Position numbers and translations under genes: made by a program
Notes under the pieces: model-generated
Databases searched by the model: none
What the model was told of the DNA's origin: nothing
What the model saw: only the letters and a program-made list of their open reading frames with translations
Assembly (NCBI RefSeq): GCF_002954405.1
Contig: NZ_MQWC01000004.1
Coordinates: forward strand, 3,164,668 to 3,228,667
Length of the DNA: 64,000 nucleotides
Direction: 5' to 3'
From: Salinibacter sp. 10B
GTDB lineage: Bacteria > Bacteroidota > Rhodothermia > Rhodothermales > Salinibacteraceae
In this document: piece by piece, positions 1 to 64,000 of the stretch
Layout: every line of letters begins with the position of its first letter
Numbering within the stretch: position 1 is the first letter of the stretch

Positions 1-1036
1 GGGTGAAGATGAGCACCGCAGGCGTCATGTCCATGAACGTCCCCACCACCAGCAGGATGAGGTTCATCAGGAGCAGGATCAGAATCTTGCTCTCGGTGAG
101 GCCCAGGATGCCTTCAGAGATGAGTTGGGGAATATTTTCGAAGGACATCATCCACGAGAGGGCGATCGAGGTCGCGATCAGCAGCATCACGATCGCCGTC
201 GTGTTCACCGTATTGATGAGAATGTCGGGCAGGTCGTCGATTCCGATGGCCCGGTACACGAAGGCGAGGACGAGGGCATAGAGCACGGCCACGGCGGCGG
301 CCTCTGTGGCCGTAAAGATGCCGGCCACAATTCCGCCAATGACGACAACAAGCATGAGCAGGCTGGGCACGGCCTCCAGAAATCGCCAGAAGACCGTCGA
401 CAGCGGGAGCCGCTCGGAGGTGGGGTAGTTGGCACGAAACGACCAGTATCCGGCCACGGCCATCAGGCTCAGGCCGACCAGGAGGCCGGGAAGGTAGCCC
501 GCGAGGAAGAGAGCAGCGATGGAGACACCCCCACTCGCGAGCGAGTAGACGATGAGGATGTTGCTGGGGGGGATGAGGAGGCCGGTTGTGGCGGCCGTGG
601 AGTTGACGGCCGCACTGAAGTTTTTGTCGTAGCCCTCGGCTTCCATCTGCGGCGCCATGAAGCCGCCAACTGCCGATGCAGCCGCGGCGGCAGAGCCCGA
701 GATGGCCCCGAAGAGCATGGCAGCCACCACGTTTACGTAGGCGAGCCCCCCGGGAAGCATGCCCACGAGCCCCTTCGCAAAGTCCACGAGGCGGCGCGCC
801 ATCCCGCCCTGATTCATGAGCTCCCCCGCGAGGATGAAAAACGGAATGGCCAGCAGTGGGAATGAGTTGAGGCTTGCCGCCATGCGCTGAGCCACGGTGG
901 TGATAACCGGCAGCGGATCAATCCCGACGAGGAGCGCTGCCGTGGTGCTCAGGCCGAGACAAAACGCGACGGGCACCCCAATCGCCAGCGTCACCACGAA
1001 GACCAGAAGGAGAATGAGAACCGGAAGAACCTCCAT
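1..1036 (-). CDS. dctM: TRAP transporter large permease DctM (3' end cut by window edge)
   Basis: This is the large 12-helix-type membrane subunit of a TRAP transporter, which carries organic or sugar acids into the cell using a sodium or proton gradient. The reading frame starts at the ATG at 1034-1036 (MEVLPVLILLLVF...) and runs out of the window still open after about 345 codons; the family is usually near 425 residues, so roughly 80 are missing. The visible part is almost wholly hydrophobic and holds the family-type segment VVGTFMDMTPAVLI close to the window edge. It lies 42 bp downstream of dctQ on the same strand, so it is the third gene of a dctP-dctQ-dctM operon. The substrate cannot be read from the sequence. 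Confidence 0.9.
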   Translation of the reverse strand, partial: MEVLPVLILLLVFVVTLAIGVPVAFCLGLSTTAALLVGIDPLPVITTVAQRMAASLNSFPLLAIPFFILAGELMNQGGMARRLVDFAKGLVGMLPGGLAYVNVVAAMLFGAISGSAAAAASAVGGFMAPQMEAEGYDKNFSAAVNSTAATTGLLIPPSNILIVYSLASGGVSIAALFLAGYLPGLLVGLSLMAVAGYWSFRANYPTSERLPLSTVFWRFLEAVPSLLMLVVVIGGIVAGIFTATEAAAVAVLYALVLAFVYRAIGIDDLPDILINTVNTTAIVMLLIATSIALSWMMSFENIPQLISEGILGLTESKILILLLMNLILLVVGTFMDMTPAVLIFT

Positions 1037-1078
1037 GAGATCAGCCGAGTCGATTGAGCAGGTCGGAGCAAAGGCGGG

Positions 1079-1609
1079 CTACGCGTTTGGAGGAGTGACC
1101 TCTGGGTCGGGATTTTCGCCAGGCAGCGCACGCAGTGCTCGTGCCTCCTCGATTATGTGCACGACACTGTAAAACGCAATGACGAGGCCGGAGAGTGGCA
1201 CCGCCGCGTAGACGTAGCCGACCAGAATGTTGAGGGACGAGGAGGTCTGTCCCGAAAGAAGCAGGAGGTACACGAGACGAACCCCGCCGGCCCCCATCAC
1301 GACGACAGCAAAGGTGAAAATGCACACCTCAATGACGATCTGAAGCCGATGGTGCCGGCGTCCCTCCAGCTTTTCGGGTAGAAGTTCAAGGGCAAGGTGG
1401 CTGCGCTTCCCCGCAGCGTAACCAGACCCGAGAATGCCAACCCAGATCAAAAGATACCGGGCCAGTTCCTCGGTGAAGCCACTGGGGGCACTAATCACGA
1501 AGCGGGTAAAGACCTGCCAGAGAACATTCAGGACGGCCATGCTCATCAACACGACGAGGAGGCCCCTCAGTCCTTGGTCGACCACGTTCGTCACCTGTTC
1601 AAGAGTCAT
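1079..1609 (-). CDS. dctQ: TRAP transporter small permease DctQ
   Basis: This is the four-helix small membrane subunit that joins the binding protein to the large permease in TRAP transporters. The 176-residue product from the ATG at 1607-1609 (MTLEQVTNVVDQGLRG) has hydrophobic segments around residues 12-32, 45-65, 88-108 and 125-150 and the FTEELARYLLIWVG segment typical of DctQ. A longer frame continues upstream but lies inside the dctP 3' end and gives a non-family N-terminus, so the internal ATG was chosen. That start overlaps the dctP stop by 11 bp, which suggests translational coupling. Confidence 0.9.
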   Translation of the reverse strand: MTLEQVTNVVDQGLRGLLVVLMSMAVLNVLWQVFTRFVISAPSGFTEELARYLLIWVGILGSGYAAGKRSHLALELLPEKLEGRRHHRLQIVIEVCIFTFAVVVMGAGGVRLVYLLLLSGQTSSSLNILVGYVYAAVPLSGLVIAFYSVVHIIEEARALRALPGENPDPEVTPPNA

Positions 1610-2627
1610 CGGACGAGTGTAGATTTCGAATGCGCTGGAAGAGCTCGTAGACGCGGGGCTGATTTTTGCGGTACTGTTCGTAAAGAGGCTGCACGGCCTC
1701 GACGAACTTCGACTTGTCCGGGCGGACAATCTCGACCCCTGCTTCCTTCACCACCTTCATTGCCTCCCTTTCGGCCTGGGCCCAGTACGCTTTCTGCTTC
1801 TGCAGGGAGGCGTCGGCGGCGGTCTGCACCCACGAGCGTTGCTGTTCGGTGAGATCCTCCCAGGTGTGGGTGCTGATGAGCAGCACGTCCGGGGGAGAGG
1901 TGTGTTGGTCGAGAGAGTAATAGTCGACCAGCTCGTAGTGGCGAGTCGAGTGCAAGCTCGGGGGATTGTTCTCGGCCCCTTCCACAACCCCCTGCTGCAG
2001 GGCCGTGTAGAGCTCGCCGAAGGAAATCGGAGTGGCCTGAGCCCCAAGCTCCTGCACCATCTGGATCGCCACGGGGCTCTGCTGGACGCGAATCTTAAGG
2101 CCCTTCAGATCGGCGGGCTCGCGGATCGGAGTGTCGGCGGTGTAGAAGCTCCGGCTTCCAGCGTCGTAGTACGTGAGGCCTCGAAGCCACACGTCCTGTC
2201 CCGACAGCAGGATCTCGCGTCCGATTTCGCCTTCGAGCACGTTGAACCGGTGCTTATCATTTCGGAAGACGTAGGGCAAGCCGAACACCCGATAGTCGCG
2301 ACTGAACCCTTCAAGGACGGCCGAGGACACCTTGGCCATGTCCAGGCTGCCGATCTGCAGCAGCTCCAGGCATTGCCGCTCGGTGCCCAGCTGCTCGCTT
2401 GGATAGATTTCCACGTTCATCTTCCCGTCCGAAAGGCTATCCACCGTGTGGGCGAAGTACCGCATTCCCTTGCTGACGGGGTGGGCCGGGGCCATGCCGT
2501 GTCCCAGCCGAAGGGTGGTCGTGTCTGCCTCAGAACCGCATCCCGTGAAAAGCAGAAGCCCGAGGAGAAGGCCCCCGAGGGGCACGGCCGAAAACCGGCG
2601 AAGCGACGGTAGCAACGCAGAGTCCAT
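1599..2627 (-). CDS. dctP: TRAP transporter substrate-binding lipoprotein DctP
   Basis: This is the extracytoplasmic solute receptor of the TRAP system. The 342-residue product has a signal sequence ending in a lipobox (LLFTGC, Cys about residue 30), so it is probably a membrane-anchored lipoprotein. The mature part has the DctP pattern: an N-terminal RLGHGMAPAHPVSKG strand-loop, the LKGLKIRVQQSP segment with the conserved Arg that contacts the substrate carboxylate in this family, and the GELYTALQQGVVEGAENNP segment. An in-frame ATG at 2654 would add nine residues; the 2627 start gives a better signal peptide. It is the first gene of the operon and has a possible LacI-type operator 50-60 bp upstream. 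Confidence 0.9.
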   Translation of the reverse strand: MDSALLPSLRRFSAVPLGGLLLGLLLFTGCGSEADTTTLRLGHGMAPAHPVSKGMRYFAHTVDSLSDGKMNVEIYPSEQLGTERQCLELLQIGSLDMAKVSSAVLEGFSRDYRVFGLPYVFRNDKHRFNVLEGEIGREILLSGQDVWLRGLTYYDAGSRSFYTADTPIREPADLKGLKIRVQQSPVAIQMVQELGAQATPISFGELYTALQQGVVEGAENNPPSLHSTRHYELVDYYSLDQHTSPPDVLLISTHTWEDLTEQQRSWVQTAADASLQKQKAYWAQAEREAMKVVKEAGVEIVRPDKSKFVEAVQPLYEQYRKNQPRVYELFQRIRNLHSSDDS

Positions 2628-2673
2628 GCGACGACCGCTGGCAATGAGGAGCAAAACGTAGATTGCGTGCCTA

Positions 2674-2689
2674 GCTTAATCGGTTAAGC
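2674..2689. promoter_or_regulatory. Possible LacI-family operator upstream of dctP
   Basis: The sequence GCTTAATCGGTTAAGC is a 16-bp inverted repeat with 6-bp perfect arms and a central CG, the symmetry typical of LacI/GalR-family operators. It lies between dctP (minus) and the xylose-isomerase-like gene (plus). No LacI-type regulator gene is in the window, so the assignment rests on the shape of the site alone. The rest of 2655-2989 shows no gene. Confidence 0.45.
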
Positions 2690-2989
2690 CACAGCGCCGC
2701 CTAAGATGAAAAGAGTGTCTAGAAAAGTCAACCGAGTGCGGATTGTTGGCACGACTGCGCATATCGGATTCCAACGAGACTCGGGGATTGCAGAGGAGCA
2801 CGGGGGCGGCCCGTCTCCTTGTGACCATGGCAAACTTGCACATGAAAGGAAGTCTTCTCTTTATGAGTCGTGGCGGCGGACCCGTTGTCGACTCTCCTCA
2901 CGTCTCCGAGGTGTGGGGATCTTGGGACTGACCATGGTCCTGCGTCCGCCCGTTCCCGACGTTCTTTCGACACGACCCGACACCCACCC

Positions 2990-4162
2990 ATGTCTCTCCA
3001 GGATCTTCGTGCCCAGGCCAACGCCCGCTCGCCCGACGAGCTAGTGGAGCATCTCAAGAGCTTTGAGCTCGATCTCGAGTTTACCGCTGGGATCTGGTTC
3101 TTTACCCAGGTAGATTCCCGGTTCCACGATCACTACAAGGAGGCCCGTTCCATTGAGGAGCGCCTCGACATTGCAGCGTCGCTGAAGGACTACGGCCTCG
3201 TCGGACTTGAGGCACACTACCCGAACGAAATCAACGAGGACAACGTCGAGCTCTGGAAGGATTTTCAGGAGGACACGGGCATTGAGCTCGTGACGACGAT
3301 CCCCCTTCTTTTCTACGACCAGCAGTTCGAGTTTGGCTCCCTTTCGAATCCAGACGAGGAGGTTCGCCAGAATGCCATCGAGCGGACGAAGCGGACCTTT
3401 CGGATCGGGAAAGAGGTGGACACCGACTTTTCCGTGATCTGGCCGGGCATCGACGGGTACGAAAATCCGTTCGGCATCGACCTGGCGGCCATGCGGACCC
3501 GCTTCGAGGAGGGGCTGGCCGAGGCCCTGGACGCCGTGCCGGGCACGCGGGTAGCGTTTGAGCCGAAGCCGTACGAGCCGCGCGGACACATTCTCTATGG
3601 TCTCACCCCCGAAGGCAACCTTCTCGGCCGCAACGTGGAGGCAATGCTGACGGCTGATGAGAATCGGCGTCTGCTGGACGAGGGGCACAAGCTCGTCTGT
3701 ATGAACCCGGAGATCGGACACGTGCACATGGGCTACGAGGATCTGCCGTACGCTCTCTCCTGGCCGCTGTCGGAGGGCCGCCTCGCGCACACGCACTGGA
3801 ATAGCCAGCCGCTCGGCAACTACGACCAGGATCTTAACGTGGGCACCATCTCGCCGGAGCAGATGGAGGCGGGGCTTTACACGCTCAAGATGCACGGCTA
3901 CGACGGCCGCTTCGGCATCGACATCAACCCGGAGCGCCAGCCGGTGGACGTGGCGCTCAAGATCTCGATGGATGCGTTGCGGGCCGCAAAAGAACGTATC
4001 AACGGCCTCGACCACGAGCGCATCATCGAGGCCACGACGAACCCGAGCGAGAATCGAGGCTTCATCGAGGCCTATCTGGCGCGTGAGCGGGCACCGGAAG
4101 GGGCGGATCTGCCGGCACTCGACGAGACGCTCCAGACGGCGACGGACCGCACTTCGAGTTAG
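2990..4162 (+). CDS. Xylose-isomerase-like TIM-barrel sugar isomerase
   Basis: The 390-residue product resembles class I xylose isomerases across the barrel: RVAFEPKPYEPRG holds the first metal-binding Glu (about E191), CMNPEIGHVH the second Glu and its His (about E241 and H244), followed by YDQDLNVG and FGIDINPE. Two catalytic signatures are changed. The region that normally holds the ring-opening His reads LLFYDQQFEFG, and the usual WGGREG reads WPGIDGYE. It probably isomerises or epimerises a sugar or sugar acid other than xylose. The start at 2990 gives the family-like N-terminus; a longer open frame upstream has no family match. It is divergent from a TRAP operon, which often imports sugar acids, so a shared catabolic role is plausible. 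A terminator follows at 4195. Confidence 0.75.
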   Translation: MSLQDLRAQANARSPDELVEHLKSFELDLEFTAGIWFFTQVDSRFHDHYKEARSIEERLDIAASLKDYGLVGLEAHYPNEINEDNVELWKDFQEDTGIELVTTIPLLFYDQQFEFGSLSNPDEEVRQNAIERTKRTFRIGKEVDTDFSVIWPGIDGYENPFGIDLAAMRTRFEEGLAEALDAVPGTRVAFEPKPYEPRGHILYGLTPEGNLLGRNVEAMLTADENRRLLDEGHKLVCMNPEIGHVHMGYEDLPYALSWPLSEGRLAHTHWNSQPLGNYDQDLNVGTISPEQMEAGLYTLKMHGYDGRFGIDINPERQPVDVALKISMDALRAAKERINGLDHERIIEATTNPSENRGFIEAYLARERAPEGADLPALDETLQTATDRTSS

Positions 4163-4194
4163 CCGGATGAGGCTTCTTATTTCGAGGGCGGGCG

Positions 4195-4235
4195 AAAGGG
4201 ACGCTTCCTGTTTCGGGAGGGTCCCTTTTGTTGTT
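4195..4235 (+). terminator. Rho-independent terminator after the isomerase-like gene
   Basis: The stem AAAGGGAC (4195-4202) pairs with GTCCCTTT (4221-4228), and the second arm runs into a T-rich tail (TTTTGTTGTT). It lies 33 bp after the stop codon at 4162. Confidence 0.85.
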
Positions 4236-4454
4236 CAGATGACACACCCACGCAACGCATCGGTCAGGACATCCCGCTATGCTGAAAGTCGACGATCCGG
4301 AAGACATTTTCCGGCTCCCGAAGATTTTCTGTACTCGACCCGATGAACTACTACCATCTTCGAAGGATCGATGTGCATCTGCCGAGCGCGTTCGCACAAC
4401 GAAGCCTCCTCCGTTTGCTTCCGGCTCGATGCGGGATCTTCTCCGATAGACAAA

Positions 4455-4672
4455 AGCAACTCCGTCCGATACGGAGCTACTCGTAAAATGCATGATCATT
4501 CTGCATCGTTCGTATAAGGAAATGGCTGACCGGTCCTCTCGCGATGTGATGTGGCTTTCGCGGTGGTCTTCAGAGCCGATTTGTAGCTCTCTGTCGCGAA
4601 AGTCGCCTCAATCGTTCGGCCGGAAACCCGCTCCTGAGCGGGAGCACCCCTTACAGGGGACTACACATACTT
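4455..4672. other. Non-coding stretch dense in short inverted repeats
   Basis: The gap 4236-4829 has no convincing gene. It does hold four well-formed hairpins in a row: CTCCGT/ACGGAG (4460-4476), CTTTCGCG/CGCGAAAG (4555-4602, with an inner AGAGC/GCTCT stem), CCCGCTC/GAGCGGG (4627-4642) and CCCCT/AGGGG (4647-4659). The cluster is followed by a 32-bp segment repeated near 60.1 kb. It may be the remnant of a mobile or structured element; no transcript can be inferred from sequence alone. Confidence 0.5.
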
Positions 4673-4673
4673 T

Positions 4674-4705
4674 GCACGATAGCACAGGCCGTTCTAGGAG
4701 AGGAG
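4674..4705 (+). repeat. Dispersed repeat segment, copy A
   Basis: GCACGATAGCACAGGCCGTT and the bases that follow align with 60100-60131 (GCACTATAGCACAAGACGTT...), matching at most positions through CGTTCT and GAGAG. Both copies border hairpin-rich non-coding DNA, which suggests a shared end of a dispersed element. Confidence 0.45.
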
Positions 4706-4829
4706 AGGCCGACAGCGCTCCAGGTTTGATTCGGCCCGGTTGCCCTCGGCAGAATCCGGATCAAGTGGACCGACGTGGGGATATGACGGATGCATCCGAT
4801 CCGCTTCCCCACAACCTTCCGTTGCACAC

Positions 4830-5588
4830 ATGAACCAGATTCCGGAGGCCACCCCGGAGATCCAGGAACAGATTCGCCCCGAGGCGGTCGCCAACCGGGT
4901 GCAGTCCGTGCGGGAACGCATAGCAAAAGCCTGTGAGCGTGCCGGACGGTCGCCCGACGAGATTACCATCGTTGGCATTTCGAAGACATTTCCCATGCAG
5001 GCCGTCGAATCAGGAAAAGCAGCGGGGATTGATCATTTTGGAGAGAATCGGGCACGGCAGTTGCGGGATAAGGCACGGACGCGGCCCGGTCGGTTCAAGG
5101 CGGGGGACGTGGTCTGGCACATGGTGGGCCACCTCCAGACGAACAAAGCCAAGTTTGTGGCGCGCCATGCCGACTGGTTCGATGCCCTCGACAGTTTGCA
5201 TCTGGCTGAGGAGCTCGATGAGCGGGCGGCCAAGAACAATCGCGTGCTTCCCTGTCTTGTACAGGTTAACGTGACGGGCGAGGAGCAGAAGTACGGCCTT
5301 GATCCGGCAGAGGTGCACGATGTCCTAGACCAATGTGCACAGTTCGAGTACTTGGCCATCAAAGGCCTTATGGCCATGGCCTCGTTCGTCGACGATTCCG
5401 AACAGGTGCGAGACGAATTTCGACGGGTTCGATCGCTTTTTGAGACCTACGATCCGACCGGCAACCCCCGTGTGGAGATGACGGAACTCTCCATTGGCAT
5501 GAGCAATGATTTCGAGATTGCCGTCGAGGAAGGAAGCACAATGGTACGAATTGGAAGTGCTATCTTTGGGCCGCGCGACTACGATTAA
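4830..5588 (+). CDS. YggS/YlmE-family PLP homeostasis protein
   Basis: This is a 252-residue TIM-barrel pyridoxal-5'-phosphate-binding protein of the YggS/YlmE/PROSC family, which buffers cellular PLP. The PLP-lysine lies in IVGISKTFP (about K52), followed by HFGENR, the GHLQTNK phosphate/dimer segment, and the C-terminal LSIGMSNDFEIAVEEGSTMVR-type signature ending in RIGSAIFG. The ATG at 4830 was chosen because upstream codons give no family match. The next gene downstream encodes a DivIVA-domain protein. In Gram-positive bacteria ylmE lies in the same cluster as divIVA, so this looks like a trace of that division neighbourhood. Confidence 0.92.
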   Translation: MNQIPEATPEIQEQIRPEAVANRVQSVRERIAKACERAGRSPDEITIVGISKTFPMQAVESGKAAGIDHFGENRARQLRDKARTRPGRFKAGDVVWHMVGHLQTNKAKFVARHADWFDALDSLHLAEELDERAAKNNRVLPCLVQVNVTGEEQKYGLDPAEVHDVLDQCAQFEYLAIKGLMAMASFVDDSEQVRDEFRRVRSLFETYDPTGNPRVEMTELSIGMSNDFEIAVEEGSTMVRIGSAIFGPRDYD

Positions 5589-5775
5589 CGCCGACTCGAA
5601 ACAGTGTAGGGCGATTCTGGTGAAAATACGGTAAATCAAGCGACACATCTTGCCCGTAGTTGTTCCCTGAAGTCACGTTTTCTACTCTGTACTCATTCGG
5701 GACACGGCGCTTCCGTCCCGACACTCAATGGACCGGGGAGTGCTCCGTGTACTGTCCCACTGATTGATTAATGTC

Positions 5776-7404
5776 ATGAAACTTACGCCACTCGACATTC
5801 GGAAACAGGATTTCGACAAGAGCCTCCGTGGCTACAGTCCCGACGAGGTGGAGGCCTTCCTCGACATGGTGGCCTCGCAGTGGGAAGAGATGGAAGATGA
5901 GCGGCGGCGCCTGGAGAACAAGGTCCAGGAGCTCGAAAATCAGATGGAGCACTACCAGCGGGTGGAGGAGGCATTGCAGGAGGCCCTCGACCAGACGCGC
6001 CGGAATGCCGAGCAACAGTTGGAGAATGCGAAGCAGGAGGCAAAGAACATTGTTCAGGAGGCGAAGACGGAGGCGCAGGAAATCAAGCAGCGGGCGCAGG
6101 CGAAGCGCGACCAGTTGGAGGCCGAGGCTCATACCATCCAAAACCGCCGGAACGAGGTAGTGGCCCGGCTCCGGGCATTCCTGCACTCCGAGCTTGAAAT
6201 CCTGGACGAGTACCAGCAGGATGATCAGACGCGAGAGGAGAGTGCCCCGGAGGCACGCACGGGCACGGGGGAGCGTGCACCGGACGTAAGCACACTAGAC
6301 GAGCCGGAGGTAGACGAGTCTGCTCCAGGTGAACAGAGTCCCGCCGAGCCGGAGGTGGACACTGCAGCCATCGAGAGCGCGGCGGATGAGATTGCCGACG
6401 AAGCGACGAAAGAGGAGGCGCCGGAGCCGGACGTGTCGGCGGAGCCCGAGGTGGAAGACCAGAACGTGCCTCCCTCGGCAGCCGCCGATGCTTCCGAAGA
6501 GGTTGAGGAGGAGGAAGACTTTGCGGAGGAGTTTGCCGGTCTGCAGGACTCGCTCTCCGACGTGATCGACGAAGAGGAATTCCAGGAGGCTTCTGCCGCC
6601 GACGAAGAAGACGAGAACGAGTCCGACATTTTTGAGGACGACACGCTGCCCGACATCGGGGGGCTCGACGAAACGACGGAGTCGGAAGCCGACGCCGCGC
6701 CGTCGGAACCGGCTGTGGAAGCAGGGCCGGACCCGTCGGCTGCGGACACGAGTGCCGACGATGCCGACAAGGCGGAGGACGACGGAGGATCGGACAGCTA
6801 CCGTTCGTTTGAGGACATCCGAGAAGAAGTAAAAGAGGAGCCGATCGAGGCTGACACGTCGGAGTCGGAGAAAGAGGACACCTCCTCCACCGTCGAGGAT
6901 CTGGACGACGAGACGGCCGAGATGGACTTTTCGGCGGCCTTCGAAGAGCCCGAGGGCGGAGGGGGGGGAGACGATGTGGAATCGGAGGCGCCCACGGCGG
7001 AGGTGTCAACGCCGTCGGTGGACGAGTCGGGAGCGGACGCGACGGAAGGCCCCGATCTGCCGTCGGAAGAAGAAGAGGATGACCTGGAGCGGGCCATGCG
7101 ATCACTCTTTCCCGTTCTCCCCGATGAGGAAGAGCCTTCTGCTGCCGAGACGTCGGCAGAATCGTCGTCTTCTCCACCGGAGGCGAGCTCCACGTCGACA
7201 CAATCGGACGAAGAGGAGGAGGGAAGTCGACACCCGACGGGCTCTCAGTTTGAAGCGATCAAAGAGGACGTACAGCAGCGTGAGGAGGAGCGGGACGAGG
7301 AGGAAAAGAAAGAGAAGAAAAATCGATCGCGCTCTACGGACGAGGAGGAGGCCTCTACGGAAGAGATTGAAAAGATCTGGAGCATCCTCGAGGACATGGA
7401 GTAG
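5776..7404 (+). CDS. DivIVA-domain protein with a long acidic extension
   Basis: The N-terminus (KLTPLDIRKQDFDKSLRGYS, then PDEVEAFLD) is a clear DivIVA membrane-curvature and polarity domain, followed by coiled coil to about residue 150 (repeated ENK/QELE/QEAK heptads). After that comes about 300 residues of very acidic low-complexity sequence with few hydrophobics, and then a mixed-charge E/K/R helix ending EKIWSILEDME. The total is 542 residues, against about 160-260 for most DivIVA proteins. The ATG at 5776 was preferred over a TTG four codons earlier. DivIVA proteins recruit division or growth machinery to poles and septa; the role here is inferred. The acidic part may be a halophile-adapted spacer. 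Confidence 0.82.
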   Translation: MKLTPLDIRKQDFDKSLRGYSPDEVEAFLDMVASQWEEMEDERRRLENKVQELENQMEHYQRVEEALQEALDQTRRNAEQQLENAKQEAKNIVQEAKTEAQEIKQRAQAKRDQLEAEAHTIQNRRNEVVARLRAFLHSELEILDEYQQDDQTREESAPEARTGTGERAPDVSTLDEPEVDESAPGEQSPAEPEVDTAAIESAADEIADEATKEEAPEPDVSAEPEVEDQNVPPSAAADASEEVEEEEDFAEEFAGLQDSLSDVIDEEEFQEASAADEEDENESDIFEDDTLPDIGGLDETTESEADAAPSEPAVEAGPDPSAADTSADDADKAEDDGGSDSYRSFEDIREEVKEEPIEADTSESEKEDTSSTVEDLDDETAEMDFSAAFEEPEGGGGGDDVESEAPTAEVSTPSVDESGADATEGPDLPSEEEEDDLERAMRSLFPVLPDEEEPSAAETSAESSSSPPEASSTSTQSDEEEEGSRHPTGSQFEAIKEDVQQREEERDEEEKKEKKNRSRSTDEEEASTEEIEKIWSILEDME

Positions 7405-7470
7405 GAGGCTCCGTCTTGTCTTCTCACGCGACGATTGTGTTACCCTCTTCCGTTTTTCCCATTCCCGGCA

Positions 7471-8349
7471 ATGTCCGAATCGAACGCATCCCCTGCGCGT
7501 ACTGCCGACGATACTCGAACGTACCGGCGCCACGTAGAAGAAACGGCTACTGCTCTTCGAGAGCAGTTGTCCACCGTTCCATCGATCGCCCTCGTACTGG
7601 AATCCGGGATTGGCCGTCTCGATGAGGGCCTTGCCGAGGCACGGACGTGGAAACTGCGCGACCTGCCGCACGGGCCGTCGGACACGGAGGGCCCTGAACG
7701 TACTCTCTCGGTGGGGAGCTTTGAGTCAACTCCTCTTTTCACGCTGGAGGGGGCATTGTCGCTGCACGAAGGATTTACGCCGTACGAGGTGGCCTTTCCT
7801 GTGCGTGTGTTGGCCGAGGCAGGGGTGGAGACCATTCTGTTTGTGAACACCGCCGGGAGTGTAGACCCAGTCATTGAGACGGGCAGTTTGGTTCTCGCGA
7901 CCGACCACATCAACTTCCAAGGGGGGAATCCGCTCGTAGGGCCGAACGTGGACGATTGGGGACCACGGTTCCCGGACATGACATCGCCATACGACCCTGC
8001 CCTGCGGGCCGCCGCCGAGGAGGCGGCATTGCGGCATGGCCTTCAGCTTCACGAGGGCATCTACTTTGCCATGCTGGGCCCAAATGCGGGAACGCGGGCC
8101 GAATACCGAATGATACAGTCCCTGGGAGCCAACGTTGTGGGAACGAGCACGGTGCCCGAGGTCATTGTGGCCCGACACATGGGGGTTCAGGTGCTGGCAC
8201 TGTCGGTGGTGACTGAGCAGTGTCTCGTCGGGGAGGGGGCGTCGTCCGACTCGAAGGACGTTTCAGTATCGGCGATTCGTCCGCGGCTCCAGGTGCTTCT
8301 TCAGACCCTCATCGAGGAAGGCACGAACGGAACGGGCGCAAAGGCGTGA
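7471..8349 (+). CDS. Purine nucleoside phosphorylase-like protein with altered active-site residues
   Basis: The 292-residue fold is that of class II (trimeric) purine nucleoside phosphorylase. It shows ESGIG for the phosphate loop, VAFPVRVL, FVNTAGS, the DHIN motif with NPLVGPN, and GTSTVPEVIVARHMGV. Key residues known from the family are replaced. The RFH segment that binds phosphate reads ALS (A95-S97) with the nearby Tyr as His. The base-binding Phe-Glu of GP.FET reads Ala-Gly (A206-G207). The purine-binding Asn reads Glu (E249). It is probably not a standard PNP, and may act on another substrate or have lost catalysis. The ATG at 7471 lies 66 bp after the DivIVA gene. Confidence 0.7.
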   Translation: MSESNASPARTADDTRTYRRHVEETATALREQLSTVPSIALVLESGIGRLDEGLAEARTWKLRDLPHGPSDTEGPERTLSVGSFESTPLFTLEGALSLHEGFTPYEVAFPVRVLAEAGVETILFVNTAGSVDPVIETGSLVLATDHINFQGGNPLVGPNVDDWGPRFPDMTSPYDPALRAAAEEAALRHGLQLHEGIYFAMLGPNAGTRAEYRMIQSLGANVVGTSTVPEVIVARHMGVQVLALSVVTEQCLVGEGASSDSKDVSVSAIRPRLQVLLQTLIEEGTNGTGAKA

Positions 8350-8474
8350 TGCAACCCTCGCGGTTGTATTGCACCTCTCCGCGTCGTCAACCATTTTAAC
8401 TGCGCTCGTCCGACGGGTCGTGCAGCGGCGGGCAATCTGTGATCCCTGAGTATCTGTCGTTGACTTCTGAGCGT

Positions 8475-10985
8475 ATGGACACCGAGTCCTCTTCTGCTTC
8501 CTGGAGCGTCCACAAATTTGGAGGGACGAGTCTCGCCACCCCCGATCGCATTCGGCACGTGGCGTCTCTGTTGTCCGAGCACGGACAGCGAGCGGTCCAG
8601 CAGTCGTCGGCTGGTTCCAACTCGTCGGTTGGGCCTCCCCCCACGGCCGTCGTCGTGTCCGCAATGGGAGGCGTGACGGATCAACTGCTCAACCTGATGG
8701 AGTCCGCGCCGGCGGGAGACGACCGGCTCCACAACCAGCTGCAGGCGCTCCGCAGTGAGCAGCGGGACGTGATTACCGAGCTCCTGCCAAGTGAGGCGGC
8801 ATCGTCTCTTCTCGCTGCCCTCGACGAGGACGTGGACGACATAAGCGATGTACTTCGGGCCACCCGGCACATGCGATCAGCGCCAGACACCGCGCGCGAT
8901 CTGGTGGCGGGCTACGGCGAGCTCTGGTCGGCTCGCGTGCTGGCCGGTGTGCTACAGGCCAACGGCGTATCGGCCGTCTCGTGCGATGCGCGCGACGTGC
9001 TCGTCGTAGAGCACGGCCGGCTGGGACCGGAGGTCGACTGGGACACGACCCGCGAGCGTTTTGTCGACTGGCAGGCAGAACAGGACGCGGAGGTGCTTGT
9101 CCTGACCGGGTTCATTGCCTCGACGCCTGAGGGGGTGCCCACGACACTGGGACGCAACGGTTCTGACTACTCGGCCGCCATCTTTGCTGCCCTCCTGGGT
9201 GCGAAGTCACTCACGATCTGGACGGATACGGATGGGGTCATGAGTGCCGATCCGCGCTACGTGCCCGATGCTCAGACCCTCGACACCCTCACCTACGAAG
9301 AGGCCATGGAGCTGGCCTACTTCGGTGCCCGCGTCATTCATCCTCGCACCATGGCCCCCGCCATCGAGCACGAGATCCCGATCACCATCCGCAATACCTT
9401 CGAGCCGGATACGCCCGGCACGCGAATCCATCTGGAGGGCAGTGGCGATTCGGTCGTCAAGGGATTTTCTACGATCGATGACGTAGCCCTGCTGAATTTG
9501 GAGGGCACCGGCATGATTGGCGTTCCCGGCATTGCGCGGCGGCTGTTCGATGCCTTGGAAGACGAAAATGTGCCTGTGATCCTCATTTCGCAGGGCAGCT
9601 CGGAGCACTCCATCTGCTTTGCGGTGCCGCAGGAGCAGGTGGAGACTGCGCGCGAGGCGACCCAACAGGCCTTCTACGCCGAGATGGATCGAGGGGAGAT
9701 TAAACAGGTGGAAGTGACCCCGAACTGTAGCATTCTGGCTGTGATTGGGGATCGCATGTCGGGCACGCCGGGGGTGGCCGCCACGTTTTTCGGCGCGCTG
9801 GGCGATGCGGGCGTCAACGTACGGGCCATTGCGCAAGGCTCGTCGGAGCGAAATATTTCAGCAGTCGTGGATGGGGCCGACGCCCAACGGGCACTCCGAG
9901 CCGTCCACGCGGGGTTTTATCTCTCCAAGCGCACCTTGTCGATTGGAATCATTGGGGCGGGGAACGTGGGGGCAGCCCTGCTCGACCAGATCGGCGACCA
10001 GGTCGAACGGCTCCGTGAGGAACAGGACATCGACCTTCGGGTGCGGGGCGTGACGACGACGGACACGATGCTTCGGGCAGAGCAGAGCGTTGATCTCGAT
10101 GCGTGGCGCGACGCGTTGGCGGCAGGCGAAGAGGCGGATCTGGAGGCGTTCGTCGATCACGTGCAGACCGATTACCATCCCCACACCGTTCTCGTAGACT
10201 GCACGGCGAGCGATTACGTAGCTCAACATTACGAACGATGGTTGCGCCAGGGCATCCACGTGGTGACGCCGAATAAGCGTGCCAATACGGCCTCATGGGA
10301 GACATATCAGTCCCTTCAGGCGGCCAGCCGCGGCACCCGCCCGCACTACCTCTACGAAACGACAGTGGGGGCAGGCCTGCCCATCATCCAAACCCTCGAA
10401 AATCTTACGGAGACGGGAGACCGTGTGCACCACATTGAGGGGATTCTTTCCGGTACGCTCTCGTATCTCTTCAACGCCTTTGACGGCAACCGGCCGTTCT
10501 CTGAGATTCTAACCCAGGCAAAGGCGGCGGGCTTCACTGAGCCCGATCCGCGTGATGATCTCTCCGGTATGGACGTGGCGCGCAAAGTCGTCATCCTGGC
10601 CCGTGAGATGGGACTCTCACTAGAGCTTGACGATGTGACAGTTGAGGGGCTCGTGCCGGATGCTCTCAAAGAAGGGAGCGTCGAGGAATTCTTGGAACGG
10701 CTGCCGGAGCACGACGAAACGATGACGGACATTCTGCGCACGGCGCAGGCAGAAGGCAAGGTGCTTCGATTCGTGGGAAGCGTGAAGCGGGATGGCACGG
10801 CGTCGGTCCGGCTGCGGCGGTATCCGGAAGATCATGCCTTCGCCCGCATCAGTCATACGGATAACATTGTGCGCTTTCAGACGGACCGGTATCAGCAGAA
10901 CCCACTCATCGTGCAGGGGCCGGGGGCCGGACCGGAGGTGACGGCGGCAGGGGTTTTTGCCGACCTGCTCCGCTTAATGACGTAG
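8475..10985 (+). CDS. thrA: Bifunctional aspartokinase / homoserine dehydrogenase
   Basis: The product catalyses the first and third steps from aspartate to threonine. The kinase domain starts with KFGGTS about residue 11 and includes GRNGSDYSAAIFA and the WTDTDGVMSADPR segment. Two ACT regulatory domains follow at about residues 330-470. The homoserine dehydrogenase half begins with the Rossmann motif IGIIGAGNVG near residue 490 and holds VVTPNKRAN and the GILSGTLSYL segment. The length of 836 residues fits the fused family. A GTG at 8439 would add 12 residues. thrB follows after 144 bp; thrC is not in the window. Confidence 0.95.
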   Translation: MDTESSSASWSVHKFGGTSLATPDRIRHVASLLSEHGQRAVQQSSAGSNSSVGPPPTAVVVSAMGGVTDQLLNLMESAPAGDDRLHNQLQALRSEQRDVITELLPSEAASSLLAALDEDVDDISDVLRATRHMRSAPDTARDLVAGYGELWSARVLAGVLQANGVSAVSCDARDVLVVEHGRLGPEVDWDTTRERFVDWQAEQDAEVLVLTGFIASTPEGVPTTLGRNGSDYSAAIFAALLGAKSLTIWTDTDGVMSADPRYVPDAQTLDTLTYEEAMELAYFGARVIHPRTMAPAIEHEIPITIRNTFEPDTPGTRIHLEGSGDSVVKGFSTIDDVALLNLEGTGMIGVPGIARRLFDALEDENVPVILISQGSSEHSICFAVPQEQVETAREATQQAFYAEMDRGEIKQVEVTPNCSILAVIGDRMSGTPGVAATFFGALGDAGVNVRAIAQGSSERNISAVVDGADAQRALRAVHAGFYLSKRTLSIGIIGAGNVGAALLDQIGDQVERLREEQDIDLRVRGVTTTDTMLRAEQSVDLDAWRDALAAGEEADLEAFVDHVQTDYHPHTVLVDCTASDYVAQHYERWLRQGIHVVTPNKRANTASWETYQSLQAASRGTRPHYLYETTVGAGLPIIQTLENLTETGDRVHHIEGILSGTLSYLFNAFDGNRPFSEILTQAKAAGFTEPDPRDDLSGMDVARKVVILAREMGLSLELDDVTVEGLVPDALKEGSVEEFLERLPEHDETMTDILRTAQAEGKVLRFVGSVKRDGTASVRLRRYPEDHAFARISHTDNIVRFQTDRYQQNPLIVQGPGAGPEVTAAGVFADLLRLMT

Positions 10986-11032
10986 ACTGCACTCGGGGTA
11001 CCGCGTGTGGGCGGAAGGGGCACTGGAAATTG

Positions 11033-11056
11033 CGTCTTCCGTACTGTGTGAAGACG
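11033..11056 (+). repeat. Stem-loop between thrA and thrB
   Basis: CGTCTTC and GAAGACG form a 7-bp perfect stem with a 10-nt loop. It is followed by an A/T-richer stretch with two copies of ATACGCAA-like words (11071-11093). No T-tract follows, so it is more likely a processing or stability hairpin than a terminator. Confidence 0.5.
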
Positions 11057-11129
11057 GAAAGGGAAGGCACGATACGCAATGCGAAATACGCAATTCATGG
11101 GAAATGGGTTGACCGAATAGCCAGACGAC

Positions 11130-12086
11130 ATGGACACAGAAGTAACCGTATTTGCCCCGGCATCCATGGGCAACGTGGCCGTGGGGTACGACGTGCTGGG
11201 CAGTGCTCTGAACTGCATCGGCGACCGGGTGACGGTACGCCGGCTTGATGAGCCCGTCGTGCGGGTGGGCGGCATCACGGGGTGCGTGACGGACCTGCCG
11301 ACGACGCCGGCCGACAACACGGCGACGGTGGCCCTGCTCGACCTGATGGAGACGCGGGACCTCGACTTTGGCTTTGAGGTGTCTCTGGAAAAAGGAATTC
11401 CGCTGGGGTCGGGGTTGGGCGGCTCGGCCGCATCGGCCGTCGGAGCCGTGGTTGCGGCTGCGGAGTTGCTGCCCATGTCGCTGTCGAACGACGAGCTTTT
11501 GCCCCACGCGTTGGCCGGGGAGGCGGTGGCGAGCGGGGCCATCCACCCCGACAACGTGGCGCCGTGCCTTTACGGCGGCCTCGTGCTGACGCGGGAGGTC
11601 GACCCGCCCGACGTGATTTCCATCCCAGTGCCGGATCGCATTCGGTGCGTGCTCGTCCGACCTGATCGCATGATTGAGACGCGGGATGCCCGTGCCTGTC
11701 TGCCGGAGTCGTTGCCGCTTACAGACTCGGTCAAACAAACGGCACACCTCGGGGCCTTCGTGGCTGGCTGCTACCGGAACGATTTAGAACTCATTGGACG
11801 GGCGCTGCGCGACCTCATTGTGGAGCCGCATCGGGCCTCCCTCGTGCCCGGCTTTGCCGACGTGCAGTCCGCCGCCATGGAGCACGGAGCGCTTGGTTGC
11901 TCCCTCTCGGGGGCCGGCCCCACCGTTTTTGCGTGGTGCGACGGCCCGGTGGAAGCTGAACGGATCGAAGAGGCGATGTCGACGGCCTTTGCAGCCCACG
12001 ACGTGCCGACGGAGGCGTGGATTTCGACTATTCCGACCGCGGGCGCTCGGGCTGTGGAGCCGAGCCCTACCGACGCAGCCATGTGA
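11130..12086 (+). CDS. thrB: Homoserine kinase
   Basis: This GHMP-family kinase phosphorylates homoserine for threonine synthesis. The 318-residue product starts VTVFAPASMGNVAVGYDVLG, has the ATP-binding motif IPLGSGLGGSAAS at about residues 90-102, and the C-terminal GALGCSLSGAGPTVFA motif 3. It lies directly downstream of thrA and is probably co-expressed with it. Confidence 0.95.
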   Translation: MDTEVTVFAPASMGNVAVGYDVLGSALNCIGDRVTVRRLDEPVVRVGGITGCVTDLPTTPADNTATVALLDLMETRDLDFGFEVSLEKGIPLGSGLGGSAASAVGAVVAAAELLPMSLSNDELLPHALAGEAVASGAIHPDNVAPCLYGGLVLTREVDPPDVISIPVPDRIRCVLVRPDRMIETRDARACLPESLPLTDSVKQTAHLGAFVAGCYRNDLELIGRALRDLIVEPHRASLVPGFADVQSAAMEHGALGCSLSGAGPTVFAWCDGPVEAERIEEAMSTAFAAHDVPTEAWISTIPTAGARAVEPSPTDAAM

Positions 12087-12237
12087 TCGGTCAGTGCCGG
12101 AATTTCCTCGGGGTATCGGCTGTTCGCCTCCTGTCTGAATCGGCGCGGACTCTTCCAGTGGTCACTTCTCTCTCGTCGGGTGTATCCAGAGAAAAGCGTA
12201 CGCTGTTTTTCGCGTTTCGAAGAGACGAGAGGTCGCT

Positions 12238-13056
12238 ATGCTTCGATCGGCCCGACTGGCCGTGCCGTTTTGGGGAGTTGTCTTTTTCTTGGGGACGTGT
12301 GGGAGTGGGTGTGACATGTTCGGCGATGGGGGGGCGTCCATTGAGCACAACCTTCGCTTTCAAGTCGTGGAGGACTGGGAGAATTCCGGGAAGCCGGTGG
12401 ATCCTGCGCTCTTTCTCAAAATGGAGACGGCGGACACCCTTCGGTGTATAAACTTCCGCATTCAGCACACCTTTGAGCGAAGAGGGGCACAGCTCGTTGT
12501 CCGCGTGCTGGACGTCGAACTTCCCATCTCGATATGCCTGACGGCACTTGGACCCGCAAAGGCGCGTCGTCGGTTGTCGATTGAGCCTGGAACCTACACG
12601 CTCACTCTCGTCAATGGCTCGGTACAAGACACGTACGAAGTGTCTGTCACGGAGCGCCGCGTCGAAATTGAGCCCAGCGAGGGGGAATGGAGAGCACCTT
12701 CCGACACGTTGCTCTGGCGGTATCCCCGACGCTCGTTCGGGTACTACTGTGGCACGACCGACGACACGAAAGAGATTTGCGATCAATTCAGGTCTCGTCT
12801 TCAAGACCTTCCGTTAACCTCTATCGACATCCCGGACAGGGGACATTGGCCGTACCAGCGTCGGGTCGAGGGACATCCCTACAACGCGCCCGTTCGATTT
12901 TATCGGTATCCGAATTCGGAGACGTGGAGTCTCGTAAAGGACCGATTTCGCACCGTTGTCCGCCAGCACGTTCAAGGCATGGAGGGCGTGGGACTACGGA
13001 TTGTCAATTGGCGCGCGGATAGTGTGCGTTCGGGGATCGCCGACGACGAAGAATAG
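12238..13056 (+). CDS. Hypothetical exported protein, possible lipoprotein
   Basis: No family is recognised. The 272-residue product starts with a hydrophobic leader (LAVPFWGVVFFLGTCGSGC) that ends in two cysteines; the fit to a lipobox is only fair, so the mode of export is uncertain. The remainder is soluble-looking, with a possible carbohydrate-binding or beta-sandwich pattern in the middle (RRLSIEPGTYTLTLVNGSVQ) and four further cysteines. It is on the same strand as thrB, 151 bp away, with no clear functional link. Confidence 0.6.
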   Translation: MLRSARLAVPFWGVVFFLGTCGSGCDMFGDGGASIEHNLRFQVVEDWENSGKPVDPALFLKMETADTLRCINFRIQHTFERRGAQLVVRVLDVELPISICLTALGPAKARRRLSIEPGTYTLTLVNGSVQDTYEVSVTERRVEIEPSEGEWRAPSDTLLWRYPRRSFGYYCGTTDDTKEICDQFRSRLQDLPLTSIDIPDRGHWPYQRRVEGHPYNAPVRFYRYPNSETWSLVKDRFRTVVRQHVQGMEGVGLRIVNWRADSVRSGIADDEE

Positions 13057-13260
13057 GTCGTTGAAGGGGCGTCCCCTTCAGAGCTTCGTCTCCATTTTGG
13101 AAGATAGTGAATGCGTAAGAGTGGGACGCGTGAGTACGTGAAACGTGGACACAGGATGTTGTACTCAGCCTCAGTAGGATCTCACGCAATACAATTCGCG
13201 CAATACGGAGGACGAAACACGGAGCCAGCCCAGGGCAAGGAGCAGAAAGAGGGGCGGGCG

Positions 13261-13479
13261 TCATTTTCCATCAATCGACAACTCACTCACCCGCTGCTCG
13301 GCTTTGTCCAGCCGCGAGAGACAATCGTTGGCCAGGGCCACGCCCTCTTCATAGGTATCAAGGGCCTTTTCTAGGGAGGGGGGATCGTCTTCGAGCTGCT
13401 CGACGATGTCCTCGAGTCGATTGAGAGTTTCCTCGAAGGAGCGATCGGTGGGGGAAGAGGAGGAGTCAGTCTCAGTCAT
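13261..13479 (-). CDS. xseB: Exodeoxyribonuclease VII small subunit
   Basis: This 72-residue protein matches XseB, the small helical subunit that joins XseA to degrade single-stranded DNA. It has SFEETLNRLEDIVEQLED, then SLEKALDTYEEGVALANDC and the C-terminal LDKAEQRVSEL segment. The ATG at 13479 gives the usual length; an upstream start at 13512 adds 11 residues. xseA, often the next gene, is not adjacent here. Confidence 0.93.
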   Translation of the reverse strand: MTETDSSSSPTDRSFEETLNRLEDIVEQLEDDPPSLEKALDTYEEGVALANDCLSRLDKAEQRVSELSIDGK

Positions 13480-13806
13480 TGGACAGTTCGGGTGGTTCGG
13501 ATGAAGGGACAATGCGAAGTAGGACAGCGTGGGCGGATTGTCAAGAGCAGGCAGGTGGGCATATGAACGTCACGCCGCTGGCGTATTCACGACTTCTCCA
13601 AAGTGCTTGGTCAGATGAATTCGTGAGGGGATACACTTACCCGGTGAGACCGTGCCCGTCAGGAGACTGAGGAGTGCGGCAAACCCGTATCCTCAAAACA
13701 GATCTGCATGGTCGGTTTGCTCCTTGAGGGCCTCTGCAGAGACGCCGCTTCAGTTCTGTGACGCTCCGGAGAGGGACGAATCGGGGATGCAGGAGACATC
13801 GTTCCC
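13480..13806. other. Divergent intergenic region without a recognisable gene
   Basis: It separates xseB (minus) from a secreted protein gene (plus). A CCTCAA/TTGAGG inverted pair occurs near 13693-13730. No conserved ORF, promoter or RNA could be assigned. Confidence 0.4.
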
Positions 13807-14403
13807 ATGAAGAAGATCGTTTTATGTATACTCGCAGTTGTCTTGATTTTATCCGGAGGGACAGTGGTTCAAGCTCAAAGCCCGTCCGATGAGGAAGCAA
13901 AGATTCGGAGTGCCATGAGTGCGGCCGTGCCCTCCATTGCCGAGAAGGCCACGATAAAGGACTGGCCGTCGGAGCCCGGGGGAAAGATGGTTACCTTGCG
14001 CGAAGGCTCAGAGGACTGGACGTGTCTGCCGGACATGCCGGATACACCGGGAAATGATCCTATGTGTCTCGACGCTCCCTGGATGACGTGGGCCGACGCT
14101 TGGATGAATAAGACGGAGCCTCAAATTACGAAGATGGGATTTGGCTACATGCTCCAAGGGGGGACTCCGGAGAGCAACACGGATCCGTACGCCGAAGGCC
14201 CAACGTCGGATAACGAGTGGATGGACACAGGCGTCCCTCACCTGATGATTCTGGCACCGGAAGCGTCCATGCTGGAGGGATTGCCGACGAACCCGAAGAA
14301 CGGGGGGCCATGGGTGATGTGGCGGAATACGCCATACGTCCACATTATGGCTCCCATGCCCCGCTACGATTTTGAAGGGAGTGGGAAGATCACGGAGAAG
14401 TGA
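13807..14403 (+). CDS. Hypothetical secreted protein
   Basis: No confident family is recognised. The 198-residue product has a clear Sec signal peptide (KKIVLCILAVVLILSGGTVV, cleavage after AQA near residue 24). The mature protein is soluble and rich in Trp, Met and Pro, with repeated WM, PWMTW and PWVMW elements and the segment PHLMILAPEASMLEGLP. The two cysteines in TCLPDMP and PMCLDAP may form a disulfide. Function unknown. Confidence 0.7.
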   Translation: MKKIVLCILAVVLILSGGTVVQAQSPSDEEAKIRSAMSAAVPSIAEKATIKDWPSEPGGKMVTLREGSEDWTCLPDMPDTPGNDPMCLDAPWMTWADAWMNKTEPQITKMGFGYMLQGGTPESNTDPYAEGPTSDNEWMDTGVPHLMILAPEASMLEGLPTNPKNGGPWVMWRNTPYVHIMAPMPRYDFEGSGKITEK

Positions 14404-14574
14404 CGGGGAGGGCAGAAGACACGAGCGTTTGAGATCAAGAGAGCCTCGTTCAGGCGTCCTGTCCAAATGGTCTAAATTTCGGACTGAACCTAGTGTGACG
14501 GTGGAGGGTGTCAGGGCCGGTTCCTATTCTGCATATCGGTCATACACCCTCTACCATCATACTCTCTCTCCTCC

Positions 14575-15348
14575 ATGGACCTCGGACTTCAGGATCGCGT
14601 CGCTATTGTCACCGGTGCCAGCCAAGGCATCGGCAAGTACATTGCTGAAGCGCTCGCCCGCGAGGGCTGCGACATTGCCATCTGTGCCCGTACCGAGTCC
14701 GATTTGGCGGACGCGGCGCAGGACATCGAAGACGAGGGCGCGGAGGTGCTGGCCCTGCCGATGGACGTGACCGACGCCGGGGAGCCGGAGCGGCTGGTGG
14801 AGGAGACCGCTGAGAAGTTTGGGCGCATCGACACCTACGTGGGCAACGTGGGCGGCAACCGGCGCGGGGACTTCGAGGACCTCTCAGACGAAGACTGGGA
14901 GGATCTGATCAATCTCAATCTGATGTCGCACGTTCGCGTGAGCCGGGCGTCCATTCCGCACATGCGCGAGGTGGAGGGCGCGTCCATTTGCTACATCTCC
15001 TCCATCTTTGGCCGCGAGCTGGGCGGCGCCGGCCTCTCGCTCTACAACACGACCAAGTCCGCTCTCATCAGCGTGAGCAAAGTCATGGCCCAGGAGCTGG
15101 CGCCGGAGATCCGCGTGAACAGTGTGGCACCGGGCTCGATTCGGTTTCCGGGCGGCAGCTGGGATCGGCGGGTGAAAGAGAATCCGGACGAGATGGAGCA
15201 GTTCGTCCAGGAGAACATCGCCATTGAGCGCTTCGGACGGGCGACGGAGGTGGCCGATGCGGTGACGTTCCTCTGCTCCGAACGGGCGAGCTTGATCACC
15301 GGGGCCTGCATCAACGTGGACGGAGGCCAGTCACACTCACTGATCTAG
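14575..15348 (+). CDS. SDR-family NAD(P)-dependent oxidoreductase
   Basis: A 257-residue classical short-chain dehydrogenase: cofactor loop TGASQGIG (residues 13-20), the NVG element where NNAG is usual, and catalytic Ser in YISSIFG with Tyr157 and Lys161 in YNTTK. It ends with the usual SERASLITGACINVDGGQ. It resembles FabG-type 3-oxoacyl reductases and sugar dehydrogenases, and the substrate cannot be named. No SDR partner genes are adjacent. Confidence 0.88.
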   Translation: MDLGLQDRVAIVTGASQGIGKYIAEALAREGCDIAICARTESDLADAAQDIEDEGAEVLALPMDVTDAGEPERLVEETAEKFGRIDTYVGNVGGNRRGDFEDLSDEDWEDLINLNLMSHVRVSRASIPHMREVEGASICYISSIFGRELGGAGLSLYNTTKSALISVSKVMAQELAPEIRVNSVAPGSIRFPGGSWDRRVKENPDEMEQFVQENIAIERFGRATEVADAVTFLCSERASLITGACINVDGGQSHSLI

Positions 15349-15409
15349 GGGAACGCAGGGGCGGGGGGACGAGAAGCACTTCGTGGCGTCTCGATCCTCT
15401 CGGCCTTCC

Positions 15410-16486
15410 TTACTCAAACCGTGTGAGCCGGACCCGGAGTCGGCGGGTCTGCGGGTCGGACTTGCGCCACTGCACGAGGATGGGACTCTGGTAGCGGCCC
15501 TGCACGATGGTTCCCTCGCCGTTCGACTCGTCTTCAGTTACCAGCAGGCTTACCGACCGCTTCATGCGAAGGAACCGCTCGGCGGGCACGGCCAAGCATT
15601 TGTCGATCACGCGCTCCACGAGCGACTCGCTCAAACCCAGGGTATCCACGACCTTGTTCACGAGACGTACGAGGTCGTACTTCGCGTAGTTTTTGGCCTT
15701 GTTGGGAATGGCGCCGGGATTGGAGAGCATGTTGCGCCCCTTTTGCGCCATAAACCGCAGCGGGTCGCGGAGCACGTCGACCAAGTCGTGCTTCATGAGC
15801 AGGGTTTCGTACTCGTTCACCGTGAGGCCAGCGTGTTTTTCGTCTGGCGGCAAGTCGATTGTGATTCGGCCCGTTTTGATGCCGCGCTCGGCCAACATCT
15901 CGTGGAGTTGGTCGAAAATGCCAAGGCGAGGATCGCGCAAACTCACCGAATCAATGCGGTGGTTCGACACCGGGACCGTGATTTCCGTCTCCTCAACGGT
16001 CCGCTCGTCGTCGTATCCAATGACAGTGGTGCGGCGCTCGCGCCGGTTCTGGTTGTCTTTGTTTACGCCGTCGAGGTCAACGAAGAAGACCGGCCGTGAC
16101 GGGTCGCTGGGATACGTTACGCAATTTTCGAGTCCGGAGCCAATAAAGGTGAGGTGTGAGTCGGCATTACGGGGTTCGGTCTGGCGCTGCTCCGGGCTTA
16201 GCTCTTTCCGAAGGTGAAGCTGGTCGTGCTGGTAATCAGCCCCGAAGGGAAAGAGCTCCCGAAAGGGGGCAATAAACTCCTGTACTTGATCGGGGTGACG
16301 GTCGAGCCGCTTGCAGATCGTTTCTTCGAGGTACCCGGCCGTCGTGTGGTAGGAGCAATACAACGCTTTGCGGTGGGCCTCCAGAAACCCTTCCGTTTCG
16401 TCCTTCACGTGCTGGTTCACGTCGATCACATCGAGACGACGCTCGGGCTGGAAGTGAATTGTAAGTTGGCTCGGATCCGAAGCCAT
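15410..16486 (-). CDS. YjbQ (UPF0047) domain fused to an unrecognised C-terminal domain
   Basis: The N-terminal half (about residues 10-155) matches the YjbQ/UPF0047 fold: YCSYHTTAGYLEE, the YQHDQLHLRKELS His segment, HLTFIGSGLENCVTYP, and VFFVDLDG as the last strand. YjbQ proteins alone are about 135 residues. Here roughly 200 more residues follow, holding LTVNEYETLLMKHDLVDVL, RNMLSNPGAIPNKAKNY and VPAERFLRMKRSVSLLV, which I do not recognise. The ATG at 16486 was chosen over 16540 because the YjbQ strand begins soon after it. Thiamine-phosphate-synthase-like side activity has been described for YjbQ; the role here is unknown. Confidence 0.75.
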   Translation of the reverse strand: MASDPSQLTIHFQPERRLDVIDVNQHVKDETEGFLEAHRKALYCSYHTTAGYLEETICKRLDRHPDQVQEFIAPFRELFPFGADYQHDQLHLRKELSPEQRQTEPRNADSHLTFIGSGLENCVTYPSDPSRPVFFVDLDGVNKDNQNRRERRTTVIGYDDERTVEETEITVPVSNHRIDSVSLRDPRLGIFDQLHEMLAERGIKTGRITIDLPPDEKHAGLTVNEYETLLMKHDLVDVLRDPLRFMAQKGRNMLSNPGAIPNKAKNYAKYDLVRLVNKVVDTLGLSESLVERVIDKCLAVPAERFLRMKRSVSLLVTEDESNGEGTIVQGRYQSPILVQWRKSDPQTRRLRVRLTRFE

Positions 16487-16873
16487 GGGAAAAAGGCGAC
16501 TGTGACGGAAGGTCGGCCAATCACGAAAGCAGACCGACAAGGGGGCGACGCGGAATAAAAAGAGCGCCGAAGAAGGTACACAAGAAATCCCGTTGCGTAC
16601 CCAAATTGCAAATCCGTCGGATGTACAGGTGATGAATGGGTCAGTTCCAGTTTGAAAGCCCTTCCAAAGTGAATGAACTGCACCAAAAACGCGAGTATGG
16701 AATGTAATTTCTCCGTTTTAACAATCTGACGGAGACTTTGGAGGCCTCGCAGGATGGTCTGAAGGGGGCGACTACCATTGCCCTGCGCGTCTCATTTGAA
16801 GGAGGGGCCGTCCGCTTTGTAATTTCGTTCCTATCTTTCACCCGTCACGTTGCATCAACTGACCGAACGATTC
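16487..16873. other. Divergent intergenic region
   Basis: It lies between the YjbQ fusion (minus) and the 2-hydroxyacid dehydrogenase (plus) and probably holds both promoters. It is more A/T-rich than its surroundings. No gene or clear operator was seen. Confidence 0.4.
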
Positions 16874-17839
16874 ATGGCGCACGTCGTCGTTACCCGCCCG
16901 CTCGTGGAGGGGGGGCTTACCGAACTCCGAAAAGACCACACCGTCACTGTCTGTGATCCGCCAGAAGGGGCCGCTCGTTCGGAGGAGGAGTTGATTGCGC
17001 TGGCGGACGGGGCCGACGTCCTTCTTACGGTGCTGGCCGACCCCGTGACGGAGCGCGTCTTTGCGGCGTGCCCGGATCTGAAAATGGTCGCCCAATACGC
17101 TGTGGGGATTGACAACATCGACCTGGACGCCGCGCAGGCACACGACGTGGTGGTCACGCACACGCCAGGCGTGCTCACGGACGCGACGGCCGACATGGCG
17201 TGGGCGCTGTTGTTGGCCGCGGCCCGGCGCGTGCCGGCGGCCGACGACTACGTGCGGGAGGGACAGTTTGAACGCTGGGAGACGACGCTATTGCTGGGCA
17301 CAGAGTTGGCCGACAAGACGATGGGGATCGTGGGGCTTGGGCGTATTGGGGCAGCGGTTGCCCGGCGGGCTCTCGGCTTCGGGATGAACGTCGTGTACCA
17401 CAACCGGACCCGTGCGAATCCAACGGTCGAGCGGCAAACGAGTGCGCAATATGTCGAGTTGGAGGAGCTACTCAGCACAAGTGACGTGGTGTCGCTTCAT
17501 TGTCCCCTCAATGAGGACAGTCGGCACCTCATCGATGCAGCGGCGCTCGGGCGTATGAAGGACGAGGCGATTCTCGTGAACACCGCTCGGGGAGCTGTCG
17601 TGGACGAGGCGGCGCTCGTGGAGGCCCTGTCGGCGGGCTCGATTGCGGGGGCGGCGTTGGATGTCTTCGAGGATGAACCCGACGTCCATCCTGGGCTAAT
17701 GGAGCAGGATCGGGTCGTATTGGCCCCCCACTTGGGCAGTGCTACCACAGAGACCCGCACGGAGATGGTGCATATGTGCGTCGAATCGATCCGGGCTCGG
17801 CTGAGTGGGGCAGAAGAGATTCCTCATCGGGCAGTGTAG
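16874..17839 (+). CDS. D-isomer-specific 2-hydroxyacid dehydrogenase (glyoxylate/hydroxypyruvate reductase type)
   Basis: The 321-residue product has the family layout. The Rossmann motif GLGRIG lies near residue 154, the catalytic Arg (about R239) in NTARGA, the Glu in DVFEDEPDVHPGL, and the catalytic His (about H286) in LAPHLGSAT. Closest by pattern to glyoxylate/hydroxypyruvate reductases and D-glycerate dehydrogenases; 3-phosphoglycerate dehydrogenase is less likely because there is no ACT domain. The ATG at 16874 was preferred over a TTG at 16850. Confidence 0.88.
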   Translation: MAHVVVTRPLVEGGLTELRKDHTVTVCDPPEGAARSEEELIALADGADVLLTVLADPVTERVFAACPDLKMVAQYAVGIDNIDLDAAQAHDVVVTHTPGVLTDATADMAWALLLAAARRVPAADDYVREGQFERWETTLLLGTELADKTMGIVGLGRIGAAVARRALGFGMNVVYHNRTRANPTVERQTSAQYVELEELLSTSDVVSLHCPLNEDSRHLIDAAALGRMKDEAILVNTARGAVVDEAALVEALSAGSIAGAALDVFEDEPDVHPGLMEQDRVVLAPHLGSATTETRTEMVHMCVESIRARLSGAEEIPHRAV

Positions 17840-17843
17840 GGGG

Positions 17844-17896
17844 CACGCACAATCCCCATTTCTAACTCCATTCTGCTTGGGGATCTGTGATGCGTG
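17844..17896. repeat. Inverted repeat after the dehydrogenase gene
   Basis: CACGCA..ATCCCC pairs with GGGGAT..TGCGTG across a loop of about 20 nt. It begins a few bases after the stop codon, but no T-run follows, so it is at most a factor-dependent terminator or an RNA-stability hairpin. The rest of 17897-18175 has no recognisable gene. Confidence 0.5.
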
Positions 17897-18175
17897 GTCC
17901 AAACGAAACCAGGAGGCAGTCTCGTGCTCCTACTCTCGCGTGCAGGAAGCGCCAGTGATCGTTCTTGAGAATCGTACGGGGCACTGCAGAATCGGCAGCC
18001 AAACCACACGTGTGTTGCATCTGACCGGCGGGATGGACGGTCCCGTTTCCGATTTCGGACAGCCGAAAGGGGGGAGTACACCCGGAAGCGTCCTTCTGCG
18101 GAGCGGTCCGGTTTTTGTTGTCTGAAAGGCACCCTGTGTTTCTCTACTCTTTCTGGCGACTGATCTCTCGTATCC

Positions 18176-18613
18176 ATGGCTTCGGTCCGATTGGCCTTCG
18201 CCCTGCTCCTGTTTGGATTGGGGACGACTGCCGCCTCGGGACAAACGTCGTCTCCGGACGGGCCGAAGAGTGTGCCGGACACGGTACTTCGACGGGTAAC
18301 CACGGCCTTCATTGATGGCAACGCTCAACTTCTCCTGTCGCCGGCGGCCGACCGAGTCGAGGTCAGCCTCTTCGGGACGCGCACGTTCTACAGTAGTGCG
18401 CAGGCGTTTTATGTGTTGAGAGAATTCTTTGACACGCACACCCCCTCCTCGTTTGCGCTGAGCGACGCCACCGGAGCAGGCCGGAGCTGTTTCGTGCGAG
18501 GGCGGCTCGACCATGCCCACGGCGAACGGACCCTTCAGGTATACGTTCGGCTCGTGCAACGCAGCGACGTGTGGCAGTTGCATGAGGTGCGCATCGACGC
18601 GGACGTCGAGTAG
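18176..18613 (+). CDS. DUF4783-like secreted protein
   Basis: The 145-residue product has a signal peptide (VRLAFALLLFGLGTTAASG) and a mature part of about 120 residues with the NTF2-like pattern of DUF4783 proteins, common in Bacteroidota: AFIDGNAQLLLSPAADRVEV, YSSAQAFYVLREFFDTHTP, then QVYVRLVQRSDVWQLHEVRID. Function unknown. It is followed after 177 bp by a large sensor kinase. Confidence 0.75.
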   Translation: MASVRLAFALLLFGLGTTAASGQTSSPDGPKSVPDTVLRRVTTAFIDGNAQLLLSPAADRVEVSLFGTRTFYSSAQAFYVLREFFDTHTPSSFALSDATGAGRSCFVRGRLDHAHGERTLQVYVRLVQRSDVWQLHEVRIDADVE

Positions 18614-18790
18614 CGATCAGGGAGTCCATGCGGGCGGTCGGTGCACTGGGCCGCTCGGGGTTCCTCTGTCGGATGAGGACTGACGTCAACGCCTCGGTTC
18701 CGCACACGCAAACGGCAGGGCTGAACGAGTGAACCAACGACGCGCGTCGCCGCCTGCTGCTGCAGCCTCTTCGGATCCGTATTCTTTACG

Positions 18791-21700
18791 ATGCGCTCCC
18801 CTCTCTCGCTTGCTCGGAGTGCGCCCTGGATGGGAGTGGGCGCTCTTCTCGTTCTCGTACTGGTCGGAACGGCCGGGGCGCGATGGTGGGCAGTGCACCG
18901 GATCGAGACCGATCCCGAACAGCGGCGAGATGCGGTGGTGGATGCTGCCCTTTCGACCGCCGAAGAGCATTTCGACGCCCTCCACGATCGAGTGCGCGCG
19001 CGGGCCGAGCAGCTAGCGACGGATTCCGTGGTCGTGCAGGGCGTGGAGCATTGGCATGCGCAGGGCCAGAGACCCTCCACACTGGTGCGTCGGTTGCTCG
19101 ATGTGCCGGTCGGCGATCGGACAACGGTGGAGGTCTACACGCCCATGCCGCGCGTGCTGGCCTGGAATGGGCGGCGCATGCCGCTCGGCACGGCCCCCAA
19201 CGAAGAGGCCTTCCTTCAGCGGCCGCAGACCGCCATTGTTAGCGACGGGTCCGTGCGCCAGGCACTGGTGGTGTGGTGGCCCATACAGAAGAAGGGACAG
19301 ACCCTCGGGGCCGTGCGGGTGGTGCAGACGATTCGGTACAATCCTCCGGTCAAAAATCGATACATTCAGGGGTTCAGTCTGGAGGAGACATGGGGGGCAG
19401 AAACGGGGGAATCCGTGCAGCTTTTGTGGTCGGCGTCGGCGAAGGAAATTCAGCAGCCGCATCGGGCCCTGCGGGGGACGCACGGGGTGCTCGGATATGT
19501 GGAGGTTACGCCTCCGACTACGGCTCGTCTCATTCAGCGCACCGCAGCCTTCTACGACGACCTTCTAGCGGCATGGGCCACCCTTCTGTTGGGATGGGGA
19601 ATAGGGATGGTCGTCGTGTGGTATTTGCAGCTTGCGCGGCGGCCGGGGCTCCGACGACATCCGGAGGCTCGAACGGCGCTTGCCGGCCGGTTTGCCCTTT
19701 TCACGGCGCTTTGGGTCGCTGGTCGTTATCTTTTGTTGGCCCTCGACGTGCCCGGTCGCTGGGTTGAGCGCATAGGGGCCCTCGCGGTGCTGTTTGATCC
19801 CAGTCGGCTGGCGTCCACGATTGGAGGGGGCATCCTCCAGTCCGTCGGCGATTTGTTTTTGACGAGCGGGTGGGCTGTGCTACTGGCCGGAGGACTGCTG
19901 CATCTGGGGCTGCGGTACCGCGTCCGGGCAGACTCGCTCAGGGCGCTACTGGAGACCATTCGGGCGCACCCGCCAAGGCAACCGTCCGCTGTTCGTTTCT
20001 GGGGGCTCGTGGTTGCCCTGGTCGGAATCAGTCTGTCGAGCATTCTGGGCCTTGCGTACGCAGTGCGGCGCGCAGTGCTAGACAGCACCCTCGACTTCTT
20101 CTCGCGGACCGGTCTTCTCCCGGAGCCTTTGGTGCTGATCGTACTCAGTGCTCTGGTGCTGTTGGTGCTTGCTGTTCTCTTGTTCGGAACCGCATGCACG
20201 TGGATTGGACTCCGGCTCGGCCTGCGGTACCGACCGACATGGCCGCGGAGTCTCATCCTGCCGGGGGTGGTCATGCTGTTTGCGCTCGGCGTCGTCGTTC
20301 TGTATCTGGGGACGGAGGCCCAAGTGCTTGTGCCGTTTCCGTATCCACTGTTCTTGATGGGAACGGTGGGAGCAGGAGCAGTCTACGGCATGGTGGGTCG
20401 GAAAGGAGGCATCGAGATTCTAACGGTACGAGGGCTGCTCCTGCCCCTCTTTGCCGTTACGCTGCTTTTCTATCCGCTCCTCTATGCTGGCATGGACGCA
20501 CAGCGCCGCGAGCGGATGGTTGAGGCTGCCCAGTCGTTCGAGGAGGGGTACGATCCGCGGGCGATCTATTCGATCCGGCAGGTCCTCCGGGCGGCGGAGG
20601 AGGAGCTCGGGCCTGTGCTGGCAAGGCAGGACCGTCTCGGAGAAGCGGCCGTCGACTCCGTAGCCACCCGGCTCGTGCGGCGCTCGCTGCTGGCGTCTCT
20701 CACGACGTACGAGGTTCGCCTCACGCTTCTCGACGCCGAGGGGACGCCGCGCCGGCGGTACGGGGCCGAGGGGCGTCGGCCCTTCCGTTCGGGGGCGCAA
20801 CGGGTCGACCGCTCCGTCTTCCAGGTGTTAAACTACACGTATACCCATCAGCTCTCGCCTGGACCGGTCATTGACCGGCTGGCCGGAGAACGAGGAGTGG
20901 TGCGGGCGGGGGAGCGCTTTCAATATGCCGGGCTGCATCGGATTAACGAAGGAACCGACCGCGAGACGTGGGTTCTGTTTCGGGCCGAGCCGCGCTCGCT
21001 GTTGCCGGGAGCGGGGACGGGCGTGCCCCGCGTGCTACTTCCGGACGGATCGTTTGGCGATCTGTACGCTGAGTTGTCGCTGGCCGAATTTCGGGACGGA
21101 GCCCTCGTGCGAAGCTACGGGGAGAGCTTCGGGCGAACCCAACTGCGCCCGGCCTACCGGACGGCGCTGCAGAAACGAACGACGCTCTGGCAGACGGAAA
21201 CGGCACAGGGACAGCAGTACCTCACGTACTACTACCGGCCGCCGGAGAAGGGCGGAGTGACAGTGGCTGCACGCATCCCGGCGATTCTTGCGTTTGATCA
21301 CCTCTACTACTTGCTTCGGCTGACTGTGGCGGGGCTGGGGGTGGGGATCCTCATCTACTTACTGGGGCTGTTCGGCCGGTATCGACACGGTCTCGTGCCG
21401 GCCGAGCGCATCCGATTCCGCAACAAGGTGCTGAACGCATTTCTGGTGGTGGGAGTCGTGTCGATGGTGGCGGTGGGCGTGGTGGGCGTGCAGGTGGTGA
21501 CCAGCGAGAACGAGCGCGTCGTGGAGCGGCGCCTGCGCGACCATCTGGTCCGCGTGGAGGAGACGCTCTCCCTGGAGGCACGACCCGAGGAGGCGCTCTG
21601 GCAGGTCGCGGGGCGGATGGATGTGGATTCGCTTGCCGCGCGGGTGGGGCTCGACCTCCGGCTCTACGAGGACGGCCAGCTGGTGGGAACGAGTCGTCCC

Positions 21701-22873
21701 CGGCTCGTACGGGACGGACTGGTGGACGAGCGGCTGCCGGGCGCTGTGTACCAGGAGCTCTACGACAACGCCTATCGGTTTGCCGCCGCCGAGGCCGCCA
21801 TTGGACAGTTTCGGTACCGGGTGGGTTACCGGGCCCTCGTGGATGAGGCCGGTACGCCCCGGCTCGTGGTGGGCGTGCCCACGCTCGCCCAGCAGGAGCA
21901 GGTTGCCGAGGAGCAGGCGCGCACCCTTGCCTACCTCTTCGGCGCGCTGCTGGTCCTGGTCGTGGCGGTGATGATTACAGCCATCATTCTTGCGAATGCA
22001 CTCGCCCAGCCCATCGCTCGTCTCCGCGAGGGTCTGGAGGCGGTGGGGGAAGGCCGGTTTGCGGAGAAACTCCCGGTCGACACGCGAGACGAGATCGGAG
22101 ACCTCGTGCGCACCTTTAACGAGATGCGGGCACAGCTCGCCGAGAGCCGACGCAAGCTCGCCCAGCAGGAGCGGGAGATTGCCTGGCGCGAGATGGCGCG
22201 ACAGGTGGCCCATGAGATCAAAAATCCGCTCACGCCGATGAAGCTCTCCATCCAGCATCTCCGCCGGGCCTTTGAGCGGGAAAAGGGAGACAACAATTCG
22301 GACTTTCCGGCCCTGTTCGACCGCATCACGTCGACCCTGATCGAGCAGATCGAGTCGCTCGTTCGTATTGCCAACGAGTTTTCGACCTTCGCGCGTCTGC
22401 CAACCCGCGTACCGGAGTCACTCGACCTCAACGAAGTCATCCGGGAAGCCGTTCGGCTCATGGAGGAAGACGCTGGGGCTGGGTGTATCGAGCTTGACCT
22501 GCACCCGGAGCCACTGGTAGTAGAGGCCGACCGCGAAGAGCTGCGCCGTACCTACATCAACCTTTTGAAGAATGCCCTTCAGGCTCTGCCGGAGGACAAC
22601 GGGCGCGTGCAAGTTACGTCCGCCGAAGTGGACGCGGAGGGCGAAGCCATGGCCGAGAGCCGCGTGATCGACAACGGGACCGGCATCCCGCCGGAGGTGC
22701 AGGACAAGATCTTCGAACCCAACTTTTCCACGAAGACGAGCGGGACGGGACTCGGGCTTGCCATTGCCCAAAAAAGCATCGATGAGCTCGGGGGGACGAT
22801 TGGGTATGAGACGGAGGCTGGGGAAGGAACGACCTTCTGGGTGCGGTTGCCACTGGATTCTTCAGGGGCGTAA
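18791..22873 (+). CDS. Large NtrY-like sensor histidine kinase with two extracytoplasmic regions
   Basis: The 1360-residue protein has a TM helix at about 14-33, a first outside region to about 250, and a multi-helix membrane block at about 255-570. A second outside region follows to about 835, then a TM, a third outside sensor at about 890-1050 and a TM. The cytoplasmic part starts with HAMP (PIARLREGLEAVGEGRFAEK). The kinase core is complete: HisKA ARQVAHEIKNPLTPM with the phospho-accepting His at residue 1141, N-box INLLKNALQAL, G1 DNGTGIPP and G2 SGTGLGLAI. The core resembles NtrY. No response regulator is adjacent; a free receiver protein lies at 27.5 kb inside the division cluster, but a link is only a guess. 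Confidence 0.88.
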   Translation: MRSPLSLARSAPWMGVGALLVLVLVGTAGARWWAVHRIETDPEQRRDAVVDAALSTAEEHFDALHDRVRARAEQLATDSVVVQGVEHWHAQGQRPSTLVRRLLDVPVGDRTTVEVYTPMPRVLAWNGRRMPLGTAPNEEAFLQRPQTAIVSDGSVRQALVVWWPIQKKGQTLGAVRVVQTIRYNPPVKNRYIQGFSLEETWGAETGESVQLLWSASAKEIQQPHRALRGTHGVLGYVEVTPPTTARLIQRTAAFYDDLLAAWATLLLGWGIGMVVVWYLQLARRPGLRRHPEARTALAGRFALFTALWVAGRYLLLALDVPGRWVERIGALAVLFDPSRLASTIGGGILQSVGDLFLTSGWAVLLAGGLLHLGLRYRVRADSLRALLETIRAHPPRQPSAVRFWGLVVALVGISLSSILGLAYAVRRAVLDSTLDFFSRTGLLPEPLVLIVLSALVLLVLAVLLFGTACTWIGLRLGLRYRPTWPRSLILPGVVMLFALGVVVLYLGTEAQVLVPFPYPLFLMGTVGAGAVYGMVGRKGGIEILTVRGLLLPLFAVTLLFYPLLYAGMDAQRRERMVEAAQSFEEGYDPRAIYSIRQVLRAAEEELGPVLARQDRLGEAAVDSVATRLVRRSLLASLTTYEVRLTLLDAEGTPRRRYGAEGRRPFRSGAQRVDRSVFQVLNYTYTHQLSPGPVIDRLAGERGVVRAGERFQYAGLHRINEGTDRETWVLFRAEPRSLLPGAGTGVPRVLLPDGSFGDLYAELSLAEFRDGALVRSYGESFGRTQLRPAYRTALQKRTTLWQTETAQGQQYLTYYYRPPEKGGVTVAARIPAILAFDHLYYLLRLTVAGLGVGILIYLLGLFGRYRHGLVPAERIRFRNKVLNAFLVVGVVSMVAVGVVGVQVVTSENERVVERRLRDHLVRVEETLSLEARPEEALWQVAGRMDVDSLAARVGLDLRLYEDGQLVGTSRPRLVRDGLVDERLPGAVYQELYDNAYRFAAAEAAIGQFRYRVGYRALVDEAGTPRLVVGVPTLAQQEQVAEEQARTLAYLFGALLVLVVAVMITAIILANALAQPIARLREGLEAVGEGRFAEKLPVDTRDEIGDLVRTFNEMRAQLAESRRKLAQQEREIAWREMARQVAHEIKNPLTPMKLSIQHLRRAFEREKGDNNSDFPALFDRITSTLIEQIESLVRIANEFSTFARLPTRVPESLDLNEVIREAVRLMEEDAGAGCIELDLHPEPLVVEADREELRRTYINLLKNALQALPEDNGRVQVTSAEVDAEGEAMAESRVIDNGTGIPPEVQDKIFEPNFSTKTSGTGLGLAIAQKSIDELGGTIGYETEAGEGTTFWVRLPLDSSGA

Positions 22874-23162
22874 GTCGCGGCGAGAACCGAACATCTGGGT
22901 GGAGCCACAGCGGAGGATCCTCAGGGGGCTGAGGTCCCGTTTCGGGTGCAGGCGGGGCAAGAGAGCTCCGAGAATGGGAAAGGGACCCTTCCTCCAGAAA
23001 GGATCTCCTCCTCCATTTTGCACGTCCTTGTACCCCTCGAACTCCCCGATCCTCCGAAGAATCTTCCCGCGAGAATTGCCGAGTCTCATTGATAAAGCCC
23101 TCTGGGACCGCCTATCTTAAAACTCCCGGTCCGCGTCTTTTCGTCCAATCTCTCCCTGTGCC

Positions 23163-24857
23163 GTGCAAACCAAATATCTCTTCGTCACCGGTGGTGTGAC
23201 CTCCTCCCTCGGCAAAGGCATCTTCAGTGCCTCCCTCGGACGGTTGCTTGCGGCCCGGGGGCTCGACGTGTCGATTCAAAAGTTTGACCCGTACATCAAC
23301 GTCGATCCCGGCACGATGAACCCGTACGAGCACGGGGAGGTGTACGTGACAAACGACGGGGCCGAGACCGACCTCGACCTCGGCCACTACGAGCGGTTTC
23401 TCGACCAGCCGACGAGCCAGGCCAACAACGTCACCACCGGTCGGGTCTACATGGAGGTCATCACCAAGGAGCGGGAGGGGGCGTACCTGGGCAAGACTGT
23501 GCAGGTGGTGCCCCACATCATCGATGAGATCAAGCACTGGATGCTGAAGCTCGGAGAGACGGGCAACTACGACGTGGTGATCACCGAGATCGGCGGCACG
23601 GTGGGCGACATCGAAGCGCAGCCGTACCTGGAGGCGATCCGCCAGCTGCGCAACGATCTGGGGCCGCACAACACCATGATCTCGCACCTCACACTCATCC
23701 CGTACCTCCGGGCGGCGGGCGAACTGAAGACCAAGCCCACCCAGCACTCCGTCAAGGAGATGCTCGCCCACGGATTGCAGCCGGACAGCATCGTGTGCCG
23801 CTCGGAGATGCCCATTGATGCCGATGTGCGGCGCAAGATTTCCCTCTTCTGCAATGTGGAGGAGGAGGCCGTCATTGAGATGCTCGATGCAGAAACGATC
23901 TACGAAGTCCCGCTGCTTCTCAAAGATGAGGGCATGGGCGAGTTCGTCGTGGATCGGTTCTATCCCGAGAGTGGTCAGGACGACACGTGTCGAAACGATC
24001 CAGAGCTGGATGACTGGATCGAGTTTCTCAAGAAGCTGAAGAATCCGGAGGAGACAATTCCGATCGCGCTGGTGGGGAAGTACGTCGAGCACCAAGACGC
24101 CTACAAGTCGATCTCCGAGAGCTTCATTCTCGCCGGGGTGCCGGACGAGGTGCAGGTGGACGTCAAACACGTGCTGTCGGAAGACCTCGCGGAAGGCAAT
24201 GTAGAGGCGGAGCTCGGCGACGTTGCGGGCATTCTTGTGGCGCCCGGATTTGGAGATCGGGGCGTGCAGGGCAAGGTGCTGGCGGCGAAGTATGCTCGGG
24301 AGAACGACGTCCCGTTCTTTGGGATCTGTCTGGGCCTGCAGTGCGCTATTATTGAGTTTGCGAGGAACGTGTGCGGCTGGGAAGGCGCCCACTCTACGGA
24401 GTTCGACGAAGAGACGGCCTACCCCGTCATCGACCTCATGGAAGAGCAGAAAGAAATTTCGGATAAGGGGGGCACTATGCGCCTCGGCCAGTACGACTGC
24501 GAGATTCAGGAGGGCTCTCGGGCCCACGAAATCTACGCAGATACCATGGTGCAGGAGCGGCATCGTCACCGCTATGAGGTCAACAACCTCCTTCGCTATA
24601 AGCTATTGGAGGAGGGCATGCGCTTTACCGGGGTAAACCCTGATACCGATCTGGTTGAGATCATGGAGTTGCCGGAGAAGCGATGGTTTCTCGGTGTGCA
24701 GTTCCACCCTGAGTACAAGACGACGGTGGGACATCCGCACCCACTTTTCCGCTCGTTCGTGCGGGCCTGCCGGACCTACGCCCACGAGAAGGACCTCGTC
24801 GAAACCCCGCAGCCGCCCGAGCGCGAAGCCGTCCCTCTCGCTTCCGCGGACATGTGA
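23163..24857 (+). CDS. pyrG: CTP synthase
   Basis: It makes CTP from UTP, ATP and glutamine. The synthetase domain opens KYLFVTGGVTSSLGKG and holds KFDPYINVDPGTM and the EIGGTVGDIE motif. The C-terminal glutaminase domain has FFGICLGLQ with the nucleophile Cys near residue 389 and the distal FHPEYKT. The length of 564 residues is near the family norm. The start is GTG at 23163, since no ATG precedes the conserved first strand. It converges on the lexA-like gene with only 25 bp between the stops. Confidence 0.97.
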   Translation: MQTKYLFVTGGVTSSLGKGIFSASLGRLLAARGLDVSIQKFDPYINVDPGTMNPYEHGEVYVTNDGAETDLDLGHYERFLDQPTSQANNVTTGRVYMEVITKEREGAYLGKTVQVVPHIIDEIKHWMLKLGETGNYDVVITEIGGTVGDIEAQPYLEAIRQLRNDLGPHNTMISHLTLIPYLRAAGELKTKPTQHSVKEMLAHGLQPDSIVCRSEMPIDADVRRKISLFCNVEEEAVIEMLDAETIYEVPLLLKDEGMGEFVVDRFYPESGQDDTCRNDPELDDWIEFLKKLKNPEETIPIALVGKYVEHQDAYKSISESFILAGVPDEVQVDVKHVLSEDLAEGNVEAELGDVAGILVAPGFGDRGVQGKVLAAKYARENDVPFFGICLGLQCAIIEFARNVCGWEGAHSTEFDEETAYPVIDLMEEQKEISDKGGTMRLGQYDCEIQEGSRAHEIYADTMVQERHRHRYEVNNLLRYKLLEEGMRFTGVNPDTDLVEIMELPEKRWFLGVQFHPEYKTTVGHPHPLFRSFVRACRTYAHEKDLVETPQPPEREAVPLASADM

Positions 24858-24864
24858 AGGATGC

Positions 24865-24877
24865 GTTGAACGTTCAA
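24865..24877. repeat. GTTGAACGTTCAA palindrome, copy 1
   Basis: A 13-bp near-palindrome lies in the 25-bp gap between the convergent pyrG and lexA-like genes. The same word recurs at 33501-33514 (GTTGAACGTTCAAC) and 41359-41370, both also intergenic. Confidence 0.55.
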
Positions 24878-24882
24878 TGTTC

Positions 24883-25533
24883 TTACAGGGTGCGGATGAG
24901 GCCGAGCAGTCGACCGATGACGTAGCAGCCCGGATGGTCGGGCGGGAAGGTGTCTTCGGTGTAGTGGCGATCGGCCGGGCGGAGGTGAAGGCGGCCGTTG
25001 GCAAAGTGAAAGGTTCGGGCGAGCAGTTTTGCCTGTACGAGGACAGCCACGAGGGCTCCATTCTCCAGATCAGACCAGTCCATCTCTTCAATTAGAAGCA
25101 GGTCACCTTTCTGAATGGCAGCCCCGTTCATTCCGTCGTCGCCTGCCTGGCCCACCAGGCAGGCGTCCGGGTCGCGGGCCTGACGCAGCAGACGATCGTC
25201 TACCGAGATCGTCCCCTTGGGACGTTCGCGCAGCCGCTCGGGTTGGTCGCTAGCCGTACGACTGATAATCGGAAGGCGCGGCTGCCCGCTCCCCATTCCG
25301 AACGGATCCGAGGTCTCGTCGACCAACTCAATTCCGCGTGCTGCATGTTTTTCTCTCTCGATCCACCCCTTCTTTTCTAGCGCCTGCAGGAGCTTGTAAA
25401 CACCGTTAGTCGACGCAATCCCGAGGGCCTCTCCGATTTCCTGCAGCGTGGGAGGTTTGCGATGCTGGTCCATGTAGCCACGAATGAACTCGTAGGCCTC
25501 ATTCTGGCGCTGGGTGAGGCGATCCTTGGCCAT
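24883..25533 (-). CDS. lexA: LexA-like repressor lacking autocleavage residues
   Basis: The N-terminal 70 residues are a LexA winged helix (LTQRQNEAYEFIRGYM, TLQEIGEALGIASTNGVYKL). The C-terminal half aligns with the LexA/S24 protease domain but has lost its catalytic features. The Ala-Gly cleavage site is replaced (SRTASDQP, residues 91-98). The GDSM-type nucleophile serine region reads GDDGMNGA (131-138). The general-base Lys of TVKR is Ala (LLARTF, A172). The 216-residue length is normal. It should still bind DNA but is unlikely to cleave itself on RecA activation, similar in that respect to cyanobacterial LexA. The ATG at 25533 gives the family N-terminus; a longer frame reaches 25626. 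Candidate operators lie 130-175 bp upstream. Confidence 0.85.
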   Translation of the reverse strand: MAKDRLTQRQNEAYEFIRGYMDQHRKPPTLQEIGEALGIASTNGVYKLLQALEKKGWIEREKHAARGIELVDETSDPFGMGSGQPRLPIISRTASDQPERLRERPKGTISVDDRLLRQARDPDACLVGQAGDDGMNGAAIQKGDLLLIEEMDWSDLENGALVAVLVQAKLLARTFHFANGRLHLRPADRHYTEDTFPPDHPGCYVIGRLLGLIRTL

Positions 25534-25659
25534 GGGAATAGTGGAGAATATGTAACGGAATCGGTATGAAAGCCCCGCGGTCGGCACGGGCACAGACGAG
25601 GGGGAGAGCCTGTCCCCGTCGGACATGTGTAGATAAGGGGAAATGAGAACAGAAGGGAG

Positions 25660-25708
25660 GGTGAAAATGTTTTTACCCCTCAGGAGAAGGTGGTGAACAT
25701 ATTTTCAC
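25660..25708. promoter_or_regulatory. Pair of related palindromes upstream of lexA-like gene
   Basis: GGTGAAAATGTTTTTACC (25660-25677) and GTGAACATATTTTCAC (25693-25708) share GTGAA arms around an A/T-rich core, and their centres are 32 bp apart, about three helical turns. They lie between the lexA-like gene (minus) and the mraZ promoter (plus), so they are candidate sites for the LexA-like repressor. Another palindrome, ATGTGCACAT, lies at 25748-25757. Confidence 0.5.
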
Positions 25709-25811
25709 TTCGGAGGGAGAGGAGGAGGGGAAGCAGGGGAATTCCGCATGTGCACATACTTCGGACATGGAAGGAATGGGCCTGAGAAACGCCATTTAGC
25801 GCCGCTAAACC

Positions 25812-25840
25812 TTGACATTGAGTGCAAGAGCCGTACCTTG
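25812..25840 (+). promoter_or_regulatory. Promoter of the division and cell-wall cluster
   Basis: A consensus TTGACA (25812-25817) is followed after 16 bp by TACCTTG (25834-25840), which resembles the Bacteroidota TAnnTTTG element. The first MraZ box begins at the last base of this element. Confidence 0.65.
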
Positions 25841-25869
25841 TGGATGCGCGTGGGGAATTGTGGGGAATT
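25840..25869 (+). promoter_or_regulatory. MraZ operator: three 10-bp direct repeats
   Basis: GTGGATGCGC, GTGGGGAATT and GTGGGGAATT follow each other with exact 10-bp spacing and each starts with GTGG. This is the known arrangement of MraZ-binding boxes upstream of mraZ, so the cluster is probably autoregulated by MraZ. The boxes start at the downstream edge of the -10-like element. Confidence 0.85.
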
Positions 25870-25946
25870 ATCCCAGACATTCACTCGCGGCTGTTTGCCG
25901 TCCTGTTCATTTATTGCACCCCGCCCCGTATGGTGCCGCTGCGATC

Positions 25947-26387
25947 ATGGTGTTCAAGGGACAGGCTGAATATTCCGTAGACAGCAAGGGGCGGGTTGCC
26001 ATTCCGGCAAAGATGCGGAATGCAATGGCGCCCGAGGCACAGGGGACTTTCACAATTACACGTGGGTTTGAGGAGTGCATTTTCCTATACCCGATGGATC
26101 GGTGGTCGTCGATTGAGGAGGAGATCGGCGAGTTGAACATGTACAATCGCGAGGCTCGTGACTTTATCCGCATCATTATGATGTGGGCCGATGAGGTCTC
26201 GCTCGATGGGCAGGGACGGATCAGCATTCCGAACTCGCTGGTCGAGTTGGCCGGGCTTGACGACACGGCGCTCATTTTGGGGGCGTTCGATCACATTGAA
26301 ATTTGGGATCCTGAACAGTTCGACGAGTATCTCAACGAGCAGCCGTCCGACTACGAGACGCTCGCCGAGCGCGTGATGGGAATGTAA
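25947..26387 (+). CDS. mraZ: Transcriptional regulator MraZ
   Basis: The 146-residue protein has the two SpoVT/AbrB-like repeats of MraZ: EYSVDSKGRVAIPAKMR near the start and EVSLDGQGRISIPNSL in the second half. MraZ binds GTGG repeats upstream of its own gene and tunes the division cluster. The ATG at 25947 begins the family N-terminus MVFKGQ. rsmH follows after 27 bp. Confidence 0.96.
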   Translation: MVFKGQAEYSVDSKGRVAIPAKMRNAMAPEAQGTFTITRGFEECIFLYPMDRWSSIEEEIGELNMYNREARDFIRIIMMWADEVSLDGQGRISIPNSLVELAGLDDTALILGAFDHIEIWDPEQFDEYLNEQPSDYETLAERVMGM

Positions 26388-26414
26388 TGCAAATGCGCGG
26401 CGACGCGGGAATAT

Positions 26415-27416
26415 ATGACTGACCCCCACACTCCAGATCATTCGTCCGGCCGCGATGACCCGCTGCGGTACGCAACGGATTTTCACGCGCCCGTTCTTTC
26501 ACATGACGTGCGAACGCGACTTGTGACCAACCCCAGCGGTCGCTATGTAGACGCTACGCTCGGGGGCGGAGGGCACGCCCGCGCTCTTCTCGACGCGTTG
26601 GGGCCGGAGGGGAGCGTTCTCGGCATTGACCGAGATCCCGACGCGCTGGCGACAGCCCGCGACCGCCTCGATACTGAACAAGAGGCCGGCCGCTTCCGGG
26701 CGATTCGGGGCACGTTCGGAGATCTCCAGGCGCTCTTGGAGGCCGAAAAATTCATTCCGATCGATGGGCTCCTGCTGGATCTGGGAGTATCGTCCGAGCA
26801 AATCGACGCGCCCGAGCGCGGGTTCAGCTTTCAGAAGGAGGGGCCGCTCGACATGCGCATGGACCCGAGACAGGGGCTCACTGCACGACGAATCGTCAAC
26901 GATTGGTCGGAGCGCGACCTGCGATCAGTGCTTCGAGAGTATGGGGAAGAGCGGCGCGCTGGTCGAATTGCTCACGCCATTGTGGAGGAGCGCCCCCTCG
27001 AGACGACCCGCGACTTGGCCGATCTTGTGCGTTCGGTCGTGCCTCCGCCCGATGAGGTGAAGACGCTGGCGCGTGTGTTCCAGGGGCTTCGCATTGTCGT
27101 GAATACGGAGCTGGAGGAGTTGGAGGCAGCGCTGCGACAAAGCGTGGAGGTCGTCCGCCCCGGCGGTCGCATCGCCGTCATCAGCTACCATTCGCTGGAG
27201 GACCGGCGGGCAAAGCGCTTCCTTCGGTACGGCAACTTCGACGGGGAGCCTCGCCGCGACCTGTACGGCAATCTGGTGGCGCCCTGGCGAGAGGTCCCTC
27301 GTGGGCCCATTGCGGCTGATGAGGCCGAGGTGGAGGCCAATCCGCGGGCCCGGAGCGCTCATCTCCGCGTTGCCGAGCGGCGCGACGACGAGGAGATGGG
27401 AACGCCCATGCCCTGA
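26415..27416 (+). CDS. rsmH: 16S rRNA (cytosine-1402-N4)-methyltransferase
   Basis: This SAM-dependent enzyme (MraW) methylates C1402 in the ribosomal P site. The 333-residue protein has the family opening [18 protein letters not shown], the SAM loop [42 protein letters not shown] and [14 protein letters not shown]. It is in the usual place after mraZ. The last 30 residues are loosely conserved. Confidence 0.96.
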
Positions 27417-27476
27417 AGCCTCGCGTTCACACCGTCGTTTCCACGTGTCCTTTCGAATCCGTCTCCGGGACCAGCC

Positions 27477-28073
27477 ATGAACGATTCCGACAGCATTTTT
27501 CCCGACCCTAACATTCTCTGGAACCAGATCCGCGAGTCCGAACGCACTGCGCCCGACGATCGGCCCGTCGTTCTCGTGGTTGAGGGAGATCCGAGTGTGC
27601 GGATGGTTCTGCGCCATGCTCTGCGCACCGTAGTGCGCACTGATGCTGCCGGTACCGTGGCCGACGCCCTGCGCATGGCCGAGACGGTGCCGTACGATGG
27701 GGTGCTCTTGGATCTGGATTTGCCGGACGGGAACGGAATGGAGGTGGTAGACACGCTGCGCGAGCGGACGCCCTACTGGGGGGTGCCGATGGTGGCCGTG
27801 ACGGCCCACGAGCTGCCTGACGGTCGGGGGCACTTTCTCGAGGCCGGACTCGATGCGTTCGTGGCGAAGCCGTTCGAGAAAGACGAGATTCGTACTCTGG
27901 TACGTCATCTTGTGGTCGCGCCCGACAACGCCGTGGACAGGGGGCGGAAGCTGATCCGGGAAAAGCAAGACCGACAGCCGGCAGAGACGGAAACGGCAGA
28001 AGCGGCCGAAGAAAAGCAGGAGCGCCGGGAAGCTCCTGTTACACAATCCCTGGACGTTTTGTCGGAGCGGTAG
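27477..28073 (+). CDS. Single-domain response regulator inside the division cluster
   Basis: The 198-residue product has one receiver domain at about residues 29-150: VVLVVEGDPSVRMVL (acidic pocket, with Glu-Gly-Asp), phosphoacceptor Asp79 in VLLDLDLPDGNG, Thr in VAVTAHE and Lys in AKPFEKDE. There is no DNA-binding or enzymatic output domain, only a charged tail of about 45 residues. It lies between rsmH and ftsL, where no regulator is usual, and is probably co-transcribed with the cluster. It may act by protein contact on division or wall synthesis, but that is inference. No kinase gene is adjacent. Confidence 0.85.
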   Translation: MNDSDSIFPDPNILWNQIRESERTAPDDRPVVLVVEGDPSVRMVLRHALRTVVRTDAAGTVADALRMAETVPYDGVLLDLDLPDGNGMEVVDTLRERTPYWGVPMVAVTAHELPDGRGHFLEAGLDAFVAKPFEKDEIRTLVRHLVVAPDNAVDRGRKLIREKQDRQPAETETAEAAEEKQERREAPVTQSLDVLSER

Positions 28074-28155
28074 TGGGCAGTTCAGCCGAAGAGACGAGCC
28101 GTCGCGGTCCGACTCCGAAGCCATTTCGTACTGATCGACAATCGAAAGAGGCGAC

Positions 28156-28647
28156 ATGAAGAATACGCGTTCCACATCCCGAAAAAACCGGACGTCCGGT
28201 GCACGCCGATCCGGTTCGAAAACCCACGGTCGCCGAAGGGGGAGCAAGGGCGGGCGGTCCTCCTCGTCCCGCAACGGATCGAACTGGGCACGGCACAGCA
28301 CGGCCCTGCCGGACTGGACCGATCTCGAACCGCCGACCAATCGGCGTCGCCCCGACCCGTCCGAGGAGTCGTTTCTCCAACAGGTATCGACGGTGCGCTT
28401 CGCGACCATCGTGCTACTGCTGGCGGGGGCTTTCACCCTCTACGTGGGGCACGTACACGCCACGAAGGACTTGCTCGGCAACGTTCAGGAGGTACGGGCC
28501 GAAAATCAGCGTCTCCACCTGAAGCGCAATCGCCTGCAGGGCGAGTTTGCCCGCAAAACGAGCCCATCGGTCATCTACGAGCGCGCCCGAGCACTCGGCC
28601 TTCGAGAAAGTGTGACGTACGGAGAACCCATCTCGATTGACGAATAG
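28156..28647 (+). CDS. ftsL: FtsL-like division protein
   Basis: Position between rsmH and ftsI, size and topology all point to FtsL. The 163-residue protein has a long basic N-terminal region (about 75 residues rich in Arg, Ser and Lys), one TM helix (FATIVLLLAGAFTLYVGHVH) and a periplasmic coiled coil (LLGNVQEVRAENQRLHLKRN). It ends with the FtsL-type YERARALGLRES segment. FtsL joins FtsQ/FtsB to activate FtsW-FtsI. The long basic tail is unusual. Confidence 0.82.
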   Translation: MKNTRSTSRKNRTSGARRSGSKTHGRRRGSKGGRSSSSRNGSNWARHSTALPDWTDLEPPTNRRRPDPSEESFLQQVSTVRFATIVLLLAGAFTLYVGHVHATKDLLGNVQEVRAENQRLHLKRNRLQGEFARKTSPSVIYERARALGLRESVTYGEPISIDE

Positions 28648-28691
28648 CGAATTCCGAGTTCGCACCTCGTCTTTCCCAATTCGCCATTGCC

Positions 28692-30644
28692 ATGAAGCCG
28701 AAGGATCAAATCCTAACCCGGATGTACATGGTGCTGACGCTGCTCAGCATCGTGCCCGTGATTGTGGCTGCCCAGATTGGGTGGATCGTCCTCACGGAGA
28801 AGGGAGAGCTACGCGATCGGGCGAAAGAACAGGCCCGCTCCACAGTGAAGATTCCGGCCATGCGGGGCAGTATTCTGGATGCTTCGGGACGAACGCTGGC
28901 GACGAACACGGCTCGCTACGATCTTGCACTCGACCCGACAGTGGAAGGATTTGCGTCGGTAGCCAACCGGTTCTATGAGGGGCTTGCCTCTATCACCGGC
29001 CGGTCGGCTGCCCACTTCCGGACCATCGTAGACGAGCGGTACAGTCCGCAGTATGTGGCCTTATATGATGGCCTCACAGAGCGCCAGTACGAAAAGGTGA
29101 AGAGCTGGGAGGTGCCGGGGGTAATCCTCACGCCCCGATTTGCTCGGCGCTACATGCATGGCACCACGGCCGCCCATGTGCTCGGGCACGTCGGGGGCGA
29201 TGGGCAGGGCTTGTCGGGATTGGAGCTGTCGTACAATGACGCCCTGGCGGGCACGCCCGGAAAGCGGGTGGTTACCCGCGATCGGAGCGGTCGCATCAAG
29301 GCGTTTGTAGGGGGGCAGGTGCGGAAGCCAACCCACGGGAACGACCTCGTGCTCACCATCGATCTCGTTCGTCAAGCGGCCCTTGAGGACGAATTGCGAC
29401 AGGGCGTGCGTGAGAGTAAGGCGAATTGGGGGACGGCGGTGGCGATGGACCCGGAGACCGGAGCTATTCTTGCCATGGCCAACGTGCCGACCTACAATCC
29501 CAATCAGCCCGGCAGTTCTCAAAGTGCAGCTCGGCGCAATCGCGCCATCACCGATCGGTTCGAACCCGGCTCCACGTTCAAACTCGTGGGCGCCACGGCG
29601 GCGGTCGATCAAGGCACGGTGGCAATGGACGACTCCGTGGAGACCGGAGAGGGATGGGCCGTGTTTCACGGGCACACGATGAAGGACGTGACGGCCTACG
29701 GCACCATTTCCTTTGCCGAGGTCATCTCGAAGTCGAGCAACGTGGGCATGGCGAAGACGGTGCGCAGTCATGTGGAAGCGGGGACCTTTTATCAGTACGC
29801 CCGCAACATGGGGTTCAGTACACCGACGTGGATTGATCTGCCGGGAGAACAGGAAGGGGTACTGAAGACGCCGGATGAGTGGAGTCAGACGACCCTCACC
29901 TCGATGAGTATTGGCTACGAGGTGGCCGTGACGCCGCTGCAACTGGTGACGGCGTACAGTGCTCTTGCCAATGGGGGGCGCCTTCTGAAGCCGTACGTGG
30001 TGGCCGAGCGGCGGGACGTGACCGGGAAAACATTGTGGCAAAACGAGGTCGATTCCATTCGCCGGGTTATGAAACCGGAGACGGCCCGGACGCTTCGCCC
30101 GGCGTTCGAACAGGCGGTGGAGAGCGGCACGGCGACCGAGGCAAATATTGAAGGGGTGGAGGTGGCGGGCAAGACCGGAACTGCGCTTCAGGTGACCGAC
30201 GGGCACTATACGAAAGAGCAGGCGCGGGCGTCCTTCGTGGGCTTCTTCCCGGCGGACGACCCGAAGGTTACGCTTCTCGTCATTGTGGGTGGGCCGGAGA
30301 CGAGCATCTACGGAGGGGCCGTGGCGGCGCCCATTTTTCGGCGCGTGGCCCGGCGGTGGGCGGGTACGTTTCCGTCGGTCGTGGACCGCATGACGGCCGA
30401 GCCGTCGTACGGAAAGACGCGTGTCTCGTCGCCGCTTGATTCTCTTCTGCGTCGCCCCTCCCTTCCGCAAGATTCGACTCGCACGCTCCCGAACCTCACG
30501 GGGACCAGTACCCGACGGGCGCTACATTGGCTCCGCAGCCACGGTGTAGATGTAAAGCTCTACGGCCAGGGACGGGTGGAGGGCCAGAAGCCGAAGCCCG
30601 GGGCTCCGATGCCGTCTCGCGTTCTCCTCGAAAGTGGCTCGTAA
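28692..30644 (+). CDS. ftsI: Division transpeptidase FtsI (PBP3) with a PASTA domain
   Basis: The 650-residue class B penicillin-binding protein crosslinks septal peptidoglycan. It has an N-terminal TM helix (about 12-32) and the RGSILDASGRTLATN dimer domain. The transpeptidase motifs are Ser294 in PGSTFKL, SSN in ISKSSNVGMAK, and KTG at Lys494 in VAGKTGTALQ. A single PASTA domain (about residues 600-650, LPNLTGTSTRRALHWLRS) ends the protein, as in Spo/Pbp-type relatives. The next gene, murE, starts 4 bp after the stop. Confidence 0.95.
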   Translation: MKPKDQILTRMYMVLTLLSIVPVIVAAQIGWIVLTEKGELRDRAKEQARSTVKIPAMRGSILDASGRTLATNTARYDLALDPTVEGFASVANRFYEGLASITGRSAAHFRTIVDERYSPQYVALYDGLTERQYEKVKSWEVPGVILTPRFARRYMHGTTAAHVLGHVGGDGQGLSGLELSYNDALAGTPGKRVVTRDRSGRIKAFVGGQVRKPTHGNDLVLTIDLVRQAALEDELRQGVRESKANWGTAVAMDPETGAILAMANVPTYNPNQPGSSQSAARRNRAITDRFEPGSTFKLVGATAAVDQGTVAMDDSVETGEGWAVFHGHTMKDVTAYGTISFAEVISKSSNVGMAKTVRSHVEAGTFYQYARNMGFSTPTWIDLPGEQEGVLKTPDEWSQTTLTSMSIGYEVAVTPLQLVTAYSALANGGRLLKPYVVAERRDVTGKTLWQNEVDSIRRVMKPETARTLRPAFEQAVESGTATEANIEGVEVAGKTGTALQVTDGHYTKEQARASFVGFFPADDPKVTLLVIVGGPETSIYGGAVAAPIFRRVARRWAGTFPSVVDRMTAEPSYGKTRVSSPLDSLLRRPSLPQDSTRTLPNLTGTSTRRALHWLRSHGVDVKLYGQGRVEGQKPKPGAPMPSRVLLESGS

Positions 30645-30648
30645 TCCA

Positions 30649-32184
30649 ATGCCGACGAACCAGTCCCATGCTCCCCGGACGCCTGCGTCCGATCACGGCC
30701 ACTTCTCGGTGGCCCTGGGGGAGCTACGTCGGCGTTTCCAAGCACGGGACCTGCTTGCGAAGGGGGGCTGGCCCTCAGAGGGCTCAGACGATCGTGTGAT
30801 TGAGCACCTTGCGGACGACAGTCGTGAGGTCGTTCCGGGGGGCGCCTTCATTGCCCTTCGGGGCACGGAGGGGGACGGGCATTCGTTCATTGACAGTGCT
30901 GTGGAGAAGGGGGCCCGACTCGTGGTATGTGAGGACATTCCCGAGGCGGTCCGTGAACGGTTTTCCGATACGCTCTTTGTCCCGGTCACGGACACGCGGG
31001 TAGCCCTGGCGGAGATGGCGGCGGCCCTTTATGATGACCCGGCGGACGAACTGCAGATGGTGGGAGTGACAGGAACGAATGGAAAGACGACGGTTGCCTT
31101 CCTGGTTCACCACCTGCTTGAGGCGCTGGGAACGACAACCGGCCTCCTCAGCACGGTAGAGGTACGGACGGGAGAGGGGACGAGCAAGACAGATCTCACG
31201 ACGCCCGGACCTCTGGAGCTGCATCGCCTCCTCCGTCGCATGGTAGACGAGGGCTGTACGGCGTGTGCGATGGAGGTGTCGTCGCACGCCCTCGACCAGG
31301 CCCGCGTTCACGGCCTCGACTATGCTGTTGCGATTTTTACCAATCTCACGGTCGATCACCTCAACTACCACGGCACTCTCGTTGCGTACCGGCAGGCCAA
31401 GAAGAAGCTCTTCGACCAGCTTTCCGCGGAGGCCACGGCTCTGTACAATGCCGACGATGAAGCCGGAGACGAGATGATAGCCGACACGGCGGCCCGAACC
31501 ATCTCCTTCGCCCTGGACACGGACGCCGATATACGGCCTCGGATTTTGGAGAGTGCGGTCGACGGCCTGCGCCTGGAGATGGGGGGGCGGGAGCAGCACT
31601 TTCGACTGGCCGGACGCTTCAATGCCTACAACCTTGCGGCGGCCTACGGGGCGGCCCGTGCGTTGGGGTACGACGCCGAGGCCACGCGGGAGGCGCTTGC
31701 CGAGGCACCGCCGGTGCCCGGTCGCTTCGAACCGCTGCGCTTTGAGGAAGGCCCAACGGTCGTTGTGGACTATGCCCACACGCCCGATGCACTGGAAAAT
31801 ATTCTCCGGGCCGTCCGCGAGACGATGGACGCTGCCACAACGCTCTGGTGCGTGTTCGGGTGTGGGGGCAACCGGGACACGACCAAGCGCCGCACAATGG
31901 GCAGTATCGCCGAGCAAGGGGCCGATCGCGTCATTGTGACGAGCGACAACCCGCGCACCGAGGAGCCGGAAGCCATTCTCAACGACATCAGACGGGGCGT
32001 CAGTCGTCCCGCCGATATGCAGTGGATTGTGGACCGGGAGGCGGCGATTCAGGCGGCGGCCGAGCAGGCCACGCCCAACGACGTGGTGCTGATTGCGGGC
32101 AAAGGACACGAGGCCTATCAAATCATTGGGAACGAGAAACGACCGTTCGACGATCGCGAAATAGCTCGAAAATATTTTGGCTGA
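30649..32184 (+). CDS. murE: UDP-MurNAc-tripeptide synthetase MurE
   Basis: It adds the third amino acid to the peptidoglycan stem peptide. The 511-residue protein has the Mur-ligase ATP loop VTGTNGKTT, the DNLTVDHLNYHGT-like segment (NLTVDHLNYHG), and TSDNPRTEEPE. The DNPR motif is the one that contacts meso-diaminopimelate, so DAP rather than Lys is predicted. A GTG at 30634 overlaps the ftsI stop; the ATG at 30649 was chosen. murF, which usually follows, is absent. Confidence 0.95.
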   Translation: MPTNQSHAPRTPASDHGHFSVALGELRRRFQARDLLAKGGWPSEGSDDRVIEHLADDSREVVPGGAFIALRGTEGDGHSFIDSAVEKGARLVVCEDIPEAVRERFSDTLFVPVTDTRVALAEMAAALYDDPADELQMVGVTGTNGKTTVAFLVHHLLEALGTTTGLLSTVEVRTGEGTSKTDLTTPGPLELHRLLRRMVDEGCTACAMEVSSHALDQARVHGLDYAVAIFTNLTVDHLNYHGTLVAYRQAKKKLFDQLSAEATALYNADDEAGDEMIADTAARTISFALDTDADIRPRILESAVDGLRLEMGGREQHFRLAGRFNAYNLAAAYGAARALGYDAEATREALAEAPPVPGRFEPLRFEEGPTVVVDYAHTPDALENILRAVRETMDAATTLWCVFGCGGNRDTTKRRTMGSIAEQGADRVIVTSDNPRTEEPEAILNDIRRGVSRPADMQWIVDREAAIQAAAEQATPNDVVLIAGKGHEAYQIIGNEKRPFDDREIARKYFG

Positions 32185-32186
32185 GT

Positions 32187-32238
32187 GAGCGTGGGAGCGT
32201 GGGCGAACGAGCGCTCGTGCTCCCATGCGCCCACGCTC
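32187..32238 (+). repeat. Long hairpin between murE and mraY
   Basis: GAGCGTGGG (32187-32195) pairs with CCCACGCTC (32230-32238), GGGAGC with GCTCCC, and the centre is a perfect 12-bp palindrome ACGAGCGCTCGT (32207-32218). An alternative stem, GCGTGGGCG/CGCCCACGC, is also possible. It fills almost the whole 69-bp gap. Confidence 0.7.
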
Positions 32239-32253
32239 TCTACTCCCATACGC

Positions 32254-33411
32254 ATGCTCTATTACCTCATCGACTACATTGAGCAGCTGTACCACCCGCC
32301 GGGGTTCCAGGTGATTCGGTTCATCACCGTGCGGGCGGCGCTGGCGTCCATTACGGCGCTCGTGATCGCGCTGTTTGCGGGACGCAGCATCATTCGCTGG
32401 CTGCGACAGCAGCAGCTTGGGGAACAGGTGCGCGAGGGCGAGGAAGCGGGGGCGGTGAGTCACGTGCACAAGGCCGGTACACCCACGATGGGCGGCATCA
32501 TCATCCTGCTGTCCGTGCTGGGGGCCACGCTGCTGTGGGGCGCCATCGCCAACACCTACGTGTGGCTCGTGATGGCCGCGACGGCGGGACTGGGCATGCT
32601 CGGGTTTGCCGACGACTACGTGAAGACCGTTAAGAAGGACAAGGACGGACTGCCGGCAAGGATCAAAATTTTCGGCCAAGTGGGCGTGGGGGGGCTTGTG
32701 GGAGGCGTGCTCTACTTTCATCCCGATTTTGCCGACTACAACACCCTCACGTACGTCCCCTTTCTCAAAGATCAATTGCTCGACTACGACCTCTTCCGGT
32801 TTTGGGAGTTGGGCCTCGACCTCGGATGGCTCGTGTACATCCCGGTCGTCATCTTCATCATTACCGCCGTCTCGAATGCCGTCAATCTGACTGATGGGCT
32901 CGACGGCCTCACGACAGGGGTCACGGCGTTCGTGTCGCTCGGGCTCATCGCGCTCGTGTACGTGTCGGGCAATGTGCAGCTTGCAACCTTTCTCAACGTG
33001 ATGTTTTTGCCCGGCACCGGCGAGCTCACGGTGTTCGTGGCGTCTGTGACGGCGGCCTGCTTCGGGTTTCTCTGGTACAACGGGTATCCGGCCACCGTTT
33101 TTATGGGCGACACCGGCTCCCTGGCGCTGGGAGGAGCTGTGGGGGCGACCATTCTCATGGTGCGCAAGGAGTTGCTGTTGCCGCTGCTCGGCATCGTATA
33201 CTTTGCGGAGGCGGTGTCCGTCATTTTGCAAACTGGCTATTTCAAGTACACGCGTCATCGTACCGGGACGGGAAAGCGGATCTTCAAGATGGCACCGTTG
33301 CACCATCACTTTGAGGCGCTCGGGACCCACGAGGCGAAAATCGTGACGCGCTTTTGGATCGTGACCGCGATTACCGTGATTGCTGCCCTCCTCTCGTTGC
33401 GATTGCGTTGA
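32254..33411 (+). CDS. mraY: Phospho-MurNAc-pentapeptide transferase MraY
   Basis: This polytopic membrane enzyme makes lipid I. The 385-residue protein has about ten TM helices and the conserved loops KAGTPTMGG, GFADDYVK, AVNLTDGLDGL, the FMGDTGSLALGG Mg site and APLHHHFE. The ATG at 32254 gives the family start MLYYLIDYI; codons before it lie in the hairpin. Confidence 0.96.
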   Translation: MLYYLIDYIEQLYHPPGFQVIRFITVRAALASITALVIALFAGRSIIRWLRQQQLGEQVREGEEAGAVSHVHKAGTPTMGGIIILLSVLGATLLWGAIANTYVWLVMAATAGLGMLGFADDYVKTVKKDKDGLPARIKIFGQVGVGGLVGGVLYFHPDFADYNTLTYVPFLKDQLLDYDLFRFWELGLDLGWLVYIPVVIFIITAVSNAVNLTDGLDGLTTGVTAFVSLGLIALVYVSGNVQLATFLNVMFLPGTGELTVFVASVTAACFGFLWYNGYPATVFMGDTGSLALGGAVGATILMVRKELLLPLLGIVYFAEAVSVILQTGYFKYTRHRTGTGKRIFKMAPLHHHFEALGTHEAKIVTRFWIVTAITVIAALLSLRLR

Positions 33412-33530
33412 AGGTTTTCGGACTGTAATGAGACGCCTTCTTTAGAATTGAAAGACAGCACTTTACCGACGTGCCTTCCCAAGACGAGAGTACGTAGCAC
33501 GTTGAACGTTCAACGTTTTGACCTTCAACG
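33406..33530 (+). repeat. Inverted-repeat element between mraY and murD
   Basis: CGTTGAAGG (33406-33414) pairs with CCTTCAACG (33522-33530). Inside lies the perfect 14-bp palindrome GTTGAACGTTCAAC (33501-33514). The words TTGAAGG and GTTGAACGTTCA both recur in the ftsA-ftsZ gap. No terminator-like T tract is present. Confidence 0.65.
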
Positions 33531-33597
33531 AAAGGACAGCAGCAGACTCCTTAGGTACACACTCCCACGCTCGAATTCTTCTCGACAGCCCGAATGA

Positions 33598-34977
33598 ATG
33601 ACTCCAGACAATGTCCGCACAAAGCAGGTGACCGTCGTCGGCGGGGCGCGCAGCGGGCGAGCTGTGGCGCAGTTGTTGGCGGAGGCCGGGGCGGAGGTCT
33701 TCTTGACCGAGCAGGGACCTCCGACCGAAGGATTAGAGGCGACGCTCGATGCCGCCGGGGTGGAGTACGAGTTCGGAGGGCATACGACGCGCGCCATCGA
33801 GGCCGACTTCTTTGTTCTGAGCCCGGGAGTGCCTACGCAGTCGAATATTGTACAGCAGGCTCAGCGGGCGGGGCTCAGCATCTACTCAGAGATCGAAGTG
33901 GCGTCCTGGTTTTGCGAGGCGCCCATCGTCGCGATCACGGGCACCAACGGGAAGACGACCACGACGAGTCTGACCGGACACGTATTTCGGCAGGCCCTCG
34001 CCGAGGCCTCCGGGCGCGAGGCCATCGTGGCGGGCAACATCGGGTATCCGTTTTCGGACTATGTGATGGATGCAGGGCCGGAGGACGTGGTGGTGCTAGA
34101 AGTCTCCAGCTTCCAACTCGATCACGTAGATACGTTCCATCCTGCCGTCAGCGTGATCCTCAACATCACCCCCGACCACCTGGACCGCTACGACCACGAC
34201 TTCAATGCCTACGCGCAGGCCAAATTCAACATTTTTCGCAACCAGGGGACGGGCGACGTGGTGGTGTACAACCGCGACGACGATCTTGTGCGCGATTATG
34301 TGACGTGGGCGGCAGAGGAGCAGAGGATGCGGCCATTAGGCTTTACGCTGACCGACGAGCCGGGGCCGGGGGCATACCTACAGGACGATCGCATTTTTCT
34401 TCGCATTGAAGATGGGGAGCCGCTCATGCAACGGGACGAGTTGGCCCTCCGGGGGCGTCACAATCTGTACAACTCGCTCGCGGCTGCCGTCTCGGCTCGC
34501 GTCATGGAAGTCGAGCGCGACGTCATTCGTGAGAGCCTAGCCGGGTTCGAGGGAGTGCCGCACCGTCTCGAAGAGATCCGAACGGTCGACGGCGTGCTCT
34601 ACGTCAATGATTCAAAGGCAACCAACGTGAACGCGGTCTGGTACGCCCTGGAAAGTTTTGATCGGCCCGTGGTGTTGATTGCCGGCGGACGGGACAAGGG
34701 AAATGACTACACCGATCTGAAACCGTTGGTACGCAAGGGCGTGCGCGCTGTTGTGGCGATGGGCGAAAGTGCCGAGAAGGTGTACGAGGAGTTGGGCGCC
34801 GAGGCCGAGGAACGCGGCAAAGCACGATCGATGGAGGAGGCGCTCAATCTCGCACAGGGCTTTGCGGAATCGGGGGACGCCGTGCTGTTGAGCCCAGCCT
34901 GCTCGTCCTTCGACATGTACGAAAATTACGAAGAACGGGGCGACATCTTCCGCCGCCTCGTGAAGACGCTGCTATAG
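33598..34977 (+). CDS. murD: UDP-MurNAc-L-alanine:D-glutamate ligase MurD
   Basis: The 459-residue ligase adds D-Glu to UDP-MurNAc-L-Ala. It has the N-terminal Rossmann loop VVGGARSGRAVAQLL, the ATP loop ITGTNGKTTTTSL, LEVSSFQLD, NITPDHLDRYDHDF, NDSKATNVNA and IAGGRDKG. It is in the usual position between mraY and ftsW. Confidence 0.96.
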   Translation: MTPDNVRTKQVTVVGGARSGRAVAQLLAEAGAEVFLTEQGPPTEGLEATLDAAGVEYEFGGHTTRAIEADFFVLSPGVPTQSNIVQQAQRAGLSIYSEIEVASWFCEAPIVAITGTNGKTTTTSLTGHVFRQALAEASGREAIVAGNIGYPFSDYVMDAGPEDVVVLEVSSFQLDHVDTFHPAVSVILNITPDHLDRYDHDFNAYAQAKFNIFRNQGTGDVVVYNRDDDLVRDYVTWAAEEQRMRPLGFTLTDEPGPGAYLQDDRIFLRIEDGEPLMQRDELALRGRHNLYNSLAAAVSARVMEVERDVIRESLAGFEGVPHRLEEIRTVDGVLYVNDSKATNVNAVWYALESFDRPVVLIAGGRDKGNDYTDLKPLVRKGVRAVVAMGESAEKVYEELGAEAEERGKARSMEEALNLAQGFAESGDAVLLSPACSSFDMYENYEERGDIFRRLVKTLL

Positions 34978-35019
34978 TGCGTATTTTGGGAGGCGATGAG
35001 GAACGAACCGAAATACGCA
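34978..35019 (+). repeat. Hairpin between murD and ftsW
   Basis: TGCGTATTT (34978-34986) pairs perfectly with AAATACGCA (35011-35019). The left arm begins at the murD stop codon. There is no downstream T-tract. Confidence 0.65.
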
Positions 35020-35079
35020 AGCAACACGAAATACTCGATTAACGCATTTGCCGACAGACAGACGTAGCGACCTCGTTCG

Positions 35080-36273
35080 ATGAGCTTCATTGACACCCTC
35101 AAACAGAAAGTCACCGACCGCGCCCCGGCGGACAAGTACGTCGTGTGGGTCGTGTTGGCCCTTGCGGCTATGGGGACCGTGGCCGTGTACAGCGCCATTA
35201 CGTACCTGGCGGAGGTGCGGGCGGGAACGGGGCCGGAGCAGTTTCTGGTGCGGCACCTGATCCGGGTCGGAATTGCATTCGGGGTGATGGGGGTGGTCAG
35301 CTTCATCGATTATCGCACGCTGGCACGATATAGCCGGATCGGACTCATTGGCGCTCTTCTGCTCCTGCTTTCTGTAAAGATCATGGGGCTCTTTTCCGCG
35401 GGCTCTGACCGCTGGTTAGAGATTGCCGGCTTCGGGTTCCAGCCGTCCGACCTGGCGCGAGTGGCCCTGGTGTTTTATGTGGCTGTCCTGTTGGTGCAAA
35501 AGCAGGACTACGTGAAGAGCTTCAGCCGGGCCTTTCTGCCCATCCTCGTATGGGTATTTGGGACCATCTTGCTCATTGGAATTGATGACCTTTCCACCTC
35601 TGCCGTCTTGCTTCTGGCGGTGATGCTGATGTGCTTCGTGGGACGGGTGAGTGCCATCCAGATCGGCGGACTTGGAATCCTTGGGGCGGCCCTGGCGGTG
35701 GTTCTCATTGCCACCTCGCCGCATCGGGCCGCCCGACTGGAGGCATATCTCGGGGTAAACCTCTTCGACGATACGAGTACCGAGTACGTGATGGACCCGC
35801 AGGGCGAACAGTACCAGTCCCGGCAGGCCCGCATCGCGTTTGCCGTCGGAGGCTTCACGGGGGTGGGGCCAGGAAAAAGCATCCAGCGTGATTTTCTGCC
35901 AGCGCCCTACAACGACTTCATCTTCGCAATCATAGCGGAAGAGTACGGCATGGTGGGGGCGTTGCTGCTACTACTGGGATTCTGTGTGCTGCTGTTTCGG
36001 GGCTACCTCCGCATCGCCCGAGATGCACCGGACCCGTTGGGGCTCGTGTTGGCGGTTGGCTTTACGACTTTGATTGTAGCGTACGGGTTCGTGCATGCTG
36101 CGGTCTCCTGCGGCTTGCTGCCCGTAACGGGCCTGCCGATGCCCTTTGTGTCGTATGGAGGCACGTCGATGGTGGCCAACGGCATTATGGTGGGCGTCCT
36201 GCTCAACATCTCACGGCAATCGGCAAAGCGGACGCCCGACGAGATGCGACTGGAATATAAGGACTTTGTTTGA
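35080..36273 (+). CDS. ftsW: Septal peptidoglycan polymerase FtsW
   Basis: The 397-residue SEDS-family membrane protein polymerises septal glycan with FtsI. It has about ten TM helices, GSDRWLEIAGFGFQPSDLARVA, the FTGVGPGKSIQRDFLPAPYNDFIFA loop region, AIIAEEYGMVGA and the C-terminal GLPMPFVSYGGTSM segment. RodA is excluded by position in the cluster rather than by sequence. Confidence 0.95.
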   Translation: MSFIDTLKQKVTDRAPADKYVVWVVLALAAMGTVAVYSAITYLAEVRAGTGPEQFLVRHLIRVGIAFGVMGVVSFIDYRTLARYSRIGLIGALLLLLSVKIMGLFSAGSDRWLEIAGFGFQPSDLARVALVFYVAVLLVQKQDYVKSFSRAFLPILVWVFGTILLIGIDDLSTSAVLLLAVMLMCFVGRVSAIQIGGLGILGAALAVVLIATSPHRAARLEAYLGVNLFDDTSTEYVMDPQGEQYQSRQARIAFAVGGFTGVGPGKSIQRDFLPAPYNDFIFAIIAEEYGMVGALLLLLGFCVLLFRGYLRIARDAPDPLGLVLAVGFTTLIVAYGFVHAAVSCGLLPVTGLPMPFVSYGGTSMVANGIMVGVLLNISRQSAKRTPDEMRLEYKDFV

Positions 36274-36354
36274 TCCGGGAGGACGCCGAGGACTGTTTGC
36301 GGGGCACCGGAGGAGAAAAATTGGAATCATTCATCATTCGACTGCGCTTACGAC

Positions 36355-37467
36355 ATGGCGACACGCCCTCCGCACATTTTGATGGCCGGTGGGGGTACGG
36401 GAGGACACGTGTATCCTGCCATTGCGATTGCCGACGCCGTGACGACGCTCCGTCCGGAGGCACGGGTCATCTTTGCGGGGACGGAGGATCGGCTGGAGGC
36501 GCGGGCAGTGCCGGCGGCGGGCTACGCCCTGCATCCGATTACGGCACAGGGCGTGCAGCGCAGCTTGTCGGCCAAAAATCTGATGACACCGGTTCGGGTT
36601 CTCCAGGGGCTCTTGCAGAGCTGGCGCCTGGTGGGAAGCATTGAGCCGGATGTCGCCGTGGGAACGGGCGGCTACGTGGCCGGGCCTGTGTTGCTGGCGG
36701 CGTGGCTGCGCGGACGCCCTCTTCTCATTCAGGAGCAAAACGCCTACGCGGGGGTCACGAACCGACTATTGTCGCATCTGGCCGATCGCATCCATCTTGC
36801 CTTTCCTGAAGCAAGGGAATGGGTGCCAGCCGATCGGGCCGAGGTGAGTGGCAATCCCACACGGCGATCCCTCCGTGAGGCCGATCCGGGCGAGGCCCGT
36901 TCGGCCCTTCAGCTTCCGGCCGACGGGCGTGTTATTCTCGTGATGGGCGGCTCACTTGGCAGTGCGGCGCTCAACGAGGCGGTGGAGACGAATCTGGAGG
37001 CGCTCCTTGCGGAGGAGGACGTGTACGTGGTGTGGCAGACGGGGACACGGTACCACGACGCCATTGCCGAGCGCGTAGACGATCATCCGCAGCTTCGCCT
37101 CGTCGAGTATATTGACCGCATGGATCGAGTCTACGCGGCGGCAGATCTCGTCGTGTGTAGGGCCGGGGCGCTCACCTGCAGTGAGCTCATGGTAACGGGA
37201 ACGCCTGCTGTGCTCGTGCCCTCGCCCAACGTGGTGGCCGACCACCAAACCAAGAATGCTCGCAGCATGGAGCGAATGGGAGCGGCGCGACTCCTTCCCG
37301 AGTCGGAGCTAAAGACCCGCTTTGTGGACGTGGTGTATGACCTGCTGGCCGATCCCGATGCATGTGAACAGATGGCCACGGCGGCGCTGGACATGGCGCG
37401 TCCCGAAGCGGCCGAAACCATTGCTCGCGATGTACTCACCCTCGCCGATCATTACCGACAGAACTGA
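36355..37467 (+). CDS. murG: Lipid II synthase MurG
   Basis: The 370-residue GT28 glycosyltransferase adds GlcNAc to lipid I. It has the N-terminal MAGGGTGGHVYPAIAIAD loop, GTGGYVAGPV, QEQNAYAGVTNRLL, the VMGGSLGSAALNEAV loop and RAGALTCSELMVTGTPAVLV. It follows ftsW and precedes murC as in most clusters. Confidence 0.96.
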   Translation: MATRPPHILMAGGGTGGHVYPAIAIADAVTTLRPEARVIFAGTEDRLEARAVPAAGYALHPITAQGVQRSLSAKNLMTPVRVLQGLLQSWRLVGSIEPDVAVGTGGYVAGPVLLAAWLRGRPLLIQEQNAYAGVTNRLLSHLADRIHLAFPEAREWVPADRAEVSGNPTRRSLREADPGEARSALQLPADGRVILVMGGSLGSAALNEAVETNLEALLAEEDVYVVWQTGTRYHDAIAERVDDHPQLRLVEYIDRMDRVYAAADLVVCRAGALTCSELMVTGTPAVLVPSPNVVADHQTKNARSMERMGAARLLPESELKTRFVDVVYDLLADPDACEQMATAALDMARPEAAETIARDVLTLADHYRQN

Positions 37468-37502
37468 TCATCATCCTGCTAACGTAAGGGCACGCCGCTG
37501 GC

Positions 37503-39014
37503 ATGCCCTCAACCACGAACGAATTGAACGTACAGCCGCGCCGCCGCGGCTCTTCAAGGGATGCCTTCGACGACCTTCTAAGTCACCTTCAATCGATGAC
37601 GGAATTACGCAAACAACCGGCACTGGGCCGCATCCGCCAGATCCACATGGTGGGCATTGGCGGCATCGGCATGAGCTCCATCGCCGAGGTGCTCCTCAAC
37701 CGTGGCTACGACGTCACCGGCTCGGACCTGGAGACGAGTGACGTGACGGAGCGGTTGGAGGACCAGGGGGCTACCGTGTATGAGGGCCACGCTGCGGAGC
37801 AGGTAGGTGAGGCCGACGTGGTGGTGTACTCCAGCGCCATCGATCCTGACGAAAACCCGGAGACGAAGGAGGCGGAGCGGCGTCGCATCTCGCTCATTCC
37901 CCGCGCCGAGATGCTGGGGGAGCTCATCCGGATGAAGTACGGCGTTGGCATTGCAGGCACCCACGGCAAGACGACGACCACCTCGATGGCCGGGCTCGTG
38001 GTGACGGAGGGCGGCTTCGATCCCACCGTCATCGTGGGCGGCAAAGTGACGGCCTTTGGGTCTAGCGCCGTCGCGGGAGAAGGCGATGTGATTGTGATTG
38101 AGGCCGACGAGTACGATCGCACGTTCCTTCGGCTCACGCCGTCGATTGCGGTCATAACGAACATTGAAGAGGACCACCTCGACATCTACGAGGACCTGGA
38201 CGACCTCAAGGAGGCATTCACGCAGTACGCGAACAGCGTTCCGTTCTTCGGGGCGGCGGTGCTCTGCCTCGACGATCCGAACGTCCAGGCCATCGTGGGG
38301 GATATAGAGCGGCGCATTATTACGTACGGCACGACGCGCCAGGCGGAGGTGCGGGCCGAAAATATCCGGCGCGACGGGCTACAGACCCGTTTCGACGTGA
38401 TGCGGCGCGATACCCGACTCGGGGAGGCCAAGCTGCGGGTGCCCGGCATGCACAACGTGCGCAATGCGCTTGCTGCGGTCGCCGTTGGGCTTGAACTTGA
38501 GGTTGGGTTTGATCGGATTCGGAAGGGACTGGCGGGCTTTACTGGCGTGCGGCGTCGGTTCGAAAAGGTGGGAGAGGCACAGGGACGGGTCGTGATCGAC
38601 GATTATGCGCACCACCCCACGGAAATCCGCGCCACTCTCGACGCCGCCAGCCAGGGCTACCCGGATCGCCGCATCGTGGCGGTGTTTCAGCCGCACCTGT
38701 ACTCCCGCACCCGCGATTTTCTCGACGACTTTGCCCGGTCCTTCTTTAATACCGACCAGCTGGTTCTCACCGATATCTACGGCTCGCGGGAGGACCCCAT
38801 TGAGGACGTAGATGGGCATCTCCTTGTGGACCGTGCCGAGCAGTTCGGCCACCGCTCCGTACAGTACGTTCCCGAGAAGACGGATTTGCCCGAACGGCTC
38901 ATGGATCTCACGGCGCCCGGCGATGTGGTGCTCATGCTCGGGGCTGGGGACATCTGGCGGTACAGTCGCAGCTTCGTGGAACTGCTCAATGAAAACGAAG
39001 GGGGGACAAATTAA
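37503..39014 (+). CDS. murC: UDP-MurNAc:L-alanine ligase MurC
   Basis: The 503-residue ligase starts the stem peptide. It shows HMVGIGGIGMSSIAEVLLNR, the ATP loop GIAGTHGKTTTTS, EADEYDRTFL, ITNIEEDHLDIYEDL, YAHHPTEI and the C-terminal GAGDIW. Two starts are possible, 37503 (used) and 37596; the second begins just before the conserved first strand, so the first 31 residues are uncertain. Confidence 0.95.
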   Translation: MPSTTNELNVQPRRRGSSRDAFDDLLSHLQSMTELRKQPALGRIRQIHMVGIGGIGMSSIAEVLLNRGYDVTGSDLETSDVTERLEDQGATVYEGHAAEQVGEADVVVYSSAIDPDENPETKEAERRRISLIPRAEMLGELIRMKYGVGIAGTHGKTTTTSMAGLVVTEGGFDPTVIVGGKVTAFGSSAVAGEGDVIVIEADEYDRTFLRLTPSIAVITNIEEDHLDIYEDLDDLKEAFTQYANSVPFFGAAVLCLDDPNVQAIVGDIERRIITYGTTRQAEVRAENIRRDGLQTRFDVMRRDTRLGEAKLRVPGMHNVRNALAAVAVGLELEVGFDRIRKGLAGFTGVRRRFEKVGEAQGRVVIDDYAHHPTEIRATLDAASQGYPDRRIVAVFQPHLYSRTRDFLDDFARSFFNTDQLVLTDIYGSREDPIEDVDGHLLVDRAEQFGHRSVQYVPEKTDLPERLMDLTAPGDVVLMLGAGDIWRYSRSFVELLNENEGGTN

Positions 39015-39050
39015 TGAGAGGGATTCTTTTCGACACTGCGAGTTATGAAA

Positions 39051-39099
39051 CGTGAGGTGTGATGTGTGAGGGAAAGAGCCTCATCCATCACGAGTCACG
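39051..39099 (+). repeat. Large hairpin between murC and ftsQ
   Basis: Two 21-nt arms (39051-39071 and 39079-39099) match at 16 of 21 positions around a 7-nt loop GAAAGAG. The matched blocks are CGTGA, GTGATG and TGAGG and their complements. Confidence 0.7.
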
Positions 39100-39165
39100 C
39101 TTCCCTTTGCTCTGTTGAAGGAAAATGTATTTCGGGAAAGCCATACGACCATTAAGACAGTACCG

Positions 39166-39936
39166 ATGAATCTCGATCGCGCCAAAACATACGGATGGCT
39201 GGCGTTACGCCTCCTTGGGCTCTTTGCCGTAGGGGGCGGTGTGCTCGCCCTTGGCCTGCTGGGATGGCAGTGGCAGTCGAGCGTGACGGTGAAAGAAATT
39301 GCTGTCACCGGGGTGCACCACACGCCGCCGGACACCGTACGACACCTTGCCCGTGTAGATAGCGGTACCGTCATGGAGTCCATCGACGGCGCGCTCGTGG
39401 CCGATCGGGTCTCGCGTTATCCCTGGGTGAAGCAGGCGGAGGTTACAAAACAACGGGCGCGGCGCACGCTGTTGGTGTCCGTCTCTGAGCGTAAGCCCGC
39501 GGCTCTCGTTATAGACGCGAGGGGAACGCCGGCCTACTATCTCGATCGCATGGGATATGCCATGCCGTTGCCCGACAGTGCGGACTACGACGTGCCCCTT
39601 GTGCGCGGACTGGGGGCCGAATACCACCCAGTGCAGCCGGTGGCGCCGTCGTCGGTCCGGCGGGTACTTTCCGCCCTTCCGCAGGCCGAGGCGGAGCCGC
39701 TGGTGTCGGAACTTTCCGTACAGCCCGACAGCAGCGTGCAGCTTCTCACGGTGCCCATTGGGCAACACGGGACACTGCCCGTACAGCTGGGCAGCGATGC
39801 CCTCGTGTCGAAACTTCGTCGGCTTCGCGCCTTTGCCGAGCAGGTGCTTGCCGGAGAGCCGAAGAAGAACATCGGAGAAATCGACCTTCGCTTCGACGGA
39901 CAAATTGTCACCCGAGAGCACCCCCTGGATGGATGA
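39166..39936 (+). CDS. ftsQ: Division protein FtsQ
   Basis: The 256-residue protein has a short cytoplasmic N-terminus, one TM helix (about 10-32), a POTRA domain (VKEIAVTGVHHTPPDTVRHL...) and the following FtsQ domain with VSRYPWVKQAEVTK and DRMGYAMPLP. It lies between murC and ftsA, as FtsQ does in most bacteria. The ATG at 39166 was preferred over a TTG at 39115. Confidence 0.9.
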   Translation: MNLDRAKTYGWLALRLLGLFAVGGGVLALGLLGWQWQSSVTVKEIAVTGVHHTPPDTVRHLARVDSGTVMESIDGALVADRVSRYPWVKQAEVTKQRARRTLLVSVSERKPAALVIDARGTPAYYLDRMGYAMPLPDSADYDVPLVRGLGAEYHPVQPVAPSSVRRVLSALPQAEAEPLVSELSVQPDSSVQLLTVPIGQHGTLPVQLGSDALVSKLRRLRAFAEQVLAGEPKKNIGEIDLRFDGQIVTREHPLDG

Positions 39937-40064
39937 TCACTTTATAATTTCCGTTCCCGCATTCGGATCCGGCCGTGCTGCTGGGATGACACCGTCGGCC
40001 CTCGCTCGTTTTGGTCGAGCCCGACGGTTCGCAGACCATCCCAACTACCAATCCTCAAAATATT

Positions 40065-41333
40065 ATGACTGAGCATGAAGAAATTGTCGTAGGCGTCGAC
40101 ATCGGAACCACGAAGGTATGTGCCGTCGTGGCTCAGGAAGACGACCTCGGCCGCGTGAATATTTTGGGCGTGGGCATGGCCCCGTCCGACGGCCTGAATC
40201 GTGGGGTTGTCGTGAACATCGACCGTACCGTGAATGCCGTACGGGAGGCGATTACCGAGGCCGAGCGCGCGGCGGGGGTTGAGGTGCAGAACGTCATCGT
40301 TGGCATCGCGGGCGATCACGTGCAGAGCTTTCAGACGCGCGGCGTCGTCACGATCCGTTCCGGCGAAATTACGCAGGAGGACGTGCAGCGCCTCCTCGAA
40401 GACACGATGCACGTGGCGCTGCCGGCCGACCGTGAGATTCTACACGTCATTCCGCAGGAGTTTATCGTGGACGGACAGGACGGCGTGGCCGATCCCGTGG
40501 GCATGAGCGGGGTGCGCCTAGAAGCGAACGTTCACATCATTACGGGCCTCGTGTCGGCCGCCAAGAACATCTACCGCTGCATTGAAAAGGCGGGCTTTAC
40601 GGTCGCCGATCTGGTGCTGGAGCCGCTCGCGTCCTCGTTCAGCGTGCTCCACGAAGACGAGAAGGAAGTGGGCGTGGCCCTCATCGACATCGGCGGCGGC
40701 ACGACCGACATCGCCGTCTTCGAGGACCACACCATTCGACACACCGCCGTCATTGCCGTGGCCGGCAACAAGGTGACCGACGACATTCGAAAAGGCCTCG
40801 GTGTGATGCGCGATCAGGCCGAGCAGTTGAAGCGTCAGTTTGGGACGGCCCTCATCGACATGGCCGATCCAGGGGAGCAGATTGAAATCCCGGGCATTGG
40901 GGGCCGCTCCGAGAAGATGATCGGGCGTGACACGCTGGCGCAGGTCATTCAGCCTCGGCTGGAGGAGACGCTGGAGATTGCTGCCATGGAGATCAAGCGC
41001 AGCGGGTACGGCCGACACCTCGGGGTCGGCTGCGTGCTCACTGGGGGCGGAGCGCTCATTCCGGGCACCGACGAGCTGGCCGCCGACGTTTTGGGCATGG
41101 AGGCCCGCATCGGGCGCCCGATGGGCCTGAGTGGCGGACTCGTCGAAGAGGTCAGCAATCCGAAATACGCAACCGGCGTCGGGCTCGTGCTTTACGGCAT
41201 GCGCCCCGAGATTATTGGCGGCAACACGTTGTCCGAAGATGTAGAGGCGCACCAGAACGGAAAACGCGCGGGTGACGGTACGCTGATGAACCGAATAGCC
41301 AGCCGCATGAAATCATGGTTTGACGAACTATAA
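40065..41333 (+). CDS. ftsA: Division protein FtsA
   Basis: This actin-like protein tethers FtsZ to the membrane. The 422-residue product has VVGVDIGTTKVCAVVA (phosphate 1), LIDIGGGTTDIAVF (phosphate 2), VLTGGGALIPG (adenosine loop), and the C-terminal amphipathic helix NRIASRMKSWFDEL that is the usual membrane tether. The ATG at 40065 was chosen; the frame is open further upstream without family match. Confidence 0.96.
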   Translation: MTEHEEIVVGVDIGTTKVCAVVAQEDDLGRVNILGVGMAPSDGLNRGVVVNIDRTVNAVREAITEAERAAGVEVQNVIVGIAGDHVQSFQTRGVVTIRSGEITQEDVQRLLEDTMHVALPADREILHVIPQEFIVDGQDGVADPVGMSGVRLEANVHIITGLVSAAKNIYRCIEKAGFTVADLVLEPLASSFSVLHEDEKEVGVALIDIGGGTTDIAVFEDHTIRHTAVIAVAGNKVTDDIRKGLGVMRDQAEQLKRQFGTALIDMADPGEQIEIPGIGGRSEKMIGRDTLAQVIQPRLEETLEIAAMEIKRSGYGRHLGVGCVLTGGGALIPGTDELAADVLGMEARIGRPMGLSGGLVEEVSNPKYATGVGLVLYGMRPEIIGGNTLSEDVEAHQNGKRAGDGTLMNRIASRMKSWFDEL

Positions 41334-41342
41334 TCGATGAAC

Positions 41343-41402
41343 GGTTGAAGGTCGAGGCGTTGAACGTTCACTTGTGTTCCGTTCGCCTTTGGACCTTCAG
41401 CC
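41343..41402 (+). repeat. Inverted-repeat element between ftsA and ftsZ
   Basis: GGTTGAAGGTC (41343-41353) pairs with GACCTTCAGCC (41392-41402), 10 of 11 bp. Inside is GTTGAACGTTCA (41359-41370), shared with copies at 24865 and 33501. Confidence 0.6.
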
Positions 41403-41475
41403 TCCTCAGAACTTGTTTGGCGAGACGGAGACGGCCTTCGACTTCGTGGGACGCCTGGAGCTTTTGCCTTCGCCT

Positions 41476-41542
41476 GGTAGGTTCACTACCGGCAAGCGAG
41501 CGTGCCAGCCTCACTTGGGCGCTCCATGGCACGTTGCCTACC
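41476..41542 (+). promoter_or_regulatory. Possible switching stem-loop in the ftsZ leader
   Basis: GGTAG(G) at 41476-41481 can pair with CTACC at 41486-41490 (local hairpin) or with CCTACC at 41537-41542 (long hairpin that encloses the stem CGTGCCA/TGGCACG, 41501-41507 and 41527-41533). The two folds exclude each other. The 366-bp ftsA-ftsZ gap probably holds an ftsZ promoter; none was clear. A GGAGGG Shine-Dalgarno lies just before the ftsZ ATG. Confidence 0.35.
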
Positions 41543-41699
41543 ATGTCTCGGCTACTCATCCGTTTGCAAAACAGGTTCTCAATCATTCAACCAACCAACC
41601 CGATTGCCCCTGTAGGGATGGCCGGGGCCGCTCACCTCGGCCGAGACGGGCAGTCGATCCCAATTTTTCGAACCACAGCATAATTTCTGGAGGGATTTT

Positions 41700-43073
41700 A
41701 TGAACGACTTTAGCTCCAAATTTTCGTTCGATGACTCGGCGAACGAGGAGGCCAAAATCTGCGTCGTCGGGGTTGGCGGTGGGGGGGGGAATGCCATCAA
41801 TAACATGGTGGAGAAGGGCATTCGCGGAAATGTCGAGTTTATCGCCATCAATACCGACTCTCAGGCGCTGAATGAGAACCGGGCGCCGCAGAAGATTCAG
41901 GCGGGGCGCAATCTCACCAGTGGCCTGGGGGCTGGGGCACGGCCCAACGTGGGCGCAGAGGCGATTGAGGAGAGCAGCAATGAAATCAAGCAGGCCCTCG
42001 ACGGGTACGACATGGCGTTTGTGACGGCCGGTATGGGGGGCGGGACCGGCACCGGCGGGGCGCCCGTTGTGGCCTCCATTGCCCGTGATCTCGACATTCT
42101 AACGGTGGCGATTGTTACCAAGCCGTTCGAGTGCGAGGGCAAGCGGCGGATGGACACAGCGCTCGAAGGCATCGAGCTGCTGCGTGAGAACGTCGACACG
42201 CTCATCGTTATTCCCAACGAGCGCCTGCTCGACATCGCCGACGACGACACGAGTCTTATTGAGGCCTTTGAGAAGGCCGACGAGGTGCTCTACAATGCGA
42301 CACGCGGCATTAGCGACCTGATTACGGTCCACGGCCTCATCAACCTGGACTTTGCCGACGTGCAGACGACGATGAAGGACGGCGGCACGGCGTTGATGGG
42401 ATCGGCCACGGCCACCGGGGACAACCGGTCGGAGAAGGCCGCCATTCAGGCCATCAGCAGCCCGCTGCTCGACGGCCTTTCGATTGCGGGCGCGACCAAC
42501 GTGCTCGTCAACATCACCAGTGGTCCGTCGCTTGGCATTCGCGAGGCCACGCAGGCCACGAGCGTCATCCAGGAAGAGGCCGGCGATGACGTGGAGGTCA
42601 TCTTCGGCACGGTGATTGAAGAGGACATGGAGGACAAGCTCCGCGTCACGGTGATTGCCACGGGCTTCGACCGCGAAGAGGAGGAGGGCGACGCTGCCGC
42701 GCCTGCTGGCGAAGGAGAGAACGACGAGGGCGGGTCACGGCGCACAGTTCCCCTAGACGAAAATGATCCAGCCCATCGGTATAAGGGCGAGGACAATCTG
42801 CGCCAGCTCGACACCCCTGCATATGAGCGCCGGAGCAGCCCGAACCACTCGAACCGAAACGCGTCACAGCAGAATTCGGAGGAGCCGGACGAGAATTCCT
42901 CTTCGCCCGAGGCCCAGGGCCAGCCGTCGGGGAAGCGCTCTAAGATTCGCCGGCTACAGTCGGATCGCTCCGACGAGCGACAAGACCGAGGCGAGCGCTC
43001 CCGTTCCGACGATTCGGGCTCGGATGGGGAAGACTCGGACACGCCCGCATTCCTCCGCAAGATGATGGACTGA
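41700..43073 (+). CDS. ftsZ: Division GTPase FtsZ
   Basis: The 457-residue tubulin homologue forms the division ring. It has VVGVGGGGGNAINNM, the GTP loop AGMGGGTGTGGAP, and the T7 loop segment NLDFADVQTTM. After about residue 320 comes a hydrophilic linker of about 125 residues, rich in Glu, Asp, Ser and Arg, then the conserved C-terminal peptide DTPAFLRKMMD that binds FtsA. A good ribosome site (GGAGGG) precedes the ATG. It is the last gene of the cluster; the terminator at 43419 follows. Confidence 0.97.
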   Translation: MNDFSSKFSFDDSANEEAKICVVGVGGGGGNAINNMVEKGIRGNVEFIAINTDSQALNENRAPQKIQAGRNLTSGLGAGARPNVGAEAIEESSNEIKQALDGYDMAFVTAGMGGGTGTGGAPVVASIARDLDILTVAIVTKPFECEGKRRMDTALEGIELLRENVDTLIVIPNERLLDIADDDTSLIEAFEKADEVLYNATRGISDLITVHGLINLDFADVQTTMKDGGTALMGSATATGDNRSEKAAIQAISSPLLDGLSIAGATNVLVNITSGPSLGIREATQATSVIQEEAGDDVEVIFGTVIEEDMEDKLRVTVIATGFDREEEEGDAAAPAGEGENDEGGSRRTVPLDENDPAHRYKGEDNLRQLDTPAYERRSSPNHSNRNASQQNSEEPDENSSSPEAQGQPSGKRSKIRRLQSDRSDERQDRGERSRSDDSGSDGEDSDTPAFLRKMMD

Positions 43074-43083
43074 CCCGAATGGG

Positions 43084-43167
43084 GAGTTTAGAATGCGGAA
43101 TTTGGAATGAGGGGGGCGAAGGCGTGGGGGCATTCATTACACACTCCCCACTTCCAATTCCGAACTC
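43084..43167. repeat. Imperfect inverted repeat after ftsZ
   Basis: GAGTT..CGGAATT.GGAA on the left arm is matched by TTCC.AATTCCG..AACTC on the right, with a 7-8 nt bulge. It begins about 10 bp after the ftsZ stop. Confidence 0.55.
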
Positions 43168-43418
43168 AACAAAAGCGGGGATCTCCAGCCCCACCACAGG
43201 CCAAGAGAATGCTCTTCATTCGTTCCGCAGTGAGGAGACAACACGTCTCGATTGTAGAATGCAGGGAGACGTGTGGCGCACTGGGAGAATCCCTCTCGGA
43301 TCGGAGCGGGGAGCACCGGCCTGCCCGCAGTGTTTGAGCAGCACGGCGGGACTGTGGTTCGATGCGGGGTTGCTTAGGACCGACACCGGTCCGTCCTGGG
43401 CGACCCCCGTCACATGCG

Positions 43419-43465
43419 AAAAGCCACGCCCATGGCCATCCGCCGAGGGCGTGGCTTTTTGTTTT
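43419..43465. terminator. Strong rho-independent terminator at the end of the division cluster
   Basis: AAAAGCCACGCCC (43419-43431) pairs perfectly with GGGCGTGGCTTTT (43447-43459), followed by TGTTTTG. It also has A's on the left side, so it may serve the convergent minus-strand gene as well. The rest of 43168-43540 shows no gene. Confidence 0.92.
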
Positions 43466-43540
43466 GAAACAGGGGACGAGAATGTGGATCGTTCTGTGGT
43501 ACTTGAAGGGTCCACCGCAACGGGACAGATCGTGAGGAAA

Positions 43541-44023
43541 TTAGGAGGGTTCCGTGGGGGAATCGACTCGTTGAAGCAGCCGATTGTATGCCTGCGCCAC
43601 CGTAGGGCGGCGAATCGAGCGGGACTCGGCAGCAGCCTTCAGGATTGTGTCGCGCACCCGAGCGTCCGGCTCGTCCAGGGCCATCATCAAGAGGGTTGTG
43701 TACGAGACGGGATCGTCGATCTTGCTCAGCGCTACCACGGCCGTCAGGCGGCGCGACGACTCGGCCGAAGCGGCATAAATGTTCAGAAGCGGCGTCGCGG
43801 CCTCCCGAAGCCGAACGGCGTTCCCTCGTTGGGTGACCACCTCGATGAGGGTGCGCATTCCGTGGTCTTGGAGCGACTGGTCGGGCGACTGGAGCAGCTC
43901 GGCAATCTGCAGTCCGAACGTCTGCTGCCAGGTGGATTGAGCCTGGGCCTGGGGCGTCGTTGTCGGAGAGGCGAGAAGAAAAAGGAAAAGGCCAGCAAAA
44001 GAAATACGGCGGATGTACGTCAT
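43541..44023 (-). CDS. Secreted HEAT-repeat-like protein
   Basis: The 160-residue product has a signal peptide (TYIRRISFAGLFLFLLASP, cleavage near AQAQS) and an all-helical mature part whose helix pairs look like HEAT repeats (AVVALSKIDDPVSYTTLL, MALDEPDARVRDTILKAA). No enzyme motif is present. It lies 166 bp downstream of parA on the same strand. Confidence 0.65.
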   Translation of the reverse strand: MTYIRRISFAGLFLFLLASPTTTPQAQAQSTWQQTFGLQIAELLQSPDQSLQDHGMRTLIEVVTQRGNAVRLREAATPLLNIYAASAESSRRLTAVVALSKIDDPVSYTTLLMMALDEPDARVRDTILKAAAESRSIRRPTVAQAYNRLLQRVDSPTEPS

Positions 44024-44189
44024 AGCAGGATCCGGTTGGTGAGAGTTAGGTGAATCAGAGGGCAGTGCCTCTGTGGATCCCAATGACGGAGGCGGCGTCC
44101 GCGTGGTTACTGGAGTGAGACGAATGGACCGTTTCGTGCGACGAGCCGTCCAGAAAAGAGGTGTGGGCAGTGGAAAGACGGAAGGCCCA

Positions 44190-45041
44190 TCATCGGAGGT
44201 CGGTCGTGCCCCTCTCATGCTGGGAAGAGGCCGCCGGGGAGGAAGAGGATACCCGGTGTTGCTGGGCTCGCTCATATACCTCACTTGCCAGGGCCGCGTA
44301 GTCGTCGGCGCCTGGGCTTGCGGGCGACTGTGCAAAAATGGACCGCCCCTGTTCTGCTGCGCGCACCAGGGAGTCGTCGTGCCGGATCTCCGTCGAAAAG
44401 ACCTTCTCGCCGTAGTAGGTACGAATCTGCGAGATCACGGCTTCTGTATTTTCGATTTCCCGATCCACCATCGTGAGCAGAAGGCCGAGCACGGGCGTCG
44501 TTTGGTTGAGACTGTCGCGTGCTTGTTTGATCACTTCTCCCAAGCGGACGACGCCTTCCAGGGCGAGGTAGGCGGGGGAGACCGGAATCAAGAGGGCGTC
44601 CCCCGCCACCATGGCGTTCAGCGTGAGCAGCGACGTGGAGGGGGGGCAGTCGAGAAAGATGAAGTCGTAAAGGGGCTCGACCTCATCGAGCAGGCGGGCC
44701 AGCCGGTGGTGGCGGTCGTCGGCGTTGAACAGGCTGACGTCCGCGTTTGCGAGGTCGAGAGAGGCCGGGAGGAGGTCAACGGGATCGGCGTCCAGAGTGC
44801 GAATTGCATCCTCCACGTTTGCATCGCCGAACAGCACGTCCGCGACGGAGGGAGAAAGCTGATCGCGAGACAGCCCGAGCGAAAGGGAGGCAGAGACCTG
44901 GCTGTCCAGGTCGACGACCAGAACGGTCTGGCCGGCACGAGCAAGACCAGCTGCGAGGTTGACGGCTGTCGTCGTCTTGCCGATGCCGCCTTTGTTGTTC
45001 AGAATTGGAAGCGTTGTGGGGGCCGTTTGGGGGAGGGCCAT
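44190..45041 (-). CDS. Orphan ParA/Soj-family ATPase
   Basis: The 283-residue protein has a deviant Walker A (LNNKGGIGKTTT, signature Lys at 17), VLVVDLDSQVSASLSLGL, the FIFLDCPPSTSLLTLNA Walker B region, and PVLGLLLTMVDR. ParA proteins move chromosomes, plasmids or protein complexes over the nucleoid. No parB, and no parS site that I could recognise, is nearby. The upstream gene, 54 bp away on the same strand, encodes a GAF/PAS protein, so a role in placing a signalling complex is possible. The last 20 residues are disordered. Confidence 0.88.
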   Translation of the reverse strand: MALPQTAPTTLPILNNKGGIGKTTTAVNLAAGLARAGQTVLVVDLDSQVSASLSLGLSRDQLSPSVADVLFGDANVEDAIRTLDADPVDLLPASLDLANADVSLFNADDRHHRLARLLDEVEPLYDFIFLDCPPSTSLLTLNAMVAGDALLIPVSPAYLALEGVVRLGEVIKQARDSLNQTTPVLGLLLTMVDREIENTEAVISQIRTYYGEKVFSTEIRHDDSLVRAAEQGRSIFAQSPASPGADDYAALASEVYERAQQHRVSSSSPAASSQHERGTTDLR

Positions 45042-45095
45042 GTCAGAAGAGCGTCAATACACGAGGGACGGGACGAGCAGGGACGGGGGCGCGGC

Positions 45096-47225
45096 TCATC
45101 CGTCCGAGGGCAGGAGGGAGGACTGGCCGTTTCCGTTCGATACCGACGAGCGCGGAAGGGTGAGGGTAAAGTGGGTGCCGTGCTCCCCATTTTTCATGTC
45201 CAGTGTGCCTTCCATGTGACCGGCAAGCTGGTGAATGCGATGGAGCCCGGAGGCTTCTGGGCCCGACGCCTCATCCAGGTACACTTCCATAAATCGCTCT
45301 TCCACCTCCGAGCCTGTATCGATTACGTGCAAGGCCACCTCGTCCTCGCCAGCTTCGGCCTTTACCGTGATGGTTCCCGTCTCCGTGTGGGTCAGGGCAT
45401 TGGCGAGAAGAGCGTCAACAATCGTTTCGACGGCCGACGGATCGTGGCGCACCGGCACCGACGTGTCCGGCAGGGTGCGCCGGAGCTCTACGGACTGCGT
45501 GTCTCCTTCATGCCGGTCCAAGACGGCATGGAGATGCGTCACGAGGTCGAACGGTTCCGGAGTGAGATCGATGGCGTCTCCGGACTCCTCCATGTTCGTC
45601 GCCAGAGCGTTGGAGGCCGCCGGGTCCGAGGTCGACTCGGCATCCGACACGGAGTCGGATCCGTCGTCTGCGTCGGTCGGGACTGGATCTTCGAAGCCCT
45701 CGTCGGAAAAGGTCGGCAGGCTGGGAGAGAAGACGTCGTAGGCCTCGTCGGGGGCGGACGAGTCGGCCGAGGCGTCGTTCGCGTTGGATTCAGCGGCCGG
45801 AGCGCTCTCGTTTTTCGCACTGGAGGTCTCTGTTGAATCATCGGCATCGTGCGCCGGCGCGTCGGCTGCCTCCGCACCTTCGTTCTCGTCCTCCTCTTCT
45901 TCCTCCTCTGCTTGGGCTGCAGGCGACGGAGACGCTGCCTCGGGCGAGGGCTCCTCAGGGGGAAATTCGGCCTCGTCGGAGGGGGCGGGCTCCGCTGAGG
46001 ACGACTCAACGGGGATGTCGTCGGAGGTGTCCGCCTCAGCAGAGGAGGCAGAGGCAGGAGACGTCGATTCCGGCTCGGGCGCTGTATCCTCGTCCAGAAT
46101 GGGGGTGAGGGTTCCCGCCACGCCGGACGGACTGCCGGTGTCGTCCCGCATCAGTCGAGCGTGTAGCTCAAATTTCTGCTCGCCCTGATTGGTGAGGAAG
46201 CTGGCTTCGTGCTGGCACACGTCCGTGTCTGCCGCCAGAAGCGCCGAGAAGGCTTCGCTGGTTGCCGACCGGTCGAGTGGGTGGACGAAGCTGGTAAGCG
46301 GACGCCCGATGGTATCCGAGACGGAGAAGCCCGTCGCGGCCTCCCATTCGCCACTCAAGGACTGCGTGTTGCCCTCCAAGTCGGTTTGAAAGAAGACGGT
46401 ACTGTCGGAATCGTGCCGCTGGGAGACGGACTGCGGGGCGGCCAGCCGGGCAGCCTGCCCGTCGAAGAGCACCTCATGCTCCCGGAGCTGCACGGGAAAG
46501 AAGGAGCCGTCCGCTCGCTTGTGCATCGACAGGTCGGCAGAGGACGGCTGGTCCTCCGGTGGGGCCTCCAGGGTGTCGGCGGTCATCGAGGCGAAGTCGG
46601 ACTTGTCATAGCCGTATGTGTCACGGGCAGCCTCGTTGACGTACATCAGAGAGCCGTCGCTCTCGGAATAGACGTACATCGGCTGCGGATTCTCATTTAC
46701 CAGCTGCCGTACCTGCGCTTCTGCACTGCGCAGCTCGAACTGATTCACCACCACGTCCGCCAGCCGTTCAAGAATTTCGCGCTGGGAGGCGTCGAAGGGT
46801 TGTGCCTCGTAGTCGATGATGCAGAGCGTACCGATGTGGACACCCTCCGGGGTTGTGAGCGGGGCACCAGCATAGAAGCGAATGTGCGGGGGGCCCGTCA
46901 CGATCGGGTTATCCTTGAACCGCGGGTCCTTCGTTGCGTCCTCAACGACGAGCATCTCGCCCTGGTGCACAGCGTGGACGCAAAAGGAGACTCCGATGTC
47001 GGTCTCGCGGGCGTCGAAGCCGAAGCACGACTTGAACCATTGGCGCTCGTCGTCGATGAGCGTGATGAGGGCGGTTGAGACGTCGCACACCTTCGCCACG
47101 AGGCTCGTGATGCGATCGAAATTCTTCTCAGGGGCGGTATCAAGGATGTGGTAGCGCCGCAGAGCCGCCTGCCGTTTGCTGGTGTCTTCAAGATCAGGCG
47201 CGTTTGAGTACGTGGAGGACTCCAT
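45096..47225 (-). CDS. GAF-PAS sensor protein with an acidic linker and a degenerate kinase ATPase
   Basis: The 709-residue protein starts with a GAF domain (about 20-165, FCVHAVHQGEMLVVEDATKD, FYAGAPLTTPEGVHIGTLCI). One clear PAS follows (PQPMYVYSESDGSLMYVNEA), then a second (FFQTDLEGNTQSLSGEWEAA). Next are about 190 very acidic, Ser/Ala-rich residues. The C-terminal 140 residues resemble a histidine-kinase ATPase, but there is no HisKA helix or phospho-accepting His. G1 reads DTGSEVEE, not DTGxG, and the G2 glycine loop is missing (ASGLHRIHQL). It is probably a pseudokinase or a non-catalytic partner. The ATG at 47225 was chosen; upstream codons extend to 47309. It is in one operon with parA. 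Confidence 0.75.
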   Translation of the reverse strand: MESSTYSNAPDLEDTSKRQAALRRYHILDTAPEKNFDRITSLVAKVCDVSTALITLIDDERQWFKSCFGFDARETDIGVSFCVHAVHQGEMLVVEDATKDPRFKDNPIVTGPPHIRFYAGAPLTTPEGVHIGTLCIIDYEAQPFDASQREILERLADVVVNQFELRSAEAQVRQLVNENPQPMYVYSESDGSLMYVNEAARDTYGYDKSDFASMTADTLEAPPEDQPSSADLSMHKRADGSFFPVQLREHEVLFDGQAARLAAPQSVSQRHDSDSTVFFQTDLEGNTQSLSGEWEAATGFSVSDTIGRPLTSFVHPLDRSATSEAFSALLAADTDVCQHEASFLTNQGEQKFELHARLMRDDTGSPSGVAGTLTPILDEDTAPEPESTSPASASSAEADTSDDIPVESSSAEPAPSDEAEFPPEEPSPEAASPSPAAQAEEEEEEDENEGAEAADAPAHDADDSTETSSAKNESAPAAESNANDASADSSAPDEAYDVFSPSLPTFSDEGFEDPVPTDADDGSDSVSDAESTSDPAASNALATNMEESGDAIDLTPEPFDLVTHLHAVLDRHEGDTQSVELRRTLPDTSVPVRHDPSAVETIVDALLANALTHTETGTITVKAEAGEDEVALHVIDTGSEVEERFMEVYLDEASGPEASGLHRIHQLAGHMEGTLDMKNGEHGTHFTLTLPRSSVSNGNGQSSLLPSDG

Positions 47226-47825
47226 GCCGTTGAGAGAGGAAAACTGTTGGAAGAGAACAATACTGGTGCACAGGACGAGGGCCGACCATCGCTCGCTCAC
47301 GTGCCGCAAATGAGGTGCCGATCAATGCGTCGGGCGTTCGATACGGACGTGCATAAACACATCATTACAAATGCACCTCGACGCCGCAATGAATGGGACT
47401 GGAGGTGTGGTTCTCCCGATGTGTTACCGGTGGGCAACGTTACTAAGGGAAAACATTTCACGACGTGTTGCCCGCAGGGTGCTTGGGGCTCTGTTTCCCC
47501 CGGTAAGGAATTGTTCAGCTCCAGACATTTGCATACAGTGTAGAGATAGGCGCCCACGAAGACGAAAGGTCCGCCCGAACGGTCATTCGAAACCGAGTGC
47601 TGAATCTGTTCGCGTATGTGAATGGGAAGGGGGACGTGTGTTGCTGGAGTGGAGGCACGAACGTTTGGGGGACACGGATCTTCAAAAATTTCCTCTCGTT
47701 GGAAGGCCGCTATTTCTTAGGTCAAGCCTTAAAAATGAGTTTTGGCCTCCTCCCTTTAAGCGGCTGTCGTCATTGTCTCTTTTCGTCTTTGCAGTCCCAG
47801 CGTGACTTCGGTTTTCCTCCATCGG
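47226..47825. other. Intergenic region, no gene recognised
   Basis: About 600 bp lie between the minus-strand sensor gene and the plus-strand DUF2279 gene. Both promoters should lie here. Open frames in it have no family match. No repeat or RNA was identified. Confidence 0.4.
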
Positions 47826-48842
47826 ATGTTCGTCAGGCCCCGTCGTTTCTTTTTCTATCTCGTCGGGAGCGTAGTGCTTGCCGTTGGGGGCAGTCTCCTT
47901 TTCGTCTTCTCTGTGCAGGCGCAGCAGGTGGCCCCAGAAGAAGGGCGCGTCCCGGAGGCGGCCCCAGTTTCGGTTCACCCGTCGATTCCGGTTCGGGCCC
48001 TCGCGCCGTCGTCGTTGGCTATCGAACTTCCCCCCGTGTCGTCCGCTTCTTCGTCCGGCGTTCGGTGGGGACGGGTTACTCTCGTCTCAGGGATACTCAC
48101 GACGTCCTACGTTAGTCAGTATGTGATTGAACGTAAAAAGTGGTGGTCCCAACAAACGGTGGGCTTTCACTTCGACAGCAAGCTCGAGTATGCCCACGGT
48201 CTCGACAAGATGGCCCACTTCTATGGAGCCGAAATTCAGGCCATGACGAATGCACGGCTCCTGGAGTGGGCAGGCGTGTCGTCGTCGAAGGCGGCGCTTG
48301 CGGGATCCCTCTTGAGCCTCGCCGGGCAGACCAACGTGGAGATCCACGACGGCTTCAACGCCCAGTGGGGCTTCGACGTGTACGACCAGATCGCCAATGT
48401 GCTGGGGGTAAGCTGGTTCTACGCCCACGAGCGCGTGCCGGCCCTTCGGCGGTTTGACGTTCGACTTTCGTACTGGCACCCCAACGCGCCTCCGCTCAAC
48501 AAATCGAAGGACATCACCCCTTTCACGAACGACTATTCGGGGCACGTCTACTGGGTGAGCATGCGCGTCTGGGATCTCCTGCCGGCGTCGGCGCAACCAT
48601 ACTGGCCCCGGTGGCTTCAGATCTCGGCCGGCGTGTCGCTGAACAAGTGGGAGGAGTACCCGGATCCGGACGCTTACCTCTCGACTCACATTAGTGTGGA
48701 TGTTGACTGGCGCAAGATTATCCCGCGAGGATCCTGGCTCGGACGCACGACCGGCGATCTCCTGAATCGATACCACCTGCCTGCGCCAGCGCTCCAGATT
48801 ACGCCGCGTCCGGGGATACGTCTCCTGTTCGTGGGGCAGTAG
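47826..48842 (+). CDS. DUF2279-like exported protein
   Basis: The 338-residue product has a signal or TM segment (FFFYLVGSVVLAVGGSLLFV, then SVQAQQ) and the DUF2279 pattern. That pattern includes FHFDSKLEYAHGLDKMAHFYGAE, SLLSLAGQTNVEIHDGFNAQWGFDVYD, and a C-terminal beta part with LSYWHP and GLRLLF-like end (GIRLLFVGQ). The family is common in Bacteroidota and its role is unknown; outer-membrane or periplasmic location is likely. A bidirectional terminator follows. Confidence 0.75.
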   Translation: MFVRPRRFFFYLVGSVVLAVGGSLLFVFSVQAQQVAPEEGRVPEAAPVSVHPSIPVRALAPSSLAIELPPVSSASSSGVRWGRVTLVSGILTTSYVSQYVIERKKWWSQQTVGFHFDSKLEYAHGLDKMAHFYGAEIQAMTNARLLEWAGVSSSKAALAGSLLSLAGQTNVEIHDGFNAQWGFDVYDQIANVLGVSWFYAHERVPALRRFDVRLSYWHPNAPPLNKSKDITPFTNDYSGHVYWVSMRVWDLLPASAQPYWPRWLQISAGVSLNKWEEYPDPDAYLSTHISVDVDWRKIIPRGSWLGRTTGDLLNRYHLPAPALQITPRPGIRLLFVGQ

Positions 48843-49012
48843 CCCGGCTGCAACGTACCCGGTACACGAGAATTGATACTCGATACCGAAGACCGGTGTA
48901 CCCCCGATGGGAGCAAATTCGGACGGAACGACTCTTGTCGGAGGAAGGGCGTGATGCCAAAGTGGGATGGGCCATTCATCTCGTTCTCGAACCGGATCAT
49001 CTCCCGTCGCAG

Positions 49013-49050
49013 AAAAACGTCCTCGTGGGTCACGAGGACGACGTGTTTTC
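49013..49050. terminator. Bidirectional rho-independent terminator
   Basis: CGTCCTCGTG and CACGAGGACG form a 10-bp perfect stem around a 3-nt loop (49018-49040), with AAAAA on the left and TTTT on the right. It lies between the convergent DUF2279 and serine hydrolase genes. No gene is seen elsewhere in 48843-49209. Confidence 0.9.
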
Positions 49051-49209
49051 TCGAGCGTCGAATGCGATGTCCTGCAATCTGCGGCTTTTCCCCACAAAGG
49101 TCCGGCGTCCGAACCATTCTATGGTCGAGAGACTAGGGGGCATGAGAGCGACAATAGCTCGTCGTCGGCTGCAATAGGGTTATACAGCAGATTTGTATTT
49201 GCAACCCCT

Positions 49210-50373
49210 CTACTTTTGAGGTCCTTTTCCTCCGAACACGAATCGGTTTAGAAATATCTGCGCAAACGGCGACTGCTCGACTGCTGCCCGGTCGAGCGGG
49301 TTGCCCCAATGGAGGACCTCGCTGTTGGCCAGTAGAATCAAGGTCAATTTGCGGTCCGGCACCTTCAGATAGAGCGCCGAAAATCCAGCTTCCTCGTCCC
49401 AGCCTCCATGCCAAACCAGCCGCTTGCCGCGGTAATCCTGCACGTACCAGCCGAACGCGTATGGGGATTCCGTTCCGTCCGATTGGTTTGGCGGATCGAA
49501 CAGTGTGTTCATGACTGAGTCGGAGGCGAGGGTACCGGTGTCAAGTGCCACGTCGTAGCGAGCGAGGTCACGAACAGTCGACACGATGCCCGCCCCACCA
49601 GCGAGATGTCGCTCGGGTTGTCTCCGCTGGACATAGTCGCCATCTTGGAGGCCGTAGCCCTGTGCCATGTCGAAGAAGACATCCGCCTTTTCGCGTTGCC
49701 ACAGGCTCGCCATCGTACGGGTCATTCCCGCCGGTTCTAGAATGCGCTTCTGAACCAGCTGGGCCATCGTGTTGTGTCGCCCTTCCGCAGCGCTAATCGG
49801 GTGGCCGTACACGTGCTCGACGTAGCGAGAGAGCCGCGAGTCCATGATCGGATTGTAGAGGAAGCGGGTCCCCGGCGTGCCGTTGACCCGGTGATGCAGC
49901 ACGTTCCGGAGTGTGATCGGCACATCGCAGCGGAGGTCGCGTCCGAAGACAATACCGGACTGTGCCAGCCACGTACAGAAGTCCCTCCATTTCGGCATGT
50001 CGCTGATGCGATTCTCCAGATCGACGATGCCGTCCGCGTCCAGCTGCAAGAAGAGAAGGCCTACAAAGGTCTTCGTGAGGGAGGCGATCCAGAAGGGCGT
50101 GTCGGGCGTGACGGACACGTCCGGGGCACCGTCGTCGGTGTCGAAGTGGGCACTACCATAGCCACTCATCCAGGCGATCTTGCGGTCTTTCACGACGGCC
50201 GCCGCTAGACCGGGGATGCGATTTCCCTGCCGAAGCGAGTCGAGATCGGTCGCAAACGCCTGAAATGTTGAATCTGGGGTTGCTGAGTTCGGGGGAGACT
50301 GCCCCACTGCCTGTGTGGTGCTCACTGTGATGAGCGCCGTTGTGAGCACGGCAAGGAGTTGGAGTCTGTACAT
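49210..50373 (-). CDS. Secreted serine hydrolase (class C beta-lactamase / esterase family)
   Basis: The 387-residue protein has a signal peptide (LQLLAVLTTALITVSTTQAVG), the SxxK nucleophile in IASLTKTF (Ser98, Lys101), Tyr-x-Asn as LYNPIMD, and HGG in WHGGWDE in place of KTG. This is the pattern of the class C beta-lactamase-like family (esterases, D-aminopeptidases, PBP-like hydrolases). A true beta-lactamase role is not implied. A longer frame extends to 50583, but the ATG at 50373 directly precedes the signal peptide. Confidence 0.85.
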   Translation of the reverse strand: MYRLQLLAVLTTALITVSTTQAVGQSPPNSATPDSTFQAFATDLDSLRQGNRIPGLAAAVVKDRKIAWMSGYGSAHFDTDDGAPDVSVTPDTPFWIASLTKTFVGLLFLQLDADGIVDLENRISDMPKWRDFCTWLAQSGIVFGRDLRCDVPITLRNVLHHRVNGTPGTRFLYNPIMDSRLSRYVEHVYGHPISAAEGRHNTMAQLVQKRILEPAGMTRTMASLWQREKADVFFDMAQGYGLQDGDYVQRRQPERHLAGGAGIVSTVRDLARYDVALDTGTLASDSVMNTLFDPPNQSDGTESPYAFGWYVQDYRGKRLVWHGGWDEEAGFSALYLKVPDRKLTLILLANSEVLHWGNPLDRAAVEQSPFAQIFLNRFVFGGKGPQK

Positions 50374-50455
50374 ACGAAACGTAGAAGTCGCGGTTTGAGG
50401 GGGCAGATCAAATAAGGCCCTACCGCTTGACCTTAGCGTAATAAGAGCGGCCGTG

Positions 50456-50883
50456 TTATGCCAGCGATTCAGTGGTTCTCTTGTCAAACTCTGGTTGTCT
50501 CCAAAGCCCGACTCCCATTCCAGTGGCTGCCATGATGGCGGAGGTTGTAATACCGACCAGAAATTGGCCAATCCCTTGGTCAAGAAAAAAATTCAGGAAC
50601 GAGAGAACTGCTGAACTTAGCCAAACAAATGCAGCGTGCTTCCAGGGGCGATCTTGCTGTACACGGCCCAGCTGGAAAAATACAAGAAAGATCCCGAGTA
50701 CGACGAGACCACTCTTGAGAATTGGTGTCCAACTCGGAGGAACGCTGCCGCTGGCACTGTAAAAGCCACGGATGACGCCGGGTACAAACCCTGCAATGAA
50801 TGTGGCGACGAATGTGAGACCAATGAAAAGAAAGATACGTTTCCAATTTATAGGCGTAGAGTAGTTAGTTGATAGAGCGGCAT
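50456..50883 (-). pseudogene. Membrane protein ORF without a usable start (likely frameshifted)
   Basis: Reading the minus strand, an uninterrupted frame of about 140 codons ends at a TAA at 50456. It encodes four hydrophobic helices (IFLFIGLTFVATFIAGFV, GLVVLGIFLVFFQLG, AAFVWLSSAVLSFLNFF, FLVGITTSAIMAATGMGVGL). No ATG, GTG or TTG lies in frame before the first helix. An ATG at 50883 is in another frame and stops after 11 codons, just before this frame begins (MPLYQLTTLRL, then INWKRIFLF in the main frame). A one-base indel near 50850-50880 would join them. No family recognised. It lies in a patch with a broken toxin gene. Confidence 0.6.
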
Positions 50884-50924
50884 CAGCCCGGGTTCAGGTG
50901 AAGTGGTCGTTATGCATAGCTCGC

Positions 50925-51266
50925 TTACCAACTTCCGGAGCGGAGCAACCGAACGACCTGTTCGACAATTTCTGTTCTCGGTTCCTTCTTGAGTACTCCC
51001 GCCTCTCCCTCAAACAACTGAAGATTGGCGGTGAAAAGCTTCCCAGGCCGAGCGTAGCTTACTCACTTCAAGCTTCCTTCTGCAAACTCCTCATCCGTGA
51101 GCTCGACGGCATTCGGATCCGCGTACGGATTGCTCGTCACCTGACAGAGCACGAAGTCATCCCGACTAATTTCCGCCAGCACCACAGCTGGACGTAGTTT
51201 CGACTCCGATAAATCCGAAAATGGAAACGGAATCAGGACTACTGATCCGGCTGAAGGTGCTTCCAT
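50925..51266 (-). pseudogene. MazF/PemK-family toxin with an in-frame TGA
   Basis: The first 67 codons encode a typical PemK/MazF-like N-terminus (GSVVLIPFPFSDLSESKLRP, AVVLAEISRDDFVLCQVTSN) and reach EFAEGSLK, then TGA at 51063-51065. The same frame continues for 45 more codons (VSYARPGKLFTANLQLFEGE..., ending at TAA 50925) with the family's SYxRPxKLFT pattern. Without the TGA the product would be 113 residues, a normal length for these RNases. Either the toxin has been inactivated by a nonsense mutation or the UGA is read through. The start overlaps the antitoxin gene by 28 bp. Confidence 0.82.
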
Positions 51267-51484
51267 GCATCATCCTCCTCTTCACGAGTCCAATCTTCAG
51301 CGAGGGCCTTCTCACTTAGCAGCGCGGTCTCCCCCGCGCTGGAGTCAGCCTCGAAATCTTGATTCTCTTCGTCGGTCTCCTCAAGGATCGTTACGAGCAC
51401 CCGCTGTTCTTTCTTCAAAGAAATCGAGTCCGGGAGCTGGATGGATCCATCTTCGGCGACGATAGCCTCCACAGTTTTCGGCAT
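51239..51484 (-). CDS. Antitoxin of a MazF/PemK-type module
   Basis: The 81-residue protein opens with a short beta domain like AbrB/DUF104-type antitoxins (KTVEAIVAEDGSIQLPDSIS, VLVTILEE). It ends with an acidic, helix-forming tail (LSEKALAEDWTREEEDDAWKHL) typical of PemK-family partners, where it blocks the toxin. It is intact, although the toxin downstream is interrupted. Confidence 0.8.
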   Translation of the reverse strand: MPKTVEAIVAEDGSIQLPDSISLKKEQRVLVTILEETDEENQDFEADSSAGETALLSEKALAEDWTREEEDDAWKHLQPDQ

Positions 51485-51897
51485 GGCTCTGAGCTACTAG
51501 GACATGAGCAACGCATCCTCTATTACGGCAGAGGAAGGTCACCGTTCGGCATAACACGACGCGGGGGAGCGGGTAGGTCTCTCATTTCCAAGAGGATACA
51601 CAGAATGAAGGGAGCGATATCCCGATCGGGTCGGCATAATCCCGAAGATGACACGTTCTGTGGATCGGCGGCTGCTTGTATAAATCATAAGACATCTCGT
51701 CCATCAGGTCAATTAAAGATACTAGCCATTCACTCTCCTCCATACCAACCGCTGCCTCCGGTTCGTCCAACGCCCTGGGCCACGTCCGGGCCGCCTGCTG
51801 GCGTCAGTTTCAAAAGAGCAAGGTCATCCGGTAGGACGATCGAGAGGCTGGGTCGCTATCGGGGGGGCTACAATTCCCGACGAGCGCGGAGAGGGCA
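51485..51897. other. Intergenic region, no gene recognised
   Basis: The 413 bp between the toxin-antitoxin module and the ABC permease hold only short frames with unconvincing translations. No RNA, repeat or clear promoter was seen. Confidence 0.4.
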
Positions 51898-54441
51898 TTA
51901 TACTTCTGCCCGCAGCACGTCCATCGGGGGACGATCGTACAGGCCGCGGCTGTTGAAGAGACCGATGCCGATGGTGAGAAGGGTCACCGTGACGAACGCA
52001 CCGGCGAGCGCCCACGGGGCCACCACAAACGGCCCCTCGAAGACGAAGTAGGACAGGCTCCACGCCGCCGCGAGGGCCAGCACAATGCCGGTAGCCGCCG
52101 CAAAGACGCCGAGAAACAGGTATTCGACCGTCATGATCTTCAGCACCGTCTTGCGGGAGGCGCCAAGCGTTTTCAACAACACACTCTCTTCGGCCCGCTG
52201 GTATCGGCTCACGACCACCGCGCCCGCCAGCACGATGAGCCCGGTGACGATGCTGAAGAGGGCCATGAAGCGGATCACGTACGACAGACGTCCGAAGAGG
52301 TCGCGGAAGGTGGAGAGGACGAGCGAGAGATCGATGGCGGAGACGTTGGGGTACTTCTGCACGACCTGCCGCTGCACCTGGGCGGAGGCCTCGTCGTTTT
52401 CGGAGCGGCTCAGGATGACGTGCATCTGCGGCGCGGCTTCCAGCACTCCCTCCGGAAAGACCACAAAGTAATTCGTACCAATGCGCTGCCAATCGACTTG
52501 GCGGATGCTGGACACGTAGGTGGTCACGAGGCGGCCCTGCACGTCGAATGTCAGCGTATCCCCAATGCTCACGTTCAGGTCCTCGCGCGCGATCTCCTGC
52601 TCCAGCGAGATGGGTACAGCCGCTCCCGATTGTATCGGGTTGCCGTCGACCTCTCCCACAAACTCCCCCTCGACGAGCGTCTCGCTGCTGGTAAGGTGGT
52701 CGCGGTAGGTGACGCGGTACTCGCGCTCGTGTGCCCAGTCGACGCGCCGGGTCGTGTCCTGCCGGATTTGTTTGATGGTGCGGCCGTTTACGCTGTGCAT
52801 TCGCATTGTGACGATGGGCTCGTCGGCCATTAGTGGAAGGCCGGCGCCCTTGACGATGTCCTTCACGCCGTCGGCCTGGTCGTTCTGCACGTCGAAGAGC
52901 ACGAGGTTGGGCTGTCCTTTGCCGCCGGTCACCTTGATCTGCTCCAGGAGGGTTTGTTGGACGAGGAAGAGCGTCACGATGAGGAAGGTGCCGAGGCCGA
53001 GCGCCAGCATCAGCACCGTCGTTTGGTTCTGCGGGCGGTACAGGTTTGCCAGGCCTTGCCGCCATGGGTACGGCCAGGAGCTCGGAAAGAAGCGCTGCAC
53101 GCCCGTTACGATGCCCCAGGACACGAGCGCCAGCACGCCGAAGACGCCCGCCACACCCCCTGCGTAGCCGAGTCCAATTTCCCACGAGGGGGCCTGCAGA
53201 AGCGACACGCCGGTCACCCCCGCTGCAATGAGGATCGCGACCGCCCACCGCGCCGGGTCGCACCAGCCGCCCGTCGTCGGGTCCACGTCTGTGCGGAGGG
53301 CGCGCATGGGCGAGACGCCCCGCACCTCCAGCAGCGGCCACAGTGCAAAGAGGAGGGTGACCCCGAGGCCAACGCCTAGGCCGAGGCCCACCGCCACCCA
53401 GGAAATGGAGAAACTTACGTCGAAGGGAAGGAAGTCGGCCAGCAGACGAGGCACGAAGGCCTGAAGCCCGATGCCGATCAGGCTTCCGGTGCCGGCACCG
53501 AGCAGGCCGAGCACGCCTGCCTGGGCGAGATAGATGCGGAACGTGCGTCCGGCCGAGGCGCCCAGGCAGCGCAGGACCGCAATCGAGCCGAGGCGCTGCC
53601 GCACGTACACGTGCACGGCACTTGCCACGCCGAGGCTGCCCAGCAGGAGCGCCACAAAGCCCACGAGGCTCAGGAAGCGATACAGGTTGCCGAGGCCCTC
53701 GCGCCAGTCCTCCGCCTCTTCCTCCACGGTGTCGGTGTCGAGGTCCCGCCGCTCCGCAAACGGCTCGATGTCACTCACGAGCTGGCTTACGTCACGGTCG
53801 TCTTCGAACTTGAAGTAGACCTCGTATTCGGCCAGGCTCCCCCGACTCAAAAGACTCGTGTCGAGTTCGGTCTTCGGGATGTAAATCGGGGGGCGGGCGG
53901 CGGAGCTAAAGGACGATTCGCCCGGGGCTTGTTGGATCTCGCCTGCGATTTGGTACGACACGCGCCCGATGCGGACGGAGTCTCCCACCTGCGCGTCGAA
54001 CTGGTTCAGGAGGGTGCCGGATACGAGTGCTCGGCGGCCCGTCTGGTAGACCTGCGAGGCACTGTCGGGCTGCGTAATCAGGGCGCCGTAGAACGGAAAG
54101 CCGCCCTCGACGGCCCGTACCGCCGTGAGGCGCGTGCCGCCGTTCTTGGGAAAGACGGCCATCGATCCGAAGGAGATGCGTCGCGACTGTGTGCCGCCGA
54201 TCGAGTCGATCATCACCTCCGTCGAGTCGTCGAACGGTTGCTCAGACTCCAATCGAAGGTCGGCCCCGAGGAGCGTCTTCGCTTCCTGATCGACCGTGCG
54301 GCTCATGTTGTCGCCGAAGCCGCGAATGGCGACGAGCGCAGCGACGCCCAGCACCATGGCCGAGAGGTAGAGCGCGAGGCGCTGCCGGCTGCCGCGACTG
54401 TCGCGCCACGCCATCTTCAGAATCCAGGGTACGTTGCTCAT
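51898..54441 (-). CDS. FtsX-like ABC transporter permease (YbbP type)
   Basis: The 847-residue protein has the double-module layout of YbbP/LolC-like permeases. TM1 lies near residue 25, then a MacB-like periplasmic domain (about 45-255) and a block of TMs with the first FtsX core (about 260-400, LGSIAVLRCLGASAGRTF). Further TMs, a second periplasmic domain (about 510-720) and a final FtsX core (about 730-847, EESVLLKTLGASRKTVLKI) follow. These permeases, with an ATPase such as YbbA, extract or export lipids, lipoproteins or peptides. The ATPase gene is not adjacent, which is unusual. The ATG at 54441 was preferred over 54471. Confidence 0.88.
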   Translation of the reverse strand: MSNVPWILKMAWRDSRGSRQRLALYLSAMVLGVAALVAIRGFGDNMSRTVDQEAKTLLGADLRLESEQPFDDSTEVMIDSIGGTQSRRISFGSMAVFPKNGGTRLTAVRAVEGGFPFYGALITQPDSASQVYQTGRRALVSGTLLNQFDAQVGDSVRIGRVSYQIAGEIQQAPGESSFSSAARPPIYIPKTELDTSLLSRGSLAEYEVYFKFEDDRDVSQLVSDIEPFAERRDLDTDTVEEEAEDWREGLGNLYRFLSLVGFVALLLGSLGVASAVHVYVRQRLGSIAVLRCLGASAGRTFRIYLAQAGVLGLLGAGTGSLIGIGLQAFVPRLLADFLPFDVSFSISWVAVGLGLGVGLGVTLLFALWPLLEVRGVSPMRALRTDVDPTTGGWCDPARWAVAILIAAGVTGVSLLQAPSWEIGLGYAGGVAGVFGVLALVSWGIVTGVQRFFPSSWPYPWRQGLANLYRPQNQTTVLMLALGLGTFLIVTLFLVQQTLLEQIKVTGGKGQPNLVLFDVQNDQADGVKDIVKGAGLPLMADEPIVTMRMHSVNGRTIKQIRQDTTRRVDWAHEREYRVTYRDHLTSSETLVEGEFVGEVDGNPIQSGAAVPISLEQEIAREDLNVSIGDTLTFDVQGRLVTTYVSSIRQVDWQRIGTNYFVVFPEGVLEAAPQMHVILSRSENDEASAQVQRQVVQKYPNVSAIDLSLVLSTFRDLFGRLSYVIRFMALFSIVTGLIVLAGAVVVSRYQRAEESVLLKTLGASRKTVLKIMTVEYLFLGVFAAATGIVLALAAAWSLSYFVFEGPFVVAPWALAGAFVTVTLLTIGIGLFNSRGLYDRPPMDVLRAEV

Positions 54442-54580
54442 TCGGCAAGGGGGAAATGATCCAGATAACAAGGTGCCCGGGTTCGACGGTTCGGGAGGCG
54501 TGAGGACGTGAAGCGGGATACGTGATCTCTAGGATCGGGCGCCTCAGAGTCCCGAGTCGCGGTTCACGCCTCGCGAGTCA

Positions 54581-55084
54581 CTACAACACCTCCGTCTCCT
54601 CAAACTGCTCACCGAGATCCGCGCAGAGGCGCTCCAAGTGCTCCCGGTCGGTGTCGTCGAAGGCGCCGACGGTATCGGAGTCGACGTCGAGGACGGCCAG
54701 GAGGCGGTCGGATGGCGTCACGATCGGCACCACGACTTCCGACTGTGTCGACGACTGGCAGGCAATGTGGTCCGGCGCGTCGGACACATCGGGCCAAAGC
54801 TGCGTCTCGCGCGTCCGGGCCGCGGCCCCGCACACCCCCCGATCAAAGTCAATGTGGAGGCAGCCGTGCGGCCCCTGGTACGGCCCCACGATGAGATGAT
54901 CGTCCGAGACCGCTCGGTAGAAGCCGGTCCAGTCGTAGTAGTCGAACGAGTGGTGGAGCTCGCACGCGACCGTGGCCATTGCCGCAATCCAGTCCGTTTC
55001 GCTGTCGAGCAGGGCGTCGATACGACGACGGGCATCCCTATAGGTATCGGTCTTCGCGGAGGAAGCAACGGCGGAATCAGGCAT
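54581..55084 (-). CDS. msrC: Free methionine-(R)-sulfoxide reductase (GAF domain)
   Basis: The 167-residue GAF protein matches fRMsr, which repairs free methionine-R-sulfoxide. It has WTGFYRAV, LIVGPYQGPHGC, DRGVCGAAA and DHIACQSSTQSEVVVP, with the three expected cysteines at about residues 75, 85 and 109, then LLAVLDVDSD. The ATG at 55084 gives the usual length; further starts upstream extend to 55189. Confidence 0.9.
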   Translation of the reverse strand: MPDSAVASSAKTDTYRDARRRIDALLDSETDWIAAMATVACELHHSFDYYDWTGFYRAVSDDHLIVGPYQGPHGCLHIDFDRGVCGAAARTRETQLWPDVSDAPDHIACQSSTQSEVVVPIVTPSDRLLAVLDVDSDTVGAFDDTDREHLERLCADLGEQFEETEVL

Positions 55085-55167
55085 TGGGAGAGGCAGTCCT
55101 GTGCACATGAATGGGAACGGCCCTCTACCGGGGGCGTCGTGGAGGCGTTCCGGATGGGACGAGGGCA

Positions 55168-55503
55168 TCACGGGTTCCGGTCTCCCCACACGCGCTTTTG
55201 GGGAAGAAGGTACACGGTCAGGGGACGATCAATGGTGATTTGGCAGGAGAGGCGAGGATAGCCGTACCGGGCCGCGAGTCGGTCGTGCCAGTGTACGGGC
55301 GCTGGCGGGGACTCCAGGCGGACGCCGCAGGTGGCACAGAGCCCTCGCCCCCCGCAGTGAACGGATTCCGTCCACCGGGTGTAGGGGGACAGGTCATTTT
55401 TGAGCAGTACTCGCCGGAGGTTGGCGCCGGACTTTGCCTCGATCTCATGCCATTCCGCTCCGTCGTGAACACGGACGCGGTATGCGGACGCAGACTCGGG
55501 CAC
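55168..55503 (-). CDS. 2Fe-2S ferredoxin (adrenodoxin-type spacing)
   Basis: The 111-residue protein has a beta-grasp 2Fe-2S fold with ligands Cys50, Cys56, Cys59 and Cys87 (HCGGRGLCATC ... LSCQ). The C-x5-C-x2-C spacing fits adrenodoxin/Isc-type rather than plant-type ferredoxins. The start is GTG at 55503; no ATG is in frame before it. It lies between the Met-sulfoxide reductase and DUF427 genes on the same strand and might supply electrons, but no partner is proven. Confidence 0.88.
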   Translation of the reverse strand: MPESASAYRVRVHDGAEWHEIEAKSGANLRRVLLKNDLSPYTRWTESVHCGGRGLCATCGVRLESPPAPVHWHDRLAARYGYPRLSCQITIDRPLTVYLLPQKRVWGDRNP

Positions 55504-55523
55504 GGGGATGTGAGGAGGAATTG

Positions 55524-55820
55524 TTACGCTGCGGTCTCTTCTGTCACTTCGATCTGCGAGGTGTAGAATGCCACGTGATCCTTGATTTGAGACGCCTCGT
55601 CGTGCGGATCCGGATAGTACCAGGCCGCATTTGTTTTCTCATCTCCCCCTGCGACCACGGTGTAGTAGTGGGCTTCTCCCTTCCACGGGCAGGTCGTCCG
55701 ATGGTCGCTTGGCTTCAGATACGTTTCGTTGAGCGACTCCGGCGGGAAGTAGTGGTTGCCTTCCACGACGACGGTGTCGTCGCTCTCGGCAATCACGGCA
55801 TCGTTCAAAACGGCTTTCAT
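55524..55820 (-). CDS. DUF427 domain protein
   Basis: The 98-residue protein matches DUF427: KAVLNDAVIAESDDTVVVEG, YFPPESLNETYLKPSD, TCPWKGEAHYYTV and AWYYPDPHDEASQIKDHVAF. The family is a small beta-tent fold of unknown function. The ATG at 55820 begins the domain. Confidence 0.92.
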   Translation of the reverse strand: MKAVLNDAVIAESDDTVVVEGNHYFPPESLNETYLKPSDHRTTCPWKGEAHYYTVVAGGDEKTNAAWYYPDPHDEASQIKDHVAFYTSQIEVTEETAA

Positions 55821-56093
55821 GGCGATGAGAAGTGATTCGTGAAGTGTGAAAGTAATTTGGGAACGAACATTCAACTGCTGGTGTGCGTCCCCGATTCCGT
55901 TCGGGGAAAAACCCATTGGCATCGTTACACTTGTGTGCACTCGGAGGCCGTTTCTTGCCGATGGGAGTGCAATCGGAACGAGAGCGTGCTGTCGTTTTCC
56001 CATTCACGCATCCCAACTTCGCGCCGCCCTGTTTATTCTTGCGCCAAAGCACTCGCCCGATCTTCGTTGCTTCGTCCGTCCCGACAGTCTCTT

Positions 56094-56793
56094 ATGCCCG
56101 ACATTCTCATCCTTCAGCACGTCCGTCCCGAGCCCCCCCGCAACCATTGCTGAGGCGCTCGACACCCATGACGTGTCGCATCGCACCGTGCGTCTGTTTC
56201 GGGACGAGCCGGTCCCGGGCACCCTCGACGCTGACGGGCTGGTGGTGATGGGCGGGCCGATGGGTGTGGCCGACCGTCACGACCATCCGCACCTGCAGGC
56301 AGAGCTCAACCTCATAGAGCAGGCGCTGCAGGACGATCGGCCCGTGCTGAGCGTCTGTCTCGGCAGTCAACTGCTGGCCCACGTCCTCGGGGCCGAGGTG
56401 CGAACGGGGCGGCAGAAGGAGATCGGATGGGACGAGGTGACGCTCACCGGCGCCGCGGCCGACGATCCGCTGTTTCAGGGCCTGGAGGATCCGTTTGTCG
56501 CATTTCACTGGCACGGCGATCTCTTTTCGCTGCCCGACGGCGCGACGCACTTGGCCCGCACGCCGCAGACGGAGCATCAGGCCTTTCGCTATGGCGATTC
56601 TGCCTACGGTCTGCTCTTTCACCTGGAGGTCACGCCGAAAACGGTGGCCTGGATGACGACGGCCTTCCAGGATGAGTTGGCCGAGGAGGGACGTGACGGG
56701 GCTGTCATCCGCCGCGCCGTCATGACGTATGAAAAGGAGCTCCGGTCCAGGGCGCGGACCGTCTTCGGGCGCTGGGCGGAGTTGGTGGACTAG
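56094..56793 (+). pseudogene. Class I glutamine amidotransferase split by a frameshift at a C7 tract
   Basis: From the ATG at 56094 the frame reads MPDILILQHVRPEPP, the usual opening of GuaA-like stand-alone amidotransferases, then meets a TGA after four more codons. The rest of the protein (ATIAEALDTHDVSHR...) is in the next frame to 56793. The shift falls exactly in seven C's at 56133-56139; six C's would restore a single 233-residue product. That part holds the nucleophile Cys in LSVCLGSQLLAHVLG and the His in AFHWHGDLFSLP. It could be phase variation, a real mutation or a sequencing error. The family removes ammonia from glutamine for an unknown partner. Confidence 0.85.
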
Positions 56794-56823
56794 CGCACGT
56801 GCTGGCCTCCGTGCTGTTCAAAC

Positions 56824-56928
56824 CGACGGCGGACGACAGACCGGACGCCGTGAAATACGGCATTCGGTGCAGCCCGAAGACGACGTTTCCGTTGGACTGG
56901 AAGCGGTCTGTCGGATGGTCCGCCGTCG
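56824..56928. repeat. Long inverted repeat between convergent genes
   Basis: CGACGGCGGACgacAGACCG (56824-56843) pairs with CGGTCTgtc..GTCCGCCGTCG (56904-56928) with a small bulge; an inner GCCGT/ACGGC hairpin sits in the loop. It lies between the amidotransferase and the ArsI-like gene and is followed by TGTGTTTTG, so it may act as a terminator. Confidence 0.6.
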
Positions 56929-56958
56929 TGTGTTTTGCGGAACGGGGCCGAACACGTG

Positions 56959-57369
56959 TTACGCCTCGTCCGGGCAGCATTCCGTCACACCCTCGCCGGC
57001 GTACGTTTCTGCTTCCCCGCTGGTGTGGAAGGCCTCCCAGGCCACCTCCTGTGCGTCCACGATCCACGTTTTGTCGGAGTTGGCGTAGCAGCAGGTTGTT
57101 TCCCCTTCGTCCGTTACGGCACCATCGGCACGGGCGATACGCTCGCGAAGCTCGTTGAGCTCTTCCGGCGTCTCAGCCTGGATGCCCAGGTGCTCAATGC
57201 CGAACTCCTCCTCTTTTTCGGCGACTGAGAAATTGACCCGCGGATCGTCGAGCATCCATTTGGCATAGTCCGATTTCTGGACGGTAGGGGCGGCGTCGAA
57301 GAGGGTCGAGTAGAAGCGCGTGGCGGTGTCGAGGTCCTTCACGCGCAGCATGACGTGCATTCGCTTCAT
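56959..57369 (-). CDS. ArsI/CadI-family glyoxalase-fold protein
   Basis: The 136-residue protein matches the ArsI/CadI branch of the vicinal-oxygen-chelate family. It has KRMHVMLRVKDLDTATRFYS, YAKWMLDDPRVNFSV, IEHLGIQAETPEEL, the Cys pair in TTCCYANSDK, and ITWEAFHT-like VAWEAFHT. ArsI splits the carbon-arsenic bond of methylarsenite using the paired cysteines and Fe(II); CadI proteins respond to cadmium. The C-terminal ECCP is also usual. It is divergent from a methyltransferase gene. Confidence 0.88.
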   Translation of the reverse strand: MKRMHVMLRVKDLDTATRFYSTLFDAAPTVQKSDYAKWMLDDPRVNFSVAEKEEEFGIEHLGIQAETPEELNELRERIARADGAVTDEGETTCCYANSDKTWIVDAQEVAWEAFHTSGEAETYAGEGVTECCPDEA

Positions 57370-57606
57370 GGGAGTGCATCGTTGAATGAAAGAGTGCGTC
57401 GAGAGCGAGTTCTTTCCCTCGCTCATCCTGGTAGTCGGGCGAATGCTGAAAAAGACTCACTGGTTCTTTCATTCTTCACATAAGTAGTGCTTCGCCCTCC
57501 AGGATCGACTGGTGATGTCCTCTCGTTCAACATTGTCCTCGGCCCACGTTTCGACGGGCCTACAACTCTGGATCGTCCTTCATGCTCGCAAGTCCCTTCG
57601 TTCCCG

Positions 57607-58263
57607 ATGGCGTGTTGTGGACATTGTCAAGAGGCCGGAGAGCTGTTTACCGACGAGAAGGCACGGACGGAGCTGCGTGAGTACCGCAGGAACGGCGCTC
57701 CGAACACACCCACACGCCTCCTCATCGACGGACTGAAGACGCTGGATCTTTCCTCTACGACGCTGCTCGACGTGGGCGGGGGCGTCGGGATGATTCAGCA
57801 CGAACTGATGGAGGCAGGCGTGTCGGAGGCGACGCTGGTGGAAGCGTCCCCCGCGTACCTGAAGGTCGCTGAAAATGAAACCCGGCGCCGCGGACATGCG
57901 GACCGCGCCTCCTTCCGCCACGGCGATTTCGTAGACCTGGCCCCGAAATTGCCGGAGGCCGACCTCGTGACGCTGGATCGGGTGATTTGTTGCTACCCGC
58001 ACATGACAGAGTTGATACAGGCCTCGACCGCCAAAGCCACGCGGTGGTACGGCCTCACGTACCCCCGAACGCGCTGGTTTCTCCGCTGGGCAAAGCCGGT
58101 CACCGATCTCTATTGTTGGTGGAAGGACATGGATTTCCGAATCTATCTGCACGAAGGGGTAGACGAGGCCATCCAGTCGGCGGGCTTCCGTCGGTTCTAT
58201 CAGACGGAAACCTTCTTGTGGAACGTGGCGCTGTACGAGCGCCCTGAAGCCGTGACGACCTGA
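57607..58263 (+). CDS. SAM-dependent methyltransferase with an N-terminal Cys motif
   Basis: The 218-residue protein has CCGHC right at the N-terminus, then ELREYRRNGAPNTPTRLLID, the SAM motif LLDVGGGVGMIQHELM, ATLVEASPAYLKVA, HGDFVDLAP and VTLDRVICCYPHM. Related proteins form a wide family near Mg-protoporphyrin methyltransferases; the substrate is unknown. The cysteines could bind a metal. The ATG at 57607 was chosen because CCGHC is conserved there. It is divergent from the ArsI-like gene. Confidence 0.8.
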   Translation: MACCGHCQEAGELFTDEKARTELREYRRNGAPNTPTRLLIDGLKTLDLSSTTLLDVGGGVGMIQHELMEAGVSEATLVEASPAYLKVAENETRRRGHADRASFRHGDFVDLAPKLPEADLVTLDRVICCYPHMTELIQASTAKATRWYGLTYPRTRWFLRWAKPVTDLYCWWKDMDFRIYLHEGVDEAIQSAGFRRFYQTETFLWNVALYERPEAVTT

Positions 58264-58359
58264 CGGGTTTAGGATGCCCGGCGGGGGGGGCGAGGACAGG
58301 AGACTGGTGCTACTGAGTCAACACGGAATAGCTCTCCAAACGTGAGAAATGAACTCCAT

Positions 58360-58484
58360 CGTCGCTCCTGGACATCTAGATGGCCAGACTTGATCTAGGC
58401 AATCTAGATTGCCAGAACCCATCAAATCACCGACGAGGCCTCCCCGTCCGACTGGATGGGCTCCAAGTCAAGCTTGGAGCGACG
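58360..58484. repeat. Hairpin element, copy 1
   Basis: A 125-bp unit bounded by CGTCGCTCC and GGAGCGACG. Inside are a perfect 16-bp palindrome GGCAATCTAGATTGCC (58398-58413), GGACATCTAGATGGCC (58370-58385) and the 8-bp stem GCTCCAAG/CTTGGAGC (58460-58480). The reverse complement of 59938-60045 has the same order of parts. Confidence 0.75.
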
Positions 58485-58545
58485 TGAGAAAGAATTTCTC
58501 ATAGTTGGAGGCAAATCCCAGACTGATTCAATAGCACCACCCGTT

Positions 58546-59154
58546 CTAATAGCAGGACGATTCGCACGAATCTGTTCTCCGCCGCCGGAACGCGACGGCC
58601 CGTCCCTCCGGTCCAAACTCAATTTCGCAGCAGCGCATGAGCCGTTCCCGCAGCTTGACGCGGGCCCGCTGCACGCGGGATTTTGCACCGGAGAGGGAAA
58701 GACCGATCTCGTCCGCCACTGCCTGCTGAGTGTATCCCTCAAAGTCGGCCATGAGGAGCGGGCGACGGTACATCTCGGGCAATTCCTCCGCCATGGGACG
58801 GAGCCAGGAGAGCACTTCCTCGTGGGGATCGTGGTCGCCGTCGTACGGGGCTAGATTTTCGGAGGAAGGGGGCGTTTCCACCGTGGGGGCGTTCACCGAC
58901 GTGTCTACCGGACGCCGCTCTTCCTGTCGGAAGTAATCGGCAATGGCCCGACGGGCGATGGAGAACACCCAGGCCTCGGCGCGATCGGCATTTCGGAGCG
59001 AATCGGTGCCTTCGTGCAGCCGGAGCAGCGTGTCCTGGAGTACGTCTTCGGCGTCTGCAGTGGGCACACGGCGTCCAATGAAGGAGCGCAGGCCGTCGAC
59101 GAACGGACGCCAGACGGCGGTGTCGGAATGGGAAGAAGATTCGGGCGTGTTCAT
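58546..59154 (-). CDS. RNA polymerase sigma factor, SigZ-like
   Basis: The 202-residue ECF-type sigma factor has region 2 (IGRRVPTADAEDVLQDTLLR, AWVFSIARRAIADYFR) and region 4 (ELPEMYRRPLLMADFEGYTQ, SGAKSRVQRARVKLRERLM). The tail CCEIEFGPEGRAVAF is typical of SigZ. The middle linker is acidic. No anti-sigma gene is next to it. Its neighbours are the methyltransferase and ArsI-like genes, so it may control them. Confidence 0.88.
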   Translation of the reverse strand: MNTPESSSHSDTAVWRPFVDGLRSFIGRRVPTADAEDVLQDTLLRLHEGTDSLRNADRAEAWVFSIARRAIADYFRQEERRPVDTSVNAPTVETPPSSENLAPYDGDHDPHEEVLSWLRPMAEELPEMYRRPLLMADFEGYTQQAVADEIGLSLSGAKSRVQRARVKLRERLMRCCEIEFGPEGRAVAFRRRRTDSCESSCY

Positions 59155-59706
59155 GACGGTGTAGTTGGAGAGCGGAAAGAACCGAACAGGGGGAAGAGTG
59201 CCCGCCGAAGGAGGCTGACCAGTCGTTGCGAAGAGTAGTCAGAGCGCCTGGGGAAGGCAATAGCAAGGCGATGGCCATCGGAGATCTCCTGCGAGGCCGA
59301 CTTCTATCAGGACGTTTAGGCACTGGGAGACGGTCGACTGGGCCAATGGAGGATCATCTGTGCTGGCACCGCAGACGCACTTGGCGGGCGGTCAGGTTCT
59401 CGACGGTAGTCAGCCATACCGAATGAGCATCGATCTGTTATAATCGTTTATCGTCGATGTGCGATAAATAGTCAGAACAACACCAGCAGTTCCGAGAAAA
59501 GTTCGGAGGGGAACCGCCGGTGTGCTCTAAGCTCGACTTTGGCGCTTTCGAATGACCGAAAAACTGCCTATTCCAGCGGATTGAGGCACTTTTTGATTAT
59601 TTCCATGTCGCGGTTTGCCCCCGACATCAAATAAATACTACGCCTACCGGCCTCCATCTTCTAGAAACGACGATTGGTCGAAGTCAAATGGCCAAAGTCG
59701 AGCTAA

Positions 59707-59869
59707 GAGACTGTTTTGATTTTTGGCCGGATTGAAAATCGCAGAGGTGCTTCGCCGACCTGAGGGGACCGTTCATAGTTCGGAAGCCCCTAACACAGAG
59801 AGAGATTTCGACGACCTGCGGTCGTTACGCTCAGCCTGAAATGCGATCGTGTGAAACCAAAACAGTCTC
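59707..59869. mobile_element. MITE with 12-bp inverted ends and TAA target duplication
   Basis: GAGACTGTTTTG at 59707-59718 is repeated in perfect inverted form as CAAAACAGTCTC at 59858-59869. Both ends are flanked by TAA (59704-59706 and 59870-59872), consistent with a 3-bp target duplication of the TNA type used by the IS1031 group of the IS5 family. The 163-bp inside has no transposase, so it would need to be moved in trans by a related insertion sequence elsewhere in the genome. Confidence 0.8.
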
Positions 59870-59937
59870 TAAAAACGACTTGTGCTACATGTAGATTCCA
59901 TGTGTATCTGCTTTCAGCCGCCGGAAACGGTCACCAT

Positions 59938-60045
59938 CGTCGCTCCAAACTTGCTTTGGAGCCATCCAGCCAAATGAGGGAGATTGAGCTACCGTCAGAT
60001 GGGCTCTCAGTCAAGGTTGGACATCTCAGATGTCCTAGAGCGACG
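59938..60045. repeat. Hairpin element, copy 2 (opposite orientation to copy 1)
   Basis: A 108-bp unit with ends CGTCGCTCC and GAGCGACG. It holds the stem GCTCCAAA/TTTGGAGC (59942-59962), which differs from copy 1 by a paired change, and GGACATCT/AGATGTCC (60019-60035). Both copies share CCATCGTCGCTCC at the left end. Confidence 0.75.
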
Positions 60046-60099
60046 TAGGTCCGGTTTCCCTTGAAAACGGCATATTTGAGGAAGGCTCGCACATATATC

Positions 60100-60131
60100 G
60101 CACTATAGCACAAGACGTTCTGAGAGACTGG
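60100..60131 (+). repeat. Dispersed repeat segment, copy B
   Basis: GCACTATAGCACAAGACGTT and what follows align with 4674-4705. Both lie just outside hairpin-rich non-coding DNA. Confidence 0.45.
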
Positions 60132-60273
60132 TGTTTTGATGTCCAGCGAGGGGGCAGAACGAGTCGACCGCGAATCGGTCCTTTCCGCTCATTGGTCCGG
60201 TGCCTGTACGGCGCGGAGGGCCCAGCGCTGATGTGCAGCCCCCTATCGCAAAACGGTCAAGACGCCGCGGTCT

Positions 60274-61647
60274 CTAAGCTCGATCCCTTGAGTGGGATTC
60301 ATGTTCGTGCTTCACCGACTCCAGCGCTCGCCGAATGCAGTCTACGCCCTCGTCCACCTCGTCGGCGGTAATGGTGAGCGGGGTTCGGAAGCGAATCGTA
60401 CTCTCCCCGCATCCGAGAATGATTGCCCCCTCTTCGTACGTTTGCTCCTTCACGTGGTCACGGTATGCCGTGGAGGGGAGGTCGAATGCACACATCAGAC
60501 CTTTGCCGCGTGGGTTTGTGACGGCATCGAACTGATCGGCGAGCTCATGCAGCCGGTCCTGCAGATGCTGGCCGACCGTACCGGCATGATCCACGAGCGC
60601 GTCCTCCTCCATGATCTCGAGGATGCGGTCGAAGCGCACCATGTCCACGATGTTGCCGCCCCAGGTGGAGTTGATGCGGCTGGGGGTTTGGAAGACGTGA
60701 CCGTCCACCTCGTCGAGCTTGCGCCCGGCCAGGATGCCACAGACCTGAGACTTCTTGCCGAAGGCGAGAATGTCGGGCCGCACCCCGAGGGTTTGATGGG
60801 CCCAGAAGTCGCCGGTAATGCCGACACCGCTCTGCACCTCGTCGAAGATGAGAAGGGCGTCGTTCTCGTGGGCCAGATTTTTCAGGCGCTTCAGGAAGGA
60901 CGGGCGGAAGTGGTTGTCGCCGCCCTCTCCCTGAATCGGCTCCAGAATGACGGCCGCGATTTGATCCTCACGTTCATGGAAGAATCGCTTGGCCTGCGTG
61001 AGCGCCTGTTCCTCCTTCGCCGCCACGCGGTCGACCTCGTCCCCATTGAGTGGAAATTGAAGGGCCGGAGTCGAGATGCGCGGCCAGTCGAATTGCGGGA
61101 AGTGCTTCGTCTTTTTCGGGTCGGTGTTCGTGAGCGACATCGTATAGCCGGTGCGCCCATGGAACGCGTGGTCGAGGTGCAGCACCTGATGGCCCACCTC
61201 GCGCCGGTAGCCCTTTTCAAAGTTTTTCCGCACCTTCCAGTCGAATGCGGCCTTTAGGGCATTCTCGACGGCCAGTGCTCCGCCCGAGATAAAGAAGGTA
61301 TAGGGCAGATAGTCCGGAATCCCCACGCGGTCGAAGGTGTCGACGAATCGCGCCATGTGCCCCGTCATGACGTCGGAGTTGGTCACCTTGTTGAGGGCCG
61401 CGTCCTTGAGCCGATCCATGAACGCGTCGTTCTCGGCCATCTTCGGGTGATTCATGCCGAGGGGGCTTGAGGCGTAGAACCCGAAGAGATCGATGAAGGT
61501 ACGTCCGGTGGTTTCGTCGCGGAGCTTCACACCCCGACTTGCGTCCATGTCGAGCACCAGGGGCATCATGCCCTTCGTCAGAATGTGTCTCGACAGGAGG
61601 TCACGGACGTCTTCGGGACGGACAGAGTTGGGGGAAACCGCTTCCAT
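60274..61647 (-). CDS. lat: L-lysine 6-aminotransferase
   Basis: This PLP enzyme moves the epsilon-amino group of lysine to 2-oxoglutarate. The 457-residue protein has the lat-type N-terminus (ILTKGMMPLVLDMDASRG), FFISGGALAVENALKAAFDW, HAFHGRTGYTMSLTNTDP, FDEVQSGVGITGDFWAHQ, and the PLP-Lys region LAFGKKSQVCGI. The NTDP, GVGITG and KSQVCG segments fit Lat better than ornithine or GABA aminotransferases. The ATG at 61647 was chosen. No other lysine-catabolism gene is adjacent. Confidence 0.85.
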   Translation of the reverse strand: MEAVSPNSVRPEDVRDLLSRHILTKGMMPLVLDMDASRGVKLRDETTGRTFIDLFGFYASSPLGMNHPKMAENDAFMDRLKDAALNKVTNSDVMTGHMARFVDTFDRVGIPDYLPYTFFISGGALAVENALKAAFDWKVRKNFEKGYRREVGHQVLHLDHAFHGRTGYTMSLTNTDPKKTKHFPQFDWPRISTPALQFPLNGDEVDRVAAKEEQALTQAKRFFHEREDQIAAVILEPIQGEGGDNHFRPSFLKRLKNLAHENDALLIFDEVQSGVGITGDFWAHQTLGVRPDILAFGKKSQVCGILAGRKLDEVDGHVFQTPSRINSTWGGNIVDMVRFDRILEIMEEDALVDHAGTVGQHLQDRLHELADQFDAVTNPRGKGLMCAFDLPSTAYRDHVKEQTYEEGAIILGCGESTIRFRTPLTITADEVDEGVDCIRRALESVKHEHESHSRDRA

Positions 61648-61863
61648 CAATGGGGCATTGTTCAAGAGCGAGAATGGACGAACGTGCAGAAAAGATATCC
61701 GCCAATCCGGACGACGTTTCCAGTGGTCAAGTGAATGCAGGAGGGAAGCCGAATTTTTCAAGTTATATGCCGTATTTCCCGTACGAACAAGGGCGTAGGG
61801 GAAGGGCGGAGGACTACGACGCTTTTCATTTCATACGCCGCAGAGTTCGTTCTCTCATCATGG

Positions 61864-63588
61864 TTACTCGCTCGTGTAGGCTACGTCTCCACCCACGATT
61901 GTGTAGTCGACGGTTGTATTGCGAATCTTGGAGGCGGGAGCGTTCAGAGGCGAGGTGGAGAGCACGGCAATGTCGGCCAGCTTTCCGGGGGTGAGGGTGC
62001 CCTTTAGGTCTTCCGTAAAGGCCGCGTAGGCATTGTTGAGGGTGTACGACTTAAGGGCCTGTCGTCGAGAAAGGGTCTCTTCTTCGGTAAAGGAGGAGTC
62101 GGTACCGGGCACCTGCCGCGTGATGGTGCAGTGGAGGCTGGCGAGGGGGTTGACCTTCTCAACGGGCACGTCGGTTCCGTTGCCGACCACGGCGCCGTCG
62201 TCCCAAAGCGTCCGCCAGACGTACGCTCCCTCCTCTACGCGCTCGCTTCCAAGCCGCTGATAGTTGTAGGGGGCGTCGGAGCAGGCATGGATCGCCTGCA
62301 TGGAGGCAATGACGCCGAGATCCGCAAATCGGGAAATATCGTCGGGGTGGAGGTGTTGGGCATGCTCGATGCGCCACCGAAGCGAATCGCCATCCACGCT
62401 GTGTGAGGAGAACAGGTCGGAATACAGGTCCAGCGTTTCCTGGTTGGCCCGGTCGCCGATGGCGTGGACGGCGATCTGGTAGTCCTCCTCAAGCCCAATT
62501 TCGGCGATTTCACGAATGCGCTCCATTGGAGTGACGTTTATGCCCGTGTTGTCGGGCGCGTCGTCGTAGGGACGCAGCATCCAGGCACTTCGGGAGCCGA
62601 GGGCGCCGTCCGCCGTGATCTCCCCAATCGATCGCACCGTGAAGTGATGGTTCGCGTCCCCTACGGTGCGGAGGGCGGCGAGGGAGTCTTGCGTCTCCGG
62701 GGTCACTTCATCCTGGGCGACCATAGCGTACATCCGGATGCCGAGGGTCCCGTTCTCTGCCATCTCGCGGTAAAGCTCAATGGTCTCGAACGAGGCGCCC
62801 TGATCGTGGAAGCTTGTGACGCCGTGGGCGAGGGCCTCTTCGGAAGCCAGTCGAACCTGCTTCTTGCGACGCGCCCGTCGTTCGGCCGGCGTCATGTCGC
62901 TGCGAGACTGCTCGATTGCGTCTTGCACCAGCCCGGCGGCCGTCTCCAGGAGGACGCCGGTGGCGCGGCCCTGGGCGTCCCGGACGATCGTGCCGCCGTC
63001 TGGATTGGGCGTGTTCGGGCCAATGCCCGCTGCGTCCAGTGCGGCATCGTTGGCGATTGCGGCGTGGCCGCTGGCGTGCGTCAAGAACACCGGCGTGTCC
63101 GGGGCCACGTCATTGAGGCGGGCGTTCGTCGGAAAGCCGCGCACCGTTCGGTCGGGCGTCGCGTCCCACTTCTCCTGGTGCCAGCCGCGGCCCTGAATCC
63201 ATGTGGCTGCGGAGGGGGCGGCGGCCGCCGAGTCGACCATCGATATGACGCGTGCCCAGGACGGTGTTCCTAGCAACCCGAGTTGCATCTGTGCCTGTCC
63301 CATGCCCATGAAGTGACCATGGCCCTCAATGAAGCCGGGCATTGCCGTGCGTCCGTCCAGGTCGATGACACGGGTCTCCGGGCCAACGTGGGCGGTGATC
63401 TCTGCCGTGGGGCCAACCGACAAAATGGTGTCGCCCGCCGCGGCCAGGGCCTCCGCCGTGCCGTATTGCTCGTCGAGCGTAACGACCGTTCCGTTCTTCA
63501 GCACAAGGTCGGCGGTGGGCCCCGACGAACAACTAATCCCGAACACACCGAGAGCGAGTAGAAGCACAGAGAGGCTGCGATGGGACAT
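61864..63588 (-). CDS. Lipoprotein amidohydrolase (YtcJ-like)
   Basis: The 574-residue metal-dependent hydrolase has a lipoprotein signal (SVLLLALGVFGISC, Cys20). The amidohydrolase_3 pattern follows: LVLKNGTVVTLDEQ, MPGFIEGHGHFMGMG (HxH metal motif), AVHAIGDRANQETL, RIEHAQHLHPDDISRFADLG, NGTDVPVEKVNPLASLHC, and GTLTPGKLADIAVLS at the end. Substrates of this family vary widely, so none is proposed. A surface or periplasmic location is likely. Confidence 0.88.
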   Translation of the reverse strand: MSHRSLSVLLLALGVFGISCSSGPTADLVLKNGTVVTLDEQYGTAEALAAAGDTILSVGPTAEITAHVGPETRVIDLDGRTAMPGFIEGHGHFMGMGQAQMQLGLLGTPSWARVISMVDSAAAAPSAATWIQGRGWHQEKWDATPDRTVRGFPTNARLNDVAPDTPVFLTHASGHAAIANDAALDAAGIGPNTPNPDGGTIVRDAQGRATGVLLETAAGLVQDAIEQSRSDMTPAERRARRKKQVRLASEEALAHGVTSFHDQGASFETIELYREMAENGTLGIRMYAMVAQDEVTPETQDSLAALRTVGDANHHFTVRSIGEITADGALGSRSAWMLRPYDDAPDNTGINVTPMERIREIAEIGLEEDYQIAVHAIGDRANQETLDLYSDLFSSHSVDGDSLRWRIEHAQHLHPDDISRFADLGVIASMQAIHACSDAPYNYQRLGSERVEEGAYVWRTLWDDGAVVGNGTDVPVEKVNPLASLHCTITRQVPGTDSSFTEEETLSRRQALKSYTLNNAYAAFTEDLKGTLTPGKLADIAVLSTSPLNAPASKIRNTTVDYTIVGGDVAYTSE

Positions 63589-63849
63589 GAGCGTAAATCG
63601 AGTTGAGCAAAGAGACGTGTGGACTCTTCAGTGTCACGGACATGAGTCCGGTTGTCAAGGAGCGGACGATGGGTTTGCGGGACGGAGACGAAAGGACGCC
63701 GTTACGTCTACTGTTGCACGCCCTCGTTCGTCGGGGCGGAGGAACGGCGGTCCCGTCCCCCCGTACCCATTCCTCCACGCAACAGGTCGGGGTTCCCCGT
63801 CCGAACCTTGGGCCCCGCCCGGCCGCCTGAATGAACCGTTTGTTTCCGC

Positions 63850-64000
63850 ATGCCTACCCCTGCGACTGACGAGTCCACCGACACGAATGAGCCCGCCACG
63901 CCCGACGACGTGGAGCTGGGAAGCGTCCAGCCGGAACCCATTGCCCCCTCCGGCGACGGCGATCCCGGCTTCGTGGAACTGCCCGTCGTCGAGAACACGA
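63850..64000 (+). CDS. 5' end of an unidentified gene (cut by window edge)
   Basis: An ATG at 63850 opens a frame that stays open to the window end (50 codons, acidic and Pro-rich, MPTPATDESTDTNEPATPDD...). Nothing identifies it. The frame has no stop and no obvious rival, so it is probably the disordered N-terminus of a longer protein. Confidence 0.5.
   Translation, partial: MPTPATDESTDTNEPATPDDVELGSVQPEPIAPSGDGDPGFVELPVVENT

Follow-up and report, generated by a model that had tools for sequence, protein, structure and literature searches.

A LexA-type gene that lies divergent to mraZ, at the head of the division cluster (dcw), has lost every residue needed for self-cleavage. We refer to it as lexR, a label coined in this analysis. 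It lies in a window of 64,000 nucleotides from Salinibacter sp. 10B, and its relatives and their surroundings suggest, with a probability of roughly 65%, that this LexA descendant no longer takes part in the SOS response and is instead a RecA-independent regulator dedicated to the division cluster. To our knowledge, little is known about the regulation of division clusters outside model bacteria. LexA-type repressors are normally destroyed upon DNA damage, and if our reading is true, lexR shows that such a repressor can be rebuilt as a stable regulator of a single locus. The proposal is directly testable, with a candidate regulator, mapped putative operators, natural losses of the gene and one natural relocation.

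A LexA-type protein with a degenerate protease domain

The lexR gene (24883..25533, reverse strand) encodes 216 amino acids, with a LexA-type helix-turn-helix at residues 5-67 and an S24-type domain at residues 89-209. Both parts matched Pfam above the cut-off (LexA_DNA_bind, PF01726, E 5.7e-19; Peptidase_S24, PF00717, E 6.8e-9), the first in agreement with a preliminary description, made from the sequence alone, that had read the helix-turn-helix as kept. Among the 16 Pfam matches there was no CI-type N-terminal domain, the N-terminus being that of PF01726. With the lexA equivalog model TIGR00498, lexR scored 98.3 bits, below the full-length cut-off of 110.95. An AlphaFold2 model from 24 sequences (mean pLDDT 86.5, pTM 0.61) is predicted to have the LexA fold: its best structural match was LexA (3k2z, E 7.3e-16), and its C-terminal domain superposed on 1jhc with a Z of 15.6 and an rmsd of 2.4 over 123 residues.

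The residues for cleavage were located by alignment to E. coli LexA, where we take the scissile bond to be Ala84-Gly85 and the catalytic serine to be Ser119. In lexR, these correspond to Ser95-Asp96 and to Gly134 within the motif GDDGM, as the preliminary description had proposed for the cleavage site and for a degenerate serine region. The catalytic Lys had been assigned to Ala172; this column aligns without gaps with Arg173, and the call was therefore one residue off.

Orthologs of lexR were present in 35 of 60 genomes, its own included (36 places at E <= 1e-39), and absent from the other 25, several of which are incomplete. We compared 43 lexR-family proteins, among them seven found outside the class and a distant homolog (L074), but not an interrupted lexR (L041), with 33 canonical LexA proteins, 22 of the order and 11 from other classes. 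The catalytic Ser was found in none of the family (Gly in 40, Ala in two, Thr in one) and in all 33 canonical proteins. The Lys column held Arg in 43/43 lexR-family proteins and Lys in 33/33 canonical ones, and the scissile Ala-Gly was seen in a single family member (L089) as opposed to every canonical LexA. By this alignment, a comparison that the preliminary description had called for, the loss of the self-cleavage features is clade-wide. Asp132 is also invariant in the family (43/43), where the 33 canonical rows have Gly; Asp132 and Arg173 stand at former active-site positions and may pair.

A single branch separates the lexR family from canonical LexA, with support of 100/98. This split kept an SH-aLRT value of 95 after removal of the catalytic columns and of the two longest rows, and had one of 76 on the helix-turn-helix alone. 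Deep placements in these trees are unsure, because long branches meet there. In six close pairs the dN/dS of the C-terminal domain was 0.05-0.16, and a seventh pair was identical in protein sequence. These comparisons indicate purifying selection on both domains of lexR. Judged by its residues, the C-terminal domain is dead as a protease, yet it has been retained.

Paired putative operators in the lexR-mraZ gap

A gap of 413 bp separates the lexR start codon, which ends at 25533, from that of mraZ, which begins at 25947. On the forward strand, mraZ (25947..26387; Pfam MraZ, E 2.9e-31) is the first gene of the division cluster and is followed by rsmH (mraW, 26415..27416; Pfam MraW methylase, E 1.6e-92). 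The gap contains two palindromes of the type GTGA-N8-TCAC (consensus GTGAAAATATTTTCAC), putative operator 1 at 25661..25676 (GTGAAAATGTTTTTAC) and putative operator 2 at 25693..25708 (GTGAACATATTTTCAC), which start 32 bp apart. Downstream of the pair lies a likely dcw promoter (25812..25840, forward strand; TTGACA at 25812-25817, TACCTTG at 25834-25840), and then the GTGGGG repeats GTGGGGAATTGTGGGGAATT (25850..25869, forward strand), which resemble MraZ boxes in sequence and which we take to be the MraZ box. The two promoter elements are conserved in an alignment of 29 gaps. The preliminary description had already recorded the two palindromes, their spacing and an MraZ-box promoter in this gap; the palindromes and their spacing were recovered here.

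The operator palindromes exceed chance: two sites were found in 29/29 syntenic gaps, compared with 102 of 5800 dinucleotide shuffles. The pair was also present in L091 and L096; L093 and L094 had one site, L092 and L089 none, and these last four of the 35 lexR genomes are without the pair in the GTGA-N8-TCAC form. When we searched the 4.75-Mb genome, as suggested in the preliminary description, every match to the palindrome pattern at up to one mismatch fell in the lexR-mraZ gap. Start-to-start spacings of the operators in 31 loci were 32 bp (14 loci), 22 bp (7), 33, 41 and 54 bp (3 each) and 31 bp (1), none of them more than 1.5 bp away from a multiple of 10.5; these rows are related and make up four spacing classes rather than 31 independent cases, and the sites were chosen by our own score. 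Spacings near whole helical turns fit binding on one face of the DNA. We looked for a -10 element of lexR next to operator 1: five of six matches were reached in 6/29 loci, against about 6% of shuffles, and the best in the window was 3/6, which did not establish a lexR promoter.

The operator pair is bracketed by two ATATGTG-like elements that point the same way. In the window these are ATGTG on the left (25625..25629, forward strand, 36 bp from operator 1) and ATGTGCACATAC on the right (25748..25759, forward strand, 55 bp from operator 2). Both elements were seen in 23 of 31 loci, and neither in five (L031, L032, L035, L044 and L091). Their distances change in helical steps, the left element lying 25-26 or 33-37 bp from operator 1 and the right one 43-45, 53-56 or 65 bp from operator 2. 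We considered whether they could be sites of the intact LexA described below, as ATATGT also occurs within the lexA and recA sites of that protein; by eye, however, the flanking elements have no second TGT 11 bp away. The sequence TTATCCACA, which we presume to be DnaA-box-like, occurs in the gaps of L040, L042, L043 and L091. Inside the division cluster, between rsmH and an ftsL-like gene, 27477-28073 encodes a protein with a response-regulator receiver domain (Pfam E 1.7e-19).

The gene served by the putative operators

The preliminary description had raised a link to division. This is upheld by synteny, lexR being divergent to mraZ in 34 of 35 lexR genomes (29 of 30 loci and five further ones), and by the behaviour of the operators where lexR has moved. 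In genome G018, lexR is found on a different contig, where 600 bp of its upstream sequence contain no operators, and mraZ is still preceded by the operator pair, its flanking elements and the dcw promoter; the assembly, a MAG, is fragmented into about 370 contigs, which leaves room for an assembly error. In G016, where lexR carries an in-frame TGA, operator 1 is 503 bp from lexR and operator 2 is still 157 bp from the GTGGGG boxes. In G022, from the same genus, the interval between pyrG and mraZ has lost both lexR and the pair and retains the flanking elements and promoter.

Among mraZ upstream regions of genomes without lexR, the operator pair was found in 0/15 and one weak site in 5/15. This control set retained L071, with 235 bp, and left out L074, which has a distant homolog there, and L076 and L084, which have less than 150 bp upstream; seven of the 25 genomes without lexR had no usable mraZ region. 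Outside the lexR-mraZ gap, no operator site with at most one mismatch was found in eight genomes, of which five have such sites and three (G003, G010 and G037) have gap sites with at least two mismatches. Sites with two mismatches elsewhere in the eight genomes numbered five, versus nine matches of a reversed control pattern. Because of G018, G016 and G022, the upstream regions without lexR, the site search and the distances given below, the division-cluster side is the better supported target of the putative operators, and autoregulation of lexR is likely.

The operators are often equally near lexR and mraZ, and the pair could serve lexR autorepression only, with mraZ as a mere neighbour. This explanation would fit the position of operator 1, which in many genomes is 31-75 bp away from the lexR start and would there overlap a promoter, and the persistence of dcw promoters without lexR. 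However, operator 2 keeps a less variable distance from the GTGGGG boxes (125-168 bp) than operator 1 does from the lexR start (31-148 bp, two displaced cases left out), the relocated lexR of G018 has no operators whereas the pair stayed with mraZ, the synteny with mraZ is nearly complete, and no other target was found in the eight genomes at up to one mismatch. We thus consider exclusive autorepression unlikely. Activation of the dcw promoter by lexR bound upstream is a little less probable again: the operators do lie upstream of a conserved dcw promoter at a fairly constant distance, but genomes without lexR and the pair keep the full promoter, and LexA relatives are repressors as a rule. 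Decay of lexR into a paralog without function would account for the lost catalytic residues, the in-frame stop in G016 and the absence of the gene from 25/60 genomes, several of them incomplete, but is very improbable given the purifying selection on both domains, which rules out a pseudogene, the new invariant residues Asp132 and Arg173, and operators that come and go together with the gene.

We therefore favour lexR as a dedicated regulator of the division cluster, and propose the following mechanism. Dimers of lexR would bind the two GTGA-N8-TCAC operators, which face the same side of the helix at a distance of about three turns, and from the gap would control mraZ with the division cluster behind it, and probably lexR itself. 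The protein would most likely act as a repressor or fine tuner, repression being the likelier sign because dcw promoters persist where lexR was lost. Between the pair and the dcw promoter downstream there are about 105-150 bp, so that direct blocking of the promoter is not obvious, and control may be exerted by looping or contact. RecA-stimulated self-cleavage is not expected to switch lexR off; release may instead depend on its level, on a ligand or partner of the degenerate C-terminal domain, or on competition for the DNA.

Intact LexA, known systems and spread

The genome of Salinibacter sp. 10B (G000, 4.75 Mb) contains a second LexA homolog above the cut-off. This intact LexA (213 amino acids, contig C4, about position 1166934, forward strand) has all cleavage parts, namely ISAG, GQSM and TSLKR. 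A 15-bp site, GTGTGSAWTATATGT, is common to its own promoter and that of recA, in both without mismatch, as expected of a pattern that was derived from these two promoters; elsewhere in the genome it has no match with one mismatch and one match with two. Upstream of canonical lexA genes of the order, the direct repeat TGT-N8-TGT was found in 16/22 (a raw count without shuffle control), and GTGA-N8-TCAC in 0/22 within about 300 bp. The recA upstream regions were scanned for ATGTG, and the absence of lexR-type sites from them comes from the pattern search of the eight genomes.

The preliminary description had supposed that lexR alters the SOS logic of the cell, which these findings do not support; it had itself named a second, intact lexA with SOS sites of its own as an observation that would overturn its reading, and such a gene exists. 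As an intact LexA exists and shares its promoter site with recA, lexR is not the SOS repressor, and the DNA-damage task appears to stay with the intact LexA elsewhere in the genome. The LexA ancestry of lexR and the adjoining division genes, which could be the target of a checkpoint, would suit a damage-responsive SOS repressor that is released in another way. This is highly improbable, both because of the intact LexA with its own site at lexA and recA and because no lexR-type site with at most one mismatch occurs elsewhere in the eight genomes. In this group, a lexA annotation next to mraZ is no reason to assign the gene to the SOS response. By eye, orthologs of the intact LexA in families f10 (L099, L101) and f13 (L098, L100) seem to be without Ala-Gly, Ser and Lys, in what seems to be a second, independent loss of cleavage.

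Like canonical LexA (E. coli 1jhf, Thermotoga maritima 3k2z), lexR has the helix-turn-helix followed by an S24 domain with the same fold, finds its best structural matches there and is associated with palindromic operators. Unlike it, lexR has no scissile Ala-Gly, Ser or Lys (Arg instead) and falls below the lexA equivalog cut-off. Canonical LexA also has its operators spread over several SOS genes, including recA, whereas in the eight genomes searched lexR-type sites at up to one mismatch are confined to the lexR-mraZ gap. MraZ is itself a local regulator encoded in the division cluster, which acts at repeats by the dcw promoter. There, lexR would be a second local regulator, with a different fold from that of MraZ (Pfam MraZ) and with its own sites further upstream.

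In Synechocystis PCC 6803, a non-cleavable LexA is reported to have lost the cleavage site and the Ser-Lys pair, to be out of DNA repair and to take part in various cellular processes (PMC13416735). The likeness to lexR is one of residues, our trees having no cyanobacterial row; lexR differs in being a paralog beside an intact LexA and in having its one mapped region at the division cluster. The non-canonical LexA proteins of Bacteroidetes, from the same broad group as lexR, are reported to be S24-type repressors with CI-type N-termini that run the SOS or damage response (PMC8565304); lexR differs from these in its LexA helix-turn-helix and its lack of protease residues. By sequence, lexR, in most of these genomes accompanied by an intact LexA, is of neither the Synechocystis nor the Bacteroidetes type. 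No report of a LexA paralog adjoining mraZ was found in the literature searched, most subscription papers being outside its reach.

In a sample of the phylum, the lexR-family profile matched 113/296 genomes, many through canonical LexA. We read 20 of these loci (L201 to L182), picked from the higher-scoring rows and not at random, with L192 and L196 untranslated. Eleven are canonical and have no mraZ in the sequence read; seven adjoin mraZ and are degenerate, with the motifs DDDGM, SDDGM, SDDAM and PDDTM; these seven belong to families f34, f36, f40 and f54, outside the class. Four of the seven have two ACTGAAC-type palindromes 34 bp apart, a spacing 2.5 bp off three turns of 10.5, and no such palindromes were found in the other three (L187, L188 and L199). 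Within family f3, presumably Rhodothermus from named Rhodothermus loci of similar identity, lexR was the only S24 protein found in genomes G042 and G052, and G028 additionally has a UmuD-like one. It is conceivable, if rather doubtful, that lexR is an old LexA branch in which the Ser-Lys pair was swapped for the invariant Asp132/Arg173 and the dead protease domain became a sensor of another signal. Such a branch would be a dedicated division-cluster switch that several classes of one phylum have retained next to mraZ, and in Rhodothermus-like genomes it would be the sole LexA-type protein left.

Two further LexA-type proteins were observed. One, in genome G024, is a second degenerate paralog of the lexR type (motif SDDGM, L090:1168-1803), convergent with dnaA. 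In G030, a more distant LexA-type protein (motif PDNGM, L074:777-1508) is divergent to mraZ and has its own palindrome, GTGTATTTATATACAC.
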